Shown here one piece after another: positions 1 through 64,000 of a stretch of 64,000 nucleotides of DNA; within the stretch, counting starts at the first letter, position 1; each line of letters opens with the position of its first letter. The DNA is from Pseudoxanthomonas sp. SL93. GTDB lineage: Bacteria; Pseudomonadota; Gammaproteobacteria; Xanthomonadales; Xanthomonadaceae. Where the stretch lies: contig NZ_CP113065.1 of assembly GCF_026625825.1 (NCBI RefSeq), positions 2,418,001 to 2,482,000 on the forward strand, in the 5' to 3' direction. Below the pieces are notes generated by a model. That model was given only the letters and a program-made list of their open reading frames with translations. It was not told the origin of the DNA and did no database searches. The position numbers and the translations under genes are program-made.

Positions 1-604
1 GCATCACGCCCGCCGCCAGCATCTGCGCGGCGGCCGTCATGAAGGGCGACGGCAGGTCGCGCCCACGCGACCACACCGAACCGTAGGCCCAGGCGATGGG
101 TGCGATCAACAGCAGCACCAGGCCCACCGGCGAGCCGGTCAGCGAACTGCCCGCGTTGAGCCAGACCACGCCGCCGAAGCCGACGATGATGCCCAGCCAT
201 TCGCCACGCGTGGCGTGCTGCCCGCGCAGCGCGCCGAACAGGCCCATCCACAACGGCATCGAGGCCACGGCCACGGCCGCCAAGCCCGAGGAGACGGTCT
301 CTTCCGCCAGCACCACCATGCCGTTGCCCATCAGCAACAGCAGCGCGCCCATCACCAGCAGGTTCTTCCACTGTGCGCGCGTCGGCGCCGCCACGCCGCG
401 CCAGCTGAGGAACGCGAACAGCACCGCGCCTGCCACCACGAAGCGGCTGCCGGACACCATCAGCAACGGCGGGAAGCCGCCTTCCAGCGCGAAGCGGATG
501 CCCAGGTACGTCGAGCCCCACACCAGGTACACGATGGCCAGGGCGGCAGCGACGGCAAGACCGCCACGCGCGGGCGCGGCAGCGGCGGAAACGGAGGAGG
601 TCAT
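1..604 (-). CDS. EamA/DMT-family transporter (C-terminus off the window)
   Basis: Inner-membrane drug/metabolite-type exporter, substrate unknown. The start is the ATG at 604, preceded by an Ala-rich stretch; translation gives the family signature YLVWGSTYLGIRFA at about residues 27-40 and then alternating hydrophobic helices. The first EamA repeat and the start of the second are present; about 201 codons lie in the window and the rest is beyond base 1. The wording of the first helix is closest to the YedA/RhaT-like branch, but this cannot give a substrate. It stands alone on the minus strand, with 135 bp of gene-free DNA to the next gene. Confidence 0.85.
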   Translation of the reverse strand, partial: MTSSVSAAAAPARGGLAVAAALAIVYLVWGSTYLGIRFALEGGFPPLLMVSGSRFVVAGAVLFAFLSWRGVAAPTRAQWKNLLVMGALLLLMGNGMVVLAEETVSSGLAAVAVASMPLWMGLFGALRGQHATRGEWLGIIVGFGGVVWLNAGSSLTGSPVGLVLLLIAPIAWAYGSVWSRGRDLPSPFMTAAAQMLAAGVM

Positions 605-739
605 GGGGAGTGGGGTATGCGGTGTGGAGTAATTCTAGGCCAGCCAAGGGCAGCGGGCGTGACCGGGATGTCCGCGGGAACTTGAAACCTTTCCGGCCCG
701 GCTTGAATCCCCCTCAAGGCTCGGCGCCCGTTCCGGCGG

Positions 740-1609
740 TCAGCCGCGCTCGCGCTCCAGCAGTTGCTGCTTGCGTGGCAGGCCCCAGCGATAACCGCCC
801 AACGAGCCATCGACGCGGATCACGCGATGGCACGGCACCACGACGGCGATGCGGTTGTGCGCGCAGGCGCTGGCCACGGCACGCGCCGCGCGCGGCGCGC
901 CCAACTGCTCGGCCAGCCCGGCATAGCTGACGGTGTCGCCGACCGGAATCTTCATCAAGGCCTGCCATACCCGTTGCTGGAAGCTGGTACCGATCAGGTC
1001 CACCGGCACGTCGCTTTCCAGCCCGGCGAGGCGGTCGGCCACCGCACGCAGTCGTGGCGCGAGGAACTCGTCGCTGCCAGCCTCTACGCGTTCCACCTGC
1101 GCCCGCGGGAATTCGGCGCGCAACCGCTGCTCCAGTCCGGTCTCGTCATCGCCCAGCTCGATCGCGCAGATGCCGCGCTCGGTGGTCGCGACCAGCGCCT
1201 TGCCCAGCACGGTCTCCACCATGCCCCAGCGGATCTGCACGCCGCGCCCGCCCGCGCGGTAGGTGGCGGGCGTCATGCCGAGTTTCGCCGAACTCTGCTC
1301 GTAGACACGCGACGGCGAACCATAACCGGCGTCGTACAGCGCCGTGGTCACGTCGCGGCCCTCGCGCAGGGCCGACTTGAGCGCACCCAGTTTCTTCTGC
1401 GCCAGGTATTCGGCCGGACTCAGGCCATAACGTGCACGGAAACGCCGCTGCAGGTGCGAGGCACTAAGTCCCGTCTGCAAGGCGAGTTCGTTCAAGGTGG
1501 GTTCTCCCGCGTCGAGCAGGTCGCGGGCACGCGCCAGCGCATCGCGACCCGAGGGGTCGCGCGGCGCATCGGCAGGGGGGCGGGGAGAGCGGTGCGGCAT
1601 CGTGTTCAT
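740..1609 (-). CDS. AraC-type regulator fused to O6-methylguanine-DNA methyltransferase (Ada-like, lacking the N-terminal Ada domain)
   Basis: Suicide repair enzyme that moves the methyl group from O6-methylguanine to its own cysteine. Residues about 20-110 form an AraC helix-turn-helix pair (LSASHLQRRFRARYGLSP). Residues about 120-289 are the methyltransferase, with the active-site motif PCHRV and the usual downstream GGYRWGLPRK. E. coli Ada carries a zinc-binding methylphosphotriester sensor (four Cys) before the AraC part; it is absent here, so this protein should not sense phosphotriesters as Ada does. I chose ATG 1609; an in-frame extension to 1690 lacks a good ribosome site and homology-like content. 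Prc lies immediately beyond. Confidence 0.85.
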   Translation of the reverse strand: MNTMPHRSPRPPADAPRDPSGRDALARARDLLDAGEPTLNELALQTGLSASHLQRRFRARYGLSPAEYLAQKKLGALKSALREGRDVTTALYDAGYGSPSRVYEQSSAKLGMTPATYRAGGRGVQIRWGMVETVLGKALVATTERGICAIELGDDETGLEQRLRAEFPRAQVERVEAGSDEFLAPRLRAVADRLAGLESDVPVDLIGTSFQQRVWQALMKIPVGDTVSYAGLAEQLGAPRAARAVASACAHNRIAVVVPCHRVIRVDGSLGGYRWGLPRKQQLLERERG

Positions 1610-1699
1610 GCGCCCATCGTAGGCCGCGATGCCGGCGCCAGCTATCCGGATCTTGCGCGTCGGCCGGTCGTCAGTACGACCGGCCTGCACGGCACCGGC

Positions 1700-3880
1700 T
1701 TACTCGGCCCAGCGGCCCGGGCCCGGTGATTCGGGCAACACCTGCGCGGACAGCTTGCGGTCCTGGCCCAGCACTTCGATGGCGTCGGCGAGGATGGCGG
1801 CCGATTCACGCAACAGCGGATCGGGGCGCTTCTCGGCGAGCTTCTCGCGCTGGGCATCCTTCACGATGTCGCGTTCGGATGCACCCAGGCCATCGTCGGC
1901 CAGGTCCTCGGCCAGCGGGTCGAGGGCCAGGCCCAACGCCTTGCGCTCGGTCTGGCGCTGCTTGCGCTGGAGGTCCTGCTTGTCGCGTTCGGCACGGCGT
2001 TCGGCTTCGTTGAGCGAGACATACTTCTTGGCGGTCTCGGCGCGGAACTGCGCCACGTCCTCGGACCACCACTGGAATTCCTTGTCCTTGGCCGAACGCG
2101 CGGCGTGCATCGCCTGCAGGCGCGGCAGCAGCGGTGCGAAGTTGCCGTACTGCGTGTGCGGCACCGCGGCGATGCGCGTCCACGGCAGCGCATTGTCGTA
2201 GGTGCTCTCGCCGTACTCGGTGGCATCCACGCTTACCGGGAACGCGATGTCCGGCACCACGCCCTTGTGCTGGGTGCTGCCACCGGCCACGCGGAAGAAC
2301 TGCGCGATGGTCAGCTTCACCTGGCCGAAGCGCGCGGTCTCGTTGGCGGGCCAGCGATCCAGGTCGACCAGGTTCTGCACGGTGCCCTTGCCGAAACTGG
2401 TCTCGCCGATCACCAGGCCACGACCGTAGTCCTGGATGGCGCCCGCGAAGATCTCCGATGCCGACGCCGAACCGCGATTGATCAGCACGGCCAGCGGACC
2501 TTCCCAGGCCACGCCGGTCTTGCGGTCGCTGTTGACCGTCACGCGGCCACCGGATTCGCGCACCTGCACCACCGGGCCCTTGTCGATGAACAGACCGGTC
2601 AGTTCAACCGCCTCGTCCAGCGAACCGCCACCGTTGTTGCGCAGGTCCATCACCACGCCGTCAACGCCATCGGCCTTGAACTTGACCAACAGCTTGGCGA
2701 TATCGCGCGTCGCGGAATTGAAGTCGTTCGGATTGCGGCGACGGCCTTCGAAATCCTGGTAGAACGCAGGCAGCTTGATCACGCCGATGCGGCGCGCCGG
2801 CTCGGTTGCGCTTGCCGGCAGCGTGATGGTCTCCGCCTTCGCGGCCTGCTCTTCCAGCTTGACCTTCTGGCGCGTGATGGTGACCAGCGTGTGCTTGCCG
2901 TCGATGCCCGCTTCCGCCGGGATGTACTCGATGCGGACCTGGGTGTCCTTCTTGCCGCGGATCTGCGCGACCACGTCGTCGATGCGCCAGCCGATCACGT
3001 CGGTCATCGCGCCGGACTTGCCCTGGCCCACGGCCACGATGCGGTCACCCACCTTCAGCTTGCCGCTCAGGTCGGCCGGGCCACCCGGCACGATCTCGCG
3101 GATCACCACCAGGTCATCCTGCCGTTGCAGCACCGCGCCGATGCCTTCCAGCGACAGCGACATCGACTGGTTGAAGTTCTCGGCGGTGCGCGGGGTGAAG
3201 TAATCGGTGTGCGGATCGATCGCACCGGTGTAGGCATTGAGGAAAGTCTGGAAGACATCCTCGGTCTTCAGCTCGGTGATGCTGCGCTGGAGGTTGGCGT
3301 AGCGCTTGTCCAGCGTCTTGCGGATGTCATCGGGCTTCTTGCCGGCCAGCTTCAGGCGCAGCAAGTCGTTCATCACCGACTTCTTCCAGATGCCATCCAG
3401 CTCCTGCGTGCTGGCCGCCCAAGGAGCGTCTTCGCGATCGTATTCCCAGCGCTGGTCGCCGGTGAAGTTGAAGTCCTGCTTCAGCAGTGCGCGCGCATAG
3501 GCGACACGCTGGTCGACGCGCTGCTTGTAGACGGCGAAAATCTCGTACGCGGGCGCGACGTCGCCACTGCGGATCGCATCGTCCATCTTGGTCTTGTACG
3601 GGGAGAAACGCTCCACGTCGGCGGCGGTGAAGAACTGCTTGCCGCCATCCAGCGCTTCCAGGTAACGCTTGAAGACTTCCTGCGACAGCGTGTCATCCAG
3701 CGGACGCGGGCGGTAGGCGTAGCGGCTGTCCGACAGCAGGCCGTACACCAGCTTGGAGGTGTTGGACTGGTCGGCGGTCGGTGCCACCGCCACGGCGTCG
3801 CCGTCACCGCGGGCGAGCAACGCCAGCGGAGTGGTCAGGGCCAGGGCCAGCAGCAGGACGGGGACTTTCTTCAGTTTCAT
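1700..3880 (-). CDS. prc: Carboxy-terminal (tail-specific) processing protease Prc
   Basis: Periplasmic serine protease of family S41 that degrades or trims proteins from their C-termini. The start at 3880 gives a clean signal peptide (MKLKKVPVLLLALALTTPLA). A PDZ domain follows at about residues 225-320 (SLEGIGAVL...IVPGGPADLSGKLKVGDRIVAVGQG). The catalytic Ser/Lys dyad lies in GSASASEIFAGA and SFGKGTVQ, and a charged C-terminal region is typical of the long Prc type. At 726 residues it is slightly longer than the E. coli protein (about 680). It sits downstream of lipA on the same strand, but 220 bp apart, so probably transcribed separately. Confidence 0.95.
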   Translation of the reverse strand: MKLKKVPVLLLALALTTPLALLARGDGDAVAVAPTADQSNTSKLVYGLLSDSRYAYRPRPLDDTLSQEVFKRYLEALDGGKQFFTAADVERFSPYKTKMDDAIRSGDVAPAYEIFAVYKQRVDQRVAYARALLKQDFNFTGDQRWEYDREDAPWAASTQELDGIWKKSVMNDLLRLKLAGKKPDDIRKTLDKRYANLQRSITELKTEDVFQTFLNAYTGAIDPHTDYFTPRTAENFNQSMSLSLEGIGAVLQRQDDLVVIREIVPGGPADLSGKLKVGDRIVAVGQGKSGAMTDVIGWRIDDVVAQIRGKKDTQVRIEYIPAEAGIDGKHTLVTITRQKVKLEEQAAKAETITLPASATEPARRIGVIKLPAFYQDFEGRRRNPNDFNSATRDIAKLLVKFKADGVDGVVMDLRNNGGGSLDEAVELTGLFIDKGPVVQVRESGGRVTVNSDRKTGVAWEGPLAVLINRGSASASEIFAGAIQDYGRGLVIGETSFGKGTVQNLVDLDRWPANETARFGQVKLTIAQFFRVAGGSTQHKGVVPDIAFPVSVDATEYGESTYDNALPWTRIAAVPHTQYGNFAPLLPRLQAMHAARSAKDKEFQWWSEDVAQFRAETAKKYVSLNEAERRAERDKQDLQRKQRQTERKALGLALDPLAEDLADDGLGASERDIVKDAQREKLAEKRPDPLLRESAAILADAIEVLGQDRKLSAQVLPESPGPGRWAE

Positions 3881-4100
3881 TGCGTACTCACGGCCCGTGG
3901 GCCCGGAAGGCGGTAAAGGATTGGCGGTTCGACATCCGGACAGTGCACAAAGTTGCACGCCTTGTCATCTGCCTTTGGGCAGCCTAGCCGCAGAAACGTA
4001 GGAAAAGGTGAACCGTGGCCGTGCCTGCCGGCCGACCACGGAACCCATGACCGGATGCCGCGTGCGCCCGGTCCCGGTCAGGCCCGGATGCCGTGGAAAC

Positions 4101-5138
4101 TCAGGCGACGACGGGAAGCGACCGGGCGGCTTCGGCGGCCTGCTGGTCGGCATGGTAGGACGAGCGCACCAGTGGGCCCGAGGCGACGTGGCTGAACCCC
4201 AGCGCGTTGCCGTACAGCTCCAGTTCCTTGAACTCGTCCGGCGTCCAGTAACGCATCACCGGGTGGTGGTGCGCCGTCGGTTGCAGGTACTGGCCGATGG
4301 TGACCATGTCCACGTCGTGCGCGCGCAGGTCGCCCAGCGTGGCCTTCACCTGTTCCATGGTCTCGCCCAGGCCCAGCATGATCCCGGACTTGGTCGGCAG
4401 GTGCGGGTGCTGCTGCTTGAAACGCTGCAACAGGGTCAGCGACCACTGGTAATCCGCGCCCGGTCGCACGTTGGTGTACAGGTCCGGCACGGTCTCGATG
4501 TTGTGGTTGAACACGTCCGGCGGGTTCACGGCCAGGATCTCCAGCGCGCGGTCCATGCGGCCCTTGCCGCGGAAATCCGGGGTCAGGATCTCGATGCGCG
4601 TGCTGGGCGAGTGCTCGCGGATGGCGCGGATGCAGTCGACGAAATGCTGGGCGCCGCCGTCGCGCAGGTCATCGCGATCGACGCTGGTGACCACCACGTA
4701 CTTCAGGCCCATGTCGGCAACGGTCTGGGCCAGGCTCAACGGTTCCGAGGCATCCGGCGGCTTGGGCCGGCCGTGGGCGACATCGCAGAACGAACACCGG
4801 CGCGTGCAGACTTCGCCGAGGATCATGAAGGTGGCGGTGCCGTGGCCGAAACATTCATGGATGTTGGGGCAGCTGGCTTCTTCACACACGGTGACCAACC
4901 GGTTCTCGCGCAGCTTGGCCTTCAGCCTGGCTACGGAACCGTCGGACGGGATGCGCACGCGGATCCAGGAAGGCTTGCGCAGCACGGGGGCGTCGGCGAA
5001 CTGCACGGGGGAACGCGAGATCTTGTCGCCCCCCAGCTGTTTGGCGCCCGCCTCGAGCGGAGCCGCCGGGGTGGGGCCGGAGACGACCTGCAGGGGGATT
5101 TCCCGGGTCGCGGCCGGGCGTGCGGGGGAATCGTTCAT
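4101..5138 (-). CDS. lipA: Lipoyl synthase
   Basis: Radical-SAM enzyme that inserts two sulfur atoms into octanoyl groups on lipoyl domains of 2-oxoacid dehydrogenases and the glycine cleavage system. Both iron-sulfur clusters are visible: the auxiliary cluster motif [12 protein letters not shown] and the SAM cluster motif [10 protein letters not shown]. The C-terminal RSSYHADQ serine motif that binds the auxiliary cluster is also present. Its 345 residues match the family. lipB is not adjacent. The minus-strand terminator at 5250-5287 separates it from the upstream membrane-anchored protein. Confidence 0.97.
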
Positions 5139-5249
5139 GTCGCGATTCTACTCTTCCGCCCCGCGTGGCCGCAGGCCCGGGCGTGCCGGGCGCGGAACCC
5201 AGTGTCTTGCCCTGCCTGCCGGCGAGCGCCGGGGCCCTCGCGCGGGCAA

Positions 5250-5287
5250 TAAAAAAAGCCCGCAATGGCTGGGCCATTAGCGGGCTT
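5250..5287 (-). terminator. Rho-independent terminator
   Basis: Read on the minus strand, a GC stem with arms AGCCCGC and GCGGGCT encloses a second inner stem (ATGGCCCAGCCAT) and is followed by seven T. It lies downstream of the minus-strand gene ending at 5550 and upstream of lipA. Confidence 0.85.
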
Positions 5288-5549
5288 GCTCCCTCCCCCA
5301 CGTCGGGATGCGCGGCCATCGTGAAGGAGCCGTTACGGGTCATGCACGCTGCACTGCAAAACAGAACCGGGCGGTTTACCCAGCCTGTTGCGGACGGAGA
5401 AATGTGAATGTCGGCAAAACCCATGCCAGCATTGGATGTTACCGATATCAGACCAATTCACGCATGTAGCAGAAAAACGAGATTACATTCTGGCGTGCCG
5501 CAATCTGAATAGGCACCTCACATTCCGGCCGCGCAAAACCGGCTGCCGG
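5288..5549. other. Gene-free intergenic stretch
   Basis: About 260 bp between the terminator and the large membrane-anchored protein. It is noticeably AT-richer than its surroundings around 5400-5510, and short ORFs here have no ribosome site or recognisable content. With the lipA leader and the terminator, the whole gap from 5139 to 5549 is about 410 bp. I see no repeat or RNA gene. Confidence 0.5.
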
Positions 5550-7748
5550 CTACCTGATCAGCGGCGGCCGGCTGTCATACCAGTGGCGCGCACGCACGGG
5601 ATGGAAACGGCGCTGCTGTCCATCCAGCTCCACACCCAGGCTCAGCGCCTTCCAACTGGCGTACAGGTCACCGCGTCGCTGCTTGCCCTGCATGCGCAGT
5701 CGCGCCTCCAGCTGGAAACGGTCGTTGTTGGCATGCATGCGGTCCAGCACCAGCACATCGTCCTGCCACTGGACGCGACCATTGACCTGCGCCTGGCCCG
5801 CATCGACCAGCTTGTAGACCCAGGCCGGGTATTCCTTCTTGCGCGAGAATAGCGCCAGCAGGAAGCCGACATCCTTCATGGACATATCGGCTTCGCCACC
5901 GGCGCTCAGCGGCTTGTCCACGTCCAGCCGCGCGCGGCCCAGGCGTACCCGGGCCCACCAGCCGCTGCGCGATTCGCCGCCGGGCTCGCTGAAACTGATG
6001 TTGCGAAGCTGCACGGTGCTGCCGTCGGCGACGAAGGCATGCCGCTTCAGGTCGGCGCGACGCAGGCGCAGGTCCAGGTCGATGTCGCCGCGCAACTGGA
6101 TGCCGGCCAGGAACATGCGCGTGCCCCGCCCGGCGATGCGCAGCGCGCCATGGCCCACGTCGCCGGCGGCATCCAGCGACAGGTCGCCGCTGAGCAGGCC
6201 CGCCCCGCCGTCGAAGCGCATGTGTGCCCGCGGCAGGAAAGGGTTGTAGACGCGCAGGTCGGGCACCGAGGCATTATCGAAGACCACGCGCGCGCGCAGT
6301 GTCTCGCGCACCTTGTCGAGCCGTCCGGCCGCATTGAGCGACAACCGCAGGTTGCGCCCCTGCACATAGGGCTTGCCGGGCGCCTTCACCGCGGCCACAT
6401 GGAACTGGTCCATCACGGCTTCCAGGCGTGGCACCAGTTCGCCGTTCGCGCCGGCATCCAGGCGGATGTCCGCGCGCGCCTTGCCGCGGATGCGGTTGCC
6501 CATCACGTCCGCGACCGCCTGCACGCCGGGCACGGTGATGCGGCTGCCCGCCGCCAGCTTTCCGGCATCCACCTGCACGTCGGCGCTGACATCGCCGGCA
6601 CCGTCGAGCTGAAGCCACGGCGCCTGCGGGAAGAACCCCGACAACCAGCGCAGCGAACTGAAACGCCAGTTGCCCACCACATGCCCCGACGCGCGCGGCA
6701 GCAGCGAATGGAAATCGCGCAGCGGCACCCGGTTGCCCCGCAGGCGCAGGTCCGCGTCCAGCGACAGCCGGCCATCCGCACGCGGCGGTACCTTGGCCTT
6801 CACCACGATGTCCCGATCCACCGCCAAGGCCAAGCCAAGCGCATCGTTGCGCGCCGCGCCTGCCATGTCATGGCCGCTGACCGGCATGCTCCATTGCAGC
6901 GTGCCACCGGGAATGAGAGCCCCACGCGCGAAGGCGAGATCGATGCGTGCCTGTCCCCTGCCCGGCACGAGCTTCACGTCCAGCTCGCCTTGCGGACTGG
7001 CCCGCACATCCAGGCCCGACGTCACGCCATCCAGCTTCAGCGCGGCCTCGGTCTTGAGCAGTTTGTCGATACCGCGTGCTTCATCACGCCGATGCCGCGC
7101 GATCGCGAATCCGGCCTGCAGCACGCCCTTGCTGAGCACCTCGCGTCCCTCGTGAGTCAGCACCGCTTCGCGGAAGGCGACCTTGGAGGGCATCACTTCC
7201 ATCGCGCCCCCACGCAGCTGCTTGTAGAAGCCGACCTCGGCACTGCCCACACCCTGCAACTGGATCGCATCGAAGCTGGCCTTGCGCACCGAATCGCTGG
7301 TGATGCGTTCGAAATGCAGTTCCCAGCCGCCCTCGCGCGGCGTCGCGGCGGGCAGTTCCTTCGCGACGCGCTGCACGCCGCCGCTGACCTCCGCCACCTG
7401 CAGCACCGGCACCCGCACCTGCTTCTTGAGCAGCGGCAACAGGGCGATGCGGCCGGACGCACGCTCCACCCGCGCCTGCCATGCGATGCGGCGGACGTGG
7501 CCCTGCAGCGTCGCCTTCGACAGGTTCACCCGCCCCGGCCACCAGGTGCTCCCGGATTCCCAGCGAAGCTGGAACTTCTCCGGCTTGCGGTTGACCGCCC
7601 ATTCGCCCAGCGGCGTATTGAGGAACACGTTGCCGGCGAGCAGATACAGCAGATAGATCGCCACCAGGGCGAGGACCAGGCGGCGCAGCCACGGCAGCGC
7701 GCGTTGCACGACAGGTGGTATCCGTTCCATCCGCGGAGGATGCCTCAA
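5550..7748 (-). CDS. Large membrane-anchored periplasmic protein, AsmA/YdbH-like
   Basis: A 732-residue protein with one N-terminal transmembrane helix (LVLALVAIYLLYLLAGNVFL, about residues 27-46) and a long beta-rich periplasmic body. Repeated short strands of the kind xLxLDAxxR and references to layered LRG/LDADLRLRG segments resemble the lipid-bridge AsmA/TamB/YdbH class, which carries phospholipid between membranes. I could not match a specific family, so function is inference. A second possible start is the Met at codon 7 (7730). It is monocistronic, followed by the terminator at 5250-5287. Confidence 0.6.
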   Translation of the reverse strand: MRHPPRMERIPPVVQRALPWLRRLVLALVAIYLLYLLAGNVFLNTPLGEWAVNRKPEKFQLRWESGSTWWPGRVNLSKATLQGHVRRIAWQARVERASGRIALLPLLKKQVRVPVLQVAEVSGGVQRVAKELPAATPREGGWELHFERITSDSVRKASFDAIQLQGVGSAEVGFYKQLRGGAMEVMPSKVAFREAVLTHEGREVLSKGVLQAGFAIARHRRDEARGIDKLLKTEAALKLDGVTSGLDVRASPQGELDVKLVPGRGQARIDLAFARGALIPGGTLQWSMPVSGHDMAGAARNDALGLALAVDRDIVVKAKVPPRADGRLSLDADLRLRGNRVPLRDFHSLLPRASGHVVGNWRFSSLRWLSGFFPQAPWLQLDGAGDVSADVQVDAGKLAAGSRITVPGVQAVADVMGNRIRGKARADIRLDAGANGELVPRLEAVMDQFHVAAVKAPGKPYVQGRNLRLSLNAAGRLDKVRETLRARVVFDNASVPDLRVYNPFLPRAHMRFDGGAGLLSGDLSLDAAGDVGHGALRIAGRGTRMFLAGIQLRGDIDLDLRLRRADLKRHAFVADGSTVQLRNISFSEPGGESRSGWWARVRLGRARLDVDKPLSAGGEADMSMKDVGFLLALFSRKKEYPAWVYKLVDAGQAQVNGRVQWQDDVLVLDRMHANNDRFQLEARLRMQGKQRRGDLYASWKALSLGVELDGQQRRFHPVRARHWYDSRPPLIR

Positions 7749-7788
7749 TCAGGCACGGGCGCAACCCGCATCCGACGGATGGGCGGCG

Positions 7789-9315
7789 TCAGGCGGAAAA
7801 ATGCCCATGGAAGCCCAGTGGAAAGGCATACGGTAGCCAGGCCTGCGCCAACGGGCCCTCCGCCACGCGGCGCGCATCCAGCACGGCGATGCCACTGCGC
7901 CCCCGTGCCGCGTCCAGCAGCGTGCCGACCAGCCAGCCATCATCCGGCGCGTGGCTGCCCGGGCGGGCTACGAAGAGGTGTTCTTCCACCAGCACGTCGC
8001 GGCCGTACCGATGCACCTGCCGCGTGCCGCGGCCCACGTCGAAGCTGCCGATGGCATTGAAGTACGGCGCGTTGGCTTCACCGTCCTGCAGCGGTGCGTA
8101 AAGGCCCGCGGCGCGGGACGCGGGCGTGCGCGCATCGAAGACGGGGAACTCGATGCCGGCGACGCCGGTGTCTTCCCAGCGCGCCGCGCCGCCGCGCAGG
8201 TCCAGCACCAGTTCGCGCAGCGCGCCGTGGCCACCCTGGGCGTCAGGCCGGCCATTCATGGCGGCCTGCATCGGCGACCGGGCCTCGTCCAGATCGGAGT
8301 GCTTCACCGCACGCAGCGCGATTTCGCCATTGCGCTCGTGCGCATCACCGAAGTGGTAGATCGCGGCGAAATCGGCTTCGAACCAGCGCGCCCGCGAGGG
8401 ACTGTTCTTGTCCACCACCGCGATGCGCAGGGGCTGGTCCGCCTGGAACCGCATCCGCTGGAAGAACGCGCCCTGCCCGTCGGCATAGTGGTAGGGCATC
8501 AGCGCGAAAACGAGGTGCCGGTCGGTCATCGCGAAACTGTGCAGGTAGCCGTGTACGGGGGTTTCCAGCACATCCGCCGACACCAGCGCCCCGTCCGCAC
8601 CGATATGCCACACCAGCAGGCCGTTGCCGCCCATCATCGAGATGGAACCGAAATTCCACGACGAGCCATCGCGGTCCACCAGCGGATGCGCGGAGAAAGG
8701 CAGTGCCGCCAGGTCGGGGCGCCAGGTGACGGGGCCCAGCGTCGTCAGCTGGTCCGGATCCAGTTCGAACGCGGACCCTGCCTCGGACAGCGCGAACAGG
8801 CGGCCGTTGATCATGGTGACCGAGGTGTTGGCGGTGTTGGCATCGTCGTTGTTGCGCAGCGGCTGCATGTCGGGGATGGACGTGCCGGCGGTGGGATAGA
8901 GGAAGCGGCCCGCTTGCTGCTCGCGGGTGAACTTGGGCGTGGCGACCATGCGCGCGCGATGGGTGACGCGACCCTCGCCGAACGTCCAGCCATGCACCAT
9001 GCCATCGCCATCGAACCAGTGCTCGTAGCGGAAGCCGGCGCGCTCGGTCCACGCGGGTCCATTGCGATAGAGCGTGCCGGCGAAGCCGGGCGGTAGCCGG
9101 CCTTCCAGCTCGACCGTCGCGGGACCCAGCGATGCCGTTTCCACCGACTTCCAGCCGGCCAGCCAGGGGTGCTGCCGCAGGCCGTCGGCGAAGCGCGCGG
9201 GGTCGCCCGCATGGGCCAGCTCGCTGCGTAGCAGCACGGGTGTGATGGCCAGCGCGGTGGCGCCGGTGAGGAGGTGGCGGAGGAAACGGCGGCGACTGGT
9301 TTCGACGGTGCGCAT
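7789..9315 (-). CDS. Carotenoid oxygenase (RPE65/CCD family), Tat-exported
   Basis: Non-haem Fe(II) dioxygenase that cleaves conjugated double bonds of carotenoids or stilbene-like compounds. The N-terminus has a twin-arginine signal (RRRFLRHLLTGATALAITP). The four iron-binding histidines of the seven-bladed propeller can be placed in FSAHPLVD, YLHSFAMT, a middle-blade histidine and the C-terminal GFHGHF; FDGDGMVH is the family signature near residue 100. Length 508 residues is normal. The DUF2141 gene ends only 10 bp upstream, so the two are probably co-transcribed and both exported. Substrate cannot be read from sequence. Confidence 0.9.
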   Translation of the reverse strand: MRTVETSRRRFLRHLLTGATALAITPVLLRSELAHAGDPARFADGLRQHPWLAGWKSVETASLGPATVELEGRLPPGFAGTLYRNGPAWTERAGFRYEHWFDGDGMVHGWTFGEGRVTHRARMVATPKFTREQQAGRFLYPTAGTSIPDMQPLRNNDDANTANTSVTMINGRLFALSEAGSAFELDPDQLTTLGPVTWRPDLAALPFSAHPLVDRDGSSWNFGSISMMGGNGLLVWHIGADGALVSADVLETPVHGYLHSFAMTDRHLVFALMPYHYADGQGAFFQRMRFQADQPLRIAVVDKNSPSRARWFEADFAAIYHFGDAHERNGEIALRAVKHSDLDEARSPMQAAMNGRPDAQGGHGALRELVLDLRGGAARWEDTGVAGIEFPVFDARTPASRAAGLYAPLQDGEANAPYFNAIGSFDVGRGTRQVHRYGRDVLVEEHLFVARPGSHAPDDGWLVGTLLDAARGRSGIAVLDARRVAEGPLAQAWLPYAFPLGFHGHFSA

Positions 9316-9325
9316 GGCGTGGTCC

Positions 9326-9757
9326 TCAGCGCAGGGTGATGTCGATGGACTGGTCGGCCGTCAGCTCGAAGCGCGCCTCGTCCCAGGTCGGCTTGCGCAT
9401 CACGCGCGGGTTGTTGCTGAAGCCGTAGCCTTCCACCGGCATGCCGATCAGTTGGTTGCTGTCCAGCTTGCCGTTGCCGTTTTCGTCATGCGTGATCATC
9501 ACCGCGTAAGCGCCGGGTGCCACGTCCTTGAAGACGAACGTCGCGGTTTCCCCATTCGGCGGACCGCCCGTCGCCTGCACCGGCGCCGCCTGGCCGTCCC
9601 AGCCTGCCTGGGAATCGACAAGCGCCACTTTCACCAGCCCGGTCTGCGCGCGCACGTCGCGCAGCACGACGGTCAGCTCGGCGGCCTGCGCATGGGCGCA
9701 ATACACGCTGGCGATCAGGACAACCAGGGCGACGGTACGGCGGGCGGTGCGGTTCAT
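9326..9757 (-). CDS. DUF2141 secreted protein
   Basis: A 143-residue exported protein: signal peptide ending near AHAQA, then a small beta-sandwich with the DUF2141 hallmarks FKDVAPGAYAVMITHDENGNGKLD and a C-terminal GYGFSNNPR. The Asp/Asn-rich turn resembles a Ca2+-binding loop (inference). The start at 9757 gives the signal peptide directly; the longer frame to 9799 does not. It precedes the carotenoid oxygenase by 10 bp. DUF2141 genes are often seen beside carotenoid biosynthesis or cleavage genes, but their biochemical role is not known. Confidence 0.85.
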   Translation of the reverse strand: MNRTARRTVALVVLIASVYCAHAQAAELTVVLRDVRAQTGLVKVALVDSQAGWDGQAAPVQATGGPPNGETATFVFKDVAPGAYAVMITHDENGNGKLDSNQLIGMPVEGYGFSNNPRVMRKPTWDEARFELTADQSIDITLR

Positions 9758-9880
9758 GGCGGGATCTCGGGTGGTGGGCAGTGGAACCAGTCTGCGCACC
9801 CGCCCGCGCGGCGTCAGATGCCGGGCGTCATCATTTCGACCTGCCGGAAGTCACACGGGCCAGGGCCAACCCGGGGCGGC

Positions 9881-12232
9881 TCAGGCGGTTTCCAGCAGCC
9901 GGGCCGGCACGGGACCGCCCAGGATGAAGCCCTGCACGGATGGACAACCCAGGGCGCGCAGGATTTCCAGCTGCTCCCTGTCCTCGACGCCCTCGGCGGT
10001 AACCGTCATGTCCAGCGAGCGCGCCAGGCTGATCACCGAGGCGATGATCGAACGCGACATGCCGGCCGCGTCTTCCTTGCGCAAGCCGGCCGCGAAGGAC
10101 TGGTCAAGCTTGATCCGGTCGAACGGCAGTTCACGCAGCTGCGCCATCGACGAATACCCCACGCCGAAGTCGTCGATGGCGATCTGGATGCCGTAATGGC
10201 GCAGGCGCCCCAGCATGGCGCGTGCACTGACGGGATCGCGTGCGATCGCCGATTCGGTGATCTCCAGCTCGAGCCGTTGGGGCGGAAACCCGACCCGGTG
10301 CAGCACGGCCACTACCGACTCCACGAAGTTCGACGTCGTCAACTGCAGGGGCGACACGTTGACGGACACGCTGATGTCCCAGCGCCAGGCCAGTGCATCG
10401 CGACAGGCCTGCTCCAGCACCCACAACCCGATCGGCACGATCAGGCCGCACTCCTCCGCCACCGGGATGAAGGTGGCCGGCGACAGGAATCCATACAGGG
10501 GATGGCGCCAGCGCAGCAGGGCTTCGTAGCCGTGCACGCGAAGCTCGTCCGACGTACGCAGCGCAAGATAGTGCAGCTCCAGCTGGCCGGCGCCGGCGGC
10601 CAGGGACAGGTCGCTCACCATCGCCAGCCGCTCCTCCAGCCGCTCGCTCATCGCCGGCACATGGAGGCGCGCCGTGTCGCGCCCTTCCTTCTTGGCCACA
10701 TTGAGCGCGGTGTCGGCGCGCCGCAGCAGCTCTTCCAAGCGCTGGTCGGGCGCCTCGACGAGTGCGCAGCCGATGCTCGCACGTACGTCGACGCGGAAAC
10801 TGTTGACTTCCTCGGGAACCCGCAGCGCTTCCAGCACGCGTTCAAGGCGGGCCAGCACGGCGGCACCCCGGTCCGGCGCGCGCCCTTCCGAGAGCAGCAG
10901 CGCGAATTCGTCACCTCCCAGCCGGGCAAGATAGTCTCCCGGCTGGCACATCGCCTGCAGGCGCGCCGCCACGACGCGCAGGATGTCGTCACCCACGGAG
11001 TGACCCAGGCTGTCGTTGACCATCTTGAAGTTGTCCAGGTCGACCAGTGCGATGGCCTGGTAGCCCGTGCCCCGGCCATCGCCTGGCAGCACGGAAAGGA
11101 AGGCCCGACGATTGGGCAGGCCCGTCAGGGCATCGTGGTTGGCCAGGTGATGCAGGCGCTGTTCGCGCAGGATGTCTTCCGCTTCGCGTGCGCGTGCATC
11201 GGTGACATCGCAGCCCACGCCACGCCATCCTGTCCACTCGCCGGCCTCGGACTTCAGCGGCTTGGCGCTCACCGCCCAACTGCGGACGGTATCCGCGTGC
11301 TTCACCTCCACCACGACCCGGCTGAAAGAAACGCCGCTGGCCAACCTTGCACGCAAGGCGTCGGGGCCGACGTCCTGGTCGCTGCGCAGCGAAAGCAGCC
11401 GCCGTTGCGAGAACAACCCCGCGATCTCGGCACCGACGATGGTGTCCTCGCTCTTTTCCAGCACCTGCGACAAGCGGACGCTGGCCCGCGTCAGGTGCCC
11501 CTGGCAATCGCTTTCCCACAGCCAGTCGTTCGCATTCTGTTCGAAGTCGCGCAACAACAGGCCGATGATCTGCTGCTGGCGCTCGGCCGCCATCTCGGCT
11601 TCGATCCGCCGCACCAGCGTGCGTGAAACGAACAACAACGTGATCGTCAGCATCGTCGCGTAACAGCAGAGTTGCGCGATGGTCATGCCCTGCGCCATGA
11701 AATCCAGCCGGCCGACGACCAGGCAGGCTGCGACCGTCAGGATGACCAGCCAGAGGAATGCCACCAGTGGCGCGGTGACGCCCACCAGCACGCCGGTCGC
11801 GATCAGCGCGGGCGTATATGCCGCCAGCAACAGACGACTGCCATCACTGGCGGCGAGCGGCGCGGCGAGATACAGGCCGACCCCACCGGTGCACGCGCAC
11901 AGCACGCACCAGAACGCGGACTGTCTGAGATCACTGATCGTGAATGCGCCCTTGTCGCCGCGCTCCATCTGCCGGAGACGGCGCGTGGCCTGGGCGACCC
12001 ATCCGAGATGCGTGGCCAGCAGGCACAGTGCCCACGCCTGCCAAGCATGACCGGCAAGGAAGGGCGCCATGACATACGCCACGCCGGCACCGGTCAACAA
12101 CGTGGAGGCGACATGCCACGGCACCATCCGGAACAGGTGGCGCAGCTGTCGATCCAGCAGCACCGCCCGCGCTTCCTCATCCGCATCGGGCAGCGCCCAG
12201 CACCTGCGCAACGAACTCCAGAACGACCACAT
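9881..12232 (-). CDS. Membrane-bound diguanylate cyclase/phosphodiesterase (MASE-like, PAS, GGDEF, EAL)
   Basis: A 783-residue c-di-GMP enzyme. Residues about 35-205 hold several hydrophobic helices (membrane sensor). A PAS-like segment covers about 225-345 (NANDWLWESDCQGHLTRAS...GWRGVGCDVTD). The GGDEF domain at about 350-510 has the intact active site RLGGDEFALLL. The EAL domain at about 525-783 has YEALLRW, VNVSP, LEITES, IAIDDFGVGYSS, IKLDQSF and AEGVED, so the catalytic residues for cyclic-di-GMP hydrolysis are present. Both activities look possible; which dominates is unknown. The start was placed at MWSFWSSL because the longer frame (to 12373) carries no homology-like sequence. Confidence 0.88.
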   Translation of the reverse strand: MWSFWSSLRRCWALPDADEEARAVLLDRQLRHLFRMVPWHVASTLLTGAGVAYVMAPFLAGHAWQAWALCLLATHLGWVAQATRRLRQMERGDKGAFTISDLRQSAFWCVLCACTGGVGLYLAAPLAASDGSRLLLAAYTPALIATGVLVGVTAPLVAFLWLVILTVAACLVVGRLDFMAQGMTIAQLCCYATMLTITLLFVSRTLVRRIEAEMAAERQQQIIGLLLRDFEQNANDWLWESDCQGHLTRASVRLSQVLEKSEDTIVGAEIAGLFSQRRLLSLRSDQDVGPDALRARLASGVSFSRVVVEVKHADTVRSWAVSAKPLKSEAGEWTGWRGVGCDVTDARAREAEDILREQRLHHLANHDALTGLPNRRAFLSVLPGDGRGTGYQAIALVDLDNFKMVNDSLGHSVGDDILRVVAARLQAMCQPGDYLARLGGDEFALLLSEGRAPDRGAAVLARLERVLEALRVPEEVNSFRVDVRASIGCALVEAPDQRLEELLRRADTALNVAKKEGRDTARLHVPAMSERLEERLAMVSDLSLAAGAGQLELHYLALRTSDELRVHGYEALLRWRHPLYGFLSPATFIPVAEECGLIVPIGLWVLEQACRDALAWRWDISVSVNVSPLQLTTSNFVESVVAVLHRVGFPPQRLELEITESAIARDPVSARAMLGRLRHYGIQIAIDDFGVGYSSMAQLRELPFDRIKLDQSFAAGLRKEDAAGMSRSIIASVISLARSLDMTVTAEGVEDREQLEILRALGCPSVQGFILGGPVPARLLETA

Positions 12233-12353
12233 GCGCCATCTCCTGGGCGCCGCCGCCTTCAATGTGAGTAAGTCACATTGATCCCTGCATGCGCTACCGA
12301 TATTACCCTCTCGTGGTCGGCCCAGGACAACCAACGCATCCTTCGCGGATTTC

Positions 12354-13427
12354 TCACGCGGCCCGCACCGCACGCGCGGTGCGGCGACGGCGCACCGCGT
12401 CGGCCAGCCGGTTCAGTGCCTGCACCGAACGTTCCCAGTCCAGGCAACCGTCGGTGATGCTCTGTCCATAGACCAGCGGCTGCCCCGGCACCAGGTCCTG
12501 TCGGCCCCCGACAATGTGACTCTCGACCATCACGCCGACCACCCGTCGTTCGCCTGCTTCCAACTGCGTTGCGATGTCATCGATCACTTGTGGCTGATTG
12601 TCGGGATTCTTGCCACTGTTGGCATGGCTCGCATCCACCATCAGGCGCGAGGGCAATCCGGCCTTGACCAGCACCTGGCTGGCGGCGTCGATGCTGGCGG
12701 CGTCGTAGTTGGGTGTCATGCCGCCGCGCAGGATCACATGGCAATCGGGATTGCCGGCCGTCGCGGCGATGGCCGATCGTCCGTCCTTGGTCACCGCCAG
12801 GAAATGGTGCGGATGCGAGGCCGCGCCCACCGCGTCCACCGCGATCCTGACGTTGCCGTCGGTGCCGTTCTTGAAACCCACCGGGCACGAAAGACCACTG
12901 GCCATCTCGCGATGGACCTGGCTTTCGGTGGTACGCGCGCCGATCGCCCCCCACGCCACCAGATCGCTGATGTACTGCGGCGAGATGGTGTCCAGGTACT
13001 CGCAACCCGCGGGCAGGCCCAGCGCATTGATGTCGCGCAGCAGGCGGCGCGCCAACCGCAGCCCCTGGTTGATGTTGAAGCTGCCGTCCAGCGCGGGATC
13101 ATTGATCAGGCCCTTCCAGCCGACCGTCGTGCGCGGCTTTTCGAAGTAGACGCGCATGATGATCTCCAGTTCCGCGCCCAGTGCATCGCGCAGCGGGCGA
13201 AGGCGCGTTGCGTATTCGATCGCCGAGGAAGGGTCGTGGATGGAGCACGGGCCGATCACCACGATCAGGCGGTCATCCTGGCCATGCAGGATGCGGTGCA
13301 CGGCGTCGCGCGCCTCGGACACGGTCTGCGATACGCGCTCGTCGCAGGAAATCTCGGCGATGACGTCGGCGGGGGTGACCAGCGTGTCCAGTGTGCGGAT
13401 GCGCAGGTCGTCGGTATGGGGGGGCAT
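12354..13427 (-). CDS. aroG: 3-deoxy-7-phosphoheptulonate (DAHP) synthase, class I
   Basis: Commits phosphoenolpyruvate and erythrose-4-phosphate to the shikimate pathway. Class I AroG-type features are visible: VIGPCSIHDP, MRVYFEKPRTTVGWKGLINDP, FKNGTDGN, RGG near the substrate site and DASHANSGKNP. The length of 357 residues matches feedback-regulated AroF/G/H enzymes; which aromatic amino acid inhibits it cannot be read here. It is preceded by a leader peptide rich in Phe, Tyr and Trp and a terminator (13444-13583), which suggests transcription attenuation. A ribosome site (CCGGAGAA) lies just after the terminator, so aroG is translated only from read-through transcripts. Confidence 0.95.
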   Translation of the reverse strand: MPPHTDDLRIRTLDTLVTPADVIAEISCDERVSQTVSEARDAVHRILHGQDDRLIVVIGPCSIHDPSSAIEYATRLRPLRDALGAELEIIMRVYFEKPRTTVGWKGLINDPALDGSFNINQGLRLARRLLRDINALGLPAGCEYLDTISPQYISDLVAWGAIGARTTESQVHREMASGLSCPVGFKNGTDGNVRIAVDAVGAASHPHHFLAVTKDGRSAIAATAGNPDCHVILRGGMTPNYDAASIDAASQVLVKAGLPSRLMVDASHANSGKNPDNQPQVIDDIATQLEAGERRVVGVMVESHIVGGRQDLVPGQPLVYGQSITDGCLDWERSVQALNRLADAVRRRRTARAVRAA

Positions 13428-13443
13428 GGGGTTCTCCGGATCA

Positions 13444-13475
13444 ATAAAAAAGCCGCCAGGTTCGCTGGCGGCTTC
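13444..13475 (-). terminator. Attenuator terminator in the aroG leader
   Basis: On the minus strand a 9-bp stem AGCCGCCAG / CTGGCGGCT with a 5-nt loop is followed directly by six T, all 17 bp before the aroG start at 13427. A terminator placed between a promoter-proximal leader ORF and the structural gene is the signature of attenuation. Confidence 0.85.
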
Positions 13476-13517
13476 AAGGGGATTCTTCTGGTGTGGTACC
13501 TAGAATGAATGCTGCCC

Positions 13518-13583
13518 TTACTCCGCCTGCGGCATCGGATAGCCGTGATACCAGAAATAAAAGCGGGCGAGGGTCAGGTTCAT
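13518..13583 (-). CDS. Aromatic leader peptide of aroG (attenuator)
   Basis: A 21-residue ORF that begins MNLTLARFYFWYHGYP and ends before TAA. Seven of residues 8-15 are control-type: Phe, Tyr, Phe, Trp, Tyr, His, then Gly and Tyr, so all three aromatic amino acids are represented. Just past these codons, GGCGG (plus strand 13523-13527, next to the stop codon) can pair with the CCGCC of the terminator arm and act as antiterminator. A ribosome that stalls on the aromatic codons would leave it free; one that reaches the stop codon would cover it. UUCUGGU over the Phe-Trp-Tyr codons can also pair with ACCAGAA downstream. The design is seen in sequence; regulation is inferred. Confidence 0.8.
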   Translation of the reverse strand: MNLTLARFYFWYHGYPMPQAE

Positions 13584-13649
13584 TCCGCGGGCAGTGATAA
13601 CACGGCTTTCGGGCGATGGCGAATGTTTCATCCGCAACATTGAAGCGGG

Positions 13650-14258
13650 TCAGCCCGCGGCGAAGAACATCAGGTAGACCAGCCGTCCGTTCTCTGGCGA
13701 GGTGCCGAACGCAGGCCCCGCGGTATGCCACAGCCACGGCCGCAGCAGCACCAGCCGGTTGAAGCGCATCGGCACCTGCATGGTCGGCTCCCAAGCGGCA
13801 TCGTCGTTGCTGTGCTTCTCGATGATTTCCTGGTGCATCTGCGCGTGCGTGGCGAAGCCCATCGCAGCCAGTTCGCCATCCGTGATCGGGGCGCGGTCGG
13901 AGTTGCTGGCACGGTGGCGGAAGAATTCGGTGCCGCCGCGGCAGTCTTCCGGCCGACTGAGATACAGGATGCCGGACCAGTAGGCCTGATCGATGTGCAC
14001 CTTGGCATGGCCGACATCGTCGGCCAGCGTGATGCGGAATTTCGCATGCGACTGCAACGGCGAAATCGGCTTCAGTCGTTCGCCGGTCAACCTTGAAGCC
14101 GCGTCGGCCAGGCCGTCGATCTCGATGCGCTCCAGTGAATTTCGCCCGGGAAAAGGGCCCTTCACGTCCGGATACGTCAGGCGCAGGGCAGCGTCGCGCA
14201 GGGCGTGGGCGTCCTGGGTGCCCAGGAAATCATCGACAACGATCAGGGAGGTCGGCAT
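13650..14258 (-). CDS. DUF6445 protein, 2-oxoglutarate/Fe(II) oxygenase-like fold
   Basis: A 202-residue protein. The likely metal ligands of a 2-oxoglutarate-dependent dioxygenase are in place: HID (VHIDQAYW) at about residue 88 and a distal His in LRPWLWHTAGP near residue 180, after a FNRLVLL strand; the strand GTEFFRH lies between. Family members are often found beside tryptophan halogenase or TonB-receptor genes, but neither occurs here. Substrate unknown. It is read divergently from the exported aminotransferase-like gene and lies upstream of the aroG leader on the same strand. Confidence 0.7.
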   Translation of the reverse strand: MPTSLIVVDDFLGTQDAHALRDAALRLTYPDVKGPFPGRNSLERIEIDGLADAASRLTGERLKPISPLQSHAKFRITLADDVGHAKVHIDQAYWSGILYLSRPEDCRGGTEFFRHRASNSDRAPITDGELAAMGFATHAQMHQEIIEKHSNDDAAWEPTMQVPMRFNRLVLLRPWLWHTAGPAFGTSPENGRLVYLMFFAAG

Positions 14259-14382
14259 GCGGGGAGGCTAGTCGCATGCGTGCCGCAGGACAAGCCACAC
14301 GCAGCCCGATGGGTGGCCGCATGACGGGCGCCACTGCGTTGGCTTCATGTCTGCGCATCGCGGACGCCACCGAGGGTGTGCC

Positions 14383-15696
14383 ATGTCCCTGAGTCGTCGC
14401 CAGCTGCTGGCTGCCCCCGTCGCGCTTGCGGCCACGTCACTGCTGCCGGGTCCGCTGCTGGCGGCCGTGGCTGCGCAAACGCCGCCCTTGCCCGACCTGT
14501 CGGACTGGGACGCGGTGCGCGCGCAGTTCGCGCTGGACCCCGCGTATCGCCATTTCGCCTCGTTCTTCATCGCCAGCCATCCCGTACCGGTGCGGGAGGC
14601 ACTGGAGGGCTATCGGCGGGCGGTGGACGCCAATCCATTCCTGTTCGTCGAACGCGCGATGTTCGAGGATGACGCGCACAATCTTCCCCTGCAGGTCTGC
14701 GCGGAAGTCGCCGACTACCTGGGAGGGCGCGGCCAGGACGTCTGCCTGACGCGGAGCACCACCGAAGGCCTGGCACTGGTCTACCACGGGCTGCCACTGC
14801 AGCGCGGCGACGAAGTGCTGACCACCGTGCATGACCACTATTCGCACCACGAGTCGATCCGCCTGGCAACGCTGCGCAGCGGTGCGTCGGTGCGGAAGAT
14901 CGCGCTGTTCAAGGCATCGCACGACGCCAGCACCGACGAGATCGTCGGCACCCTGAAAGCCGCCATCCGCCCGCAGACGAAGGTGGTGGGCGTGACGTGG
15001 GTGCATTCCAGCACCGGCATCCGCCTGCCGGTCCGCGAGATCAGCGCGATGCTGCGCGGCCTGCCGCAGCCCCCACTGCTGGTCGTCGATGGCGTGCATG
15101 GATTGGGCGCGGCGGACGAGACCATCGCGACGATGGGGGCGGACTACTTCTGCGCCGGCACGCACAAGTGGATGTTCGGTCCGCGTGGCACCGGCATCGT
15201 CTGGGCCGATGCGGCGAACTGGGCACGGCTGCGGCCGCTGATCCCCAACTTCTCGGAATTGGAGAGCTACACGGCGTGGACGCAGGACCGCCTGCCCGCC
15301 GGCGCCAGCAACGCCGCGCGCATGTCGCCCGGCGGCTTCCATGCGTTCGAGCACCAGTGGGCGCTGGCGGCCGCGTTCCGCATGCACAGGCAGATGGGGC
15401 GTGCCCGCGTGGCGACGCGGATCGCCGCGCTCAACGAACAGCTGAAGGCGGGCCTGGCCACGCTGCCGAAGGTAACGGTGCACACACCGCGCAGCGCGGC
15501 CCTGTCGGCAGGACTGGTGTCATTCGAAGTGGAGGGCGTCACGCCGCAGGAGGTGGTCAAGCAGTTGCTCGCACGTCGCGTCATCGCCAGCACCAGTCCG
15601 TATGCGGTCCCCCATGCACGGCTGGCGCCCAGCCTGGTCAACACGGCCGCGGAGGTGGATGAAGCGCTGGCCGCGGTACGCGCCATCGCGGCCTGA
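14383..15696 (+). CDS. Class V aminotransferase-fold PLP enzyme with Tat signal (isopenicillin-N-epimerase-like)
   Basis: A PLP-dependent enzyme of 437 residues. The start at 14383 gives a twin-arginine signal (SLSRRQLLAAPVALAATSLLPG), so it is probably folded with its cofactor in the cytoplasm and exported. The Schiff-base lysine lies in GTHKWMFGPRGTG; the aspartate that binds the pyridine nitrogen is in VVDGVHGLG; a STTEGLALV loop contacts the phosphate. It resembles cysteine desulfurase/isopenicillin-N-epimerase relatives, and the reaction is unknown. It is a single gene followed by a shared terminator against groL. Confidence 0.85.
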   Translation: MSLSRRQLLAAPVALAATSLLPGPLLAAVAAQTPPLPDLSDWDAVRAQFALDPAYRHFASFFIASHPVPVREALEGYRRAVDANPFLFVERAMFEDDAHNLPLQVCAEVADYLGGRGQDVCLTRSTTEGLALVYHGLPLQRGDEVLTTVHDHYSHHESIRLATLRSGASVRKIALFKASHDASTDEIVGTLKAAIRPQTKVVGVTWVHSSTGIRLPVREISAMLRGLPQPPLLVVDGVHGLGAADETIATMGADYFCAGTHKWMFGPRGTGIVWADAANWARLRPLIPNFSELESYTAWTQDRLPAGASNAARMSPGGFHAFEHQWALAAAFRMHRQMGRARVATRIAALNEQLKAGLATLPKVTVHTPRSAALSAGLVSFEVEGVTPQEVVKQLLARRVIASTSPYAVPHARLAPSLVNTAAEVDEALAAVRAIAA

Positions 15697-15705
15697 CGCG
15701 CAAAG

Positions 15706-15732
15706 AAAAACCCCGCCTCGCGGCGGGGTTCT
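15706..15732. terminator. Terminator between convergent genes
   Basis: The stem CCCCGCC / GGCGGGG with loop TCGC has five A on its left flank (a U-run for the minus-strand groL transcript) and a weak TT on the right. It serves groEL and perhaps the aminotransferase. Confidence 0.8.
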
Positions 15733-15762
15733 CCGTGGTGCGGATGGAACGGGAAGCCGGAC

Positions 15763-17430
<1,668 letters not shown>

Positions 17431-17464
17431 TCAGTGATGAAAAGGGGTGCGGAATCCGCGGCGA

Positions 17465-17755
17465 TCAGCCGAGGATCGCGAAGATGTCGTCTTCCTTGAC
17501 CACCAGGAAGTCGGTGCCGTCCAGCTTCACTTCGGTGCCGCTGTACTTGCCGAACAGCACCTTGTCGCCGACCTTGACGAGCGGGGCACGCACGCTGCCG
17601 TTGTCCAGCACCTTGCCGGCGCCCACGGCGATGACTTCGCCCTTGATCGGCTTCTCGGTGGCCGAGTCGGGGATCACGATGCCACCGGCGGACACCTTCT
17701 CTTCTTCCATACGCTTGATGACCACGCGGTCGTACAGCGGCTTGATATTGCTCAT
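17465..17755 (-). CDS. groS: Co-chaperonin GroES
   Basis: 10-kDa lid of the GroEL ring. The 96 residues start [15 protein letters not shown], with the mobile loop [16 protein letters not shown] at about 16-31 and the conserved [16 protein letters not shown] near the end. The Met at 17755 is preceded by a strong ribosome site (AAGAGGATT on the minus strand). First gene of the operon. Confidence 0.98.
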
Positions 17756-17799
17756 TTCAATCCTCTTAAGTGATTGATTGCACTGGGAAAGGGGTGGCG

Positions 17800-17829
17800 A
17801 TGTTAGCACTCTCCACGGGAGACTGCCAA
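17800..17829 (-). promoter_or_regulatory. CIRCE operator overlapping a sigma70-type promoter of groES-groEL
   Basis: On the minus strand, 9-bp arms TTGGCAGTC and GAGTGCTAA are separated by 9 bp; this is the HrcA-binding CIRCE layout, with the left arm two bases off the consensus TTAGCACTC. The same bases can be read as -35 TTGGCA, an 18-bp spacer and -10 TAACAT, so the repressor would sit on the promoter itself. The element lies about 45 bp upstream of the groS start. Confidence 0.9.
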
Positions 17830-17841
17830 CGCCACGGGCAC

Positions 17842-17861
17842 AAAAACCCGGCCAGGCCGGG
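17842..17861 (-). terminator. Terminator upstream of the groES promoter
   Basis: On the minus strand a 7-bp stem CCCGGCC/GGCCGGG with a one-base loop is followed by five T. It would stop minus-strand transcription arriving from the cutA side, insulating the chaperonin promoter. Confidence 0.65.
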
Positions 17862-17960
17862 ATGCAGCAGATGTTGGGATGGGCCGGCGCGATTCAAGGG
17901 CCGCCTGCAAAGAAATCGCAGGGCCGGTCCGGCGGGCCGGTCTGCGATAATCGCCGGCCC

Positions 17961-18281
17961 ATGCCTGTACTCCTCGTCCTGTCCACCTGCCCCGATGCCG
18001 AGACCGCCGACCGGATGGCGCGCGCCCTGGTGGACGAACGACTGGCCGCCTGCGTCAGCGCCCTGCCCGGCGTCGTGTCGACCTACCGCTGGGAAGGCAA
18101 GGTGGAGCAGGCCACCGAGGTCCAGTTGCTGATCAAGACCAGCCCGGACCGGCTGGAGGCACTGACCAGCCGACTTGTCGAGCTGCACCCCTATGAACTG
18201 CCGGAGGTGCTGGTGGTCGAAACCGCCAGCGGCCTGGCCGCCTACGCGGACTGGGTGGCCGACCAGACCCGTGCCGACTGA
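17961..18281 (+). CDS. cutA: Divalent-cation tolerance protein CutA
   Basis: Small trimeric protein of 106 residues linked to copper tolerance; its true function is unclear. Features: VLSTCPDAETADRMARALVDERLAACVS, TYRWEGKVEQATEVQLLIKTS and the C-terminal HPYELPEVL. I chose the ATG at 17961, which gives the family's normal length; the frame is open further upstream without meaning. It is first in a run with dsbD (18 bp gap) and a thioredoxin-like gene, and CutA next to DsbD is a common arrangement in proteobacteria. Confidence 0.95.
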   Translation: MPVLLVLSTCPDAETADRMARALVDERLAACVSALPGVVSTYRWEGKVEQATEVQLLIKTSPDRLEALTSRLVELHPYELPEVLVVETASGLAAYADWVADQTRAD

Positions 18282-18299
18282 CCCTGCCCGAGCGACCCG

Positions 18300-20606
18300 A
18301 TGACCCTGATCCGCACCCTGCTCGCCTTCCTGCTGCTGCCGCTGGCCGCGCTGACCGCCCAACCGGCGGCGGCGATCACCCAGGACGACCTGCTGCCGGT
18401 GGACGAGGCCTTCGTGCTGACGGCCAGTGCGCCCAGCCGGGACCGCATCGAGATCCGCTGGAAGATCACCGAGGGCTACTACCTCTATCGCCACCGCACC
18501 AGCGTGGAAGCGGGGACCGGCTTTGCCGCGCAGCCGCTGCAGATGCCCAAGGGCAAGGCGTACCGCGATGAATTCTTCGGCGACGTGGAAACCTACCGCG
18601 GCGACCTGCTCGCCATCCTTCCCGGCCAGGCCGCGGCGGGCGCCGACAGCGTCAGCCTGAAGATCAGGTACCAGGGCTGCGCCGACGCCGGCATCTGCTA
18701 TCCGCCGCAGACCCGCACGCTGACCGTGGCATTGCCCGTGGAAGGCGGCGGCAGGGACGCGGGCTTCACGCCCCTGACCGGGCCGGGGCTGCAGGCCGGC
18801 TCACTGCTGGGCAAGCCGGCGACCGGGGCGGTGGACGCGCTGCCATTGCCTGCCGAACAGGCGTTCGCGTTCGAGGCGATCGCGTTCGACGGCAACCAGC
18901 TGCTGCTGCGCTTCACGCCGGCCCGCGGCTACTACGTGTACCGCGACCGCACGTCGATGGCGCTGGAAGGCGACCCGGCCGTGTCCTTGCTGGCCCCGCG
19001 CTGGCCGGCCGGCGTCGCGCACCGCGACGAACACTTCGGCGAGGTGACGGTCTACTTCGACCAGGCGGAAGTACCCGTCCCGCTGCGGCGCACGCACGCC
19101 AAGGCGACGCAGGCGACGTTGCGGGTCACGTTCCAGGGGTGCCAGGCTGACGGCATCTGTTATCCACCGATGACCCGCCGGGTGAAGCTGTCGCTTCCGG
19201 CCGGCGAGGTGACGCCTGCGGACGCACCTGCCCCCGCCGTCGCTCCGTTGATCGAACCGCTGCCGGGCGCGGCGGTGGCCGGCGCGACCGATGCGACGCC
19301 TGCCGGTGCCGAGGCGGCATCGGCGGATGCACCGCCCGCCGATGTCGAACGCACGCGCCCGCCGGAGGATGTCCTGGCGCGCAGCCAGCGGGGACCCACC
19401 ACGCTGTTCGCGGCACTCGCGCTGGCGCTGCTGGGCGGCCTGATCCTCAACCTGATGCCGTGCGTGTTGCCGGTGCTGTCGCTGAAGGCGCTGTCGCTGG
19501 CCGAGAGCGGGCGCAGCGGGGGATACGCACGGCGCAGCGCGCTCTGGTACACCGCCGGCGTGCTGGTGAGTTTCGTCGCGGTGGGCGCGCTGGCCATTTC
19601 GCTGCGCGCCGCCGGCCAGGCACTGGGCTGGGGTTTCCAGCTGCAGCAGCCCTGGGTGGTGGGATTGCTGGCGTACGTGATGTTCGCCGTGGGCCTGAGC
19701 CTGTCGGGCGTGTTCGCCGTCGGCTATCGGCTGGCGGGGGCCGGCCATGGACTGATGCAGCGCACGGGGCCGGCGGGCGATTTCTTCACCGGCGTGCTGG
19801 CCGTGGTGGTGGCCAGCCCGTGCACGGCACCGTTCATGGGGTTGGCGCTGGCCTATGCCTTCACGGCGCCGACTGTGCTGGCCCTGCTGGTGTTCGCGGT
19901 GCTGGGCCTGGGCCTGGCCCTGCCCTTCCTGTTGATCGGCTTCATTCCCGCGCTGGCCAACCGCCTGCCGCGCCCGGGCACATGGATGGAAACGCTGAAG
20001 CAGGTGCTGGCGTTCCCGATGTATCTCACCGCCGCGTGGTTGCTGTGGGTGCTGGGCAAGCAGCGCGGCATCGATGCGGTGGGGCTGGCCTTGGCCGGAC
20101 TGGTCGTACTGGCACTGGGGCTGTGGTGGTTCCAGCGCCTTCGCCTGCGCAGCGCCCCGCTGCAGCGAACGCTGTCCGTGCTGGTGGTGGTGGCATCGCT
20201 GCTGCCGCTGGCGCTGGCGCACCGCCTGCCGCAGGCGACGCGCGCCGCGGTGACCGAGCCGGGCCAGGTGGCGTATTCCGCCGAACGCCTGGCGGCGCTG
20301 CGCGCCGAAGGCCGCATCGTTTTCGTCGACATGACCGCCGACTGGTGCGTCACCTGCAAGGCCAATGAAAAGGCCGTGCTGGACAAGCCGGCCTTCCGCG
20401 AGCTGTTGGCATCGCACGAGGCGGTGATGATGACCGGCGACTGGACCAACGTGGACCCGGCCATCACCACCTTCCTGGAAGAGCACAAGGCGGTCGGCGT
20501 GCCGCTCTACGTGGTGTATCCGCGCGACGGCGGCGAAGGCGAGGTGCTTCCCACCGTACTGACCCACGAGCTGGTCAGCGACGCCCTGGCACGGGCGGCG
20601 CGATGA
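18300..20606 (+). CDS. dsbD: Thiol:disulfide interchange protein DsbD with duplicated N-terminal domain
   Basis: Inner-membrane protein that carries electrons from cytoplasmic thioredoxin to periplasmic disulfide reductases and cytochrome c maturation. At 768 residues it is about 200 longer than E. coli DsbD because the N-terminal DsbD-alpha domain occurs twice: about residues 28-150 (YYLYRHRTS ... CADAGICYPPQTR) and about 185-305 (YYVYRDRTS ... CQADGICYPPMTR). Eight or so transmembrane helices follow (about 365-645, with NLMPCVLPVLSLK and SPCTAPFMG redox cysteines) and then a thioredoxin-like gamma domain with DWCVTCK (about 683). The signal peptide is at 1-25. It overlaps the next gene by ATGA. 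Confidence 0.95.
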   Translation: MTLIRTLLAFLLLPLAALTAQPAAAITQDDLLPVDEAFVLTASAPSRDRIEIRWKITEGYYLYRHRTSVEAGTGFAAQPLQMPKGKAYRDEFFGDVETYRGDLLAILPGQAAAGADSVSLKIRYQGCADAGICYPPQTRTLTVALPVEGGGRDAGFTPLTGPGLQAGSLLGKPATGAVDALPLPAEQAFAFEAIAFDGNQLLLRFTPARGYYVYRDRTSMALEGDPAVSLLAPRWPAGVAHRDEHFGEVTVYFDQAEVPVPLRRTHAKATQATLRVTFQGCQADGICYPPMTRRVKLSLPAGEVTPADAPAPAVAPLIEPLPGAAVAGATDATPAGAEAASADAPPADVERTRPPEDVLARSQRGPTTLFAALALALLGGLILNLMPCVLPVLSLKALSLAESGRSGGYARRSALWYTAGVLVSFVAVGALAISLRAAGQALGWGFQLQQPWVVGLLAYVMFAVGLSLSGVFAVGYRLAGAGHGLMQRTGPAGDFFTGVLAVVVASPCTAPFMGLALAYAFTAPTVLALLVFAVLGLGLALPFLLIGFIPALANRLPRPGTWMETLKQVLAFPMYLTAAWLLWVLGKQRGIDAVGLALAGLVVLALGLWWFQRLRLRSAPLQRTLSVLVVVASLLPLALAHRLPQATRAAVTEPGQVAYSAERLAALRAEGRIVFVDMTADWCVTCKANEKAVLDKPAFRELLASHEAVMMTGDWTNVDPAITTFLEEHKAVGVPLYVVYPRDGGEGEVLPTVLTHELVSDALARAAR

Positions 20607-21196
20607 AGGCGACCACCCCGCGCATCCTGCTGGTGGCGGTTCTGGCAGGCGGACTGGGCCTGCTGGCCAGCGCCTGGTTCAACGGCAATCCACTGTGGCG
20701 CACGGCCCCCGGCGAGCGCGCCCTGCACGCCGCCGTGAACGCGACGGCGCCCGCGCCTCCCGCCGGGTTCACGCCCGCGGGGATCGGCGACCCCATGCCG
20801 CGCATCGCACTGCCCGGACTGGACGGCAAGATCGTCGATCTGGCCGCGAACCACCCCGGCAGGCGCCTGCTGATCAATGTCTGGGCCAGCTGGTGCGGGC
20901 CCTGCATCGAAGAGATGCCCGAACTGGAACGGTTCGCGGCCTCGCAAGCGAACGACGGCGTGCAGGTGATCGGGCTGGCCCTGGACACGCCCGAGGGCGT
21001 CCGCGATTTCCTGTCACGGGTACCGGTCAGCTACCCCATCGTGCTGGATACCCCCGGCCCGGCCGATGCCAGCGTCTGGCTGGGCAATGCCAAGGGCGTG
21101 CTGCCGTATACCGTGCTGGTGGGTGCCGATGGCCGCATCGTCCGGCAGAAGGTGGGACCGTTCCAGCACGGCGAGATCAGTGGCTGGGTCGACTGA
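20603..21196 (+). CDS. TlpA/ResA-type thioredoxin-like protein, membrane-anchored
   Basis: Periplasmic disulfide reductase of 197 residues: N-terminal anchor (ILLVAVLAGGLGLLASAWF), then a thioredoxin fold with active site WCGPC (about residue 98) and the cis-Pro loop LPYTVLVGADGRI. Its start overlaps the dsbD stop by 4 bp, so translation is coupled. Redox partnership with DsbD is a reasonable inference: DsbD gives electrons, this protein passes them to a client such as cytochrome c or an oxidised periplasmic protein. Confidence 0.92.
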   Translation: MKATTPRILLVAVLAGGLGLLASAWFNGNPLWRTAPGERALHAAVNATAPAPPAGFTPAGIGDPMPRIALPGLDGKIVDLAANHPGRRLLINVWASWCGPCIEEMPELERFAASQANDGVQVIGLALDTPEGVRDFLSRVPVSYPIVLDTPGPADASVWLGNAKGVLPYTVLVGADGRIVRQKVGPFQHGEISGWVD

Positions 21197-21419
21197 CAGC
21201 GCCATCGCTCAAGATCGTCGAACAGGCAGGCTTCCTGCCTTCACGGGGCCCTCACTGACGCGTCGCCGACGGCATCGCGCCGCCGAAAGCCGCAGGCGCC
21301 ACGGATCCCGCGTGATCGCCGCCGGAATTCAAACAATCGATTAAAACGAGGCAAACTTCGGCGAACTGGACAGCATCGCCGGGTTCAAGCAGACTGCCGC
21401 CCTTCCGCTGGAGACGCGA

Positions 21420-21863
21420 ATGGCGAAGCTGCTGGTCCTGCATGGCCCCAACCTCAACCTGCTCGGCACGCGCGAGCCGGAGGTCTATGGCCACGCGACC
21501 CTGGCAGACATCGACCTGGCGCTGACGGCCCAGGCCAAGACCGCCGGCCACCAGCTGGAAAGCGTCCAGTCGAACGCCGAGCATGTCCTGGTCGAACGCG
21601 TGCAGGCCGCCCGCACCGACGGCACCGATTTCATCCTGATCAACCCCGCCGCCTTCACCCACACCTCCGTCGCCCTGCGCGACGCACTGGCCGCGGTGGC
21701 CCTGCCTTACATCGAAATCCACCTGTCCAACCCGCATACCCGCGAACCGTTCCGCCATACCAGCTACTTCAGCGACAAGGCGGTCGGCGTGGTCTGCGGT
21801 TTCGGCGCCGACAGCTACCGCTACGCCCTGGACGCCGCGCTGGCCCGGGTGGCAGCCGCATGA
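21420..21863 (+). CDS. aroQ: 3-dehydroquinate dehydratase, type II
   Basis: Third step of the shikimate pathway: dehydrates 3-dehydroquinate to 3-dehydroshikimate. The 147-residue dodecamer-forming family signature is clear: [21 protein letters not shown] with the catalytic Tyr in VYG, IINPAA-type loop ([15 protein letters not shown]) and [26 protein letters not shown]. The position just before accB-accC is the arrangement seen in many gammaproteobacteria and suggests co-transcription across the 112-bp gap. Confidence 0.97.
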
Positions 21864-21975
21864 CCCACGACGACAACACCCCGTTCCGACGCGCCGGCTG
21901 AAAGCCGCCCGTCCCGCCGGCGCGCCGCGCCGCCGCCTTCTTTCCACCGCTGCATCCACCGTATACGAGGCCCCT

Positions 21976-22452
21976 ATGGATCTCCGCAAAATCAAGAAAC
22001 TGATCGACCTGCTGGAAGAGTCGAACCTGGCAGAAATCGAGATCAAGGAAGGCGAGGAATCCGTGCGCCTGGCCCGCACGCCGAAGGGCGGCTACGCCGT
22101 GCCGGCCCCCGCGCCCGTGGCGTACGCCGAACCGCGCCCGGCCGCGCCGATGCCGATGAGCTCGCCGACCGAGGCCTCCACGGGCGGTTCGGCCAAGCCC
22201 GGCAACAACCTGCCCGACGGCCACGTGGTGCGCGCACCGATGGTCGGCACCTTCTACGCCTCGCCGTCGCCGGAGAAGCCCGCGTTCGTCAGCGTCGGCC
22301 AGGCCGTCAAGGCCGGCGACACGCTGGCCATCATCGAAGCCATGAAGATGTTCAACCCCATCGAGGCCGACGTATCCGGCACCGTGCTGGCGATCCTGAC
22401 CGAAAGCGGCCAGCCGATCGAGTTCGACCAGCCGCTGTTCGTCATCGGGTGA
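21976..22452 (+). CDS. accB: Biotin carboxyl carrier protein of acetyl-CoA carboxylase
   Basis: Carries the carboxybiotin for malonyl-CoA synthesis in fatty acid biosynthesis. The N-terminal helix ([26 protein letters not shown], shown only by its ends MDLRKI and IEIKEG) leads to an Ala/Pro-rich linker and then the biotinyl domain, whose lysine is in IIEAMKMFN (about residue 124). Length 158 is normal. Its partner accC usually follows at once; here an S23-type cassette of about 410 bp separates them. Confidence 0.97.
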
Positions 22453-22477
22453 TTGGTGATTCGTGAGAAGTGATTCG
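22449..22477 (+). repeat. Left inverted repeat of the S23 cassette
   Basis: Twenty-nine bases starting GTGATTGGTGATTCGTGA and ending GTGATTCG. It overlaps the last bases of accB and includes the GTG start of the S23 gene at 22463. Confidence 0.8.
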
Positions 22478-22882
22478 CAAGAGCGACCACACCAGCGACT
22501 GGATGTCTGGCGTGACGCCATGGACCTTGTCACGATCATCTACGCATATTCAGCAGGCTTCCCTCAAGAAGAGAGATTTGGACTGACTTCGCAGATTAGG
22601 CGTGCAGCAGTAAGCGTTCCATCGAATATAGCGGAAGGTGCGGCACGCAAATCCACACCCGAACTGGTTCGCTTTCTATCCATCGCGCGCGGTTCGCTTT
22701 CCGAACTGGATACTCAGATTGAAATCGCCATCCGGCTTGGATTTGCCTCCCCGTCGCCCGAACTGCAATCCACGCTCGACCGTACATTCGCCAGGTTGAA
22801 CGCACTGATGACCAGCGTCAGCAGAACGACCCCCGAATCACCCATCACCAATCACGAATCACGGCCCTCCCATGCTCGATAA
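22463..22882 (+). CDS. Four-helix-bundle protein of the S23/23S-rRNA intervening-sequence family
   Basis: A 139-residue protein with the family core [42 protein letters not shown] and [23 protein letters not shown]. Proteins of this kind form pentameric four-helix bundles; they are encoded in intervening sequences of 23S rRNA, near retron or diversity-generating elements, and as stray cassettes. Function is unknown. The start is GTG at 22463, inside the left repeat; the last 16 residues come from the right repeat, and the stop overlaps the accC start by 11 bp, so translation may be coupled to accC. Confidence 0.88.
22834..22862 (-). repeat. Right inverted repeat of the S23 cassette
   Basis: The reverse complement begins GTGATTCGTGATTGGTGA and ends GTGATTCG, matching the left repeat at 24 of 29 positions. 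It lies inside the 3' end of the S23 gene and 9 bp upstream of accC. Confidence 0.8.
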
Positions 22883-24239
22883 AGTCGTCATCGCCAACCG
22901 GGGTGAGATCGCGCTGCGCATCCTGCGCGCCTGCCACACCCTGGGCATCCGCACGGTCGCGGTGCATTCCACCGTCGACCGCAACCTCAAGCACGTGGCC
23001 ATGGCCGACGAGTCGGTCTGCATCGGCCCGGCCGCGTCGAAGGACAGCTACCTCAACATCCCGGCGATCATCGCCGCTGCCGAGGTGACCGACGCGCAGG
23101 CCATCCACCCGGGCTACGGCTTCCTGTCGGAGAACGCCGACTTCGCCGAGCGCGTGGAGCAGTCCGGCTTCATCTTCATCGGCCCCAAGGCCGACACCAT
23201 CCGCATGATGGGCGACAAGGTCGAGGCGATCCGCGCGATGAAGGCCGCCGGTGTGCCGTGCGTGCCGGGCAGCGGTGGTCCGCTGGGCGACGACATCGTC
23301 GCCAACACCAAGATCGCGCGCGAGATCGGCTACCCGGTGATCATCAAGGCCGCCGGCGGCGGTGGTGGCCGCGGCATGCGCGTGGTGCATGTCGAAGGCG
23401 CACTGAAGGCCGCCATCGAGACCACCAAGTCCGAAGCCAAGGCCGCGTTCGGCAATGGCGAGGTCTACATGGAGAAGTTCCTGGAGAATCCGCGCCACGT
23501 GGAGATCCAGGTGCTGGCCGACGGCCAGGGCAACGCCATCCACCTGGGCGAGCGCGACTGCTCGATGCAGCGCCGCCACCAGAAGGTGGTGGAGGAAGCA
23601 CCGGCCCCCGGCATCAGCGACGAACAGCGCGCGGAAATCGGCAAGGTCTGCGTGGAAGCCTGCCTGCGCATCGGTTACCGCGGTGCCGGCACGTTCGAAT
23701 TCCTGTACGAGGACGGCCGCTTCTACTTCATCGAGATGAACACCCGCATCCAGGTGGAGCATCCCGTCACCGAGCGCATCACCGGCATCGACCTGGTGTG
23801 CGAGCAGTTGAAGATCGCCGCCGGGCAGAAGCTGGGCATCAAGCAGTCCGACATCGTGATGCGCGGCCATGCCATCGAGTGCCGCATCAATGCGGAAGAT
23901 CCGGATACGTTCATGCCGCACCCGGGCCTGATCCAGCACTTCCATCCGCCGGGTGGCCCGGGCGTGCGCGTGGATACGCACATCTACGAAGGCTACCGCG
24001 TGCCGCCGAACTACGATTCGATGATCGGCAAGCTGATCGTGCACGGTCCCGACCGCGAAACCGCCATCGCGCGCATGCGCGTGGCGCTCAGCGAGATGGT
24101 GGTGGACGGCATCAAGACGAACATCCCGCTGCAGCAGCGCATCATGCGCGACCAGGGGTTCCAGGCTGGCGGCCAGAACATCCACTACCTGGAAAAGCGC
24201 CTGGCCGAGCGCAAGAACAAGACCATCGCACTGGTCTGA
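22872..24239 (+). CDS. accC: Biotin carboxylase subunit of acetyl-CoA carboxylase
   Basis: ATP-grasp enzyme that carboxylates biotin on AccB. The 455-residue sequence shows [17 protein letters not shown] at the start, [14 protein letters not shown] (glycine-rich lid), [20 protein letters not shown] and [14 protein letters not shown], all intact. No good ribosome site precedes its ATG (GGCCCTCCC), which makes translational coupling to the S23 gene, whose stop lies inside accC, likely (inference). A strong terminator follows at 24252-24283. Confidence 0.98.
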
Positions 24240-24251
24240 AGCGACTCGCAT

Positions 24252-24283
24252 GGCAGGACGGCGACACCGCCGTCCTGCCGTTT
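24252..24283 (+). terminator. Terminator of the acc operon
   Basis: A perfect 12-bp stem (GGCAGGACGGCG / CGCCGTCCTGCC) with an ACAC loop follows 12 bp after the accC stop; the T-run is short (GTTT). Confidence 0.8.
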
Positions 24284-24399
24284 CCGCAGGCCACGGCACA
24301 CCCGCATCGCAGCGTCAATGTGGCATCAGCCATTGGCGTTGCATGTCCGGGGACGCAGCGCTCCGGCGTTGGAGGAAGGGACCCCTTTCTCCACGAGAC

Positions 24400-25632
24400 A
24401 TGCCGATGCGCCCCGTCCACCGCTCCCTGTTCGTCGCCTGTTGCATCACGCTTGCGGCAGCACCCGCTTCCAGCGCGCCGCCCGCGGGCCCACCCACGCA
24501 GGTGTGGATCGACGTGGCCACCCACAGCATGGCCGGCATGCCCGACATGGGCGCGATGGGTGGACTGGCGTCGCGGATGATGGGGGGAGGCGCCATGCAG
24601 GCGCACTACGGCCAGACGCGCATGCCCGCCATGCCCGGGCAATACCTCGACATCGCCCTGCACAACCGCCTCAATCCAGGCAAGGAAGCGCAGCAGCTGG
24701 TTCCCGCCGGCCTCAAGCTGGGCAAGACATTGCCGCTGGTGCCGCCGGTGCGCAAGGGCGAGCCTGTCGATCACGCCGGCGAGTACAAGCCACCCGAAGG
24801 CCAGGCGCGTCTGCTGATCTATTGGGGATGTGGCGACACCGTGCGCAAGGGACAGCCCAGGGTCATCACGCTCAGTGCCAGCGGCGGCAAGGTGGAAGTC
24901 AATGGCTCCATGCAGGGACGTTACGCACCCGACCGCACCATCGATCCCGATCCGGCCTATGCGCTGTGGCCCAACCCGAAATCGGGCAAGCGTGTGCCTG
25001 ACGGCGCGTCACTGCAGGGCGCGCATCAGGTCACCGGCGCAGGCGTGCCGGAATCGCTGAAGTTCGAGCTGAAACAGGTGGCCGACTTCATGCCCAGGGT
25101 CGCGCTGCAGAGCAGCGGCACGCTGGCGGATGGCCAGACCTGGCGATGGTCGCCGGTGGAGCGCGCGCAGGCGTACTTCCTGCATGCCATCGGTGCCAAG
25201 GGCAAGGACGTCGTGCTGTGGAGCAGCGCGGAAGTCCCCGACGTCGGCATGGGCATAGTCGATTACCTGGGCGGTTCGCTGATCGAGCGCTGGTTGAAGG
25301 AGAAGGTCCTGCTTCCCGCCAGCGCGAACCAGTGCGCGATCCCCAAGGGCATCTTCGCCGACGCCGGCGAAGGCAGCGAGGGCGGTGGTGGCCTGCTCAG
25401 CATCATCGCCTACGGCCCGGAAAGCCACATCGCCTGGCCGCCGAAACCCGCCGATCCCAAGCAGCCCTGGAATCCGGAATGGAACGTGCGCGTGCGCACC
25501 AAGTCCACCGGCGGCGCGATGCTGGGCATGGATCTGTCGCAGCTGCAGGACATGGAAGCGCAAGACGAACAGAAGCCGCAGGAAGAGAAGAAGCCGTTGC
25601 GCAGGCTGTTGCAGGGCATCATCGGCGGTTGA
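24400..25632 (+). CDS. Exported protein of unknown function, Met/Gly/Pro-rich
   Basis: A 410-residue protein. The start at 24400 is followed by a signal peptide (LFVACCITLAAAPASSAPP); the longer frame upstream is not supported. The N-terminal part is rich in Met and Gly (MAGMPDMGAMGGLASRMMGGG), a centre segment LLIYWGCGDTVRKGQPR and a two-strand repeat with ALQSSGTLADGQTWRWSP are seen. It ends in a charged tail. I do not recognise a characterised family; homologues appear to be hypothetical. It is monocistronic. Confidence 0.75.
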   Translation: MPMRPVHRSLFVACCITLAAAPASSAPPAGPPTQVWIDVATHSMAGMPDMGAMGGLASRMMGGGAMQAHYGQTRMPAMPGQYLDIALHNRLNPGKEAQQLVPAGLKLGKTLPLVPPVRKGEPVDHAGEYKPPEGQARLLIYWGCGDTVRKGQPRVITLSASGGKVEVNGSMQGRYAPDRTIDPDPAYALWPNPKSGKRVPDGASLQGAHQVTGAGVPESLKFELKQVADFMPRVALQSSGTLADGQTWRWSPVERAQAYFLHAIGAKGKDVVLWSSAEVPDVGMGIVDYLGGSLIERWLKEKVLLPASANQCAIPKGIFADAGEGSEGGGGLLSIIAYGPESHIAWPPKPADPKQPWNPEWNVRVRTKSTGGAMLGMDLSQLQDMEAQDEQKPQEEKKPLRRLLQGIIGG

Positions 25633-25655
25633 GGGGCGCGCTGCGCGCCATCAGA

Positions 25656-25689
25656 AAAACGAAGGGCCGGGGACTGTTCCCGGCCCTTC
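25656..25689. terminator. Terminator shared by convergent genes
   Basis: An 11-bp stem GAAGGGCCGGG / CCCGGCCCTTC with a 7-nt loop lies between two convergent genes. Five A before the stem give a U-run for minus-strand transcripts. Confidence 0.75.
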
Positions 25690-25718
25690 TTCGCGCATGT
25701 TTCAGACAGCGGTGCGCA

Positions 25719-26075
25719 TTACGGTGCGGGCACCTGCGTCCCCCTCACCGGCGTCGCACCCAGCGGCGACGAAGGATCGGTCACCCGCACGGTTTCGGAC
25801 GAACCGTCAGGCCATACGACCTTGATCGTGCTGCCGGGCGCGAGCGTGGAGAACGGCGTGCCGCTGCGTGCGCGGTACAGGGCGGCCACCTGCGCTGCGC
25901 CCAGCCGGCGCGCATCGTCCGGCAGATGGATGGTCATGTGCGCCACCCGCGTCAGGTCCCGGTATTCGGGCTGTCGCGTCTCGATGACCAGGGTCGCGGC
26001 CGCGGCCGCATAGGCCACCACCACCAGGCTCCAGACCAGGAGGTTCACTCCGGGCCGCGTGCGCTTGTATTTCAT
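25719..26075 (-). CDS. Small membrane-anchored protein of unknown function
   Basis: 118 residues, with one transmembrane helix near the N-terminus (LLVWSLVVVAYAAAAATLVI). A soluble tail (about 80 residues, TIKVVWPDGSSETVRVTDPSSPLG) follows. The ATG at 26075 overlaps the stop of the upstream gene by 4 bp, so the two form a coupled pair. No family is recognised. The larger open frame to 26564 on this strand is a shadow of the upstream gene. Confidence 0.7.
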   Translation of the reverse strand: MKYKRTRPGVNLLVWSLVVVAYAAAAATLVIETRQPEYRDLTRVAHMTIHLPDDARRLGAAQVAALYRARSGTPFSTLAPGSTIKVVWPDGSSETVRVTDPSSPLGATPVRGTQVPAP

Positions 26076-27004
26076 CCGTCCACTCCCGGGTGGGACAACA
26101 GCGTGCCCACCATCTCGTCCACGTTGTCCACGCCCTGGCGCGGCACACCGGCATCGCGCGCAAAGGTGGTGAAGTCCTGCGATTCGTCCTGCGAGCAGAT
26201 GCCGCCATTGACGCAGTAATTGGTCATCATCGCGCCGGCGGGGCTGCAATCCATGCCGAGCTGGCACGAGGCGATGCGCCACGCGATTTCCGACAGGTCG
26301 CTGCCCGACACGTCGCCCAGCGTTTCCCGGTGCGCCCCGCCCACCGTGCCCATCGCCGGCGCGATCGCGACGAAGGCGAAGGGATCGCGCGACTCGAGCA
26401 CGCGCAGCACCAGGTCGCGACGGTAGGCTTCGTCGTCGCGCAGCGGCTGCTCCATCGCCAGCAACGACGCCTCGGCGGCCAGGCTGCCGGCCTGGGCGGC
26501 CTGCACGCGCTGGGTGATGATCTTCGGCAGCGAGAACCCGTCCTGCGGCACGAACCGCCCGCACCGCTGCTGCACGCGCTGGCGCGCCGACACCATCGCC
26601 GCGCCATTGGAAAGCCCCAGGCGCGCGATGACCTGGGTGTCATGCGCGTAGGTCGCCGGATCGGAGGCGTATCCCGCGCAGTAGTCCTGCACCAGGCTGA
26701 GCAGCCACATCGCATCGGCATCGCCGGCAACCGCACTGGCCATCAGCGTCTGCGTATAGGCGAACAGGTCGGGGCTTTCTTCGAACGCGCGCCGCAGCGG
26801 CGACATCGACAACGTCGCACGCATCGCCACCGGGGTGGGCCGCAGCGCCTGCACGGGGGCCGCATCCCGCGAGGCCTGCGCCGACGGGAGCGGTTCCGGT
26901 TCCGCCACGCGCGGCACGGCCTGCCCGGCATGACGCAGCGGAATCCACGCCAACACACCCAGCAGGCCCACCAGCGCAGACAGCAACAGCGGCTTCCGGG
27001 TCAT
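26072..27004 (-). CDS. Membrane-anchored protein of unknown function, Cys-containing periplasmic part
   Basis: 310 residues with an N-terminal hydrophobic segment ([18 protein letters not shown]) and an Ala/Arg-rich helical body. Cysteines near residues 105-120 ([10 protein letters not shown]), 150 (QQRCGRF), and a C-terminal CQLGMDC...YCVNGGIC cluster suggest disulfides outside the cytoplasm. The start at 27004 was chosen for the signal-like N-terminus; the frame to 27154 is shorter on evidence. Coupled to the small gene downstream by 4-bp overlap. Function unknown. Confidence 0.7.
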
Positions 27005-27152
27005 GCACCGATTATCCGGGCCGCGCGACCCCCTTTCAACGCGGAAGGCCCTCGCCCGACCCGCTGCGACGGCCTTTCGTCGCCTGAACGCGGCGGGTCT
27101 GCCGAGGACCCCATGCGACAATCCCCTTTCCCTGTCGCCACGCCCCACCACC

Positions 27153-28070
27153 ATGCCCTATCTGGAACTGACCCTGCGCTGCACCGAAGCCGAACAGCCG
27201 CGTTACGAGAACGCGCTGGAAGACGTCGGCGCACTGTCGGTGACGCTGCTGGACGCCGATGCCGACACCAGCAACGAGCACGCGATCCTGGAGCCCGGCG
27301 TCGGCGAGACCCCGCTGTGGAAGGCCCTGGTGCTGACCGCGCTGTTTGCCGAGGACACCGACCCGCTGCTGCTGCTGGCCGCACTGGAGGCCTTCGATCC
27401 GGCGCTGGACTGGACCCAGGCGGGCTTCCGCACGGTGCAGGACGAAGACTGGGAGCGCGCGTGGCTGGACCAGTTCAAGCCGATGCGCTTCGGCGCGCGC
27501 ACCTTCATCGTGCCCTGGAACCACGAGGTGCCCGAAGACGCGCGCAGCGCGGATGCCGCCATCGTGCGGCTGGACCCCGGCCTGGCATTCGGCTCCGGCA
27601 CCCATCCCACCACCGCGCTCTGCCTGCGCTGGCTGGACAGGCTCGCGGGGGAAGGCCTGCTGGCCAACGCACGGGTACTGGATTTCGGCTGCGGCTCCGG
27701 CATCCTCGCCCTGGCGGCGCTGAAGCTCGGCGCCCCCGCTGCGGTCGGCGTCGACAACGATCCGCAGGCACTGCTGGCCAGCGCGGACAATGCGCAACGC
27801 AATCAGGTGGACGCGCGCTTCGCGGTATACCTGCCCGACGACGAACCCGTGGCCACCTACCCGGTGGTCGTGGCCAACATCCTCGCCTCGGCGCTGGATG
27901 CGCTGGCCGACACGCTGGCATCGCGCGTCGCGCCGGGTGGACGCATCGCGCTGTCGGGCATCCTGAAAGGCCAGGAGGATGATCTGCTGCTGCGCTACCG
28001 TCCCTGGTTCGACGCTCTGGTGGCCACCCAGGACGGCGACTGGATGCGCATCGACGGCGTGCGCCGCTGA
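27153..28070 (+). CDS. prmA: Ribosomal protein L11 methyltransferase
   Basis: SAM-dependent enzyme that trimethylates L11. The N-terminal substrate domain ([10 protein letters not shown] ... LLALEAFDP-type segment) is followed by the methyltransferase fold: [42 protein letters not shown] and [10 protein letters not shown] (the NPPY-equivalent). Length 305 matches. The start at 27153 is the Met directly after a Pro/His-rich leader that carries no family similarity. Confidence 0.95.
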
Positions 28071-28130
28071 GCATGCGTCGCCGGCGCGGGGTCACAACAC
28101 GCGTCGCATCGCGCATGGTTGAATAAGCCC

Positions 28131-29081
28131 ATGTTCGCCACGTGCCCGCATTGCCAGTTCCTCGTCGCCCAGCATCCGCAGACCCGCGCGTTGCCGCCGG
28201 CCTGTCCGCGATGCGGCAAGGCACTGGGAAGTGAATCGCCCGCCACGACCACACCCAGTCTGGCCACCTACCTGCAACCTGCGGCCACGGGGATCGAAAC
28301 CTCCGATGATGCGCCGGCCGCCGATGCCACTGACACCGCACAGGGAGACGCGAGACCGACTGTGGCGGACGAAACCGTGGCCATTGATTCCGCTACACCC
28401 ATTTCGTCCGACGCGGCGCACGAATCCCTGGAGCCCGGGCAACGGGATGATGCGGACCTCGCAGCGTCCAGCGGGGAAGCCACATCCGCCGACGAAGCCG
28501 CAAGCACCATCGGCACGCGCAGCCTGCCGCCTGCATCGCCAGCCCCTGCCACCCGCGCGACACCTGCACCCATGCCGCGCTTCACGCGTGCCGCCCGCAC
28601 CACGCCGGTGCACGCACGCGCGGCACGCTGGCAGTGGGGCGTGCTGGCTGCGCTGCTGTTGCTGCTCTGCATGCAGGTCGTGCTGGCGGACCGCGACCGC
28701 CTGGCGACGCAGGCGGCATGGCGCCCCGTGGTGATGGCGCTCTGCGGGATATTCCGCTGCGACGTCCCCATCTGGCGCGAACCCGCGGCCTTCGCGATGC
28801 TCAGCCGCGACGTGCGGCCGGTGCCGGGCGCTCCGGGACAACTGCAGGCGCAGGCGACCTTCCGCAACGATGCGCGCTGGACGCAGGCCTGGCCAGTGAT
28901 CCTGCTGACCTTGAAGGACGCCGACGGCCGCACCCTGGGTGTCCGCGCCCTGCAGCCCGGGGATTACCTGACCGACGAGGCCACGCAGGACGGCATCGCA
29001 CCGGGCCAGAGCGCCCAGGTGGCTGTCCGCGTACGCGAGCCCAGCGCGAATGTCGTGGCCTTTTCCTTCGACTTCCGTTAA
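28131..29081 (+). CDS. DUF3426 zinc-ribbon membrane protein
   Basis: A 316-residue protein starting [10 protein letters not shown] with an MJ0042-type zinc ribbon (CPHC ... CPRC). A long low-complexity acidic/Ala linker follows (about 40-160), then one transmembrane helix ([20 protein letters not shown], about 175-190) and a C-terminal DUF3426 domain with [11 protein letters not shown] and a beta-sandwich body. The gene is typically found between prmA and fis, as here. Its role in the envelope is not known. Confidence 0.85.
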
Positions 29082-29200
29082 GCGGCCCGGATTCATCAAA
29101 AAGCGGATGCACGCACCGCGATCAGGCGCTAGACTCGTCCCCCCGCCGAATTCCAACAAACAGAACGCGGGCGCCAGAATCCGCAACGCCAGGGGACCGT

Positions 29201-29476
29201 GTGAACGCTGCTTCCACCCGTCAGGACACTCCACGCGGCACTGCGCCACGTCCGCCACTGCGCGAGCACGTTGCCCAGTCCGTTCGCCGCTACCTGCGTG
29301 ACCTGGATGGCTGTGAAGCCGATGACGTGTACGAGATCGTGCTGCGCGAGATGGAAATCCCGCTGTTCGTGGAAGTGCTGAACCACTGCGAAGGCAACCA
29401 GAGCCGCGCGGCCGCCATGCTGGGCATCCACCGCGCCACGCTGCGCAAGAAACTGAAGGATTACGGGCTGGCCTGA
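29201..29476 (+). CDS. fis: DNA-binding protein Fis
   Basis: Nucleoid-associated protein that bends DNA and activates rRNA and other promoters. The 91-residue ORF starts with GTG at 29201 (AGGGGACC ribosome site). The C-terminal HTH is canonical: [36 protein letters not shown]. The order prmA-DUF3426-fis matches the genus-level arrangement in Xanthomonadaceae. The upstream open frame covering it is a shadow of the neighbour. Confidence 0.95.
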
Positions 29477-29591
29477 GCGGTCACCCGCGACACGCCGGCG
29501 GCGCACCTCGCGGCGCGAGCGCCTGTCGGACCCGGGCGCCTGAGCGCAGCGCGCTATAATTCGCGCCTTCGTTCCGCATCGTCTCCTCCCC

Positions 29592-31178
29592 ATGACCGCC
29601 CATCACCAGCCCGTCCGTCGGGCGCTGTTGTCCGTTTCCGACAAGACCGGCCTGCTCGAACTGGCCCGTGCCCTGTCCGCCCGCGATGTCGAACTGTTGT
29701 CCACCGGCGGCACCGCCAGGACATTGCGTGACGCCGGCCTGTCCGTGCGCGATGTATCCGAGGCCACCGGGTTTCCTGAAATGATGGACGGCCGCGTCAA
29801 GACGCTGCACCCGATGGTCCACGGCGGCCTGCTGGGCCGTGCCGGCACCGACGACGCCGTCATGGCCGAGCACGGCATCGACGCCATCGACCTGCTGGTG
29901 CTCAATCTGTATCCGTTCGAGCAGGTCACCGCGAAGGCGGACTGCACACTGGCCGACGCGGTGGAGAACATCGACATCGGCGGTCCTGCGATGCTGCGCT
30001 CGGCGGCGAAGAACTTCGCGCGCGTGGCGGTGGCCACGGACCCGTCGCAGTACGACGGCATCGTGCGCGAACTCGACGCGAATGGCGGCGCCCTTTCCGC
30101 ACAGACACGCTTCGCGCTGTCGGTGGCGGCGTTCAACCGGGTGGCGCAGTACGACGCCGCCATCAGCAGCTACCTGTCGGCCGTCACCGATACCTCCGGC
30201 GACGTGCCGGTGCGCACGGCATTCCCGGCGCAGGCCAACGGCAGTTTCGTGAAAGTGATGGACCTGCGCTACGGCGAGAACCCGCACCAGCAGGCCGCGT
30301 TCTACCGCGATCTGTATCCGGCGCCGGGTTCGCTGGCGACGTTCACGCAGCTGCAGGGCAAGGAACTCAGCTACAACAACATCGCCGACAGCGATGCGGC
30401 GTGGGAATGCGTGCGCCAGTTCGACGCGCCGGCCTGCGTGATCGTCAAGCACGCCAATCCCTGCGGCGTGGCCGTGGGCGTGGCTTGCGGCGACGCCTAC
30501 GAACTCGCCTACGCCACCGACCCGACCAGCGCATTCGGCGGCATCATCGCCTTCAACCGCACGCTGGATGCCGCGACGGCAAAGGTGATCCTGGACCGCC
30601 AGTTCGTCGAGGTGCTGATCGCGCCGGACTACGAGCCGGCCGCACTCGACTACGCGACGAAGAAGGCCAATGTGCGCGTGCTGCGCATTCCGCTGGCGCC
30701 GGTTTCGCCCGGCTTCATCGACACCAAGCGCGTCGGCTCCGGCCTGCTGCTGCAGACCGCCGACGACCGGGTCGTGACGCGCGACGAACTGAAGGTGGTG
30801 ACCAGGCTCGCGCCGACCGACGCGCAGTTCACCGACCTGCTGTTCGCGTGGAAGGTGGCCAAGTTCGTCAAGTCCAACGCCATCGTCTATGCGAAGGACC
30901 ATCGCACCATCGGCGTCGGCGCCGGTCAGATGAGCCGCGTGTATTCGGCGCGCATCGCCGGCATCAAGGCCGCGGATGCGAACCTCGTGGTCGAAGGGTC
31001 GGTGATGGCGAGTGATGCGTTCTTCCCGTTCCGGGACGGCATCGACGCCGCGGCCGCTGCCGGCATCAAGGCCGTCATCCAGCCCGGCGGCTCGATGCGC
31101 GACAGCGAAGTGATCGCCGCCGCGGACGAACACGGCATCGCCATGGTGTTCACCGGCGTGCGCCACTTCCGGCACTGA
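29592..31178 (+). CDS. purH: Bifunctional AICAR formyltransferase / IMP cyclohydrolase
   Basis: Catalyses the last two steps of IMP synthesis. The cyclohydrolase domain is residues 1-about 200 ([40 protein letters not shown]) and the transformylase about 205-528 ([57 protein letters not shown] [13 protein letters not shown]). 528 residues is the usual size. A TATAAT -10-like hexamer lies at 29555-29560. A GNAT gene follows 8 bp later. Confidence 0.97.
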
Positions 31179-31186
31179 GGACGCCA

Positions 31187-31699
31187 ATGGCATCCATCAT
31201 GCTGCGGGATGCGGTCGAAGCGGATTTCGACCGCATCGTCGAACTCAACCAGCGCGAAGTGGTGCAGACCAGCGCGATGGACGCCGGACGCCTGGCGCTG
31301 CTGCACGCGCTGGCGACGCACCACAAGGTGGCGGTGGCGGAGGGTGTGGTGGTGGCGTTCCTGCTGGCCATGCGCGACGGCGTCGACTACCGCAACGAAA
31401 ACTACCAGTGGTTCGCCACCCGGTATCCGCGCTTCGTCTACATCGACCGCATCGTCGTGGACGCCGGCTTCTCCGGCATGGGCATCGCGCGCCGACTCTA
31501 CGAGGATCTGTTTGCGGCTGCACGCGCGCAGGGCATTCCTGTCGCTGCGTGCGAATACAACCTGCAACCGCCCAACCCCGCCTCGCGGGCCTTCCACGAC
31601 CGTCTCGGTTTCCATGAAGTGGGCGTCCAGCACGTGGCCGGCGGGGCCAAGCAGGTGACCCTGCAGGTGGCCGACCTGCTCGCTGCCGCTGCATCCTGA
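31187..31699 (+). CDS. GNAT-family acetyltransferase
   Basis: A 170-residue acetyl-CoA-dependent enzyme, substrate unknown. The GNAT fold is visible: IDRIVVDAGFSGMGIARRLYEDLFAAARAQGI (the V/I-x-x-x-x-R/Q-G-x-G/A acetyl-CoA loop) and the C-terminal NPASRAFHDRLGFHEVG. It is 8 bp after purH and 79 bp before purD on the same strand, so probably part of the purine operon transcript. Confidence 0.88.
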   Translation: MASIMLRDAVEADFDRIVELNQREVVQTSAMDAGRLALLHALATHHKVAVAEGVVVAFLLAMRDGVDYRNENYQWFATRYPRFVYIDRIVVDAGFSGMGIARRLYEDLFAAARAQGIPVAACEYNLQPPNPASRAFHDRLGFHEVGVQHVAGGAKQVTLQVADLLAAAAS

Positions 31700-31778
31700 G
31701 ATACCCGCAGCCATCGCGGCAGGGTGGCCACTCACGTAGAATTCCGGCTTTCACAGACGCAATCCAGCGGGAGCAGGC

Positions 31779-33065
31779 ATGAAGGTCCTCGTCATCGGGT
31801 CCGGCGGACGCGAACACGCATTGGCGTGGAAGCTGGCCCAGTCGCCGCGCGTGGATGAAGTGATCGTCGCGCCCGGAAATGCCGGCACCGCGACCGAGCC
31901 CCGCTGCCGCAATGCCGCCATCAAGGTGACCGACATCGACGCCCTGGTCGCGCTGGTACGCGCGGAAGGCATCGCGCTGACGGTGGTCGGTCCGGAAGTG
32001 CCGCTGGTGGCCGGCGTGGTGGACCGCTTCCGCAACGAGGGCCTGCGCATCTTCGGCCCCACCGCGGCGGCGGCGCAGCTGGAAGGCAGTAAGGCGTTCG
32101 CGAAGGATTTCCTGGCACGCCACGGCATTCCCACCGCCTTCTATGCGGTATTCACCGAGGTGCAGCCGGCGCTGGATTACATCGCGGAGAAGGGCGCGCC
32201 CATCGTGGTCAAGGCCGACGGCCTGGCCGCCGGCAAGGGCGTGATCGTGGCGATGACCCGGGACGAGGCCAACGCCGCCGTGCGCGACATGCTGTCGGGC
32301 AATGCGTTTGGCGATGCCGGCGCGCGCGTGGTCATCGAGGAGTTCCTGGAAGGCGAGGAAGCCAGCTTCATCTCGATGGTCGACGGCACCACCGCACTGC
32401 CCATGGCGACCAGCCAGGACCACAAGCGCGTGGGCGATGGCGATACCGGCCCCAACACGGGCGGCATGGGCGCGTACTCGCCCGCGCCCGTGGTCACGCC
32501 GGAAGTGCATGCGCGGGTCATGCGCGAGGTGGTCAACCCCACCGTGCAGGGCATGATCGCCGACGGGATGCCGTTCACCGGATTCCTGTATGCGGGACTG
32601 ATGATCGATGCCGACGGCGCGCCCAAGGTGATCGAGTTCAACGTGCGTTTCGGCGACCCGGAGACGCAGCCGGTCATGCTGCGCCTGCAATCCGATCTGG
32701 TGAATCTGGTGGAAGCCGCGATCGATGGCGGGCTCGATCGCATCGAAGCACGCTGGGACGCACGCCCGTCGCTGGGCGTGGTGATGGCGGCCGCGCCCTA
32801 CCCCGAGACCCCGGTCACCGGTGACGTGATCAGCGGGCTGGCCGACGTGGCGAATGGCGCCAAGGTATTCCATGCCGGTACCGCGCTGGACGCGGAGGGC
32901 CGGGTGGTCAGCGCAGGGGGCCGCGTGCTCTGCGTGGCCGCCCTGGGCGACAGCGTGTCCGATGCGCAGCGCAACGCCTATGCCGGCGTGCAGAAGATCC
33001 ACTGGGCGAACGAGTTCCACCGGACCGACATCGGCTGGCGCGCCATCGAACGCGAGAACGGCTGA
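31779..33065 (+). CDS. purD: Phosphoribosylamine-glycine ligase
   Basis: ATP-grasp enzyme of the second purine step. 428 residues: start MKVLVIGSGGREHALAWKLAQSPRV, GPEVPLVAGVVD, IVVKADGLAAGKGVIVA, SFISMVDG, TGGMGAYSPAP and EFNVRFGDPETQPVM. A ribosome site (GGGAGCAGGC) precedes the ATG. Co-oriented with purH and the GNAT gene. Confidence 0.97.
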   Translation: MKVLVIGSGGREHALAWKLAQSPRVDEVIVAPGNAGTATEPRCRNAAIKVTDIDALVALVRAEGIALTVVGPEVPLVAGVVDRFRNEGLRIFGPTAAAAQLEGSKAFAKDFLARHGIPTAFYAVFTEVQPALDYIAEKGAPIVVKADGLAAGKGVIVAMTRDEANAAVRDMLSGNAFGDAGARVVIEEFLEGEEASFISMVDGTTALPMATSQDHKRVGDGDTGPNTGGMGAYSPAPVVTPEVHARVMREVVNPTVQGMIADGMPFTGFLYAGLMIDADGAPKVIEFNVRFGDPETQPVMLRLQSDLVNLVEAAIDGGLDRIEARWDARPSLGVVMAAAPYPETPVTGDVISGLADVANGAKVFHAGTALDAEGRVVSAGGRVLCVAALGDSVSDAQRNAYAGVQKIHWANEFHRTDIGWRAIERENG

Positions 33066-33119
33066 CGCCGCTGCCGGACACGCGGGTCTGCTAGGCTGCG
33101 CCCAACCCACGGAGGGCGC

Positions 33120-35015
33120 ATGTCCAGCCACAGCCAGTTCTCGCTGCTGAAACAACGACGGTTCCTGCCCTACTTCGCCGTCCAGGCGCTGGGCGCCTTC
33201 AACGACAACGTCTACCGGCAGGCCATCATCGGCCTGCTGATCTTCCTGGGTGCAAGTACGGACGAGCTTTCGCTGTACGCCACGCTGGCGCCGGCGATCT
33301 TCATCCTGCCCTACTTCCTGTTCTCGTCCATCGCCGGCCAGTTCGCCGAGAAGCTGGAGAAGCAGCGCCTGATCGTGATCACCACGACGATGGAGATCGT
33401 GATCATGTCGCTGGCGGCCATCGGCTTCCTGATGCAGAACATGCCGCTGCTGCTGGTCGCGCTGTTCTGCACCGGCGTGCAGTCCACCCTGTTCGGGCCA
33501 GTGAAGTATTCCGTGCTGCCCGCCATCCTGAAGCCCGAGGAACTCACCGGCGGCAATGGCCTGGTCGAGATGGGCACGTCGATCTCGATCCTGTGCGGCA
33601 TGATCGCCGGCGGCATGATCTTCCAGGTGGCCGGTGCGCATGGCCCGCAGGCGGCCGCCGTCGCCATCGTGCTGCTGGCAGTGCTGGGCAATGCCATGTC
33701 GCGCCTGATCCCACGCATGGACGCGGGCGCGCCGGACCTGGTGATCCGCTGGAACCCGATCCCGGAATCGCTCGCCATCCTGCGCATGGCCAAGCAGCAG
33801 CTGGCGGTGCGCAACGCCATCCTGGGCGTCTCCTGGTTCTGGTTCTTCGGCACCCTGCTGACCTCGCAGCTGCCGGCCTACGCCAAGCTGCACCTGGGCG
33901 CGGCGGACGGGTCGTCCACGCTGTACGTGTTCGCGCTGGCGCTGTTCTCCATCGGCACCGGCGTGGGTTCGCTGCTGTGCGAGAAGCTTTCAGGCCGCAC
34001 GGTCGAAATCGGCCTGGTGCCCATCGGCGCGTTCGGCATGAGCGCGTTCCTGCTGGACCTGTACTTCGCACGCTCCGGTGCCGCACCGGCCACCGGCCTG
34101 GACATCGCCGGCTTCGTGAGCCAGGCCGGCAGCGTGCGGATCATGATCGACCTGGTCGGCATCGGCATGTTCGCGGGCATCTTCGTGGTGCCGCTGTTCG
34201 CGCTGATCCAGAGCCGCACGGACAACGCGCAGATGGCACGCGTGTTCGCCGCGCTGAACATCCAGAACTCGGGCTTCATCGTGCTGGCCGCGCTGGTCGG
34301 CCTGGGCCTTCACGCCCTGGGATTGACCGGTCCGCAGATCTTCCTCGCCCTGGCCGTCGCCAATGCGCTGGTCGCGGTCTGGATCTTCACCATCGTGCCC
34401 GAATTCCTGATGCGCTTCCTCAGCTGGGTGCTGGTGCGCGGGTTGTACCGGCTGCGCCTGCATGGCATCGAGAAGCATGTGCCCGACGAGGGCCCGGCGC
34501 TGCTGGTCTGTAACCATGTCAGCTACATGGACGCGCTGATCCTGGCGGCGACGATCCCGCGCCCGGTGCGCTTCGTCATGTATTACAGGATCTTCAACAT
34601 CCCGGTGATGAGCTGGATCTTCCGCACGGCCAGGGCCATCCCGATCGCCGGCGCCAGGGAGAATCCGGAACTGATGCAGCGCGCCTTCGACGAGATCGAC
34701 GCTGCGCTGGCGAACGGCGAGATCGTGGGCATCTTCCCGGAGGGCGCATTGACGAAGGACGGTGACATCGCAGCGTTCAAGTCGGGCGTGGAGAAGATCC
34801 TGGCGCGCCGACCCGTGCCCGTGGTGCCGATGGCGCTGAAGGGCATGTGGACCAGCATGTGGAGCCACCGCGACAGCCGCATGGGCCGCATGCGCGTGCC
34901 GCGGCGCTTCCGCGCACACGTGGAAGTGATGGCCGGCGAGCCGATGGACGGCACGCAGGCAACGGCGGAGCTGCTGGAAGCGAAGGTGCGGGCGCTGCGG
35001 GGTGACGCCGCCTGA
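33120..35015 (+). CDS. Fusion of an MFS lysophospholipid-type transporter and a PlsC-type acyltransferase
   Basis: 631 residues. About 10-430 is a 12-helix MFS domain of the LplT type (YFAVQALGAFNDNVYRQAIIGLLIF at the start). About 440-631 is a lysophosphatidic-acid-type acyltransferase with the H(X)4D box NHVSYMD and the EGALT motif (FPEGALTKDGD). Bacterial relatives called LplT-Aas often add an acyl-ACP synthetase domain; it is missing here. Likely role: import and re-acylation of lysophospholipids during membrane repair (inference from family). Start at 33120 follows GGAGGGC. Confidence 0.9.
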   Translation: MSSHSQFSLLKQRRFLPYFAVQALGAFNDNVYRQAIIGLLIFLGASTDELSLYATLAPAIFILPYFLFSSIAGQFAEKLEKQRLIVITTTMEIVIMSLAAIGFLMQNMPLLLVALFCTGVQSTLFGPVKYSVLPAILKPEELTGGNGLVEMGTSISILCGMIAGGMIFQVAGAHGPQAAAVAIVLLAVLGNAMSRLIPRMDAGAPDLVIRWNPIPESLAILRMAKQQLAVRNAILGVSWFWFFGTLLTSQLPAYAKLHLGAADGSSTLYVFALALFSIGTGVGSLLCEKLSGRTVEIGLVPIGAFGMSAFLLDLYFARSGAAPATGLDIAGFVSQAGSVRIMIDLVGIGMFAGIFVVPLFALIQSRTDNAQMARVFAALNIQNSGFIVLAALVGLGLHALGLTGPQIFLALAVANALVAVWIFTIVPEFLMRFLSWVLVRGLYRLRLHGIEKHVPDEGPALLVCNHVSYMDALILAATIPRPVRFVMYYRIFNIPVMSWIFRTARAIPIAGARENPELMQRAFDEIDAALANGEIVGIFPEGALTKDGDIAAFKSGVEKILARRPVPVVPMALKGMWTSMWSHRDSRMGRMRVPRRFRAHVEVMAGEPMDGTQATAELLEAKVRALRGDAA

Positions 35016-35126
35016 CGCTTCCGCCATCGCGCGGGCTCGGTTAGGCTATCGGCGGGGATCGCCTTAGCCATTGCTTCACCGCCAGCGGCGGACGTCCACG
35101 CCTGTTCCTGCCTTCTGGATAACGAC

Positions 35127-35426
35127 ATGAATGCCATGCCGCCGCTGCCTCCGCAGTCCGCACCCTACATCCCCAACCATCTGGTCTGGGCGATCCTGTC
35201 CACGCTGTTCTGCTGCCTGCCGTTCGGCATCGTCTCCATCGTGTTCGCCGCGCAGGTCGACGGCAAGCGCATGGCGGGCGACATCGCCGGCGCGCAGGAA
35301 TCCTCCCGCAAGGCCAAGCTGTGGGCGATGATTTCCGCCGGCTGCGCGCTGATCCCGATCACGCTGTACCTGCTGTTCGTGTTCGTGCTCGGCGGCGTCA
35401 GCATGCTGGGCGGCTTGAACGGCTGA
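35127..35426 (+). CDS. CD225/dispanin-family small membrane protein, copy 1
   Basis: A 99-residue protein with two membrane segments: NHLVWAILSTLFCCLPFGIVSIVFAAQV and (after a basic loop) LWAMISAGCALIPITLYLLFVFVLGG. The CCLP-x-G-I-V-S-I-V-F-A-A-Q-V signature defines the CD225 family, best known from eukaryotic IFITM proteins; bacterial members are uncharacterised. The Pro-rich N-terminus (MPPLPPQSAPYIPN) is typical. Nearly the same gene recurs at 36335. Confidence 0.85.
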   Translation: MNAMPPLPPQSAPYIPNHLVWAILSTLFCCLPFGIVSIVFAAQVDGKRMAGDIAGAQESSRKAKLWAMISAGCALIPITLYLLFVFVLGGVSMLGGLNG

Positions 35427-35509
35427 GATGCGTTCCCGGCCCGCGTCGGCGGGCCTCCGCTAGACTGATGCGACACCCCTGCCGCTGATCCCAACCCCTG
35501 GAGATTCCC

Positions 35510-35839
35510 ATGAGCACTGTCCCGCCGCTGCCCGATACGCACGGTTCCATTCCCAACTACCTGGCGTGGTCGATCATCTCGACGGTGCTGGCGACCTGCC
35601 TGTGCTGCCCGTTGGGCCTGATCGGCATCGTGGCCATCGTGTTCTCCGCGCAGGTCAACAGCAAGCTCAACCAGGGTGACGTGGAAGGCGCGCGCCGCGC
35701 ATCGGCCAACGCCAAGATCTGGTGCTGGGTTGCCACCGCGTTCGCCATCATCGGCCTGCTGCTGAACATCGCGATCTTCGCCACCGGCGGCATGGAGCAG
35801 TACGTGGAGATGATGCAGCAGATGCAACAGGTCCAGTGA
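35510..35839 (+). CDS. CD225/dispanin-family small membrane protein, copy 2 (divergent)
   Basis: A 109-residue protein. The first helix reads NYLAWSIISTVLATCLCCPLGLIGIVAIVFSAQVNSKLNQGD; the core CCPLGL replaces CCLPFG. The C-terminal segment contains IIGLLLNIAIFATGG and an extended MQQMQQ tail. It probably arose from the same family as the copies on either side. The stop TGA overlaps a GTG start of the next gene by one base step (GTGA at 35836). Confidence 0.8.
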   Translation: MSTVPPLPDTHGSIPNYLAWSIISTVLATCLCCPLGLIGIVAIVFSAQVNSKLNQGDVEGARRASANAKIWCWVATAFAIIGLLLNIAIFATGGMEQYVEMMQQMQQVQ

Positions 35840-36249
35840 CCGCCCTGCGTCCCTTGCACTACCTGACCCTGGCGGCAGCCGCGATGGCGGCTTCCGTCGG
35901 TGTCTGGCTGTTGTGGAACTTCGACCCGAACGCCGCCGACAGCCGTTTCCCTGCCTGCATGTTCCGTGCGCTGACCGGTTTCCACTGCGTGGGCTGCGGG
36001 CTCACCCGCGCCTTGCATGCCCTGGTGCATGGCGACGTGATGCGTGCGTTCTCGATGAACCCGCTGGCCGTGCTGCTGTTGCCCGTCATGCCGATGATGG
36101 TCGCCCATTCGCAGGGCTGGCGGCCGCGCAGCCTGGAGCCGCTGATGCGGGTGCTGCTGGCACCGAAGTTCTGGCTGGTGCTGTTGCCTGCGTACTGGGT
36201 GGCACGCAATCTGCCGTGGCCGCCTTTCTCGTGGCTGGCGCCGGGCTGA
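35836..36249 (+). CDS. DUF2752 membrane protein
   Basis: 137 residues, start GTG at 35836 overlapping the previous stop (GTGA), so translation is coupled. DUF2752 signature: FPACMFRALTGFHCVGCGLTRALHALVHGD, with the CxGCG(L/M)T(R)A motif, then two hydrophobic helices (LAVLLLPVMPMMVAH and FWLVLLPAYWVA). The molecular role of the family is unknown. The pairing of CD225 with DUF2752 proteins is recurrent in bacteria. Confidence 0.85.
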   Translation: MTALRPLHYLTLAAAAMAASVGVWLLWNFDPNAADSRFPACMFRALTGFHCVGCGLTRALHALVHGDVMRAFSMNPLAVLLLPVMPMMVAHSQGWRPRSLEPLMRVLLAPKFWLVLLPAYWVARNLPWPPFSWLAPG

Positions 36250-36334
36250 CCGCGCGCGCCGCCACATTCCTGCTCCCGTCTCACCGCGACACTTTCATTC
36301 GACCCACGTTTCACCACCCACGGAGCAAGAACGC

Positions 36335-36604
36335 ATGAACACGTCTTCCAACTACGTACCCAATCATCTGGTCTGGGCCATCCTGTCCACCCTGTTCTGC
36401 TGCCTGCCGCTGGGCATCGTCTCCATCGTGTTCGCCGCGCAGGTCAACGGCAAGCTGGCCGCCGGCGACGTGGCCGGCGCCCAGGAATCGTCCGACAAGG
36501 CGAAGAAGTGGGCCATGTGGTCCGCCATCGCCGGCGTCTCGCTGGCCGTGCTGTACATCATCTTCATCTTCGCGATGGGCGGCATGGCCGCGCTCTCGCA
36601 GTAA
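36335..36604 (+). CDS. CD225/dispanin-family small membrane protein, copy 3
   Basis: 89 residues. From YVPNHLVWAILSTL onward, the first helix is almost the same as in the copy at 35127, including CCLPLGIVSIVFAAQV; the loop (NGKLAAGDVAGAQESSDKAKKWAMWS) and second helix (VLYIIFIFAMGG) have drifted. A terminator follows at 36621. Confidence 0.87.
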   Translation: MNTSSNYVPNHLVWAILSTLFCCLPLGIVSIVFAAQVNGKLAAGDVAGAQESSDKAKKWAMWSAIAGVSLAVLYIIFIFAMGGMAALSQ

Positions 36605-36620
36605 CGGGTGCCGGATGCAG

Positions 36621-36651
36621 AAAGGCCCGCGATCGCGGGCCTTTCCTTTTT
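36621..36651 (+). terminator. Terminator of the CD225 cluster
   Basis: An 11-bp stem AAAGGCCCGCG / CGCGGGCCTTT around a small loop, followed by CCTTTTT. It also separates the cluster from the convergent ampE. Confidence 0.9.
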
Positions 36652-36666
36652 GCGGCGACGCGGGCC

Positions 36667-37557
36667 TCAGCTGACCCAGCCACCGATCACGAACACCGCC
36701 AGCAAGGCCAACCACAGCAGCAGGATGCGCCAGACCAGGCTCATCGCATCGCGCAGTTCCGGCAGGTCGCGCATCGTCTGCACCATGCCCTCTTCGGCAT
36801 ACTCTTCAGCCTCTTCGGCCAGTTCGCACTTCACGCTCGCGCGGGCCGCGTGACCCAGGAAGTCCACGTCCGCCTGCAGGCGATCACCGCGTGCCTCGCG
36901 CCAGGCCGTGAAGACCGTATCGAAGTTGCCCACCAGCGCCATCGCCAGCGTCATCAGTTGCGCGACGGGCCAGTCGAGGATGGCATGCAGCGTGCGTGCG
37001 CCCAGTCGCGTGTCGTGGGGCAGTGCGATGGCGTAATCGCCTTCGCTGGACAGCGCCACCAGGCGGTAAAGCAATGCACCCACCGGGCCTAGCAGCAGGA
37101 ACCAGAACAGCACGCCGAACCAGCGCCGCAGCGCGTTGCGGAACACCGCTTCGACCAGCGCGGGTCCATCGATCGCCGCATCGGGGCCCAGGCCCAGGCG
37201 TGCGATCGCGGTCCGGCGCGCCTGCGTGTCGGGCGCATCGATGATGGCCTCGACATCCACGTCCAGATCGCGCGGGCCCCAGGCATAGACCAGCACGGCA
37301 ATGTCGAACAGCAATCCCACCAGGCCGAAGACAGGCCCATCCAGCAGCCATTGCAGGATCGCGACCGGCACGAGCACGGGCAACAACGCAAACACGATGC
37401 CATGGCGGCTGTGCCAGAAACTGCCCTCGCCCTGCCGCTCGCCCAGCCAGCCGAGCCATGCGCCATACCATGCGTACTGGCGCGCGGACGTGACAAGCAC
37501 CGGTGCCACATGTCCCAGCACCAGCGCCACCACGACGGCCACCAACGTAATCGACAT
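36667..37557 (-). CDS. ampE: AmpE-like integral membrane protein
   Basis: A 296-residue protein with about four to five transmembrane helices (VAVVVALVLGHVAPVLV, IVFALLPVLVPVAIL, VFGLVGLLFDIAVLVYAW, FGVLFWFLLLGPVGALLYRLV, LLLWLALLAVFVIGGWV). The cytoplasmic loop and the WF-GVLFW motif match the CobD/AmpE family; in Enterobacteria AmpE is the signal transducer beside AmpD for AmpC beta-lactamase regulation. No ampD neighbour is present. Assigning regulation here is by family only. Confidence 0.8.
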   Translation of the reverse strand: MSITLVAVVVALVLGHVAPVLVTSARQYAWYGAWLGWLGERQGEGSFWHSRHGIVFALLPVLVPVAILQWLLDGPVFGLVGLLFDIAVLVYAWGPRDLDVDVEAIIDAPDTQARRTAIARLGLGPDAAIDGPALVEAVFRNALRRWFGVLFWFLLLGPVGALLYRLVALSSEGDYAIALPHDTRLGARTLHAILDWPVAQLMTLAMALVGNFDTVFTAWREARGDRLQADVDFLGHAARASVKCELAEEAEEYAEEGMVQTMRDLPELRDAMSLVWRILLLWLALLAVFVIGGWVS

Positions 37558-37629
37558 GCGGACTCCTCCGTGGCGGATTCTAGCGCGCGGACGCGTTAAT
37601 GCAGGGTCGGGATGGCGGTCGCGCCATCG

Positions 37630-38553
37630 TCACGCGCGGCGCGCCCGCATGTCGGCATGCCAGTGCACGATCAGCGAACGTGCGATGGAAATCGAAGGTG
37701 ACAGCAGCACGCCTTCGCCATCGTCATGCGCATCACGCGCGAGTGCGGCACTGATCTCCTCGAACGTGAACCAGCGCGCGTCCTCGAGCTCGCCATCCAC
37801 CTGCGGCTCGTCAGGTTCGGCCTCGGCGGCGAAGCCCAGCATCAATGCCCCCGGGAAGGGCCACGGCTGCGCGGCAAGGTAGCGGCAATGACGCACGCGC
37901 ACCTGCGTTTCCTCGCGGACTTCGCGGACGACGGTCTGCTCGAGGGTTTCGCCCGGCTCGACGAAACCGGCAACCACGGAATAACGACGCGCCGGCCATG
38001 ACGCCTGGCGACCCAGCAGCAGGCGCTCGCCATCGGTGACCGCCACGATCACCGCGGGATCCACGCGTGGATAGTGGTCGCGGCCGCATTGCGTGCAGTG
38101 CGCGGTGTAGCCCGCGCGCCGGAAAGTGATGGCGCCGCCGCAGGCACTGCAGAAGCGCGTGGATGTCTGCCAATGGAGCAGCGCACGCGCCATCGCGAAC
38201 AAGCCCGACTCGAAGGCCGGCCACACAGCGGCCGCACGGCGCAGGTCGACCTGCGAGGCCGCCTGCCACGCCACGTGTTCCGATTGCGCGGCGAACCAGG
38301 CCGTGCCGTCCTTCAGTCCCAGGAAAATGCTCGTGCCCGGGCCACCCCCGACCACGGCGCCGGTCGGTGCATCCAGGCGGCCTTGCGCATCGCTCAGCGC
38401 GCGTCCTTCGGCGTCCAGCACCATCACCCGCGCCTCCGGCCACAGGCGCGCGAGTGCTTCGGCATCATCGCGCAGCGCATCGGCGCGATCGAGCGTGTCG
38501 CCCGCAAAGGCGAATCCGGTCAATGCCGTCGAGGGCGGAGGAGAACCTGTCAC
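37630..38553 (-). CDS. nudC: NAD-capped RNA hydrolase / NADH pyrophosphatase NudC
   Basis: 307 residues. An N-terminal domain and a zinc ribbon with CSACGG ... CTQCGRDHYPRVDP lead into the Nudix box GFVEPGETLEQTVVREVREE (starts near residue 200). NudC removes NAD caps from RNA and hydrolyses NADH to AMP and NMNH. Length and the SQPWPFP motif (AAQPWPFPGALMLGF) are conserved. Between erpA and ampE on the minus strand. Confidence 0.93.
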   Translation of the reverse strand: MTGSPPPSTALTGFAFAGDTLDRADALRDDAEALARLWPEARVMVLDAEGRALSDAQGRLDAPTGAVVGGGPGTSIFLGLKDGTAWFAAQSEHVAWQAASQVDLRRAAAVWPAFESGLFAMARALLHWQTSTRFCSACGGAITFRRAGYTAHCTQCGRDHYPRVDPAVIVAVTDGERLLLGRQASWPARRYSVVAGFVEPGETLEQTVVREVREETQVRVRHCRYLAAQPWPFPGALMLGFAAEAEPDEPQVDGELEDARWFTFEEISAALARDAHDDGEGVLLSPSISIARSLIVHWHADMRARRA

Positions 38554-38573
38554 GGAGCGCGGCAGGTACGGGC

Positions 38574-38960
38574 TTACATGCTGAAACTGCTGCCGCAGCC
38601 GCAGGTGGTCTTGGCGTTGGGATTGCGGATGACGAACTGCGCGCCCTGCAGGCTCTCGCTGTAATCCACTTCCGCACCCATCAGGTACTGCAGGCTCAAG
38701 GGATCGACCAGCAGCGACACGCCGTCGGTATCGACGGACAGGTCGTCCTCGGCACGGTTCTCGTCGAACTCGAAGCCGTACTGGAACCCCGAGCAGCCAC
38801 CGCCCTGGATATACACGCGCAGCGCCAGTGCCGCGTTGCCTTCTTCCTGGATCAGCTCGCGCACCTTGGCGGCGGCCGAATGGGTGAAGTTCAACGGTCG
38901 GTCGATGGACTGGTAGTCCGGCACGGCCGGCGCGGTGGGCAGGGAAACGACGGTAGTCAT
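38574..38960 (-). CDS. erpA: Iron-sulfur cluster insertion protein ErpA
   Basis: A-type carrier for [4Fe-4S]/[2Fe-2S] cluster transfer. 128 residues: [35 protein letters not shown] and the C-terminal CGCGSSFSM; the three cluster cysteines are intact. Start at 38960 chosen for family length; the longer frame to 39290 is not similar. It lies 20 bp upstream of nudC on the same strand. Confidence 0.96.
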
Positions 38961-39009
38961 GGCGAAAGGATGGGGGTTGCGGGCAGCCAGTTCAAGCCGG
39001 CGCGACCGG

Positions 39010-39735
39010 TCAAGGCCCCGCAGCGCCCTCGCCGGCACCGTCCTTGCCGGCCGCTTCCGCCCACGGGAACGACTGTTCCACGGCGGCTCCGTTCTGCGGC
39101 ACGACGCGCGCGATGACGCGCACCGGCTTGAAACCTTCCGGCAGGAAAAGATCACCTTCCACCTGCTGGAAATACTTGAACGAGTACGCCACGCCGGGCG
39201 CGTTGGGCTGCTGGCGCAGGTCGGACCATCCCAGGCGCTGCAGCTTTCCATCGCGCGTGCCTTCCACCGACACCAGCAGGCGGCCGGCATTCACCGCGCC
39301 GCGATTGAGGTTCTGGGTGAGCGTGGCGGTGAAATGCCAGGCCTGGGCATCCTGGGGCTGCAGGGTCAGTTCGTGCACGGCCAGGCCGCGCCGCTGCGCG
39401 GTGGCGCCGACGAAGCGTTCGTAGAAGGCGACATCGGCACGCAGGCCGGCGATTTCCTCGTCCCGCTCGGAAAGGGTCGCCTGCAGGTCGCGGTTCGCAT
39501 CGCGGCTGATCTGGTCCGAGCGGGCAAGGGTGGCGTTGCGCTGTTCGAGCTCATCGATGCGCTGCTGCTGCGCCCGCATGTCGGCCGCCGTGGGGCCGTC
39601 ACCGGTGCCGCCCGCGAGCGCCCGCCACAGGCCCCAGCCGCCCAGCGCCAGCACGGCCACCACCAGGCCCGCCAACAGCAGGGGCCGCGCCAGCGCGGGG
39701 GCCGGCACGGTCGGTCGGGGCGGCAGGGTATCCAT
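39010..39735 (-). CDS. DUF6776 membrane-anchored protein, paralogue 1
   Basis: 241 residues: one N-terminal transmembrane helix ([22 protein letters not shown]), a coiled coil (about 55-100: [25 protein letters not shown] by its ends DMRAQQ and ARSDQI) and a conserved body with [32 protein letters not shown] and [17 protein letters not shown]. The other copy at 40217 has the same order. Both flank the bactofilin. Role unknown; a link to the bactofilin scaffold is inference from position. Confidence 0.8.
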
Positions 39736-39760
39736 CGCCGCAGCATAGCGCGGCAGGTCT

Positions 39761-39787
39761 AAGGCGCCTCTGAACGGCAGGCGCCTT
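39761..39787. terminator. Hairpin after the bactofilin gene
   Basis: A perfect 9-bp inverted repeat AAGGCGCCT / AGGCGCCTT with a 9-nt loop lies just past the minus-strand bactofilin stop. There is no clear T-run, so it is either a weak terminator or an RNA-stability hairpin. Confidence 0.45.
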
Positions 39788-39795
39788 GCGGTTCG

Positions 39796-40215
39796 TCAGG
39801 CCTCGGCAGCGACCCAGGCTTCCGGCAGCGCGGCCTCGCCCGCCTGCAGGACGGCATCGGCATGGATCAATCGCCCGGTCAGCTGGGCGCCCGCGCTCAT
39901 TTCCACCACCTTGTAGTGCAGGTTGCCGTGCACCCGGGCCTTGGCGGCCAGTTCGATGCGCTCGTCCGCATAGACATCGCCGGTCATGCGGCCGTTGATG
40001 ACCACCACCGGCGCGCGGATCTCGCCCTCGATGCTGCCCTGCTCGGCCAGCGTCACCACGGCGCGCGCGCCGTCTTCCGCGATCACCTTGCCGTGGATGC
40101 GACCTTCCACATACAGGCCGCCACTGAAGACCAGGTCGCCATGCAGGGTGACCTGGGGCCCGATCAGGGTATCGATGGCGCCCACGTCGGGACGGATGGG
40201 CTTGGGCTTGAACAT
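39796..40215 (-). CDS. Bactofilin
   Basis: Cytoskeletal beta-helix protein that polymerises without nucleotide. 139 residues starting MFKPKPIRPDVGAIDTLIGPQVTLHGDL, followed by repeats of the kind GLYVEGRIHGKVIAEDGARAVVTLAEQGSIEGEIRAPVVVINGRMTGDVYADERIELA, typical of the DUF583 fold. The gene starts one base after the stop of the upstream DUF6776 paralogue, so the two are tightly linked. Confidence 0.93.
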   Translation of the reverse strand: MFKPKPIRPDVGAIDTLIGPQVTLHGDLVFSGGLYVEGRIHGKVIAEDGARAVVTLAEQGSIEGEIRAPVVVINGRMTGDVYADERIELAAKARVHGNLHYKVVEMSAGAQLTGRLIHADAVLQAGEAALPEAWVAAEA

Positions 40216-40216
40216 G

Positions 40217-40948
40217 TCACTTGCCTCCTGCGGCTGTGGCGGTCTTCCAGTCGAACGCCTGCTCCACGGCCACGTCCTCACCATTCAGCGACACCTTGAC
40301 GCGCTGCGGGGTGAAACCGGCCGGCAGCATCACGTTGCCGTCCAACTGCTGGAAATAACGAAAGGAATAACCCTGCCCCGGTGCGGCACGCTGCTGGTGC
40401 AGCTCGTCCCAGGCCACCGTGGCCAGCTTGCCGCTGCGCACGCCTTCCACGCTGAAGCGCATCTGGCCCTGGCTGATGGCGGCGCGGTTGAGGTTCTGGG
40501 TCAGCGTGATCTTGTAACGCCAGGTACCGCCGGACTCGGGTTCGAACTCGGCCACGTGCACGTTCAGTCCCTTGCGCGGACTGGTGGCGCCGACCAGACG
40601 CTCGTAGAAGGCGACGTCGGCGCGCAGGCCGGCGATCTCCTCGTCGCGCTCGGCAAGCGTGGCCTGGACTTCACTGTTGGCGGCGCGGCTGATCTGGTCC
40701 GAACGGGCCAGGGTGGATTCGCGCTGCTGAAGCGATGCCAGCTGGCTGCGCGCCTGCTTCAGGGCGGCTTCGGTCTGCTGCAGCCGGGCATCGACCTGCA
40801 CCAGGCGCGGCGCGGCCGTGCGGCTGGCCCAGAACCAGGCCGCCGCCACGGTCACCGCCCATGCCACCCCCAGCACGCACCACAGTCCGACCCGGCGGGA
40901 CGACTGCCGCGGGACGATCTGGAAGCGGGACGGCGTGTAGGTGGGCAT
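40217..40948 (-). CDS. DUF6776 membrane-anchored protein, paralogue 2
   Basis: 243 residues with the same design as paralogue 1: N-terminal helix (LWCVLGVAWAVTVAAAWFWA), coiled coil (about 55-95) and the shared body [22 protein letters not shown] and [16 protein letters not shown]. The last residues end one base before the bactofilin start. The duplicate pair with a bactofilin between suggests an ordered scaffold and anchors, but this has not been shown. Confidence 0.8.
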   Translation of the reverse strand: MPTYTPSRFQIVPRQSSRRVGLWCVLGVAWAVTVAAAWFWASRTAAPRLVQVDARLQQTEAALKQARSQLASLQQRESTLARSDQISRAANSEVQATLAERDEEIAGLRADVAFYERLVGATSPRKGLNVHVAEFEPESGGTWRYKITLTQNLNRAAISQGQMRFSVEGVRSGKLATVAWDELHQQRAAPGQGYSFRYFQQLDGNVMLPAGFTPQRVKVSLNGEDVAVEQAFDWKTATAAGGK

Positions 40949-41047
40949 TGCGGACAGGTGACGCGCGGACTGCTCAGCCAGCAGCCAGAAAGCGCGCCTA
41001 TACTCGCCGGGTCAACAGGGCCGTTGAGTCTAAAGGGAATCGCCGGC

Positions 41048-41656
41048 ATGTCCGAAGCACATCTTTTCGTAATTGGGATCTTGTTGGCATGGATGGCCGG
41101 GATCCGTGTCTACCTCACGGTATTCGGACTGGGCTTGGCCGGCGCGCTCGGCTGGCTGGACCTGCCACCCGCACTGCAGGTCACCGAGTCCTGGTGGGTG
41201 CTGGGCACTTCCGGTGCGCTGGCGGCGACCGAGTTCTTCGCCGACAAGATTCCCGGCGTGGACTCCGGCTGGGACCTGCTGCAGACCCTGGCCCGCGTGC
41301 CCGCGGGGGCTTTCCTGGCCGCGGCGACGCTTTCGCCCGACGGACAGCTCGGCGGGGGTGCGCTGGCCGCCGGTGCCGGCGTGGCCCTGACCAGCCACCT
41401 GCTGAAGAGCGGCTCGCGCGCCCTGATGAACACCTCCCCGGAGCCCGTCAGCAACTGGACCGCATCCGTCGCCGAGGACGCCGTGGTGGTGGGCGGCCTG
41501 TCGCTGGCCTTCAGCTACCCCTGGATTGCGTTGTTCATCGTGGCGGTGGCACTGACCGTCTGGTGGGTGTGGCGCAAGGTCTCCCGTGGGTTGAAGCGCA
41601 TGCTGCAGCCCGCGCCGGCCGAAACCCACCCCCTGCCCCCGACTTCCGGCCTGTGA
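41048..41656 (+). CDS. DUF4126 membrane protein
   Basis: 202 residues with about five hydrophobic helices: FVIGILLAWMAGIRVYLTVFGLGLAG, WVLGTSGALAATEFFADKIPG, ALAAGAGVALTSHLLKSGSRAL and WIALFIVAVALTVWWVW. The motif EFFADKIPGVDSGWDLLQTLARVPAGA is the DUF4126 core. No biochemical function is known. The long open frame that starts far upstream (39986) is not real: the start is at 41048, after GGGAATCGCCGGC. Confidence 0.85.
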   Translation: MSEAHLFVIGILLAWMAGIRVYLTVFGLGLAGALGWLDLPPALQVTESWWVLGTSGALAATEFFADKIPGVDSGWDLLQTLARVPAGAFLAAATLSPDGQLGGGALAAGAGVALTSHLLKSGSRALMNTSPEPVSNWTASVAEDAVVVGGLSLAFSYPWIALFIVAVALTVWWVWRKVSRGLKRMLQPAPAETHPLPPTSGL

Positions 41657-41739
41657 CACCCGGTCGTGCATCGGGGATCATGAAACTGCCCATACCCGTG
41701 AACTTCATCGCATAATGGGTCTCAGCTTGGGGAAGCCTG

Positions 41740-43644
41740 ATGTCCGGCATTGATTCCACATCCCGTATGCAGGATGAGCCTTCGCGTCCGCGCCTGCGGG
41801 CCGAAACCCCGCCGGCGCATTACTGGCGTCGCTGGGTGGGCGATGCCTCCACCACGGATCCGGAAGAGCCCGCCCCCGGGAAGCCCATCGAAATGACCGC
41901 CACCCCACCCAGGCCCGAACAAGCCGCTCCCGCCGCTTCCACCCCTGCCGCGCCGGTGGCAAGCGTGGGCACGGGCAGCGCCCCGCCGCCCGAACCCCTG
42001 GCCGTCGACGCGCCGTACCGTGTACTGATCGTCGAAGACGACCGCGGCCAGGCCCTGTTCGCGCAGAGCGTGCTGCACGGCGCGGGCATGCAGGCCGAAG
42101 TGCAGATGCAGGCCGACGGCGTGCTGGACACGCTGCGCCGCTTCCGCCCCGACCTGGTCCTGATGGACCTGCACATGCCCGGGCAGGACGGCATGTCGCT
42201 GACCATGCTGCTGCGGCAGCAGCCGGAGTACCTGCACCTGCCCATCGTGTTCCTGACCGGCGACCCGGACCCGGAACGCCAGTTCGAAGTGCTGGAAAGC
42301 GGGGCCGACGATTTCCTCAACAAACCGATCCGTCCGCGCCACCTGATCGCGGCCGTGTCCAACCGCATCCAGCGTGCGCGCCAGCGACACCAGGCACAGG
42401 CACCGCGTGCGGCCGTCAACAGCGACACCGGCCTGCCGACGCGCACGTTCGTGCTGCAGCAGCTGACCGACACGCTGCAACGGCAGGCGCAAGGCGGCCT
42501 GTTCTTCATCGAGGTCAACAGCGCCCTGAGCCTGCGCGAACGCTACGGGTATGCGGTGTTCGAGCACCTCATGAACCAGGCAGGGCGCCAGTTGGCCGCC
42601 GCCGCGTCGCCGCATCCGGTGGCCCGGTTGAACGACAACAGCTTCCTGATGCTGGCCGACAGCGTGGACGAAGACACCCTGGTCGCGCTGGCACAGCAAC
42701 TGCGTGACGGCCTGGCCGGCCATGACTTCCAGGCCCGCGCCGAGGAAGTCCTCAAGCTCCGCGGGTCGGTGGGCTACACCGCGCTGTCGCTTGGCTTCGC
42801 CGATGCCGGCAGCGCGCTGGAAGCCATCGAACGCGCCGTGCTGCAGGCGCGCCTGAAGGCCGACAGCCTGGCGGCCTACGTGCCCGCGCAGGCCGACGAC
42901 GATGCGCCGCGCATCTCGCTGGAAGACGGCCAGTTCGAACTTGCCTACCAGCCCATCGTGGCCGTTGCCGGCAGCGACCAGGCGCAGTATCAGGTGCTGC
43001 TGCGCATGCGCCAGCCCGATGGTTCATTGCTGCCGGCCTCGCAGGTGATCCCGGCTGCCGAACTGGCCGGCGGCATTGCCCAGATCGACCACTGGGTGCT
43101 GGAACATGCCCTGTTCGTGCTGGCCGACCGGCAGGCCCAGGGGCCGTCGCTGCGCCTCTTCGTTTCCCAGTCCCCGCGCTCGCTGGCGCGCGAATCGCAT
43201 GCCCAGTGGCTGCTCGATGCCCTGCGTGCGCGCGGCATCGAAGGCACGTCGCTGGTCATCGACCTGCGCTTGGCGGACGCGCTGATCCACACGGTCACGC
43301 TGCGCCAGTTCTGCCAGCAGCTGATGCCGGCCGGGGTGCAGTTCTGCCTCAGCCAGTTCGAACCCGGCGCGGAAGCCGATGCACTGCTGACCCAGTTGCC
43401 GCTGGGCTTCGTGCGGGTATCCAGCAAGTTCGCCGGCGCGCATGCGGATCCCACCTTGCGTGACCAGTTGCGTAGCGTCATCGACCACGCGCATCGCCAG
43501 GGCCTGCAGGTGATCGGCCAGCAGATCGAAGATCCGCAGGCGGCGGCGGCCATGTGGATGGGCGGCGTCGACTTCATCCAGGGCAATCTGGTGCAGGCGG
43601 TCGGCAGCGAGCTCGGCTTCGACTTCCACAACGCGGTGCTGTAA
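41740..43644 (+). CDS. Response regulator with degenerate GGDEF and degenerate EAL domains
   Basis: 634 residues. A proline/alanine-rich segment (1-85) precedes a receiver domain (about 88-210: RVLIVEDDRGQALFAQS, phospho-acceptor in LVLMDLHMPGQ, conserved Lys in DFLNKPIRP). Then a GGDEF-like domain in which the catalytic GGDEF is replaced by RLNDNSFLMLAD, and an EAL-like domain in which the EAL is replaced by YQVLLRM. Both catalytic motifs are lost, so it probably binds c-di-GMP or partners rather than making or cutting it. The architecture resembles FimX-type effectors. The hybrid kinase follows by 2 bp. Confidence 0.85.
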   Translation: MSGIDSTSRMQDEPSRPRLRAETPPAHYWRRWVGDASTTDPEEPAPGKPIEMTATPPRPEQAAPAASTPAAPVASVGTGSAPPPEPLAVDAPYRVLIVEDDRGQALFAQSVLHGAGMQAEVQMQADGVLDTLRRFRPDLVLMDLHMPGQDGMSLTMLLRQQPEYLHLPIVFLTGDPDPERQFEVLESGADDFLNKPIRPRHLIAAVSNRIQRARQRHQAQAPRAAVNSDTGLPTRTFVLQQLTDTLQRQAQGGLFFIEVNSALSLRERYGYAVFEHLMNQAGRQLAAAASPHPVARLNDNSFLMLADSVDEDTLVALAQQLRDGLAGHDFQARAEEVLKLRGSVGYTALSLGFADAGSALEAIERAVLQARLKADSLAAYVPAQADDDAPRISLEDGQFELAYQPIVAVAGSDQAQYQVLLRMRQPDGSLLPASQVIPAAELAGGIAQIDHWVLEHALFVLADRQAQGPSLRLFVSQSPRSLARESHAQWLLDALRARGIEGTSLVIDLRLADALIHTVTLRQFCQQLMPAGVQFCLSQFEPGAEADALLTQLPLGFVRVSSKFAGAHADPTLRDQLRSVIDHAHRQGLQVIGQQIEDPQAAAAMWMGGVDFIQGNLVQAVGSELGFDFHNAVL

Positions 43645-43646
43645 CC

Positions 43647-46148
<2,502 letters not shown>

Positions 46149-46705
46149 TTCGGCTCGCCGATGCGGTCGATGAGCGACAGCTGGGTCTCCAGCCAGTCGA
46201 TGTGTTCTTCTTCCGAATCCAGGATGTCGGCGAACAGCTTCCGGCTGACGTAGTCGGCCACCGTTTCGCAATGCTTGATCGCTTCGCGCAGCAACGGCAC
46301 GGCTTCCTGCTCGAGCGCCAGGTCGCATTCCAGGATCTCGCGGGGCGCCTCACCGATGCGCAGTTTGCCCAGCGCCTGGAAGTTCGGCAGGCCATCGAGG
46401 AACAGGATGCGCTCGGACAACTTGTCCGCGTGCTTCATCTCGTCGATGGATTCCTCGTACTCGTGCTTGGCGAGTTCGTTGAAGCCCCAGTTCTTCAGCA
46501 TCTTGGCGTGCAGGAAGTACTGGTTGATGGCGGTCAGTTCGTTGTAGAGCGCCTTGTTGAGGTACTCGATGACCTTGGCGTCGCCTTTCATGGCCATGCT
46601 CCGTCGGGGGAAGAATGGGCGAAGGTTAGCGACTTCGCGCCGCCGGTGGCGGAACGCGAATCGTGTTCATCCATGGATTGTGGCCGACGAACGGCCGGTG
46701 CGGGA

Positions 46706-46915
46706 TCAGGCTGCGTGCGACAGGCTGACGATGGGGAACAGTGGCTCGCGCTCGCCATGCACGCTGTCCAGCACGGCGATCGCCGTGTCCAGGCAGGTCC
46801 CGCAGGTCGCGCCACAGCCGGTACGCATGGTCAGTTCGGCCACGGTGCGGCATCCATTGGCGGCGGCTTCGCGGATCTGGCGTTCGGTCACGCCGTTGCA
46901 GATGCAGACGTACAC
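46706..46915 (-). CDS. bfd: Bacterioferritin-associated ferredoxin
   Basis: [2Fe-2S] protein that gives electrons to bacterioferritin for iron release. 69 residues starting with GTG at 46915: YVCICNGVTERQIREAAANG, then CGATCGTC. All four cluster cysteines (C-x-C ... C-x3-C... read as CICN, CGATCGTC) are present. A Fur box lies 56 bp upstream, which fits its role in iron starvation. Confidence 0.93.
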   Translation of the reverse strand: MYVCICNGVTERQIREAAANGCRTVAELTMRTGCGATCGTCLDTAIAVLDSVHGEREPLFPIVSLSHAA

Positions 46916-46970
46916 GGTGGCGGAGGGTTGTCGGCAGGCACTTGGCGGCCCGTGCCCATTCAATCGTGAA

Positions 46971-46985
46971 TGAGAATGATTGTCA
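46971..46985 (-). promoter_or_regulatory. Fur box upstream of bfd
   Basis: TGAGAATGATTGTCA is a perfect 7-1-7 fit to the consensus TGAnAATnATTnTCA. It lies 56 bp before the GTG of bfd and touches the last bases of rppH. Confidence 0.88.
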
Positions 46986-47582
46986 ATTCTTCGCAGGCTC
47001 GCTGCCTGAACCCCGCTTGCGGGCCGACCGGTGCCTCCCCCGGCGGCTACGCTGGGGCTCCTGGACCCGCAGGTCGGGAAGCGGCGCGGGCACCGCCTGG
47101 GGTCCTGCGACGGCGCGGGCAAACGAGGCGAGGTGCCGCAGGGCACTGGAATAGACGCCACGCTTGAACAGCACCACGTGTTCCAGGGGGTACCAGAAGT
47201 CGACCCAGCGCCAGTGGTCGAACTCGGGGGTCTCGGTCACGTCCAGCCGCAGGTGGGCTTCATCGCCGACCAGGCGCAGCAGGAACCAGACCTGCTTCTG
47301 TCCGATGCATACCTGGCGTTCGTTGCGGCGGATGGCCCGGGGCGGCAGCCGATAGCGCAGCCACCCGGGCGTGACACCCAGAACTTCGACATGTTCGGGC
47401 ATCAGGCCGGTTTCTTCGCGCAACTCGCGGTACATGGCCTCGACCGGTGTCTCGTCCGTGTTCATGCCGCCCTGCGGGAACTGCCAGCCATCCCGGCGCA
47501 CGCGGCGCGCCCAGAAGACCCGGCCATCCGGGCGCATCAACACGATACCGACATTGGGTCGGTAGCCGTCCGGATCGATCAC
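46983..47582 (-). CDS. rppH: RNA pyrophosphohydrolase RppH
   Basis: Nudix enzyme that removes the 5' pyrophosphate from mRNA and starts RNase E decay. 199 residues: [27 protein letters not shown], then the Nudix box [21 protein letters not shown] charged C-terminal tail ([14 protein letters not shown]) is longer than in E. coli (176 residues). The conserved WQFPQGGM and RKRGVY-type segment ([15 protein letters not shown]) are present. Confidence 0.95.
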
Positions 47583-47698
47583 GATGCGGACTCCATAAAT
47601 CTACTGTCACCGACTCTGCCATGGCCCGCCCCGGGCCACAAGCGCGGCCGCCCCGGTTGACAGGCAGGGGTCGGAAATGAAGAATACGCGGTTCACGC

Positions 47699-47775
47699 GG
47701 CTATGTAGCTCAGCCGGTTAGAGCACAGCACTCATAATGCTGGGGTCGGTGGTTCGAGTCCACCCATAGCCACCA
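47699..47775 (+). tRNA. tRNA-Met (elongator, anticodon CAT)
   Basis: A full cloverleaf: acceptor stem GGCTATG/CATAGCC, D-loop with AGCTCAGCCGGTTAGAGC, anticodon stem CAGCA/TGCTG with loop CTCATAA (anticodon CAT), T-arm GGTTCGAGTCC, and encoded CCA (47773-47775). The G1 acceptor and the T-arm fit elongator tRNA-Met rather than initiator or tRNA-Ile2. Its 3' end is repeated at 51021. Confidence 0.96.
47750..47775 (+). repeat. Direct repeat, att-like copy 1 (tRNA 3' end)
   Basis: The 26 bases from T47750 to the CCA end of tRNA-Met. Compared with 51021-51046 there are two differences. Confidence 0.8.
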
Positions 47776-47789
47776 CACCGCGGAAACGA

Positions 47790-47823
47790 AACCCCATGAT
47801 TTTCATGGGGTTTTTGGTTTTTT
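47790..47823 (+). terminator. Terminator after tRNA-Met
   Basis: A 10-bp stem AACCCCATGA / TCATGGGGTT with a TTT loop is followed by TTTGGTTTTTT. It ends the tRNA transcript. No gene lies between it and 47966 (about 140 bp), where I see nothing further. Confidence 0.9.
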
Positions 47824-47966
47824 AGAGTGTCTAGCTGGCACGTCTTGAAGGACGTGGAGCAGCCTTCAGCTCCCCTTTCAAGACTGGCGAACAAAGCACA
47901 TCCGGCTTCAGGGCGGCTTATCAGGCGCGATGTCCCCGCGCTTCACCTCCGACGAGTGCCCGCCTT

Positions 47967-49145
47967 TCAATCTCCTCGCGGCTGGATGAGTAGGTAGCCG
48001 GCGACCCAATCGGCCCCTCCCCCCAATTCCCCTTTCTTGGGAATGTGACCGCTAATTCGATAGTAGTCCTCTCCAGGATCAAATCCCGATACGCGAGCGG
48101 TCACCGTGTAGACGAACTCTTCCGAAATTCGATGCACCACTTCGGAATCCTGTCGCGCTTTTGAGTAGACCGGCGCATCCAGATAAACGGGGGGAGGATC
48201 GAACTGCACCTCCTTGCGCGGGAAGCGCCTTGCAGTGTGATGTTGCTGCTTTCTAAGTAGGACCGATATCGCACGATCAAGACAGTATCGCGCGTTACTA
48301 GCTGTAGCTTCATTGGGTGGGAAATCGAGCTCATAAGAAAGTTGCCATGGCGAATCCGCATCTGGCCGAAACACTTGCGGTGTTAGCCGAAAAAGATTCT
48401 GCAACTCAGCCGTATTGACACCCCACTCCATCGCGTCAAGGCGGAGCTTCTCATGATCAACTTGTATGTAGTCGAATGGGGTTCGGACGTTCTCCTCAAT
48501 CCAGACCCGATTCCTCTTCCATGAATGTGCTTTGTGCCCAGATCTTGTGAACATCCAGAATGCAAGATCGAGTTCGTCACTAGCATCAATCCATTTGTGA
48601 ATGCTGTAATCGATCTCTATCTCGACGAAGACCGATTTTCTTACCGCGACCAAGGCATCAAACCAGCGCTCTTCGTCAAGCATGCGTGAGGCGTCAATGA
48701 GCAGACTCTTTGCTTCACCATCGTGCAACAGATCGACGAGAAAGACCTCCTGGTACCCCTTGCCAAGAACACTTCGCACCACTTCCTCAACAGCGACAGA
48801 TGCAGCTTCGGCATACGTTTTAACAGTTATTGGCTCGGCCAGCTGGCCATAGTGCTTGCAGATGACGCGCTGCTTATTCATTGCCTTCAAAGTTCCAGAC
48901 TTTATAACCCTATGACCTGTCTTCCCAAGCTCGCCAATTAGCTCATCGAAGCTCTTCGAATCCAAAACCTTCTGCTCATCAACATCGAGCTCGATAAGTA
49001 AGGCCAGAAAAATAATCTCGAGCGCATCCTGCAGAATTATCAGCCCTGCGGTGGACATATGCCGATCGCCTGCCGAGATCAGCCGCGATGACTCGTCGTA
49101 TAGAGCTCTGGCCGTAACGAGCGAATGCAGTGTCGATGACTTCAC
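47967..49145 (-). CDS. Putative HEPN-like protein of unknown function, defence context
   Basis: 392 residues, start GTG at 49145 with strong ribosome site (GGGGAGC, 7 bp before); the open frame reaches further upstream but without a site. Helices predominate in residues 10-150. RVICKH (R93, H98) fits the RX4-6H motif of HEPN RNases, and the sequence around it (KHYGQLAEPI) follows the usual R-N-x-x-K-H-x-G pattern of such proteins. The rest (about 190-392) has mixed beta strands and no known domain. It is the second gene after the AbiJ/nuclease gene at 49236 (90 bp gap), so probably one operon. The HEPN reading is inference. Confidence 0.6.
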   Translation of the reverse strand: MKSSTLHSLVTARALYDESSRLISAGDRHMSTAGLIILQDALEIIFLALLIELDVDEQKVLDSKSFDELIGELGKTGHRVIKSGTLKAMNKQRVICKHYGQLAEPITVKTYAEAASVAVEEVVRSVLGKGYQEVFLVDLLHDGEAKSLLIDASRMLDEERWFDALVAVRKSVFVEIEIDYSIHKWIDASDELDLAFWMFTRSGHKAHSWKRNRVWIEENVRTPFDYIQVDHEKLRLDAMEWGVNTAELQNLFRLTPQVFRPDADSPWQLSYELDFPPNEATASNARYCLDRAISVLLRKQQHHTARRFPRKEVQFDPPPVYLDAPVYSKARQDSEVVHRISEEFVYTVTARVSGFDPGEDYYRISGHIPKKGELGGGADWVAGYLLIQPRGD

Positions 49146-49235
49146 TTTAGCTCCCCTCGACCAACGAAAGATGAAGAGGCTTCGCAATCTCTTTCACAGG
49201 ACGTAAGAAAGCGAATAGCACGACAATAACATGCG

Positions 49236-50111
49236 TCACGACTTGATCCCGAAGAGATCTGCAACCGAGCAAAAGACCTCGCCGCGCTCCGCTGCATGCC
49301 GCACTTTCCGATCCAAAACCTCCGGCAGAGGCAACCGATTGTTGAGCATAGTCCAAACATCATAGCCATCCATGCAGATGATGCTCTTGGCACGCCCAAA
49401 CGCATGCAGTCCTTCGTCGCTAAATCCACTGTTGCTGATAAACAGCCCACGAGCCCAGGAGGCTTTCTCTTGTACTTTTCCGTGGAAGTTGCGCAAGTCA
49501 GCAGCCGGCGTTCGCGGCCCCTGCCACTTGGCCTCTAGTAGATAGAACTCGCCATCGAACTTGAAACTTCCATCTATCTGCTCACCTACCAGCCTGAAGG
49601 GGCTGTTCGGCTGGAGCCCGTATGCCTGGAAGAAGTCTGTAGTGAACTTCTCAAAGGCATAGCCACGAGGCTGTGGCGCTAGGTCATGCAATGCAATAAG
49701 TGCCGACTTAAGCGCCTCTATGGGCACCGGCACTGATGCGGGAGATGGCACCCGGCCTCCATCATCGCCAGCCATTTTTCCCTCGAGCCTCGCAACTACC
49801 TCCAACAGCATTCCATCTGCATTCGGAAGATCGTCTGCCTGACCGGAAAGTTGGTACATGCTGACGCGATACTTGAGAAGTTGTCGAAGAGTGCGTGCGG
49901 CCGTTCCCTTATCTACGGTCTGCAGGAAAGTGCGCAGTCGCTTCGCCTTGGATGTTCCGTTTGTAGCGAAGCGTTCATCGTTGAAATCTATGTTCAGCTC
50001 ATCCAAGAAGAATTCAGCGATAGTCCTGTCGGAGAAGTTCAGGACATAGCCCGACTCCATACCCAGAACACGATCAATGACGCGCATCTCAGATGCCTTG
50101 ATGATCGACAT
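49236..50111 (-). CDS. AbiJ-NTD-like protein fused to a PD-(D/E)xK (Mrr-like) nuclease domain
   Basis: 291 residues from ATG 50111 (GGGGG ribosome site). Residues 20-80 (VLNFSDRTIAEFFLDELNIDF, GTSKAKRLRTFL) read like the AbiJ N-terminal domain found in abortive-infection effectors. Residues 145-230 hold a restriction-type nuclease: FEKFTTDFF, D180 in GEQIDGSF, E193 and K195 in LLEAKW (D-x12-E-x-K), then GLFISNSGFSDEGL. All catalytic positions are filled. Likely a DNA-cleaving defence effector; target is unknown. Confidence 0.7.
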   Translation of the reverse strand: MSIIKASEMRVIDRVLGMESGYVLNFSDRTIAEFFLDELNIDFNDERFATNGTSKAKRLRTFLQTVDKGTAARTLRQLLKYRVSMYQLSGQADDLPNADGMLLEVVARLEGKMAGDDGGRVPSPASVPVPIEALKSALIALHDLAPQPRGYAFEKFTTDFFQAYGLQPNSPFRLVGEQIDGSFKFDGEFYLLEAKWQGPRTPAADLRNFHGKVQEKASWARGLFISNSGFSDEGLHAFGRAKSIICMDGYDVWTMLNNRLPLPEVLDRKVRHAAERGEVFCSVADLFGIKS

Positions 50112-50351
50112 GCAACCCCCTGTCCTTGACATGACCATGATGTCGGCTTGCGGCGAGTCGTACCAGCCGCCTTATGAGGGGATGCCGTGCGCTTATGAAA
50201 CCAAGTAGTCCACTCATCGGGAAATAGCCAGATCAGCGCGGGACGCCCCTCGACGGCTGAATTTCAGCTCGACTCTTTATGCCTCGGATTATCTCCCCGC
50301 CCGTGAAACCCGCAGCAAATCTATACCTAGTGTTCCACACAACATTTAGTG

Positions 50352-50380
50352 TTGACCTTTCCAAAAACCCCCACTATCTT
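50352..50380 (+). promoter_or_regulatory. Promoter of the riboswitch transcript
   Basis: -35 TTGACC (50352-50357), 17-bp spacer, -10 TATCTT (50375-50380). Transcription would begin near 50387, just at the start of the riboswitch. Confidence 0.7.
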
Positions 50381-50387
50381 CGACTTG

Positions 50388-50577
50388 TCGGTTCCGGGGG
50401 TGGCTAACCTCCGGATGAAAAGGGAAGCCGGTGCGGCCTTCGGGCCTATTCCGTCACTGCCCCGCAGCGGTAATTGGGAACGACCCCGCCACACAGCACT
50501 GAGGCCAGGCCTCGGGAAGCGGCGGGTTAGGAGGAAGGCCACGCCTTCCGCGCCCATGAGTCCGAAGACCTGCCGAC
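50388..50577 (+). ncRNA. Cobalamin (B12) riboswitch
   Basis: The conserved blocks appear in order: AAAAGGGAAGCCGGTG (P3-P4 side), CTGCCCCGCAGCGGTAA, CAGCACTGAGG, CGGGAAGCGGCGGG, and the closing GAGTCCGAAGACCTGCC. These are the invariant pieces of the adenosylcobalamin/hydroxocobalamin aptamer. P1 closes around 50388 and 50577 (GTCGG/CCGAC). It is on the plus strand, driven by the promoter at 50352-50380, and stands 145 bp ahead of a small ORF. No btuB or cobalamin transport/synthesis gene is near. Confidence 0.93.
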
Positions 50578-50722
50578 GGCCCCATTCAAAGCACATGGTG
50601 GGGTGGTCGGCTGGCTATGTGCCGGTCGCGGGGCTTTCTGTTGGTTTTCATTTCCCGCGACAGCACCCAGTCTGTATCCCACTTTCTAGGGCGAGTGGGC
50701 GTGCGTTCGCAGGAACGGACCC

Positions 50723-50878
50723 ATGAAAACTGACAATACTCGAAGCAAGTTGCACGTCTACGGCGCGATGAGCGCCCGCGGCGCAGATCGGGCAGGTAAA
50801 ACGCTGGCAAATGCCGTGCTAGTCCTCGCGTCGATGATTGGAATCTCTGCCGTTGTCTGGGTTGCGCGATGGTGGTGA
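50723..50878 (+). CDS. Small single-pass membrane protein behind the B12 riboswitch
   Basis: 51 residues: MKTDNTRSKLHVYGAMSARG, then a basic turn and one hydrophobic segment (LANAVLVLASMIGISAVVWVA). Ends ARWW. AGGAACGG, 9 bp before the ATG, serves as ribosome site. It is the only ORF that follows the riboswitch on its strand, so it is the likely target. It does not look like CbtB, which carries a C-terminal histidine motif. Either a real B12-repressed small membrane protein or the stub of a lost operon. Confidence 0.55.
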   Translation: MKTDNTRSKLHVYGAMSARGADRAGKTLANAVLVLASMIGISAVVWVARWW

Positions 50879-51020
50879 CTGACCACCTTCGGACCAAGCG
50901 ACCCAACGCGCTTCGTTTGCCGTCAGGCAACGGCAGGTGCTACATGCCCCGTTACAGTGCTGGCTCCGCGGGACGTTGAGAGTTCCGGAAACGCTACGTT
51001 TCGAGTCCACGAGGTCGATA

Positions 51021-51046
51021 TGGTTCGAGTCCACCCGTAGCCGCCA
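51021..51046 (+). repeat. Direct repeat, att-like copy 2
   Basis: Copy of the tRNA-Met 3' end, 24 of 26 identical, no other part of the tRNA present. Probable attachment-site remnant. Confidence 0.8.
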
Positions 51047-51202
51047 GATTCCCGTGCGGAATCAACACGAAATGAAAATGCCCACCGCGAGGTGAGTTTT
51101 TTGTTGGGCGTGACCTGAGGCGGATGGGATGGTGCAGCCGTAGGGCGGCTTGGGGTCGGGAGAGGCCGGCTTGCTGAACGAGCCGCAGCAGGGGCGCCTG
51201 AG

Positions 51203-51218
51203 CCCCCCCCCCCCCCCC
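51203..51218. repeat. Homopolymer of 16 C
   Basis: Sixteen C followed by TT and five more C, about 110 bp before the ScaI-like gene. Length is uncertain in most sequencing chemistries. Confidence 0.8.
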
Positions 51219-51326
51219 TTCCCCCACACTTGGCCCCAATGAGATCGGGGGAGCCTGACTGTCAATGGATGGACGTCCGCTTCCCTCCACCCCACAATCC
51301 TCGTCGTCCAAGACGAGGGGCAGGAA

Positions 51327-52085
51327 GTGGCATCTCCATATCAAGGCATCGATGCTAGCAAGTGGCAGGAAACTACTAGACACCTCATAGCGGCCCATCC
51401 GCTTTCGCCGACGGAGATACTGGAAATCGTCCAGATCGCATGGGCACGCGTCTGGCAGACTCGCGTTGGCGATGTGGCTGGAGGGTTCGCGTTGGCAGAA
51501 ATCGAGCCGCCCGCAACCGTAGTCGGTGCGTTCTTCGAACGGCTGTTCGCGAAAGAGTTAGCCACGCGCTACCCCGACAAATGGACCCTGGGGAAAGGCT
51601 CGCAAAAGGATCTACACCACCTGCCAGACGACTCGTTTTCTATCGAGCTCAAGACTTCCGGTCAGCCGGGCTTCTCAATATACGGAAATCGAAGCTATGG
51701 GCAGGAGCTTGAGAACGAAGCGGCTAAGAAGAAAGATAAGTCGGGCTACTACATCACCATCAACTTCTTTGGCCAGACTCTTACGCTTGTCCGTTTTGGC
51801 TGGATCGACGCATCCGACTGGGTTTCCCAGCGCGCCTCAACCGGGCAAATGGCAGGACTCGGGGCTGACGTATACAAGCACAAGCTCGTAGCTATCCCAG
51901 GCCCCTATCAGCTCGCCGCACCTGCGAGACTACTAAAGGGGGTAGGCGAAAAACTCATGAAGGAGCTGCAGGAACTCAAGATCCAGACGGTTCTCGATCT
52001 ACTGAGGCACCAGGGCGAACTGCGCGGGCGCTTGCAAGCACTGCAAAAGGATGCGAGGGATTATTACAAAGACTTATATCAGTAG
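51327..52085 (+). CDS. ScaI-family type II restriction endonuclease
   Basis: 252 residues, start GTG at 51327 with GGCAGGAA before it. The sequence runs ASPYQGIDASKW, HPLSPTEILEIVQIAWARVWQ, EIEPPATVVGAFFERLFAKEL, SFSIELKTSGQPGF, YGNRSYGQ, KDKSGYYITINFFGQTLTLVR and ends in helices. This matches the ScaI endonuclease family, whose known member cuts AGTACT; E and K in SIELKTSG suit a PD-(D/E)xK core. It converges on its methyltransferase with a 12-bp overlap. Recognition of AGTACT here is inference by family. Confidence 0.82.
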   Translation: MASPYQGIDASKWQETTRHLIAAHPLSPTEILEIVQIAWARVWQTRVGDVAGGFALAEIEPPATVVGAFFERLFAKELATRYPDKWTLGKGSQKDLHHLPDDSFSIELKTSGQPGFSIYGNRSYGQELENEAAKKKDKSGYYITINFFGQTLTLVRFGWIDASDWVSQRASTGQMAGLGADVYKHKLVAIPGPYQLAAPARLLKGVGEKLMKELQELKIQTVLDLLRHQGELRGRLQALQKDARDYYKDLYQ

Positions 52086-52970
52086 TGAGGAAACTTGCAG
52101 TTCTGCAGCATGAAGTCGCTCAGCCGCAACATCGCAATAGTCCCCTCTAATTTCGAAGCCAATTGCGAACCTGCTGTTCCTCACGGCTGCGTCTGCAGAC
52201 GAACCAGAGCCCAAGAAAGGATCTAGAACCAGCGCATCGACATTCGAGAATCCCCTCAATACGCGCTGACAAAGATCGGTCGGAAACTGTGCAGGATGCG
52301 GCGTCCGCTCCTTTGAAGCACGACCCCTTCCTGAGGTCACCTTAGCTATTTGCCAAACGTCCGATGGATTCTTTCCGAGCGTATTGCAGCGCAATTTTCC
52401 ATTCTTCTTTTGATTTGGGTACGCCACGTTGGGGTCGCGAATATCGTCCAGGTTGAAGCAATACTTCCCTTCATCCTTGACGTACCACAACAACTTCTCA
52501 TTCCTCGGCGAAAGCACTTTCTTGGCAGCCACGCCTGCGCCGTAGTTCCAGACGATCTCCTGCTGGAGGAAGAATGGGATTCGATCCCACAGCAAGTATG
52601 GAATAGGGATGGATCGCGCGCGCCCAGCCACAGAGACGTACCCCACGTTCAAGACAAACGCGCCCTCGGGACCACTCAACCGATGCAGCTCAGAGATCCA
52701 CTTCTCACACCAGTCCAAATAGTCCGCTAGAGGAAGAACTGACTCGTACTCCTTTCCTATGTTGTAAGGAGGGCTGGTGAAAGAGAGGTCGATACATCCC
52801 GAAGGCAATCGACTCATCAAGTCTAGACAATCGCCTTTGAATATCGCGAAACGGTTACCTCGCGCTCTTGGTTTACCCAGCAAGTTGACAATATCTTCGA
52901 ACTTCTGGCGAGGCGCCTCCTTCAATTCAAGACGTTGGGGAGACTCGAGCCTATTTCGAAGATGCTTCAT
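52074..52970 (-). CDS. N4-cytosine/N6-adenine DNA methyltransferase of the ScaI-like system
   Basis: 298 residues. The catalytic motif IV is TSPPYNIGKEYES (about residue 68) and the SAM-binding motif I follows near the C-terminus as LDPFLGSGSSADAAV; this order is the beta class. SPPY favours an N4-cytosine enzyme, as M.ScaI is. The start ATG is at 52970. It protects host DNA from the convergent endonuclease; the two stop regions overlap by 12 bp. Confidence 0.85.
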   Translation of the reverse strand: MKHLRNRLESPQRLELKEAPRQKFEDIVNLLGKPRARGNRFAIFKGDCLDLMSRLPSGCIDLSFTSPPYNIGKEYESVLPLADYLDWCEKWISELHRLSGPEGAFVLNVGYVSVAGRARSIPIPYLLWDRIPFFLQQEIVWNYGAGVAAKKVLSPRNEKLLWYVKDEGKYCFNLDDIRDPNVAYPNQKKNGKLRCNTLGKNPSDVWQIAKVTSGRGRASKERTPHPAQFPTDLCQRVLRGFSNVDALVLDPFLGSGSSADAAVRNSRFAIGFEIRGDYCDVAAERLHAAELQVSSLLI

Positions 52971-53200
52971 CTGTTGTGGAGTGACGATGAGTAGAGGTTA
53001 GTAGGGCGTGAGAATTGTAGCGAGTTCGACCGGGCGCCGCCCGGGGAGTAGACCGCCCCCCGCTCAGTCGATTGAAGCGACACTGCCCAGGTTGCGACAT
53101 GCCAGTCTCTTTGGGCGAGATTTTGAGGACGATCCGCATCCAATCATGAACCTCCGGCCCTTCCTATCGTTGGCTTACGCCAACCAAGGAAGCCGCCCGG

Positions 53201-54418
53201 ATGTCAGTCACCACCCTCACCAAGCGTCTCGTCGCGACAGCCCAGCCCAAGGATCGCGCGTACGAGCTCAGGGACACGCAGGTACGCGGTCTACTGCTTC
53301 GGGTGCAGCCCAGTGGGCATAAAGCCTGGGTCGTCACCTGGGAGCACGGGAAGCGTCGTACGCTGGGGTCTGCTGGGCACCTGACCCTCGACGATGCCCG
53401 CGAGATTGCCCGGAAGATCATTGCGGAGTACATCCAGACCGGGCTGCCCAGCATCGCCAAGCCCGCCGCCCCGAAGATCAGCCTCGCTGAGTTCCTGCGC
53501 GATCATTACGGCCCGTGGGCGCGCAGCGAACTAAAAGGGGCCGAAAAGTACATCAATCGCCTGAAGCGGGTCTTCCCGGCCGCACTCGACATGCCCATGT
53601 CCGATATCAGTTCGGCCTGGGTCGAGCGCTGGTGGATGGAGCGCCTCCAGACCAAGGCCCGTCCCGACCGGGAGGGTCTCATTACCAAGGCGACCGCTTG
53701 GCGGGACCTTGCCAGCTTCCGGGCCGTGATCGCCAAGGCCGTGAAGTGGGGGATGTTGGAGCAAAACCCTATCCAGCAGCTGCGCATGAAGGCGGCCAAG
53801 CCTCGGAGTGTGGTGCGGTTCCTCAGCCCAGCCGAGGAGCAGCGCCTGCGCGAAACCCTTACAGCGCGCGACCTGGAACACGCTGCAGCGCGCAGGTCGG
53901 CCAATGAGTGGCGAGCAGCCCGGAAGCGGCCGCTGTTTCCCGTGGTGCCAGAGGGTGCCTATGCCGATCATCTGACCCCGGTCGTGCTGCTGGCGATGAA
54001 CACGGGGCTTCGTAAGGGCGAACTGCTGTCGCTGGACTGGTCGGACATCAACATGCAGGCCCGGATGCTGACCGTCCGACCCGAGCACGCCAAGTCGGGC
54101 AAGCAGCGTCATGTCCCCCTGAACGCTGAAGCCATGATGGTGCTGGGTCGATGGGCTTCACAGTCAGCGGGTACCGGTAGCGTGTTTGGCATCACCGGCA
54201 TGAAATCGTCGTGGGAAAAGCTGCTGGTGGAAGCGAAGATCACGGGATTCCGTTTCCACGACTTGCGCCATCACTTTGCAAGCAAGCTGGTCATGGCTGG
54301 CGTGGACTTGAACACGGTCAGGGAACTGCTGGGTCATGCAGACCTGACGATGACCCTTCGATATGCCCACTTGGCACCGGAGCACTTGGCATCGGCAGTG
54401 GAAAAGTTAGCTGCCTGA
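53201..54418 (+). CDS. Tyrosine recombinase/phage-type integrase
   Basis: 405 residues. An N-terminal arm-binding region (DRAYELRDTQVRGLLLRVQPSGHKAWVVTWEHG) is followed by a core-binding helix bundle and a catalytic domain with R in NTGLRKGELLSLDW, H-x-x-R in HDLRHHFASKLVMAG, H in LLGHADLTMT and Tyr in LRYAHLAPEH. All residues of the R-K-H-R-H-Y set are present, so it should be active. AAGGAAG precedes the start. It is probably the integrase of the island; its own attachment site was not identified. Confidence 0.92.
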   Translation: MSVTTLTKRLVATAQPKDRAYELRDTQVRGLLLRVQPSGHKAWVVTWEHGKRRTLGSAGHLTLDDAREIARKIIAEYIQTGLPSIAKPAAPKISLAEFLRDHYGPWARSELKGAEKYINRLKRVFPAALDMPMSDISSAWVERWWMERLQTKARPDREGLITKATAWRDLASFRAVIAKAVKWGMLEQNPIQQLRMKAAKPRSVVRFLSPAEEQRLRETLTARDLEHAAARRSANEWRAARKRPLFPVVPEGAYADHLTPVVLLAMNTGLRKGELLSLDWSDINMQARMLTVRPEHAKSGKQRHVPLNAEAMMVLGRWASQSAGTGSVFGITGMKSSWEKLLVEAKITGFRFHDLRHHFASKLVMAGVDLNTVRELLGHADLTMTLRYAHLAPEHLASAVEKLAA

Positions 54419-54425
54419 CCCTCGT

Positions 54426-56054
54426 CTAGCCAAGCTCCATTGACGGCCCATTCCTCATAGCGTCGATCAGCCGAAGTGCTTGCCGTGCGGCCGTGTGAGC
54501 ACCGGAAAGAGCCGCATCAAGGACGATGTTTGTTAGGAATGTTACATCGTTTGGATCGGCTGTTGCCTCCGCTAGCATTCGCGCCCAGTATGTTCTGAGG
54601 CCCGCAGTGTTACCTGATTGCGACGCAGCATCTTGTTCGATTGCAGCCCATGCCTCGGAAGCACTGCCAAAGCCGATGGCAAAGTCAGTCACAGCCTCTC
54701 GAGCAAATGCCGAAATTTCACGCGAGGTGCCCAGCCCCCGCTCAACAGCCTCTTGAAGACGACTGGCTTTCGCAATTGCCGCTTCATTGCGCTCACGACA
54801 CTCAGCAACTAACGGGTCATTAGGTGCCAGCTGTCTTTGTCGTTCGATTGCATCGATGCCCGCAACCACTTCACTAGTCAACTTTTGCGACAGGGCAGGC
54901 CTCGAACCAGCATCTGCAGCACGAAGCAGCTGGGCACGCAGCTGACCAAGATCGCGCACGCGGCGCACCAAGAACCAGTAAGGACGGGAAGTGCCAGTGG
55001 TGGAGACCGCCGCAGCTATGAAAGGCCAAGCCATGTGCGCCGTCAAATCCTCAACTCCGAAAACCTCAGTCAGTTTCCGCTCGGACATGGCGAACAGGCC
55101 AGCCATTACTCTATCTGGTGGAAGGTCTAGCAGCCCATCGCTCAGACGACCGTTTGCTATAGCGATATCGGCGCCGATCTGATCCTCGATGTTTCGGAAC
55201 TCGGCGCGTAGCGCCTGAAGTTCGATAGGCAGGGCGGCCTGCTCTCGAGTAATCCTTACGGAAATCGCCCTACCCCCACCACTTAGCCTGGCGAGCCTAG
55301 CCGGCTGAGCTTGTTGCAGGGTTGTGACAAGCAGTCTGATGTCACCATCCACGGGAACCACGACCACCCTTTCAAATGCCGCTAGCCAGTCCGGCGCGTT
55401 GCTAGGAATATTGGGAAGAACCAAGAACAGTTGGCGAAGAATCGCCCCCTTCTGCTGAGGCGTTCCAGCTTTCTGGAACTTAGCCACAAGGTCATCCAGA
55501 ATGACAAAGGGCTCCGAATACGCAGAAGACACATCCGGTAAGGAAGCTAAATACGGCTTTATTCTTTGCGACTGAGCAAGGAGGGCCAGAAATCTGTGAA
55601 CCTTGTGAATAGTGTGATCTGCAACCTCCTTAGTGACACCGTAACCTCCGTGCAAAGCTGCCGCACGCTGCTTGACCAATAGCGAGAACGAGGATATTGA
55701 ACCCAGTAGTTCACGCCTGTGAACGGCGTGATCAGAAACGCCCGCAGTAAGGAACGTCGCCCGTGCAACGGGAGCCGCTGACAGCAGCCGAGTAACATCC
55801 TCTAAGACATGGCTGGCAGTTTTAAACTTTCCGTCCGGCGTCAGGACTGCTTCGTCACCGTCCACCTGTACGAGGATGGAGGAGATCGCCTGCTCGGCAG
55901 CCGTGGCTGCCATACCTATGATCGCCGCATGGCTGGCATCTTGCGACCTTGAAACGTGGCGTGCAGGTGTCGCTGCCGCTTGAATTGCGCATGCCAAGCT
56001 GTCCATGCTCGCTTCCAACAGCCGCACTGAACTTCTAGTCAAAAATTGAGGCAA
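54426..56054 (-). CDS. Putative HEPN-like protein, partner of an XRE regulator
   Basis: 542 residues, helix-rich, start TTG at 56054 with AGGAGG 8 bp upstream. RAAALHGG (R130, H135) fits an RX4-6H motif within a helical segment, as in HEPN RNases. The middle (200-330) has mixed strands with DDLVAKFQKAG and FERVVVVPVDGDIRLLV; the C-terminal 200 residues are helical (EAVERGLGTSREISAFAREAV). No close family recognised. It follows the XRE gene by 44 bp on the same strand, so the two form a likely regulator-effector operon. It lies 7 bp past the integrase in convergent orientation. The HEPN reading is inference. Confidence 0.55.
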   Translation of the reverse strand: MPQFLTRSSVRLLEASMDSLACAIQAAATPARHVSRSQDASHAAIIGMAATAAEQAISSILVQVDGDEAVLTPDGKFKTASHVLEDVTRLLSAAPVARATFLTAGVSDHAVHRRELLGSISSFSLLVKQRAAALHGGYGVTKEVADHTIHKVHRFLALLAQSQRIKPYLASLPDVSSAYSEPFVILDDLVAKFQKAGTPQQKGAILRQLFLVLPNIPSNAPDWLAAFERVVVVPVDGDIRLLVTTLQQAQPARLARLSGGGRAISVRITREQAALPIELQALRAEFRNIEDQIGADIAIANGRLSDGLLDLPPDRVMAGLFAMSERKLTEVFGVEDLTAHMAWPFIAAAVSTTGTSRPYWFLVRRVRDLGQLRAQLLRAADAGSRPALSQKLTSEVVAGIDAIERQRQLAPNDPLVAECRERNEAAIAKASRLQEAVERGLGTSREISAFAREAVTDFAIGFGSASEAWAAIEQDAASQSGNTAGLRTYWARMLAEATADPNDVTFLTNIVLDAALSGAHTAARQALRLIDAMRNGPSMELG

Positions 56055-56098
56055 GGCATGCTCCTCCTGACGATGCGGCTATCGAATATGGGGGCGCT

Positions 56099-56488
56099 CT
56101 AAGTCGACCCCTTGAGCGACCTCAAGAATTTCATGCGGTCCGTCGGAGTCAATTTGCTGAATACCAGAATTACTTCGGCCAGTTGATCGTCATCGGCGAA
56201 CAGATACGCGACGGGCACATCAAGGGCCTTCGCCAGCTCGGCTGCCGATTCCATGTCAGCACGGTTGACCTGCTGTTCGTACCGATTGACCCGAACCGCG
56301 CCCTTGTCCTTGGACTGATCCTTATCCACGAGCGCCCCCAGCGCGCGCTGGGAAAGACCCCGCATTGCACGGGCTTCCTTTAAGCGCTTGGCGAATGTCG
56401 CCGTAATTGAGTCTGGGTGGGACAAGCGGAGGTAACGGTCTGTGAACCTTTGAAAGCATGACCCATGTACTCCGCTGGTAACATACAT
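56099..56488 (-). CDS. XRE-family helix-turn-helix regulator
   Basis: 129 residues from ATG 56488. The HTH is FAKRLKEARAMRGLSQRALGALVDKDQSK... with RYEQQVNRADMESAAELAKALDVPVAYLFADDD. A short C-terminal helix follows. The start is uncertain: Met at 56509 is also possible and no strong ribosome site is seen at either. A perfect palindrome, TACCGTATCGGTA, lies at 56489-56501 directly before the chosen start and may be the autoregulatory operator. It precedes the HEPN-like gene in the same operon. Confidence 0.8.
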   Translation of the reverse strand: MYVTSGVHGSCFQRFTDRYLRLSHPDSITATFAKRLKEARAMRGLSQRALGALVDKDQSKDKGAVRVNRYEQQVNRADMESAAELAKALDVPVAYLFADDDQLAEVILVFSKLTPTDRMKFLRSLKGST

Positions 56489-56501
56489 TACCGTATCGGT
56501 A
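56489..56501. promoter_or_regulatory. Palindrome at the XRE start (possible operator)
   Basis: TACCG-TAT-CGGTA is a perfect inverted repeat with 5-bp arms that touches the ATG of the XRE gene. Its position between promoter and start suits a self-repressor. Not shown. Confidence 0.4.
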
Positions 56502-56589
56502 TATAGCATTCCATGGGGTGCAACCGGTCGCAAGGGGACGCATAGACGACCGGCTAAACCCTTGATCCGTCGACCAAGGGGGTCTACCT

Positions 56590-57024
56590 ATGAAGCGTTT
56601 CGCCGTGTTCTGCTTGATACCTGTACTGGCCGCAGCCTGTGCCACCAGCCCTGTTGCCCTGACCGACGCCAAGCCGGTCCCAGCTGATCGAGTGTTCGCC
56701 TACAACCAGCCCATCGACGGTCCCAGCGGGCAGCTGGTCGTAGTCAGGGATCAGGGCGCACTCGGTGCAGCCTGCCCCATCGCCCTGTATGTAGATGGGG
56801 TGGTCGCCGCCCACCTCCGGGCGTCTGAAACGCTGACCCTACACCTTGCGCCAGGTCAGCATGTCATCGGGGCTGGGCCGTCAGGGGGTGGCGTGTGCTC
56901 GTGGACGAACGAAGCGGCCCATCGAAGGGAAATCGCCCACACGATGGAAGCAGGCAGCCAAGCCAAAATGCGCCTGTCCATCACGCAGCAGGGCTTGTAC
57001 CAGATCACACCGACCGGCTTCTAA
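56590..57024 (+). CDS. Putative lipoprotein of unknown function
   Basis: 144 residues with a signal peptide MKRFAVFCLIPVLAAACATSPV; the Cys after LAAA is a candidate lipidation site, though the -3 residue is Ala rather than Leu. The rest is beta-rich (LDG-type repeats, VVRDQGALGAACPIALYVDG, PGQHVIGAGPSGGG). The pattern resembles DUF2846-type lipoproteins weakly. Divergent from the XRE gene; a second secreted gene follows 11 bp later. Confidence 0.65.
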   Translation: MKRFAVFCLIPVLAAACATSPVALTDAKPVPADRVFAYNQPIDGPSGQLVVVRDQGALGAACPIALYVDGVVAAHLRASETLTLHLAPGQHVIGAGPSGGGVCSWTNEAAHRREIAHTMEAGSQAKMRLSITQQGLYQITPTGF

Positions 57025-57035
57025 GGGGAACCACC

Positions 57036-57545
57036 GTGCGCACCATGATTGCCTGCACACTCGCCCTACTCGTCGCGCCCAGCGTCGCGACCGCACAGAA
57101 CTTTAAGCGTGAGTACGACCGCTTCAAGGACACGACCCACTACAAGACGACCATCCGTTTGTCGGAACTGGATCGCATGAGCCCGCTAATCGATCTGGAG
57201 CTAACAACCAATGTGCAGGGCGATGCCCCGGCCAGCAGCAAGAGCGAATTCAACGTGGACATGCTGGTCACGTACAACATGAGCACCAATAGGGCGTGCA
57301 TGGGGACGGGCGTTGATCTTCTTTCCGACGGCAAGCCCATGACGCTCGAAAGCGCCATGCCAACGTTCTTCAGTGGCAACCACGCCATCACCTCGTTCAC
57401 CAGAAAGCTAACGTTCGCCGAGGTCAGCAAATTCGCCGGCAGCAATGCCATCGAAGTCCGGGTCTGCGGCACCGAGTACACCCTGACGGCAGACCAGCGC
57501 GGCAAGCTGGTCTCCTTTCTCGACGCGAGCCAGCGCACACCGTAA
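57036..57545 (+). CDS. Secreted protein of unknown function
   Basis: 169 residues, start GTG at 57036 after AAGGGGAACCACC; ATG at 57045 is a possible alternative. Signal peptide MIACTLALLVAPSVATAQ (from the second start). A mature part of about 145 residues has ELTTNVQGDAP, SEFNVDMLVTYNMST and VRVCGTEYTLTADQ. Two Cys may pair (RACMGTG and VRVCGTE). No family recognised. Probably co-transcribed with the lipoprotein-like gene. Confidence 0.65.
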   Translation: MRTMIACTLALLVAPSVATAQNFKREYDRFKDTTHYKTTIRLSELDRMSPLIDLELTTNVQGDAPASSKSEFNVDMLVTYNMSTNRACMGTGVDLLSDGKPMTLESAMPTFFSGNHAITSFTRKLTFAEVSKFAGSNAIEVRVCGTEYTLTADQRGKLVSFLDASQRTP

Positions 57546-57702
57546 CCACCTAAAACCGAAGGTGCGGATTGCGGGGCAGGGCCACCTCCGCGTCACGATT
57601 TGCGTGGCTAAGTTGACGTTAATCTCCCGTTCATTTTCACGAAAGCTCCCACGCAATCGCTGCGTATAACTAGTGCTCATTCAACTAACGAAGGAGCGCA
57701 AG

Positions 57703-57918
57703 ATGACGCAAATAAAAGCCCCAAAACGCCGGCCGATCCTACTAATGCCACGGCTTGAGCGTGAAGAAATTACGGCTTTGAGAAAACTGGCCCGGGCGAG
57801 GCTCAAGCGAATGATGGAGCACATAAAGGCAGGACGCTTTCAAGCCGCCAGACGCGACGGCCAGGCGATCGAAACGATGGCAACCCTGCACTCGGAAGAG
57901 ATGTTGCAGTCCGTGTAA
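57703..57918 (+). CDS. Small basic protein of unknown function
   Basis: 71 residues, ATG at 57703 with AAGGAGCGCAAG before it (GGAG 6 bp upstream). Rich in Lys/Arg (KRRPILLMPRLEREEI, RKLARARLKRMMEHIKAG), mostly helical. It could be a nucleic-acid-binding or regulatory small protein of the mobile element. No homologue is recognised. Confidence 0.55.
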   Translation: MTQIKAPKRRPILLMPRLEREEITALRKLARARLKRMMEHIKAGRFQAARRDGQAIETMATLHSEEMLQSV

Positions 57919-58082
57919 ACGCCAGAGCAGTACGTCGGAGCACCTGGTTCTCCGGCCGTGACTAGACCTTGTGGTGGACCCGATAGGCGCCTGTCGGGAC
58001 ACCTCGTCCCCAACAACAGACCCATCGACCTGATGTGTAACCACATCGGCAGGTCGACTGCACCCCAAGTTTAGGAGTACCC

Positions 58083-59285
58083 ATGATAGAAGATCATCAG
58101 GCGCCACCCGCCCAACAGCCAGCGCCACCCGGAAAGTCCCCCCGCAAGAAGCGAGGCCCTCAATCCACCTACAAGGAGCGCCAACAGCGCAATGCAAAGG
58201 CTGGATATCCGCTCACTGCAGCATTGCGTCGCACGGGCGCCAAGCGAAAGCCGAAACGGAATACTCGTCACTGGCGACAGGCTCTGGCGATTGGGAAAGC
58301 CTACAAGTCCGGCGACGAACGCGAGATCACCAAGGAGGAACTCGTACTGGCGAGGACGGTTGTCCCGGCACATCATTTTGATGCTGAACCCGACCTCATG
58401 GAGACCGCGTTCGTTCCGTATCGCCTGCTGTCGCCCTACCAGCGCACGCAGGAGTTCGGACGCATCTTCGATGAACTGTACCGCGAGTACCGGAAGCGCT
58501 ACTGGGCGAAAGACACGTGGTTGCATCCACGCGTGTTCCTGCACTCGTGGCCGGATGGGGAGATCGTCGCCCTTTGGCAGGCCCGACAACACGCGGACCT
58601 GCTCGGGCTGCCGTATCGGTACTACTTGCGTCAGGCGTTCGGCCATTGCTTTGCTGCGGGATACCAGCGATGCCCTGCGCCGAATCAGATCTGGCGAGAT
58701 CCCGTAGTCGAAGCCGTGGAGTGTGCGGCCAAGAAAGGAGTAGAACTTGCCGCATTCAAGGAGTATCGCCCAGGCGTCCTGCATCCTGTGTTTCTGGCGG
58801 AAAATTATCGGGGACACCCCGTACAAGTCGCTGCGCACGATGATCTCGTCGCCAAGATCAAGCAATACCCGACGACCTTCAAGCTGGGCTCAATTCTTGC
58901 CAACGACAAGACGATGCCGGAGTCCATCGCTCGCGAGCGCTTCGGTGACGCGCAGGTGGACAAGGCGCTGGCCGAACATCGTCCATTCAACCCGAGGGCG
59001 CTTGGCGAACCAATGCCGTGCGACGTGGTGCCGAAGCCCGGATGCTTCGGTAACCAGCGGGCGGCATCGATCGTTTGCCAAAAGTGCCATGTGATTGAGG
59101 CCTGCCAGACGCTACAGGCCGATATCGGGGCAGCGCTCACCGCACGGTATGGGAGTGAAGAGCCGAGGGCATCCAAGCAGACCAGTGATGCGACGGAACG
59201 GAAGCGCCGACAACGGGAACGGGAACGACTGGACCGCGAAGCGGGACGGCAAGCTGGTCCCGAGGATGGGCTGAAACGGGGCTAG
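58083..59285 (+). CDS. Basic protein of unknown function with C-terminal Cys cluster
   Basis: 400 residues; TTAGGAGT precedes the ATG. The N-terminus is Pro-rich and very basic (PPGKSPRKKRGPQSTYKE), the middle is helical with many charged residues and WHP-type motifs, and the C-terminus shows CFGNQRAASIVCQKCHVIEAC (C-x10-C-x2-C-x5-C), a spacing like WhiB-type Fe-S or zinc proteins and like the four-Cys ends of some phage proteins. A basic tail follows (RKRRQRERERLDRE). Function unknown; element replication or DNA binding is a guess. Confidence 0.6.
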   Translation: MIEDHQAPPAQQPAPPGKSPRKKRGPQSTYKERQQRNAKAGYPLTAALRRTGAKRKPKRNTRHWRQALAIGKAYKSGDEREITKEELVLARTVVPAHHFDAEPDLMETAFVPYRLLSPYQRTQEFGRIFDELYREYRKRYWAKDTWLHPRVFLHSWPDGEIVALWQARQHADLLGLPYRYYLRQAFGHCFAAGYQRCPAPNQIWRDPVVEAVECAAKKGVELAAFKEYRPGVLHPVFLAENYRGHPVQVAAHDDLVAKIKQYPTTFKLGSILANDKTMPESIARERFGDAQVDKALAEHRPFNPRALGEPMPCDVVPKPGCFGNQRAASIVCQKCHVIEACQTLQADIGAALTARYGSEEPRASKQTSDATERKRRQRERERLDREAGRQAGPEDGLKRG

Positions 59286-59296
59286 TTCAAGCCTGC

Positions 59297-59399
59297 AAGC
59301 CATCCCGGAACGTGTCACGAATCCTATATTTTTATAACTTATTACTTGAAACGTAATAACTATAAAAAAGCAAAATTCGTGACATCGTCCGGGATGCTT
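59297..59399. repeat. About 100 bp imperfect inverted repeat with AT-rich core
   Basis: The arms read AAGCCATCCCGGA-CG-GTCACGAAT (left) and, on the other strand, AAAGCATCCCGGAC-ATGTCACGAAT (right), then continue inward through TATTTTTATAACTTATTAC and its counterpart to a 7-nt centre TTGAAAC. The stem is nearly 45 bp with few mismatches. The AT core stands out in this GC-rich DNA. It may be a replication or recombination site, or a very long terminator of the gene ending at 59285. Confidence 0.75.
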
Positions 59400-59884
59400 T
59401 CCATCCTTCCCGTTTCCACTCACCCTGTCGGTGTCACCGTGGCCTTCGGCCCCGATGACCCCTCGGGGTGGATCGCGTGCCTGTGTCCTGCAGGCCAACT
59501 ATCGCACCTGCACGAACCACTCCGGCCCCACGGTTTGAATCCCCCTGGAACGCATCCAGCGCGCCTAGGAGCAGCTCGGACAATTCCAGCGCGCGAGCAT
59601 GCAGCGTGATGTGCGTAAGCCTCACGGGCCACGCCGTTTCGTTCTAGGTATAAAGCTGTTCCGCAAGGTGGTGCGCATTGCCTGACGGCTCCCACCCCAT
59701 GCCAACTCCAATGAAAGCCCATGCGTGGCAGCGCGCTTTGGACGATGTGCCGGGACAGCAGGTCAAGCGAACCGTCGCCTATAGCCTGTGCCGGTCAGGC
59801 TGCCTGCGCCATCAGCCTGCCTGTATGAAGTGCTAGGCCATGTCTCGCCTTACACCTACGGCGTTGTCTGTCACGTCCTAAATT
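59400..59884. other. Mostly non-coding stretch
   Basis: Between the large inverted repeat and the gene at 59885, I see no well supported gene except the short Cys-rich ORF at 59699-59836. The remaining base composition is GC-rich and lacks ribosome sites. Confidence 0.5.
59699..59836 (+). CDS. Possible 45-residue Cys-rich small protein
   Basis: MPTPMKAHAWQRALDD, then VKRTVAYSLCRSGC and a C-terminal ACMKC. The pairs C-x3-C and C-x2-C could bind zinc. No clear ribosome site precedes it, so it may not be translated. Too short for a search by eye. Confidence 0.25.
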   Translation: MPTPMKAHAWQRALDDVPGQQVKRTVAYSLCRSGCLRHQPACMKC

Positions 59885-60301
59885 CTACCGGCGTCGCTTG
59901 CGTCGCTTTGGCTTGCTGGGCTCCTTGGGTGACTCGGGTGGCTCAGCAACCCGCACCCTAGGTTCACCCACTGACAGCGTGGGCAGCCCAGCCCTTCGAG
60001 GCAAGGCTGCGATCTCGGCCCGCAAGCGCACCAAGTTCACCCGGGCCCATCGTTCGGCCATCTTTTTGCCGTGGGGCACCGTGGGGGAAACACCGCAACA
60101 GCGCATCCCCGGCTCCCATTCCCTGTGCCGGTTGACGTGCACCAGCCAGTCACCGGGGACACGCTTGGAAATCAGGGCAACTTCCCGACCATCGATCTTC
60201 AGCCAATGCTGGTCGTAGCGTTCCAAGTGGGTCCACTGCATGGGTTCATCTTCCATGCGGACCAGTTTGGATCGCGCCATCTCACCCACTGAGATCGGCA
60301 C
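59885..60301 (-). CDS. Hypothetical protein with basic tail
   Basis: 138 residues (start 60301; Met at codon 8, 60280, follows a better GGGTGAG site). Motifs: HWLKIDGREVALISKRVPGDWLVHVNRHREWEPGMRCC. The C-terminus is very basic (KPKRRKRRR). Divergent from the next gene by 15 bp. No family recognised. Confidence 0.5.
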   Translation of the reverse strand: MPISVGEMARSKLVRMEDEPMQWTHLERYDQHWLKIDGREVALISKRVPGDWLVHVNRHREWEPGMRCCGVSPTVPHGKKMAERWARVNLVRLRAEIAALPRRAGLPTLSVGEPRVRVAEPPESPKEPSKPKRRKRRR

Positions 60302-60316
60302 CCGGAAGATGGGCGC

Positions 60317-60550
60317 ATGACCTACCTAACCTTGTCCGAGATCGAAGCGCTGGTGACTGCTATCAGGGCCGGCTTGCCATCCATGTACGAAACGGTCCAG
60401 CCGGCCGACCGGCAAGAAGCCTTTGCAGCTGAAGCCAACGGCATCCTTGACCTGACCGCACCCGAGGACCACTTGCACGTGTTCGCTAAGCTGGAGTCCC
60501 TGGTCATCCTGACAGACGGTTTTACACTGCCATTGCCGGCCAACGGCTAA
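60317..60550 (+). CDS. Small hypothetical protein
   Basis: 77 residues, mostly helical (LSEIEALVTAIRAGLPSMYETV, EDHLHVFAKLESLVI). GGAAGATGG lies before the ATG. It precedes the SRAP-like gene by 47 bp and may share its transcript. Unrecognised. Confidence 0.5.
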   Translation: MTYLTLSEIEALVTAIRAGLPSMYETVQPADRQEAFAAEANGILDLTAPEDHLHVFAKLESLVILTDGFTLPLPANG

Positions 60551-60597
60551 CGTTCGGCCCGGTATAGTCAGCAGGCCAGCCCAAGGGATACCCCCCC

Positions 60598-61563
60598 ATG
60601 TGCTATTCAGCGATGATCCAAGCCGACTACGACAAGTACGTCCGGCACTTCGGGGCGACGATGAGCCTTGAAGAATTCGCCATCAATGTGTGGTCTGCCC
60701 CGGATCGGGCCAAGAAGAAGCGTCGCCCCAAAGCCATGGAAGATTGGCTCCGGGATCGACCCGAACCCGAAGCCCAGCGTATCTGGCAGGAATTGCTTAC
60801 CCAGCGCGCGGCACGTGAAACCGAACTGCAGCAGGAATTGTTCAAGCAGAAGAAGCGCTTGGGCGACGCCGAACGGTCATTGCTGACTAAGACCACCAAG
60901 AAGGCTCAGGAAGACGTCCGGATTGCCACCGACAAGATCAGCAAGATCAAGCTGGACCTTGATGACCTGCAGCGTACCGAGCCCAAGGCCCGGGATGCCC
61001 GGTTCTTCCCCGGGAACTACGCCCCGGTGATCGTCATGGAAGGTGGCCGGAAGGTCATCAAGCCTATGCGCTACCAGTGCCGGCTGCCGGGCTGGAACGA
61101 AGCGGTGGAACGGAAGTATCCGGGGACCTATAACGCCCGACGCGACAACATCCCGAAGACGTGGTCGGACCTGTTCGGGCATAAGCACGGCATCATCGTG
61201 GTGACGGCCTTCTATGAAAACGTCGAGCGCCACCTGATGGAGCACCGGGCGCTGGCCGAAGGGGAATCATCCGAGAACGTGGTGCTGGAATTCCGGCCCA
61301 AGCCAGAACAGGACATGGTCATCGCCTGCCTGTGGAACGAGTCCCCGGACGGTGATGGGCACTTGCTGTCCTTTGCCGCTATCACCGACGACCCCACCCC
61401 CGAAGTTGCGGCAGCTGGACACGACCGCACCATCATCCAGATCAAGACCGAGCACATCGACGCATGGTTGACCCCGGAGGGACGGTCCCCGGCAGAGCTA
61501 CAGGCGATCCTTGATGATCGGCCAACTGCGTACTACGAGCATCAAGTGGAAAAGGCGGCTTGA
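60598..61563 (+). CDS. SRAP-domain (YedK/HMCES-type) protein with an internal coiled coil
   Basis: 321 residues. The catalytic N-terminal Cys2 (MCYSAMIQ), the Asn of YNARRDN, the Glu of TAFYENV and the His of AAGHDRT are in place, as in SOS-response-associated peptidases that form a thiazolidine link with abasic sites in single-stranded DNA. Between about residues 30 and 125 it has a highly charged coiled-coil (QRAARETELQQELFKQKKRLGD...) absent from the 220-residue host YedK. Probably an element-borne repair or anti-restriction helper (inference). Confidence 0.82.
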   Translation: MCYSAMIQADYDKYVRHFGATMSLEEFAINVWSAPDRAKKKRRPKAMEDWLRDRPEPEAQRIWQELLTQRAARETELQQELFKQKKRLGDAERSLLTKTTKKAQEDVRIATDKISKIKLDLDDLQRTEPKARDARFFPGNYAPVIVMEGGRKVIKPMRYQCRLPGWNEAVERKYPGTYNARRDNIPKTWSDLFGHKHGIIVVTAFYENVERHLMEHRALAEGESSENVVLEFRPKPEQDMVIACLWNESPDGDGHLLSFAAITDDPTPEVAAAGHDRTIIQIKTEHIDAWLTPEGRSPAELQAILDDRPTAYYEHQVEKAA

Positions 61564-62109
61564 ACACCCCTGCGAACAGCCGCTAGAACGCAACCAGTGC
61601 TTACCTGGGGCGCTCCTTTCAGTCGGGACGACCGGAAGCCAGTGCCGACACAGGAAGCCGGCAGGCGGCGATTGGTGCGCTTGGGGCGCACTACCCCACC
61701 GGCTTACTAGCGCCTTAAGGCGACTCCCCCCGAGCTGTCGGTGGTCGGAAGTGCTTGATCCGTAATGTTTTCACGACGACTCGCAACCATGACTCCTGAC
61801 ATTCGTACTGCCAGGGTCGGATGTTCAAAGCAGTCGCGCATAATCCTCGTTAATGCACTGGAAGTCCTAGAAACGGAACAAGAACTCGTACCCGAACGGT
61901 CCGAATTGCACGTCGACCAGAACCAACTCCATACAGGCTACACCTCGCTGTACTGAGCTGTAGGGTGCACGCAGGCGGCTGTGGCGCGCTTAGGATCGGT
62001 CGTACTCTTCTCACATAAACGGGCTATCGGTGTGCATCGGCGTAACTTATGCACTTCGCGACTCCCTCCGAAGAATGCTGCCGCCCGCCACGCCAAAGGA
62101 AGGACAACC
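61564..62109. other. Gene-free stretch, possible short ORF
   Basis: A 546-bp gap. An ORF of 63 codons (61765-61956) has no ribosome site and no recognisable content. I see no RNA gene or repeat. Confidence 0.4.
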
Positions 62110-63345
62110 TTGAAGTCATCCCAGCATCTAGTCGTCGGCGAGGTGTACACGCGTGCCGAACTTAAAGCCAAGTTCGACATCACCGATGCCAGCATCAACA
62201 ACGGCATCTTCAAACCCAAGGGTTACAGTTCGATCTGGCTGTTCGTGACCAAGGAGAAGACGTCCGATCGCACGCAGTATCACGACCTTCTGGATGGCGA
62301 CACGCTGACCATGGAGGGGCAGACCAGCGGCCGAACGGACCACTGGCTGACAGACCACGCCAGCACGAGATACGAGCTGCTCCTGTTTTACCGGGAGAGC
62401 AAGGTGCAGTATCCAGGAGCCGGTTTCGTCTACGAGGGTGTATTTGAGTACCAAGGGCACGCCGGCTCCATGCCCGCCACATTCACATTGAAGAGGCAGG
62501 CAACCCAGGTCCCACCCCGTACCACCCCAAGCAGAACCTGGGAGTTGGCGCTACAGGCCGTCCAAGACCTAGGCGGCAGGGCCACTCCGCAACAGGTCCG
62601 CGACCTCATTCTTTCCCGGAAGCCTGACTACAAGGTCGCCAACGTTCAAGCTGACCTGGCCTTCCTTTCCGTGAATTCTCCCTCCCGCACCTCCTATCAC
62701 CACAACCACGTTCCTCGCCGCACCGACGCAGGGAGCTCTTACGACAGGTTGTTCAAGGTCGGCAGTGGTCCCGGGGTGCTCTTTGAGCTCTACGACCCAC
62801 ACGAGCACGGCGTATGGGAGATATACCCCGACGCGTCGGCGACAAACTCCAACGGTATGATGGTGCGACGGATCAGTGATCCGGTAGCAGAAGCCGTCAA
62901 GGCCATTTCGGCCGCGGAAGAGAATGCAGGCGTGTTTGACGCACACAGCGTCGATGACGCCCGCAGTCGAGTCTTGGCGGCAATCGTGCGGCGTCGGGGC
63001 CAGAGGAATTTCCGCGAGGCACTGCTAAAGGCCTACTCAGGTGCCTGCGCCATCACCGGCTGCACCATTCCGGCGATCCTCGAGGCCGCCCACGTTCACC
63101 CTTACAAGGGCGACCACACCAACGTGGTTAACAACGGCCTGCTCCTGCGTGCGGACATCCATACGCTGTTTGACCTCGGCCTGATCGCGGTCGAGTCAGC
63201 AACAATGACGGTCAGAGTATGTCCAGGGCTGACTGAGACCGAGTATGCGATGCTCGATGGACGGCAGCTGGGCGAACCGATCCTGGATAGCCAAAGAGTC
63301 AGCGCCAGCGCTCTGGACTGGCATCGGAGTCGATGCGGATGGTGA
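62110..63345 (+). CDS. HNH endonuclease, McrA/ScoMcrA-type
   Basis: 411 residues, start TTG at 62110 (GGAAGGACAACC before it); the open frame to 61981 has no site. Residues 1-135 form a sensor-like domain (GEVYTRAELKAKF, DDLLDGDTL-type turns, TRYELLLFYRES, YEGVFEYQGHA) akin to DUF3427-type or modification-binding regions; 140-250 is a helical linker; 310-400 is the HNH: YSGACAITG, EAAHVHPYKG, VVNNGLLLRADIHTLFDLGLIAV. It should cut modified foreign DNA or act in phage defence (family inference). First gene in an overlapping operon with 63339 and 63824. Confidence 0.85.
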   Translation: MKSSQHLVVGEVYTRAELKAKFDITDASINNGIFKPKGYSSIWLFVTKEKTSDRTQYHDLLDGDTLTMEGQTSGRTDHWLTDHASTRYELLLFYRESKVQYPGAGFVYEGVFEYQGHAGSMPATFTLKRQATQVPPRTTPSRTWELALQAVQDLGGRATPQQVRDLILSRKPDYKVANVQADLAFLSVNSPSRTSYHHNHVPRRTDAGSSYDRLFKVGSGPGVLFELYDPHEHGVWEIYPDASATNSNGMMVRRISDPVAEAVKAISAAEENAGVFDAHSVDDARSRVLAAIVRRRGQRNFREALLKAYSGACAITGCTIPAILEAAHVHPYKGDHTNVVNNGLLLRADIHTLFDLGLIAVESATMTVRVCPGLTETEYAMLDGRQLGEPILDSQRVSASALDWHRSRCGW

Positions 63346-63851
63346 CTGGGGCCACCTATTCAACCTGGACCGGCGCGTTCGCTGATCGAGCTGGTGAGCT
63401 CTTGGCAAGCGGATCCAGGGCAAGCCTACTTTACGCTGCCCTGGAGATCCGAATGGGTGCTGAGGCGCGCCTCCAGTCCTATGTCCAGGCAAGCGATGAG
63501 GTCACAGCTGCCCTCAAGAGAGGGTGGCAGGTTCACAAGCTGTTCAAGGGACTGGAACGGACGTTCTCCAACTCGAACCAGGTTGTGAGATTCACTGTCC
63601 GGACGCAAGACCGGGAGGTGGAGATGCACTTCATACCAGTTCGCCAGCGGCTTCTCGATCACGTGAACCGCTTCGGCAACGCCCTACACTACAGCTCCGG
63701 TGGGCACGCGGATGACGCGTGGTGGGGCGATCTAGAACTATCGGCTCGGGATGCGCTGCAGGAGCTGCGGGTGCGAAGGAGCTGCGGGTATGCGCAAAGG
63801 CCACACTATTGGGCGTACCTCTTATGCGAACCGATAGCACCGAAGTTCTGA
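63339..63851 (+). CDS. Hypothetical protein with RX5H motif, HEPN-like
   Basis: 170 residues from ATG 63339 (GGAG 9 bp upstream; an ATG two codons earlier is possible). Helices at 20-75 (SLLYAALEIRMGAEARLQSYV). NRFGNALHYSSG has the R-x5-H spacing of HEPN RNases near residue 105-111. The start overlaps the HNH stop and the end overlaps the next gene by 28 bp. HEPN identity is inference. Confidence 0.55.
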   Translation: MVTGATYSTWTGAFADRAGELLASGSRASLLYAALEIRMGAEARLQSYVQASDEVTAALKRGWQVHKLFKGLERTFSNSNQVVRFTVRTQDREVEMHFIPVRQRLLDHVNRFGNALHYSSGGHADDAWWGDLELSARDALQELRVRRSCGYAQRPHYWAYLLCEPIAPKF

Positions 63852-64000
63852 CGAAGTTCGAGTTTCCGGCAGGAGACGCGCGTGCGGCTTACCTGATGGA
63901 TCTCGCGCATTCTGGCTCGGAACACCAGTTCCTGGTCGATTACATACCGACAGAGTTTTTCTACATGACTGAGCGGGGCGACGCAGCTCCCGCCGACGTT
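63824..64000 (+). CDS. Hypothetical protein, truncated by the window end
   Basis: ATG at 63824, overlapping the previous gene by 28 bp. The visible 59 residues read MRTDSTEVLTKFEFPAGDAR, AAYLMDLAHSGSEHQFLVDY and IPTEFFYMTERGD. The frame is open to base 64000. Unrecognised; probably the third member of the HNH operon. Confidence 0.5.
   Translation, partial: MRTDSTEVLTKFEFPAGDARAAYLMDLAHSGSEHQFLVDYIPTEFFYMTERGDAAPADV

Follow-up and report, generated by a model that had tools for sequence, protein, structure and literature searches.

The window, the whole 64,000-nucleotide stretch of Pseudoxanthomonas sp. SL93 DNA that was analysed, carries a small S23/IVP gene enclosed by inverted heptamer arrays between accB and accC:

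21976 to 22452, plus strand: accB, biotin carboxyl carrier protein (TIGR00531, 164.6 bits, cut-off 115.2)
22449 to 22477, plus strand: left heptamer array, GTGATTG GTGATTC GTGAGAA GTGATTC G (inverted-pair search and sequence)
22463 to 22882, plus strand: S23/IVP four-helix-bundle gene, 139 amino acids (PF05635 and TIGR02436 profiles)
22834 to 22862, minus strand: right heptamer array, the reverse complement of the left unit (inverted pair)
22872 to 24239, plus strand: accC, biotin carboxylase (TIGR00514, 759.8 bits, cut-off 626.5)

In the sequence, the accB stop codon TGA overlaps the left array. The arms are 29 nt each, 83% complementary and 356 nt apart. An earlier note had described 29-bp inverted arms around one S23 gene, and this was confirmed by the inverted-pair search and by the profile matches of the encoded protein (PF05635, 114.8 bits, cut-off 33.8; TIGR02436, 111.2 bits, cut-off 24). 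The coordinates likewise agree with its account of how the gene is embedded: the GTG start codon lies within the left arm, the right arm encodes the last residues, and the TAA stop (22880-22882) lies inside accC, whose start is at 22872. A Pfam search of the S23 protein at E ≤ 0.001 returned PF05635 as the sole match and no Y1/HUH transposase.

The repeat itself had been described as units of GTGATTSG. By itself this octamer is poor evidence, with 8 matches in the window where 4.5 are expected and 8 of 100 shuffles reaching 8. In contrast, the two-unit array GTGATTSGTGATTSG matches the genome 31 times and its reversed pattern 0 times. A 7-bp tandem unit (GTGATTS) describes the window repeat better than octamers do; the arms of repeated units stand, but the unit is 7 bp and varies among loci. 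Besides the window cassette, the 31 matches fall at 13 further places, which are without a PF05635 gene because the window copy is the only one in the genome. In 11 of the 12 other places that were read an inverted second array lies nearby, L010 being the one without. Gene-less repeats thus occur far above the random frequency against which the earlier note had set them, both here and in the family-wide pattern counts given below.

Structure prediction gave an S23 model (pLDDT 90.3) with the predicted four-helix-bundle fold of the S23/IVP family, and Foldseek placed 2gsc first, followed by the Bacteroides S23 protein 2rld and then by Avd 4dwl and the DGR RNP 8ub7. The closest solved structure, 2gsc (TM 0.75-0.79 on the query), is XCC0516 of Xanthomonas campestris, which is 58-61% identical to the window protein and whose PDB entry is titled conserved hypothetical protein. 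The Avd matches, 4dwl and 8ub7, are weaker than 2gsc, with a probability of 1.00 but an E of only 0.035-0.05, and DGR Avd shows a like fold at 12% identity. According to the accessible text of PMC4990558, the function of S23/IVP proteins is not known. The S23 genes at accB/accC are under purifying selection (dN/dS of 0.055-0.32 in 10 pairs out of 11 and saturation in the remaining one). The acc-site S23 gene of G192 (L059/L070) looks inactivated because of an in-frame TGA, and its arrays persist.

To the accB/accC site itself we devoted a comparison of 90 junctions, drawn as 30 and 60. The junction was empty in 42 of them (spacer of at most 20 nt, typically 10), held S23 in 27 (419-471 nt), an S23-less heptamer hairpin in 6 (128-140 nt, one hairpin decayed) and something else in 15. 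The empty site for which the earlier note had proposed a search thus exists in relatives. Hairpin-bearing G175 and G170 gave no S23 match in the family search, the S23 copy of G097, one of the 15 remaining junctions, has its middle deleted and both arrays intact, and the array edges at the examined site are strongly variable. An AGGA, GGAG or GAGG core precedes accC in 35/42 empty junctions, 0/27 with S23, 0/6 with a hairpin and 3/15 others; in the window, too, the Shine-Dalgarno core is absent directly 5' of accC. Of the 27 S23 junctions, 26 had a readable S23 frame, with its stop at or past the accC start in 20 and 42-54 nt before it in the remaining 6. Both the absence of the core and the position of the stop fit the proposed takeover of accC translation, and ribosomes translating S23 probably continue into accC.

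Other spacers at this site have a different make-up. A second palindromic family, 87-105 nt long, sharing CCCGCGAAYGCC and without heptamers, occupies accB/accC in G078, G105, G197, G069 and G070 (L293, L282, L285, L305 and L316). At L322 (G040) the spacer is 335 nt and gave no S23 match by tblastn; G040 has 121 array matches and no S23.

We then characterized the flanks of S23 genes across bacteria, beginning with a set of 80 loci: the window copy, the 30 best-scoring host-family loci, 19 more family loci chosen from genomes with few pattern matches, and the 30 best loci phylum-wide. Most loci of this set that were read by eye had arrays at both flanks, with units that differ between loci (GTGATTC, GGGAATC, GGGACTC, GGGACCG, GAAATCT, GGCAGTA and others). 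Over the 79 usable Pseudomonadota loci, the mean tandem score at lag 7 was 11.5 upstream and 11.9 downstream (maximum 14), against 7.4-8.8 at lags 4-6 and 8-12, 7.3-9.0 for other lags and control windows taken together, and 7.4 at lag 7 in windows 500 bp off. Scores of at least 12/14 were reached at lag 7 in 37 and 48 loci and at any other lag in at most 1. In 62/79 loci the inverted repeat scored higher than any of 78 shifted controls, but under the harsher control of flanks swapped between loci only 30/79 lay above the 99th percentile, a low yield that follows from units common to several loci.

Since this test was devised after the pattern had been seen, it was rerun on independent loci: out of 586 named ones, all from other genomes, the best 80 were taken (79 usable), covering Bacteroidota, Patescibacteria, Planctomycetota, Chloroflexota, Clostridia, Elusimicrobia, one archaeal MAG and others. 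The lag-7 means were 10.9 and 10.9, compared with 7.6 in control windows. Scores of at least 12/14 occurred at lag 7 in 33 and 38 of the 79 loci, at lag 14 in 31 and 31, at lag 8 in 9 and 8, and at lags 4-6 and 9-13 in at most 3, and the inverted repeat surpassed all 73 controls in 55/79. Together, flanking inverted and/or tandem arrays accompany 129 of the 158 usable S23 loci (the 160 loci of both sets minus two with short flanks), with neither in 29; the earlier picture of a single stray cassette gives way to one of wide recurrence. With at least 11/14 required on both flanks, 91 loci qualified at lag 7 and 10 at lag 8, with a single locus each at lags 9 and 12 and none among the 158 at lags 4, 5, 6, 10 or 11. 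The 91 lag-7 loci carry 66 distinct units, mostly in 3-4 copies (L233, with a masked stretch, is included in both numbers). Left and right units agree within one mismatch in 68/91, versus 4.7% for mismatched loci, and the left units are purine-rich in 78/91.

Some loci depart from the common period or the common hosts. Ten have an 8-bp period on both flanks (L129, L189, L190, L197, L224, L237, L238, L241, L242 and L266), and six of these ten S23 genes belong to Bacteroidota; L188 has a period of 9. The archaeal-binned S23 of L217, on a Methanophagales MAG contig for which mis-binning is possible, shows a moderate period-7 signal, with scores of 12 and 10/14 and an inverted-repeat score of 29.

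Next, arrays were counted genome-wide in the host family. Of the 198 genomes searched, 84 have S23, and a degenerate three-unit pattern matched in 120. Genomes with S23 had a median of 156.5 array matches (n=84) and those without a median of 0 (n=114; p=8e-22), a comparison to be read with the search patterns in mind, as they derive from S23 flanks and arrays of other units in S23-less genomes may therefore escape. At least 20 matches were present in 59/84 genomes with S23 and in 11/114 without, leaving 25/84 S23-bearing genomes below 20. The association holds within genera: among 25 with both kinds of genome, the S23-bearing ones were higher in 22, lower in 1 and tied in 2, and a few of the 22 differ by only a match or two. 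To a smaller degree it extends to genus g167 of another class, with a median of 13 with S23 (n=99) versus 4.5 without (n=20; p=0.0008).

Scattered arrays were also inspected as elements in samples of three genomes, where 29 inverted pairs spanning 62-206 bp were found; many sampled arrays stayed unpaired by this test, for example in G058, where 29 array clusters gave 7 pairs. Of the 29 elements, 3 were dropped as too short, and the interiors of the other 26 scored a mean of 7.9 on the left and 8.7 on the right, compared with 8.2 for random 16-mers. The dispersed elements share their arrays, and a weak AGCGG-type motif apart, their interiors are hardly more alike than random 16-mers; a conserved core, suspected by eye, was not upheld by this scoring. 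Such interiors are not what plain whole-element copying predicts, and they favour renewal of the arrays in place (concerted evolution) at least as much as they favour such copying. Inside the heptamer hairpins L337 and L343 of G058, a palindromic repeat of the GTAGGAGCGGCTTCAGCCGCGAC type is nested.

The identity of the array unit usually follows the resident S23. For 13 of the 16 car-site S23 loci we read the flank unit by eye as GGGACTC, GGGACCG or GGGACCC, leaving out G191, G048 and G130 for mixed or unclear units, and counted perfect three-unit arrays of each kind genome-wide. The unit at the genome's own S23 flank was the commonest in 11/13 genomes (permutation p=5e-5), another unit outnumbering it in G168 and G056. 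A similar pattern was seen in 400-kb samples of genus g7: a genome with acc-site S23 only gave 56 acc-type and 0 car-type matches, one with both S23 lineages 64 and 24, and one without S23 0 and 2. The fourth sample, from G085 with car-site S23 only, gave 45 acc-type versus 25 car-type matches, which argues against strict dependence on S23 unless the acc-type arrays are relics. The S23-less accB/accC hairpins of G158, G186, G085 and G140 consist mainly of the unit of their own genome's car-site S23, and these car-type units at accB/accC rule out a unit set by the site.

These counts bear on whether the gene or the arrays came first. Some other process might make heptamer hairpins in which S23 merely lodges or survives, and the association would then arise because array-rich genomes offer more landing sites. 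Such an order of events would fit the S23-less hairpins at accB/accC of other genomes, the 11/114 S23-less genomes with many arrays, and the acc-type arrays that G085 retains without an acc-site S23. It accords poorly with G034, which has five S23 genes, three of them with clear by-eye arrays (L099, L101 and L102), but only 2 lag-7 arrays in one 400-kb sample (5 at a looser threshold), with the tracking of S23 lineage by array type in 3/4 genus g7 samples, and with period 7 at S23 flanks in phyla beyond the dispersed-array searches. We regard it as unlikely. Lower still is our estimate for mutational bias alone, in which polymerase slippage would produce the arrays and template switching the palindromes, S23 being uninvolved. 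Tandem growth and the agreement of flanks at the same locus could be accounted for in this way, but the within-genus association with S23, the matching of units between loci and the choice of 7 rather than 5, 6 or 9 are left unexplained, making this the least probable of the explanations considered.

At the RNA level, the left and right arrays are predicted to pair in the fold of the window cassette, but the cassette as a whole folds no better than shuffles (z=-0.26). Four S23-less elements gave z values of -11.9, -6.0, -4.6 and, for one whose left end is cut short, 0.16. An RNA-level element would work through such pairing in polycistronic mRNA: the stem would be cut or protective, S23 or the host would regulate the neighbouring genes, nothing would move, and selection on pairing would keep the arrays alike. 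The predicted pairing, the three elements with z below -4, the purine-rich left arrays and the cutting of rRNA IVS by RNase III (accessible text of PMC4990558) are all in line with this, but pairing alone explains neither why units match among loci in the same genome nor why the copies at nrdA/nrdB, described below, are antisense, and together with the z value of the whole cassette these points leave it distinctly improbable. A known RNA family was sought in 11 element-holding loci, and no Rfam match reached the gathering score apart from tRNAs. An rRNA insertion was sought with six 23S motifs in the 160 S23 loci, allowing 2 mismatches; five had no match, and the three matches of the sixth, a 16-mer, were taken as chance, leaving no locus convincingly within 23S.

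The S23 sites in the family were named from short peptides. The 50 family loci comprise 16 at car, 11 at nrdA/nrdB, 8 at accB/accC, 2 before nrdR and 13 elsewhere. Copies at nrdA/nrdB are antisense to nrd (L043, L050, L057, L060, L097, L103, L109, L110, L112, L113 and L115), whereas those at acc and car lie in sense orientation. On an S23 tree of 72 rows (49 of the 50 family loci and 23 further acc copies), acc requires one change of site, car two, nrdAB five and the rest eight, the acc grouping having a support of only 57/84. As the tree groups by site, jumps of the gene appear rare, and the accB/accC copies, forming a lineage of their own, do not look like fresh insertions. This pattern indicates that S23 genes at acc and car stay put while the array units turn over.

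In REPIN-RAYT systems, palindromic repeats without a gene are scattered about, and a partner gene is bordered by the same kind of repeat. The present elements resemble these systems and MITEs in this combination of scattered gene-less copies with a repeat-bordered gene, and in a copy number tied to the partner gene, with G085, the array-rich S23-less genomes and the array-poor S23-bearing ones as exceptions. They differ in that the REPIN-RAYT partner is a Y1/HUH transposase, whereas here it is a small helical-bundle protein without a transposase match, and in that the repeat consists of tandem 7-bp units whose sequence changes, unlike a REPIN. An enzyme acting in trans (a reverse transcriptase, a RAYT or an IS200/IS605-type transposase) might drive movement with S23 as an accessory like Avd, a role that the likeness of fold to Avd would suit. 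However, a DGR has a linked reverse transcriptase and the window system has no such link: PF00078 has no match in the window's own genome, and it occurs in 17/84 genomes with S23 versus 23/114 without (Fisher p=1.0). This lack of co-occurrence rules out a trans-acting reverse transcriptase as the general driver, and we hold the wider proposal of an enzyme in trans to be very improbable.

One of the nearest described systems is the 23S rRNA IVS of Coxiella burnetii, in which, according to the accessible text of PMC4990558, a terminal inverted repeat with a 28-bp stem encloses an S23 ORF preceded by two or three GACAGAT heptamers and a degenerate one, in strain-variable number. As far as that text goes, the window element is alike in having its S23 ORF within a stem-forming terminal inverted repeat with tandem heptamers beside it. 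The Coxiella IVS lies in 23S rRNA, whereas the elements described here, including that of the window, lie between protein genes; scattered S23-less copies and unit matching are found here, and the accessible text of PMC4990558 makes no mention of them for the Coxiella IVS. The accessible text of Rehm et al. 2015 (PMC4692102) describes heptameric repeats, GGGNATC in Xanthomonas and GGGGAYT in Nostoc, as scattered 7-bp arrays between aligned genes, with four units preferred, and counts 70 inverted pairs in one Xanthomonas genome and 75 in another. There the heptamers are interpreted as G-quadruplex repeats, whereas the arrays here are tied to S23, and neither "S23" nor "xcc0516" appears in the main text of PMC4692102. 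As a common principle, the G-quadruplex fails on the units themselves: GGG is present in 33/91 left units and absent in 58/91, as it is from the window unit GTGATTS. Our search of the open-access literature found no paper joining S23 with scattered heptamers, no agreed cause of scattered bacterial heptamer repeats, and heptamers beside an S23 ORF only in the Coxiella IVS report, as far as its accessible text shows (PMC4990558).

Taken together, the partnership between S23 and the arrays is well supported. We lean towards reading the window locus as a resident S23-heptamer element, the operon counterpart of the 23S rRNA IVS, with S23 acting on arrays in trans. Both the binding of S23 to the arrays and their mode of spread are our inference: an S23 oligomer, with its Avd-like fold, would bind the purine-rich arrays as single-stranded DNA, RNA or stem, perhaps holding one array unit per subunit, and once bound would make arrays grow, spread and stay alike genome-wide without a recognisable transposase. 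TRAP forms a ring of subunits holding triplets, and a comparable ring with one 7-nt unit per subunit would explain a fixed period combined with a free sequence. With arrays kept up genome-wide in this way, the S23-less hairpins would be dependants of S23, as REPINs are of RAYTs, and the heptamers of Rehm et al. might be dependants of S23 elements as well. At accB/accC, the element would have displaced the Shine-Dalgarno of accC. A broader proposal, which we put forward tentatively and as somewhat short of probable, is that S23 proteins drive a class of transposase-less elements in which inverted arrays of 7-bp (sometimes 8-bp) units, nearly free in sequence and held one unit per subunit, are copied, kept uniform and joined by array-only dependants. 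The rRNA IVS, the Xanthomonas heptamers and perhaps further heptamer repeats of bacteria that lack an explanation would then be products of this class.

The data tie S23/IVP proteins to scattered heptamers and give each of them its expected partner. The link is testable, since it names a protein, a genome-specific 7-bp ligand and a predicted loss of arrays where the gene is missing. On our reading of the window, the region ahead of a core gene, accC, where ribosomes bind has given way to a resident element. The recurrence of the design in most S23 relatives that were read points to a seldom noticed kind of genetic element, one in which a small protein would have a dispersed DNA repeat as its partner.
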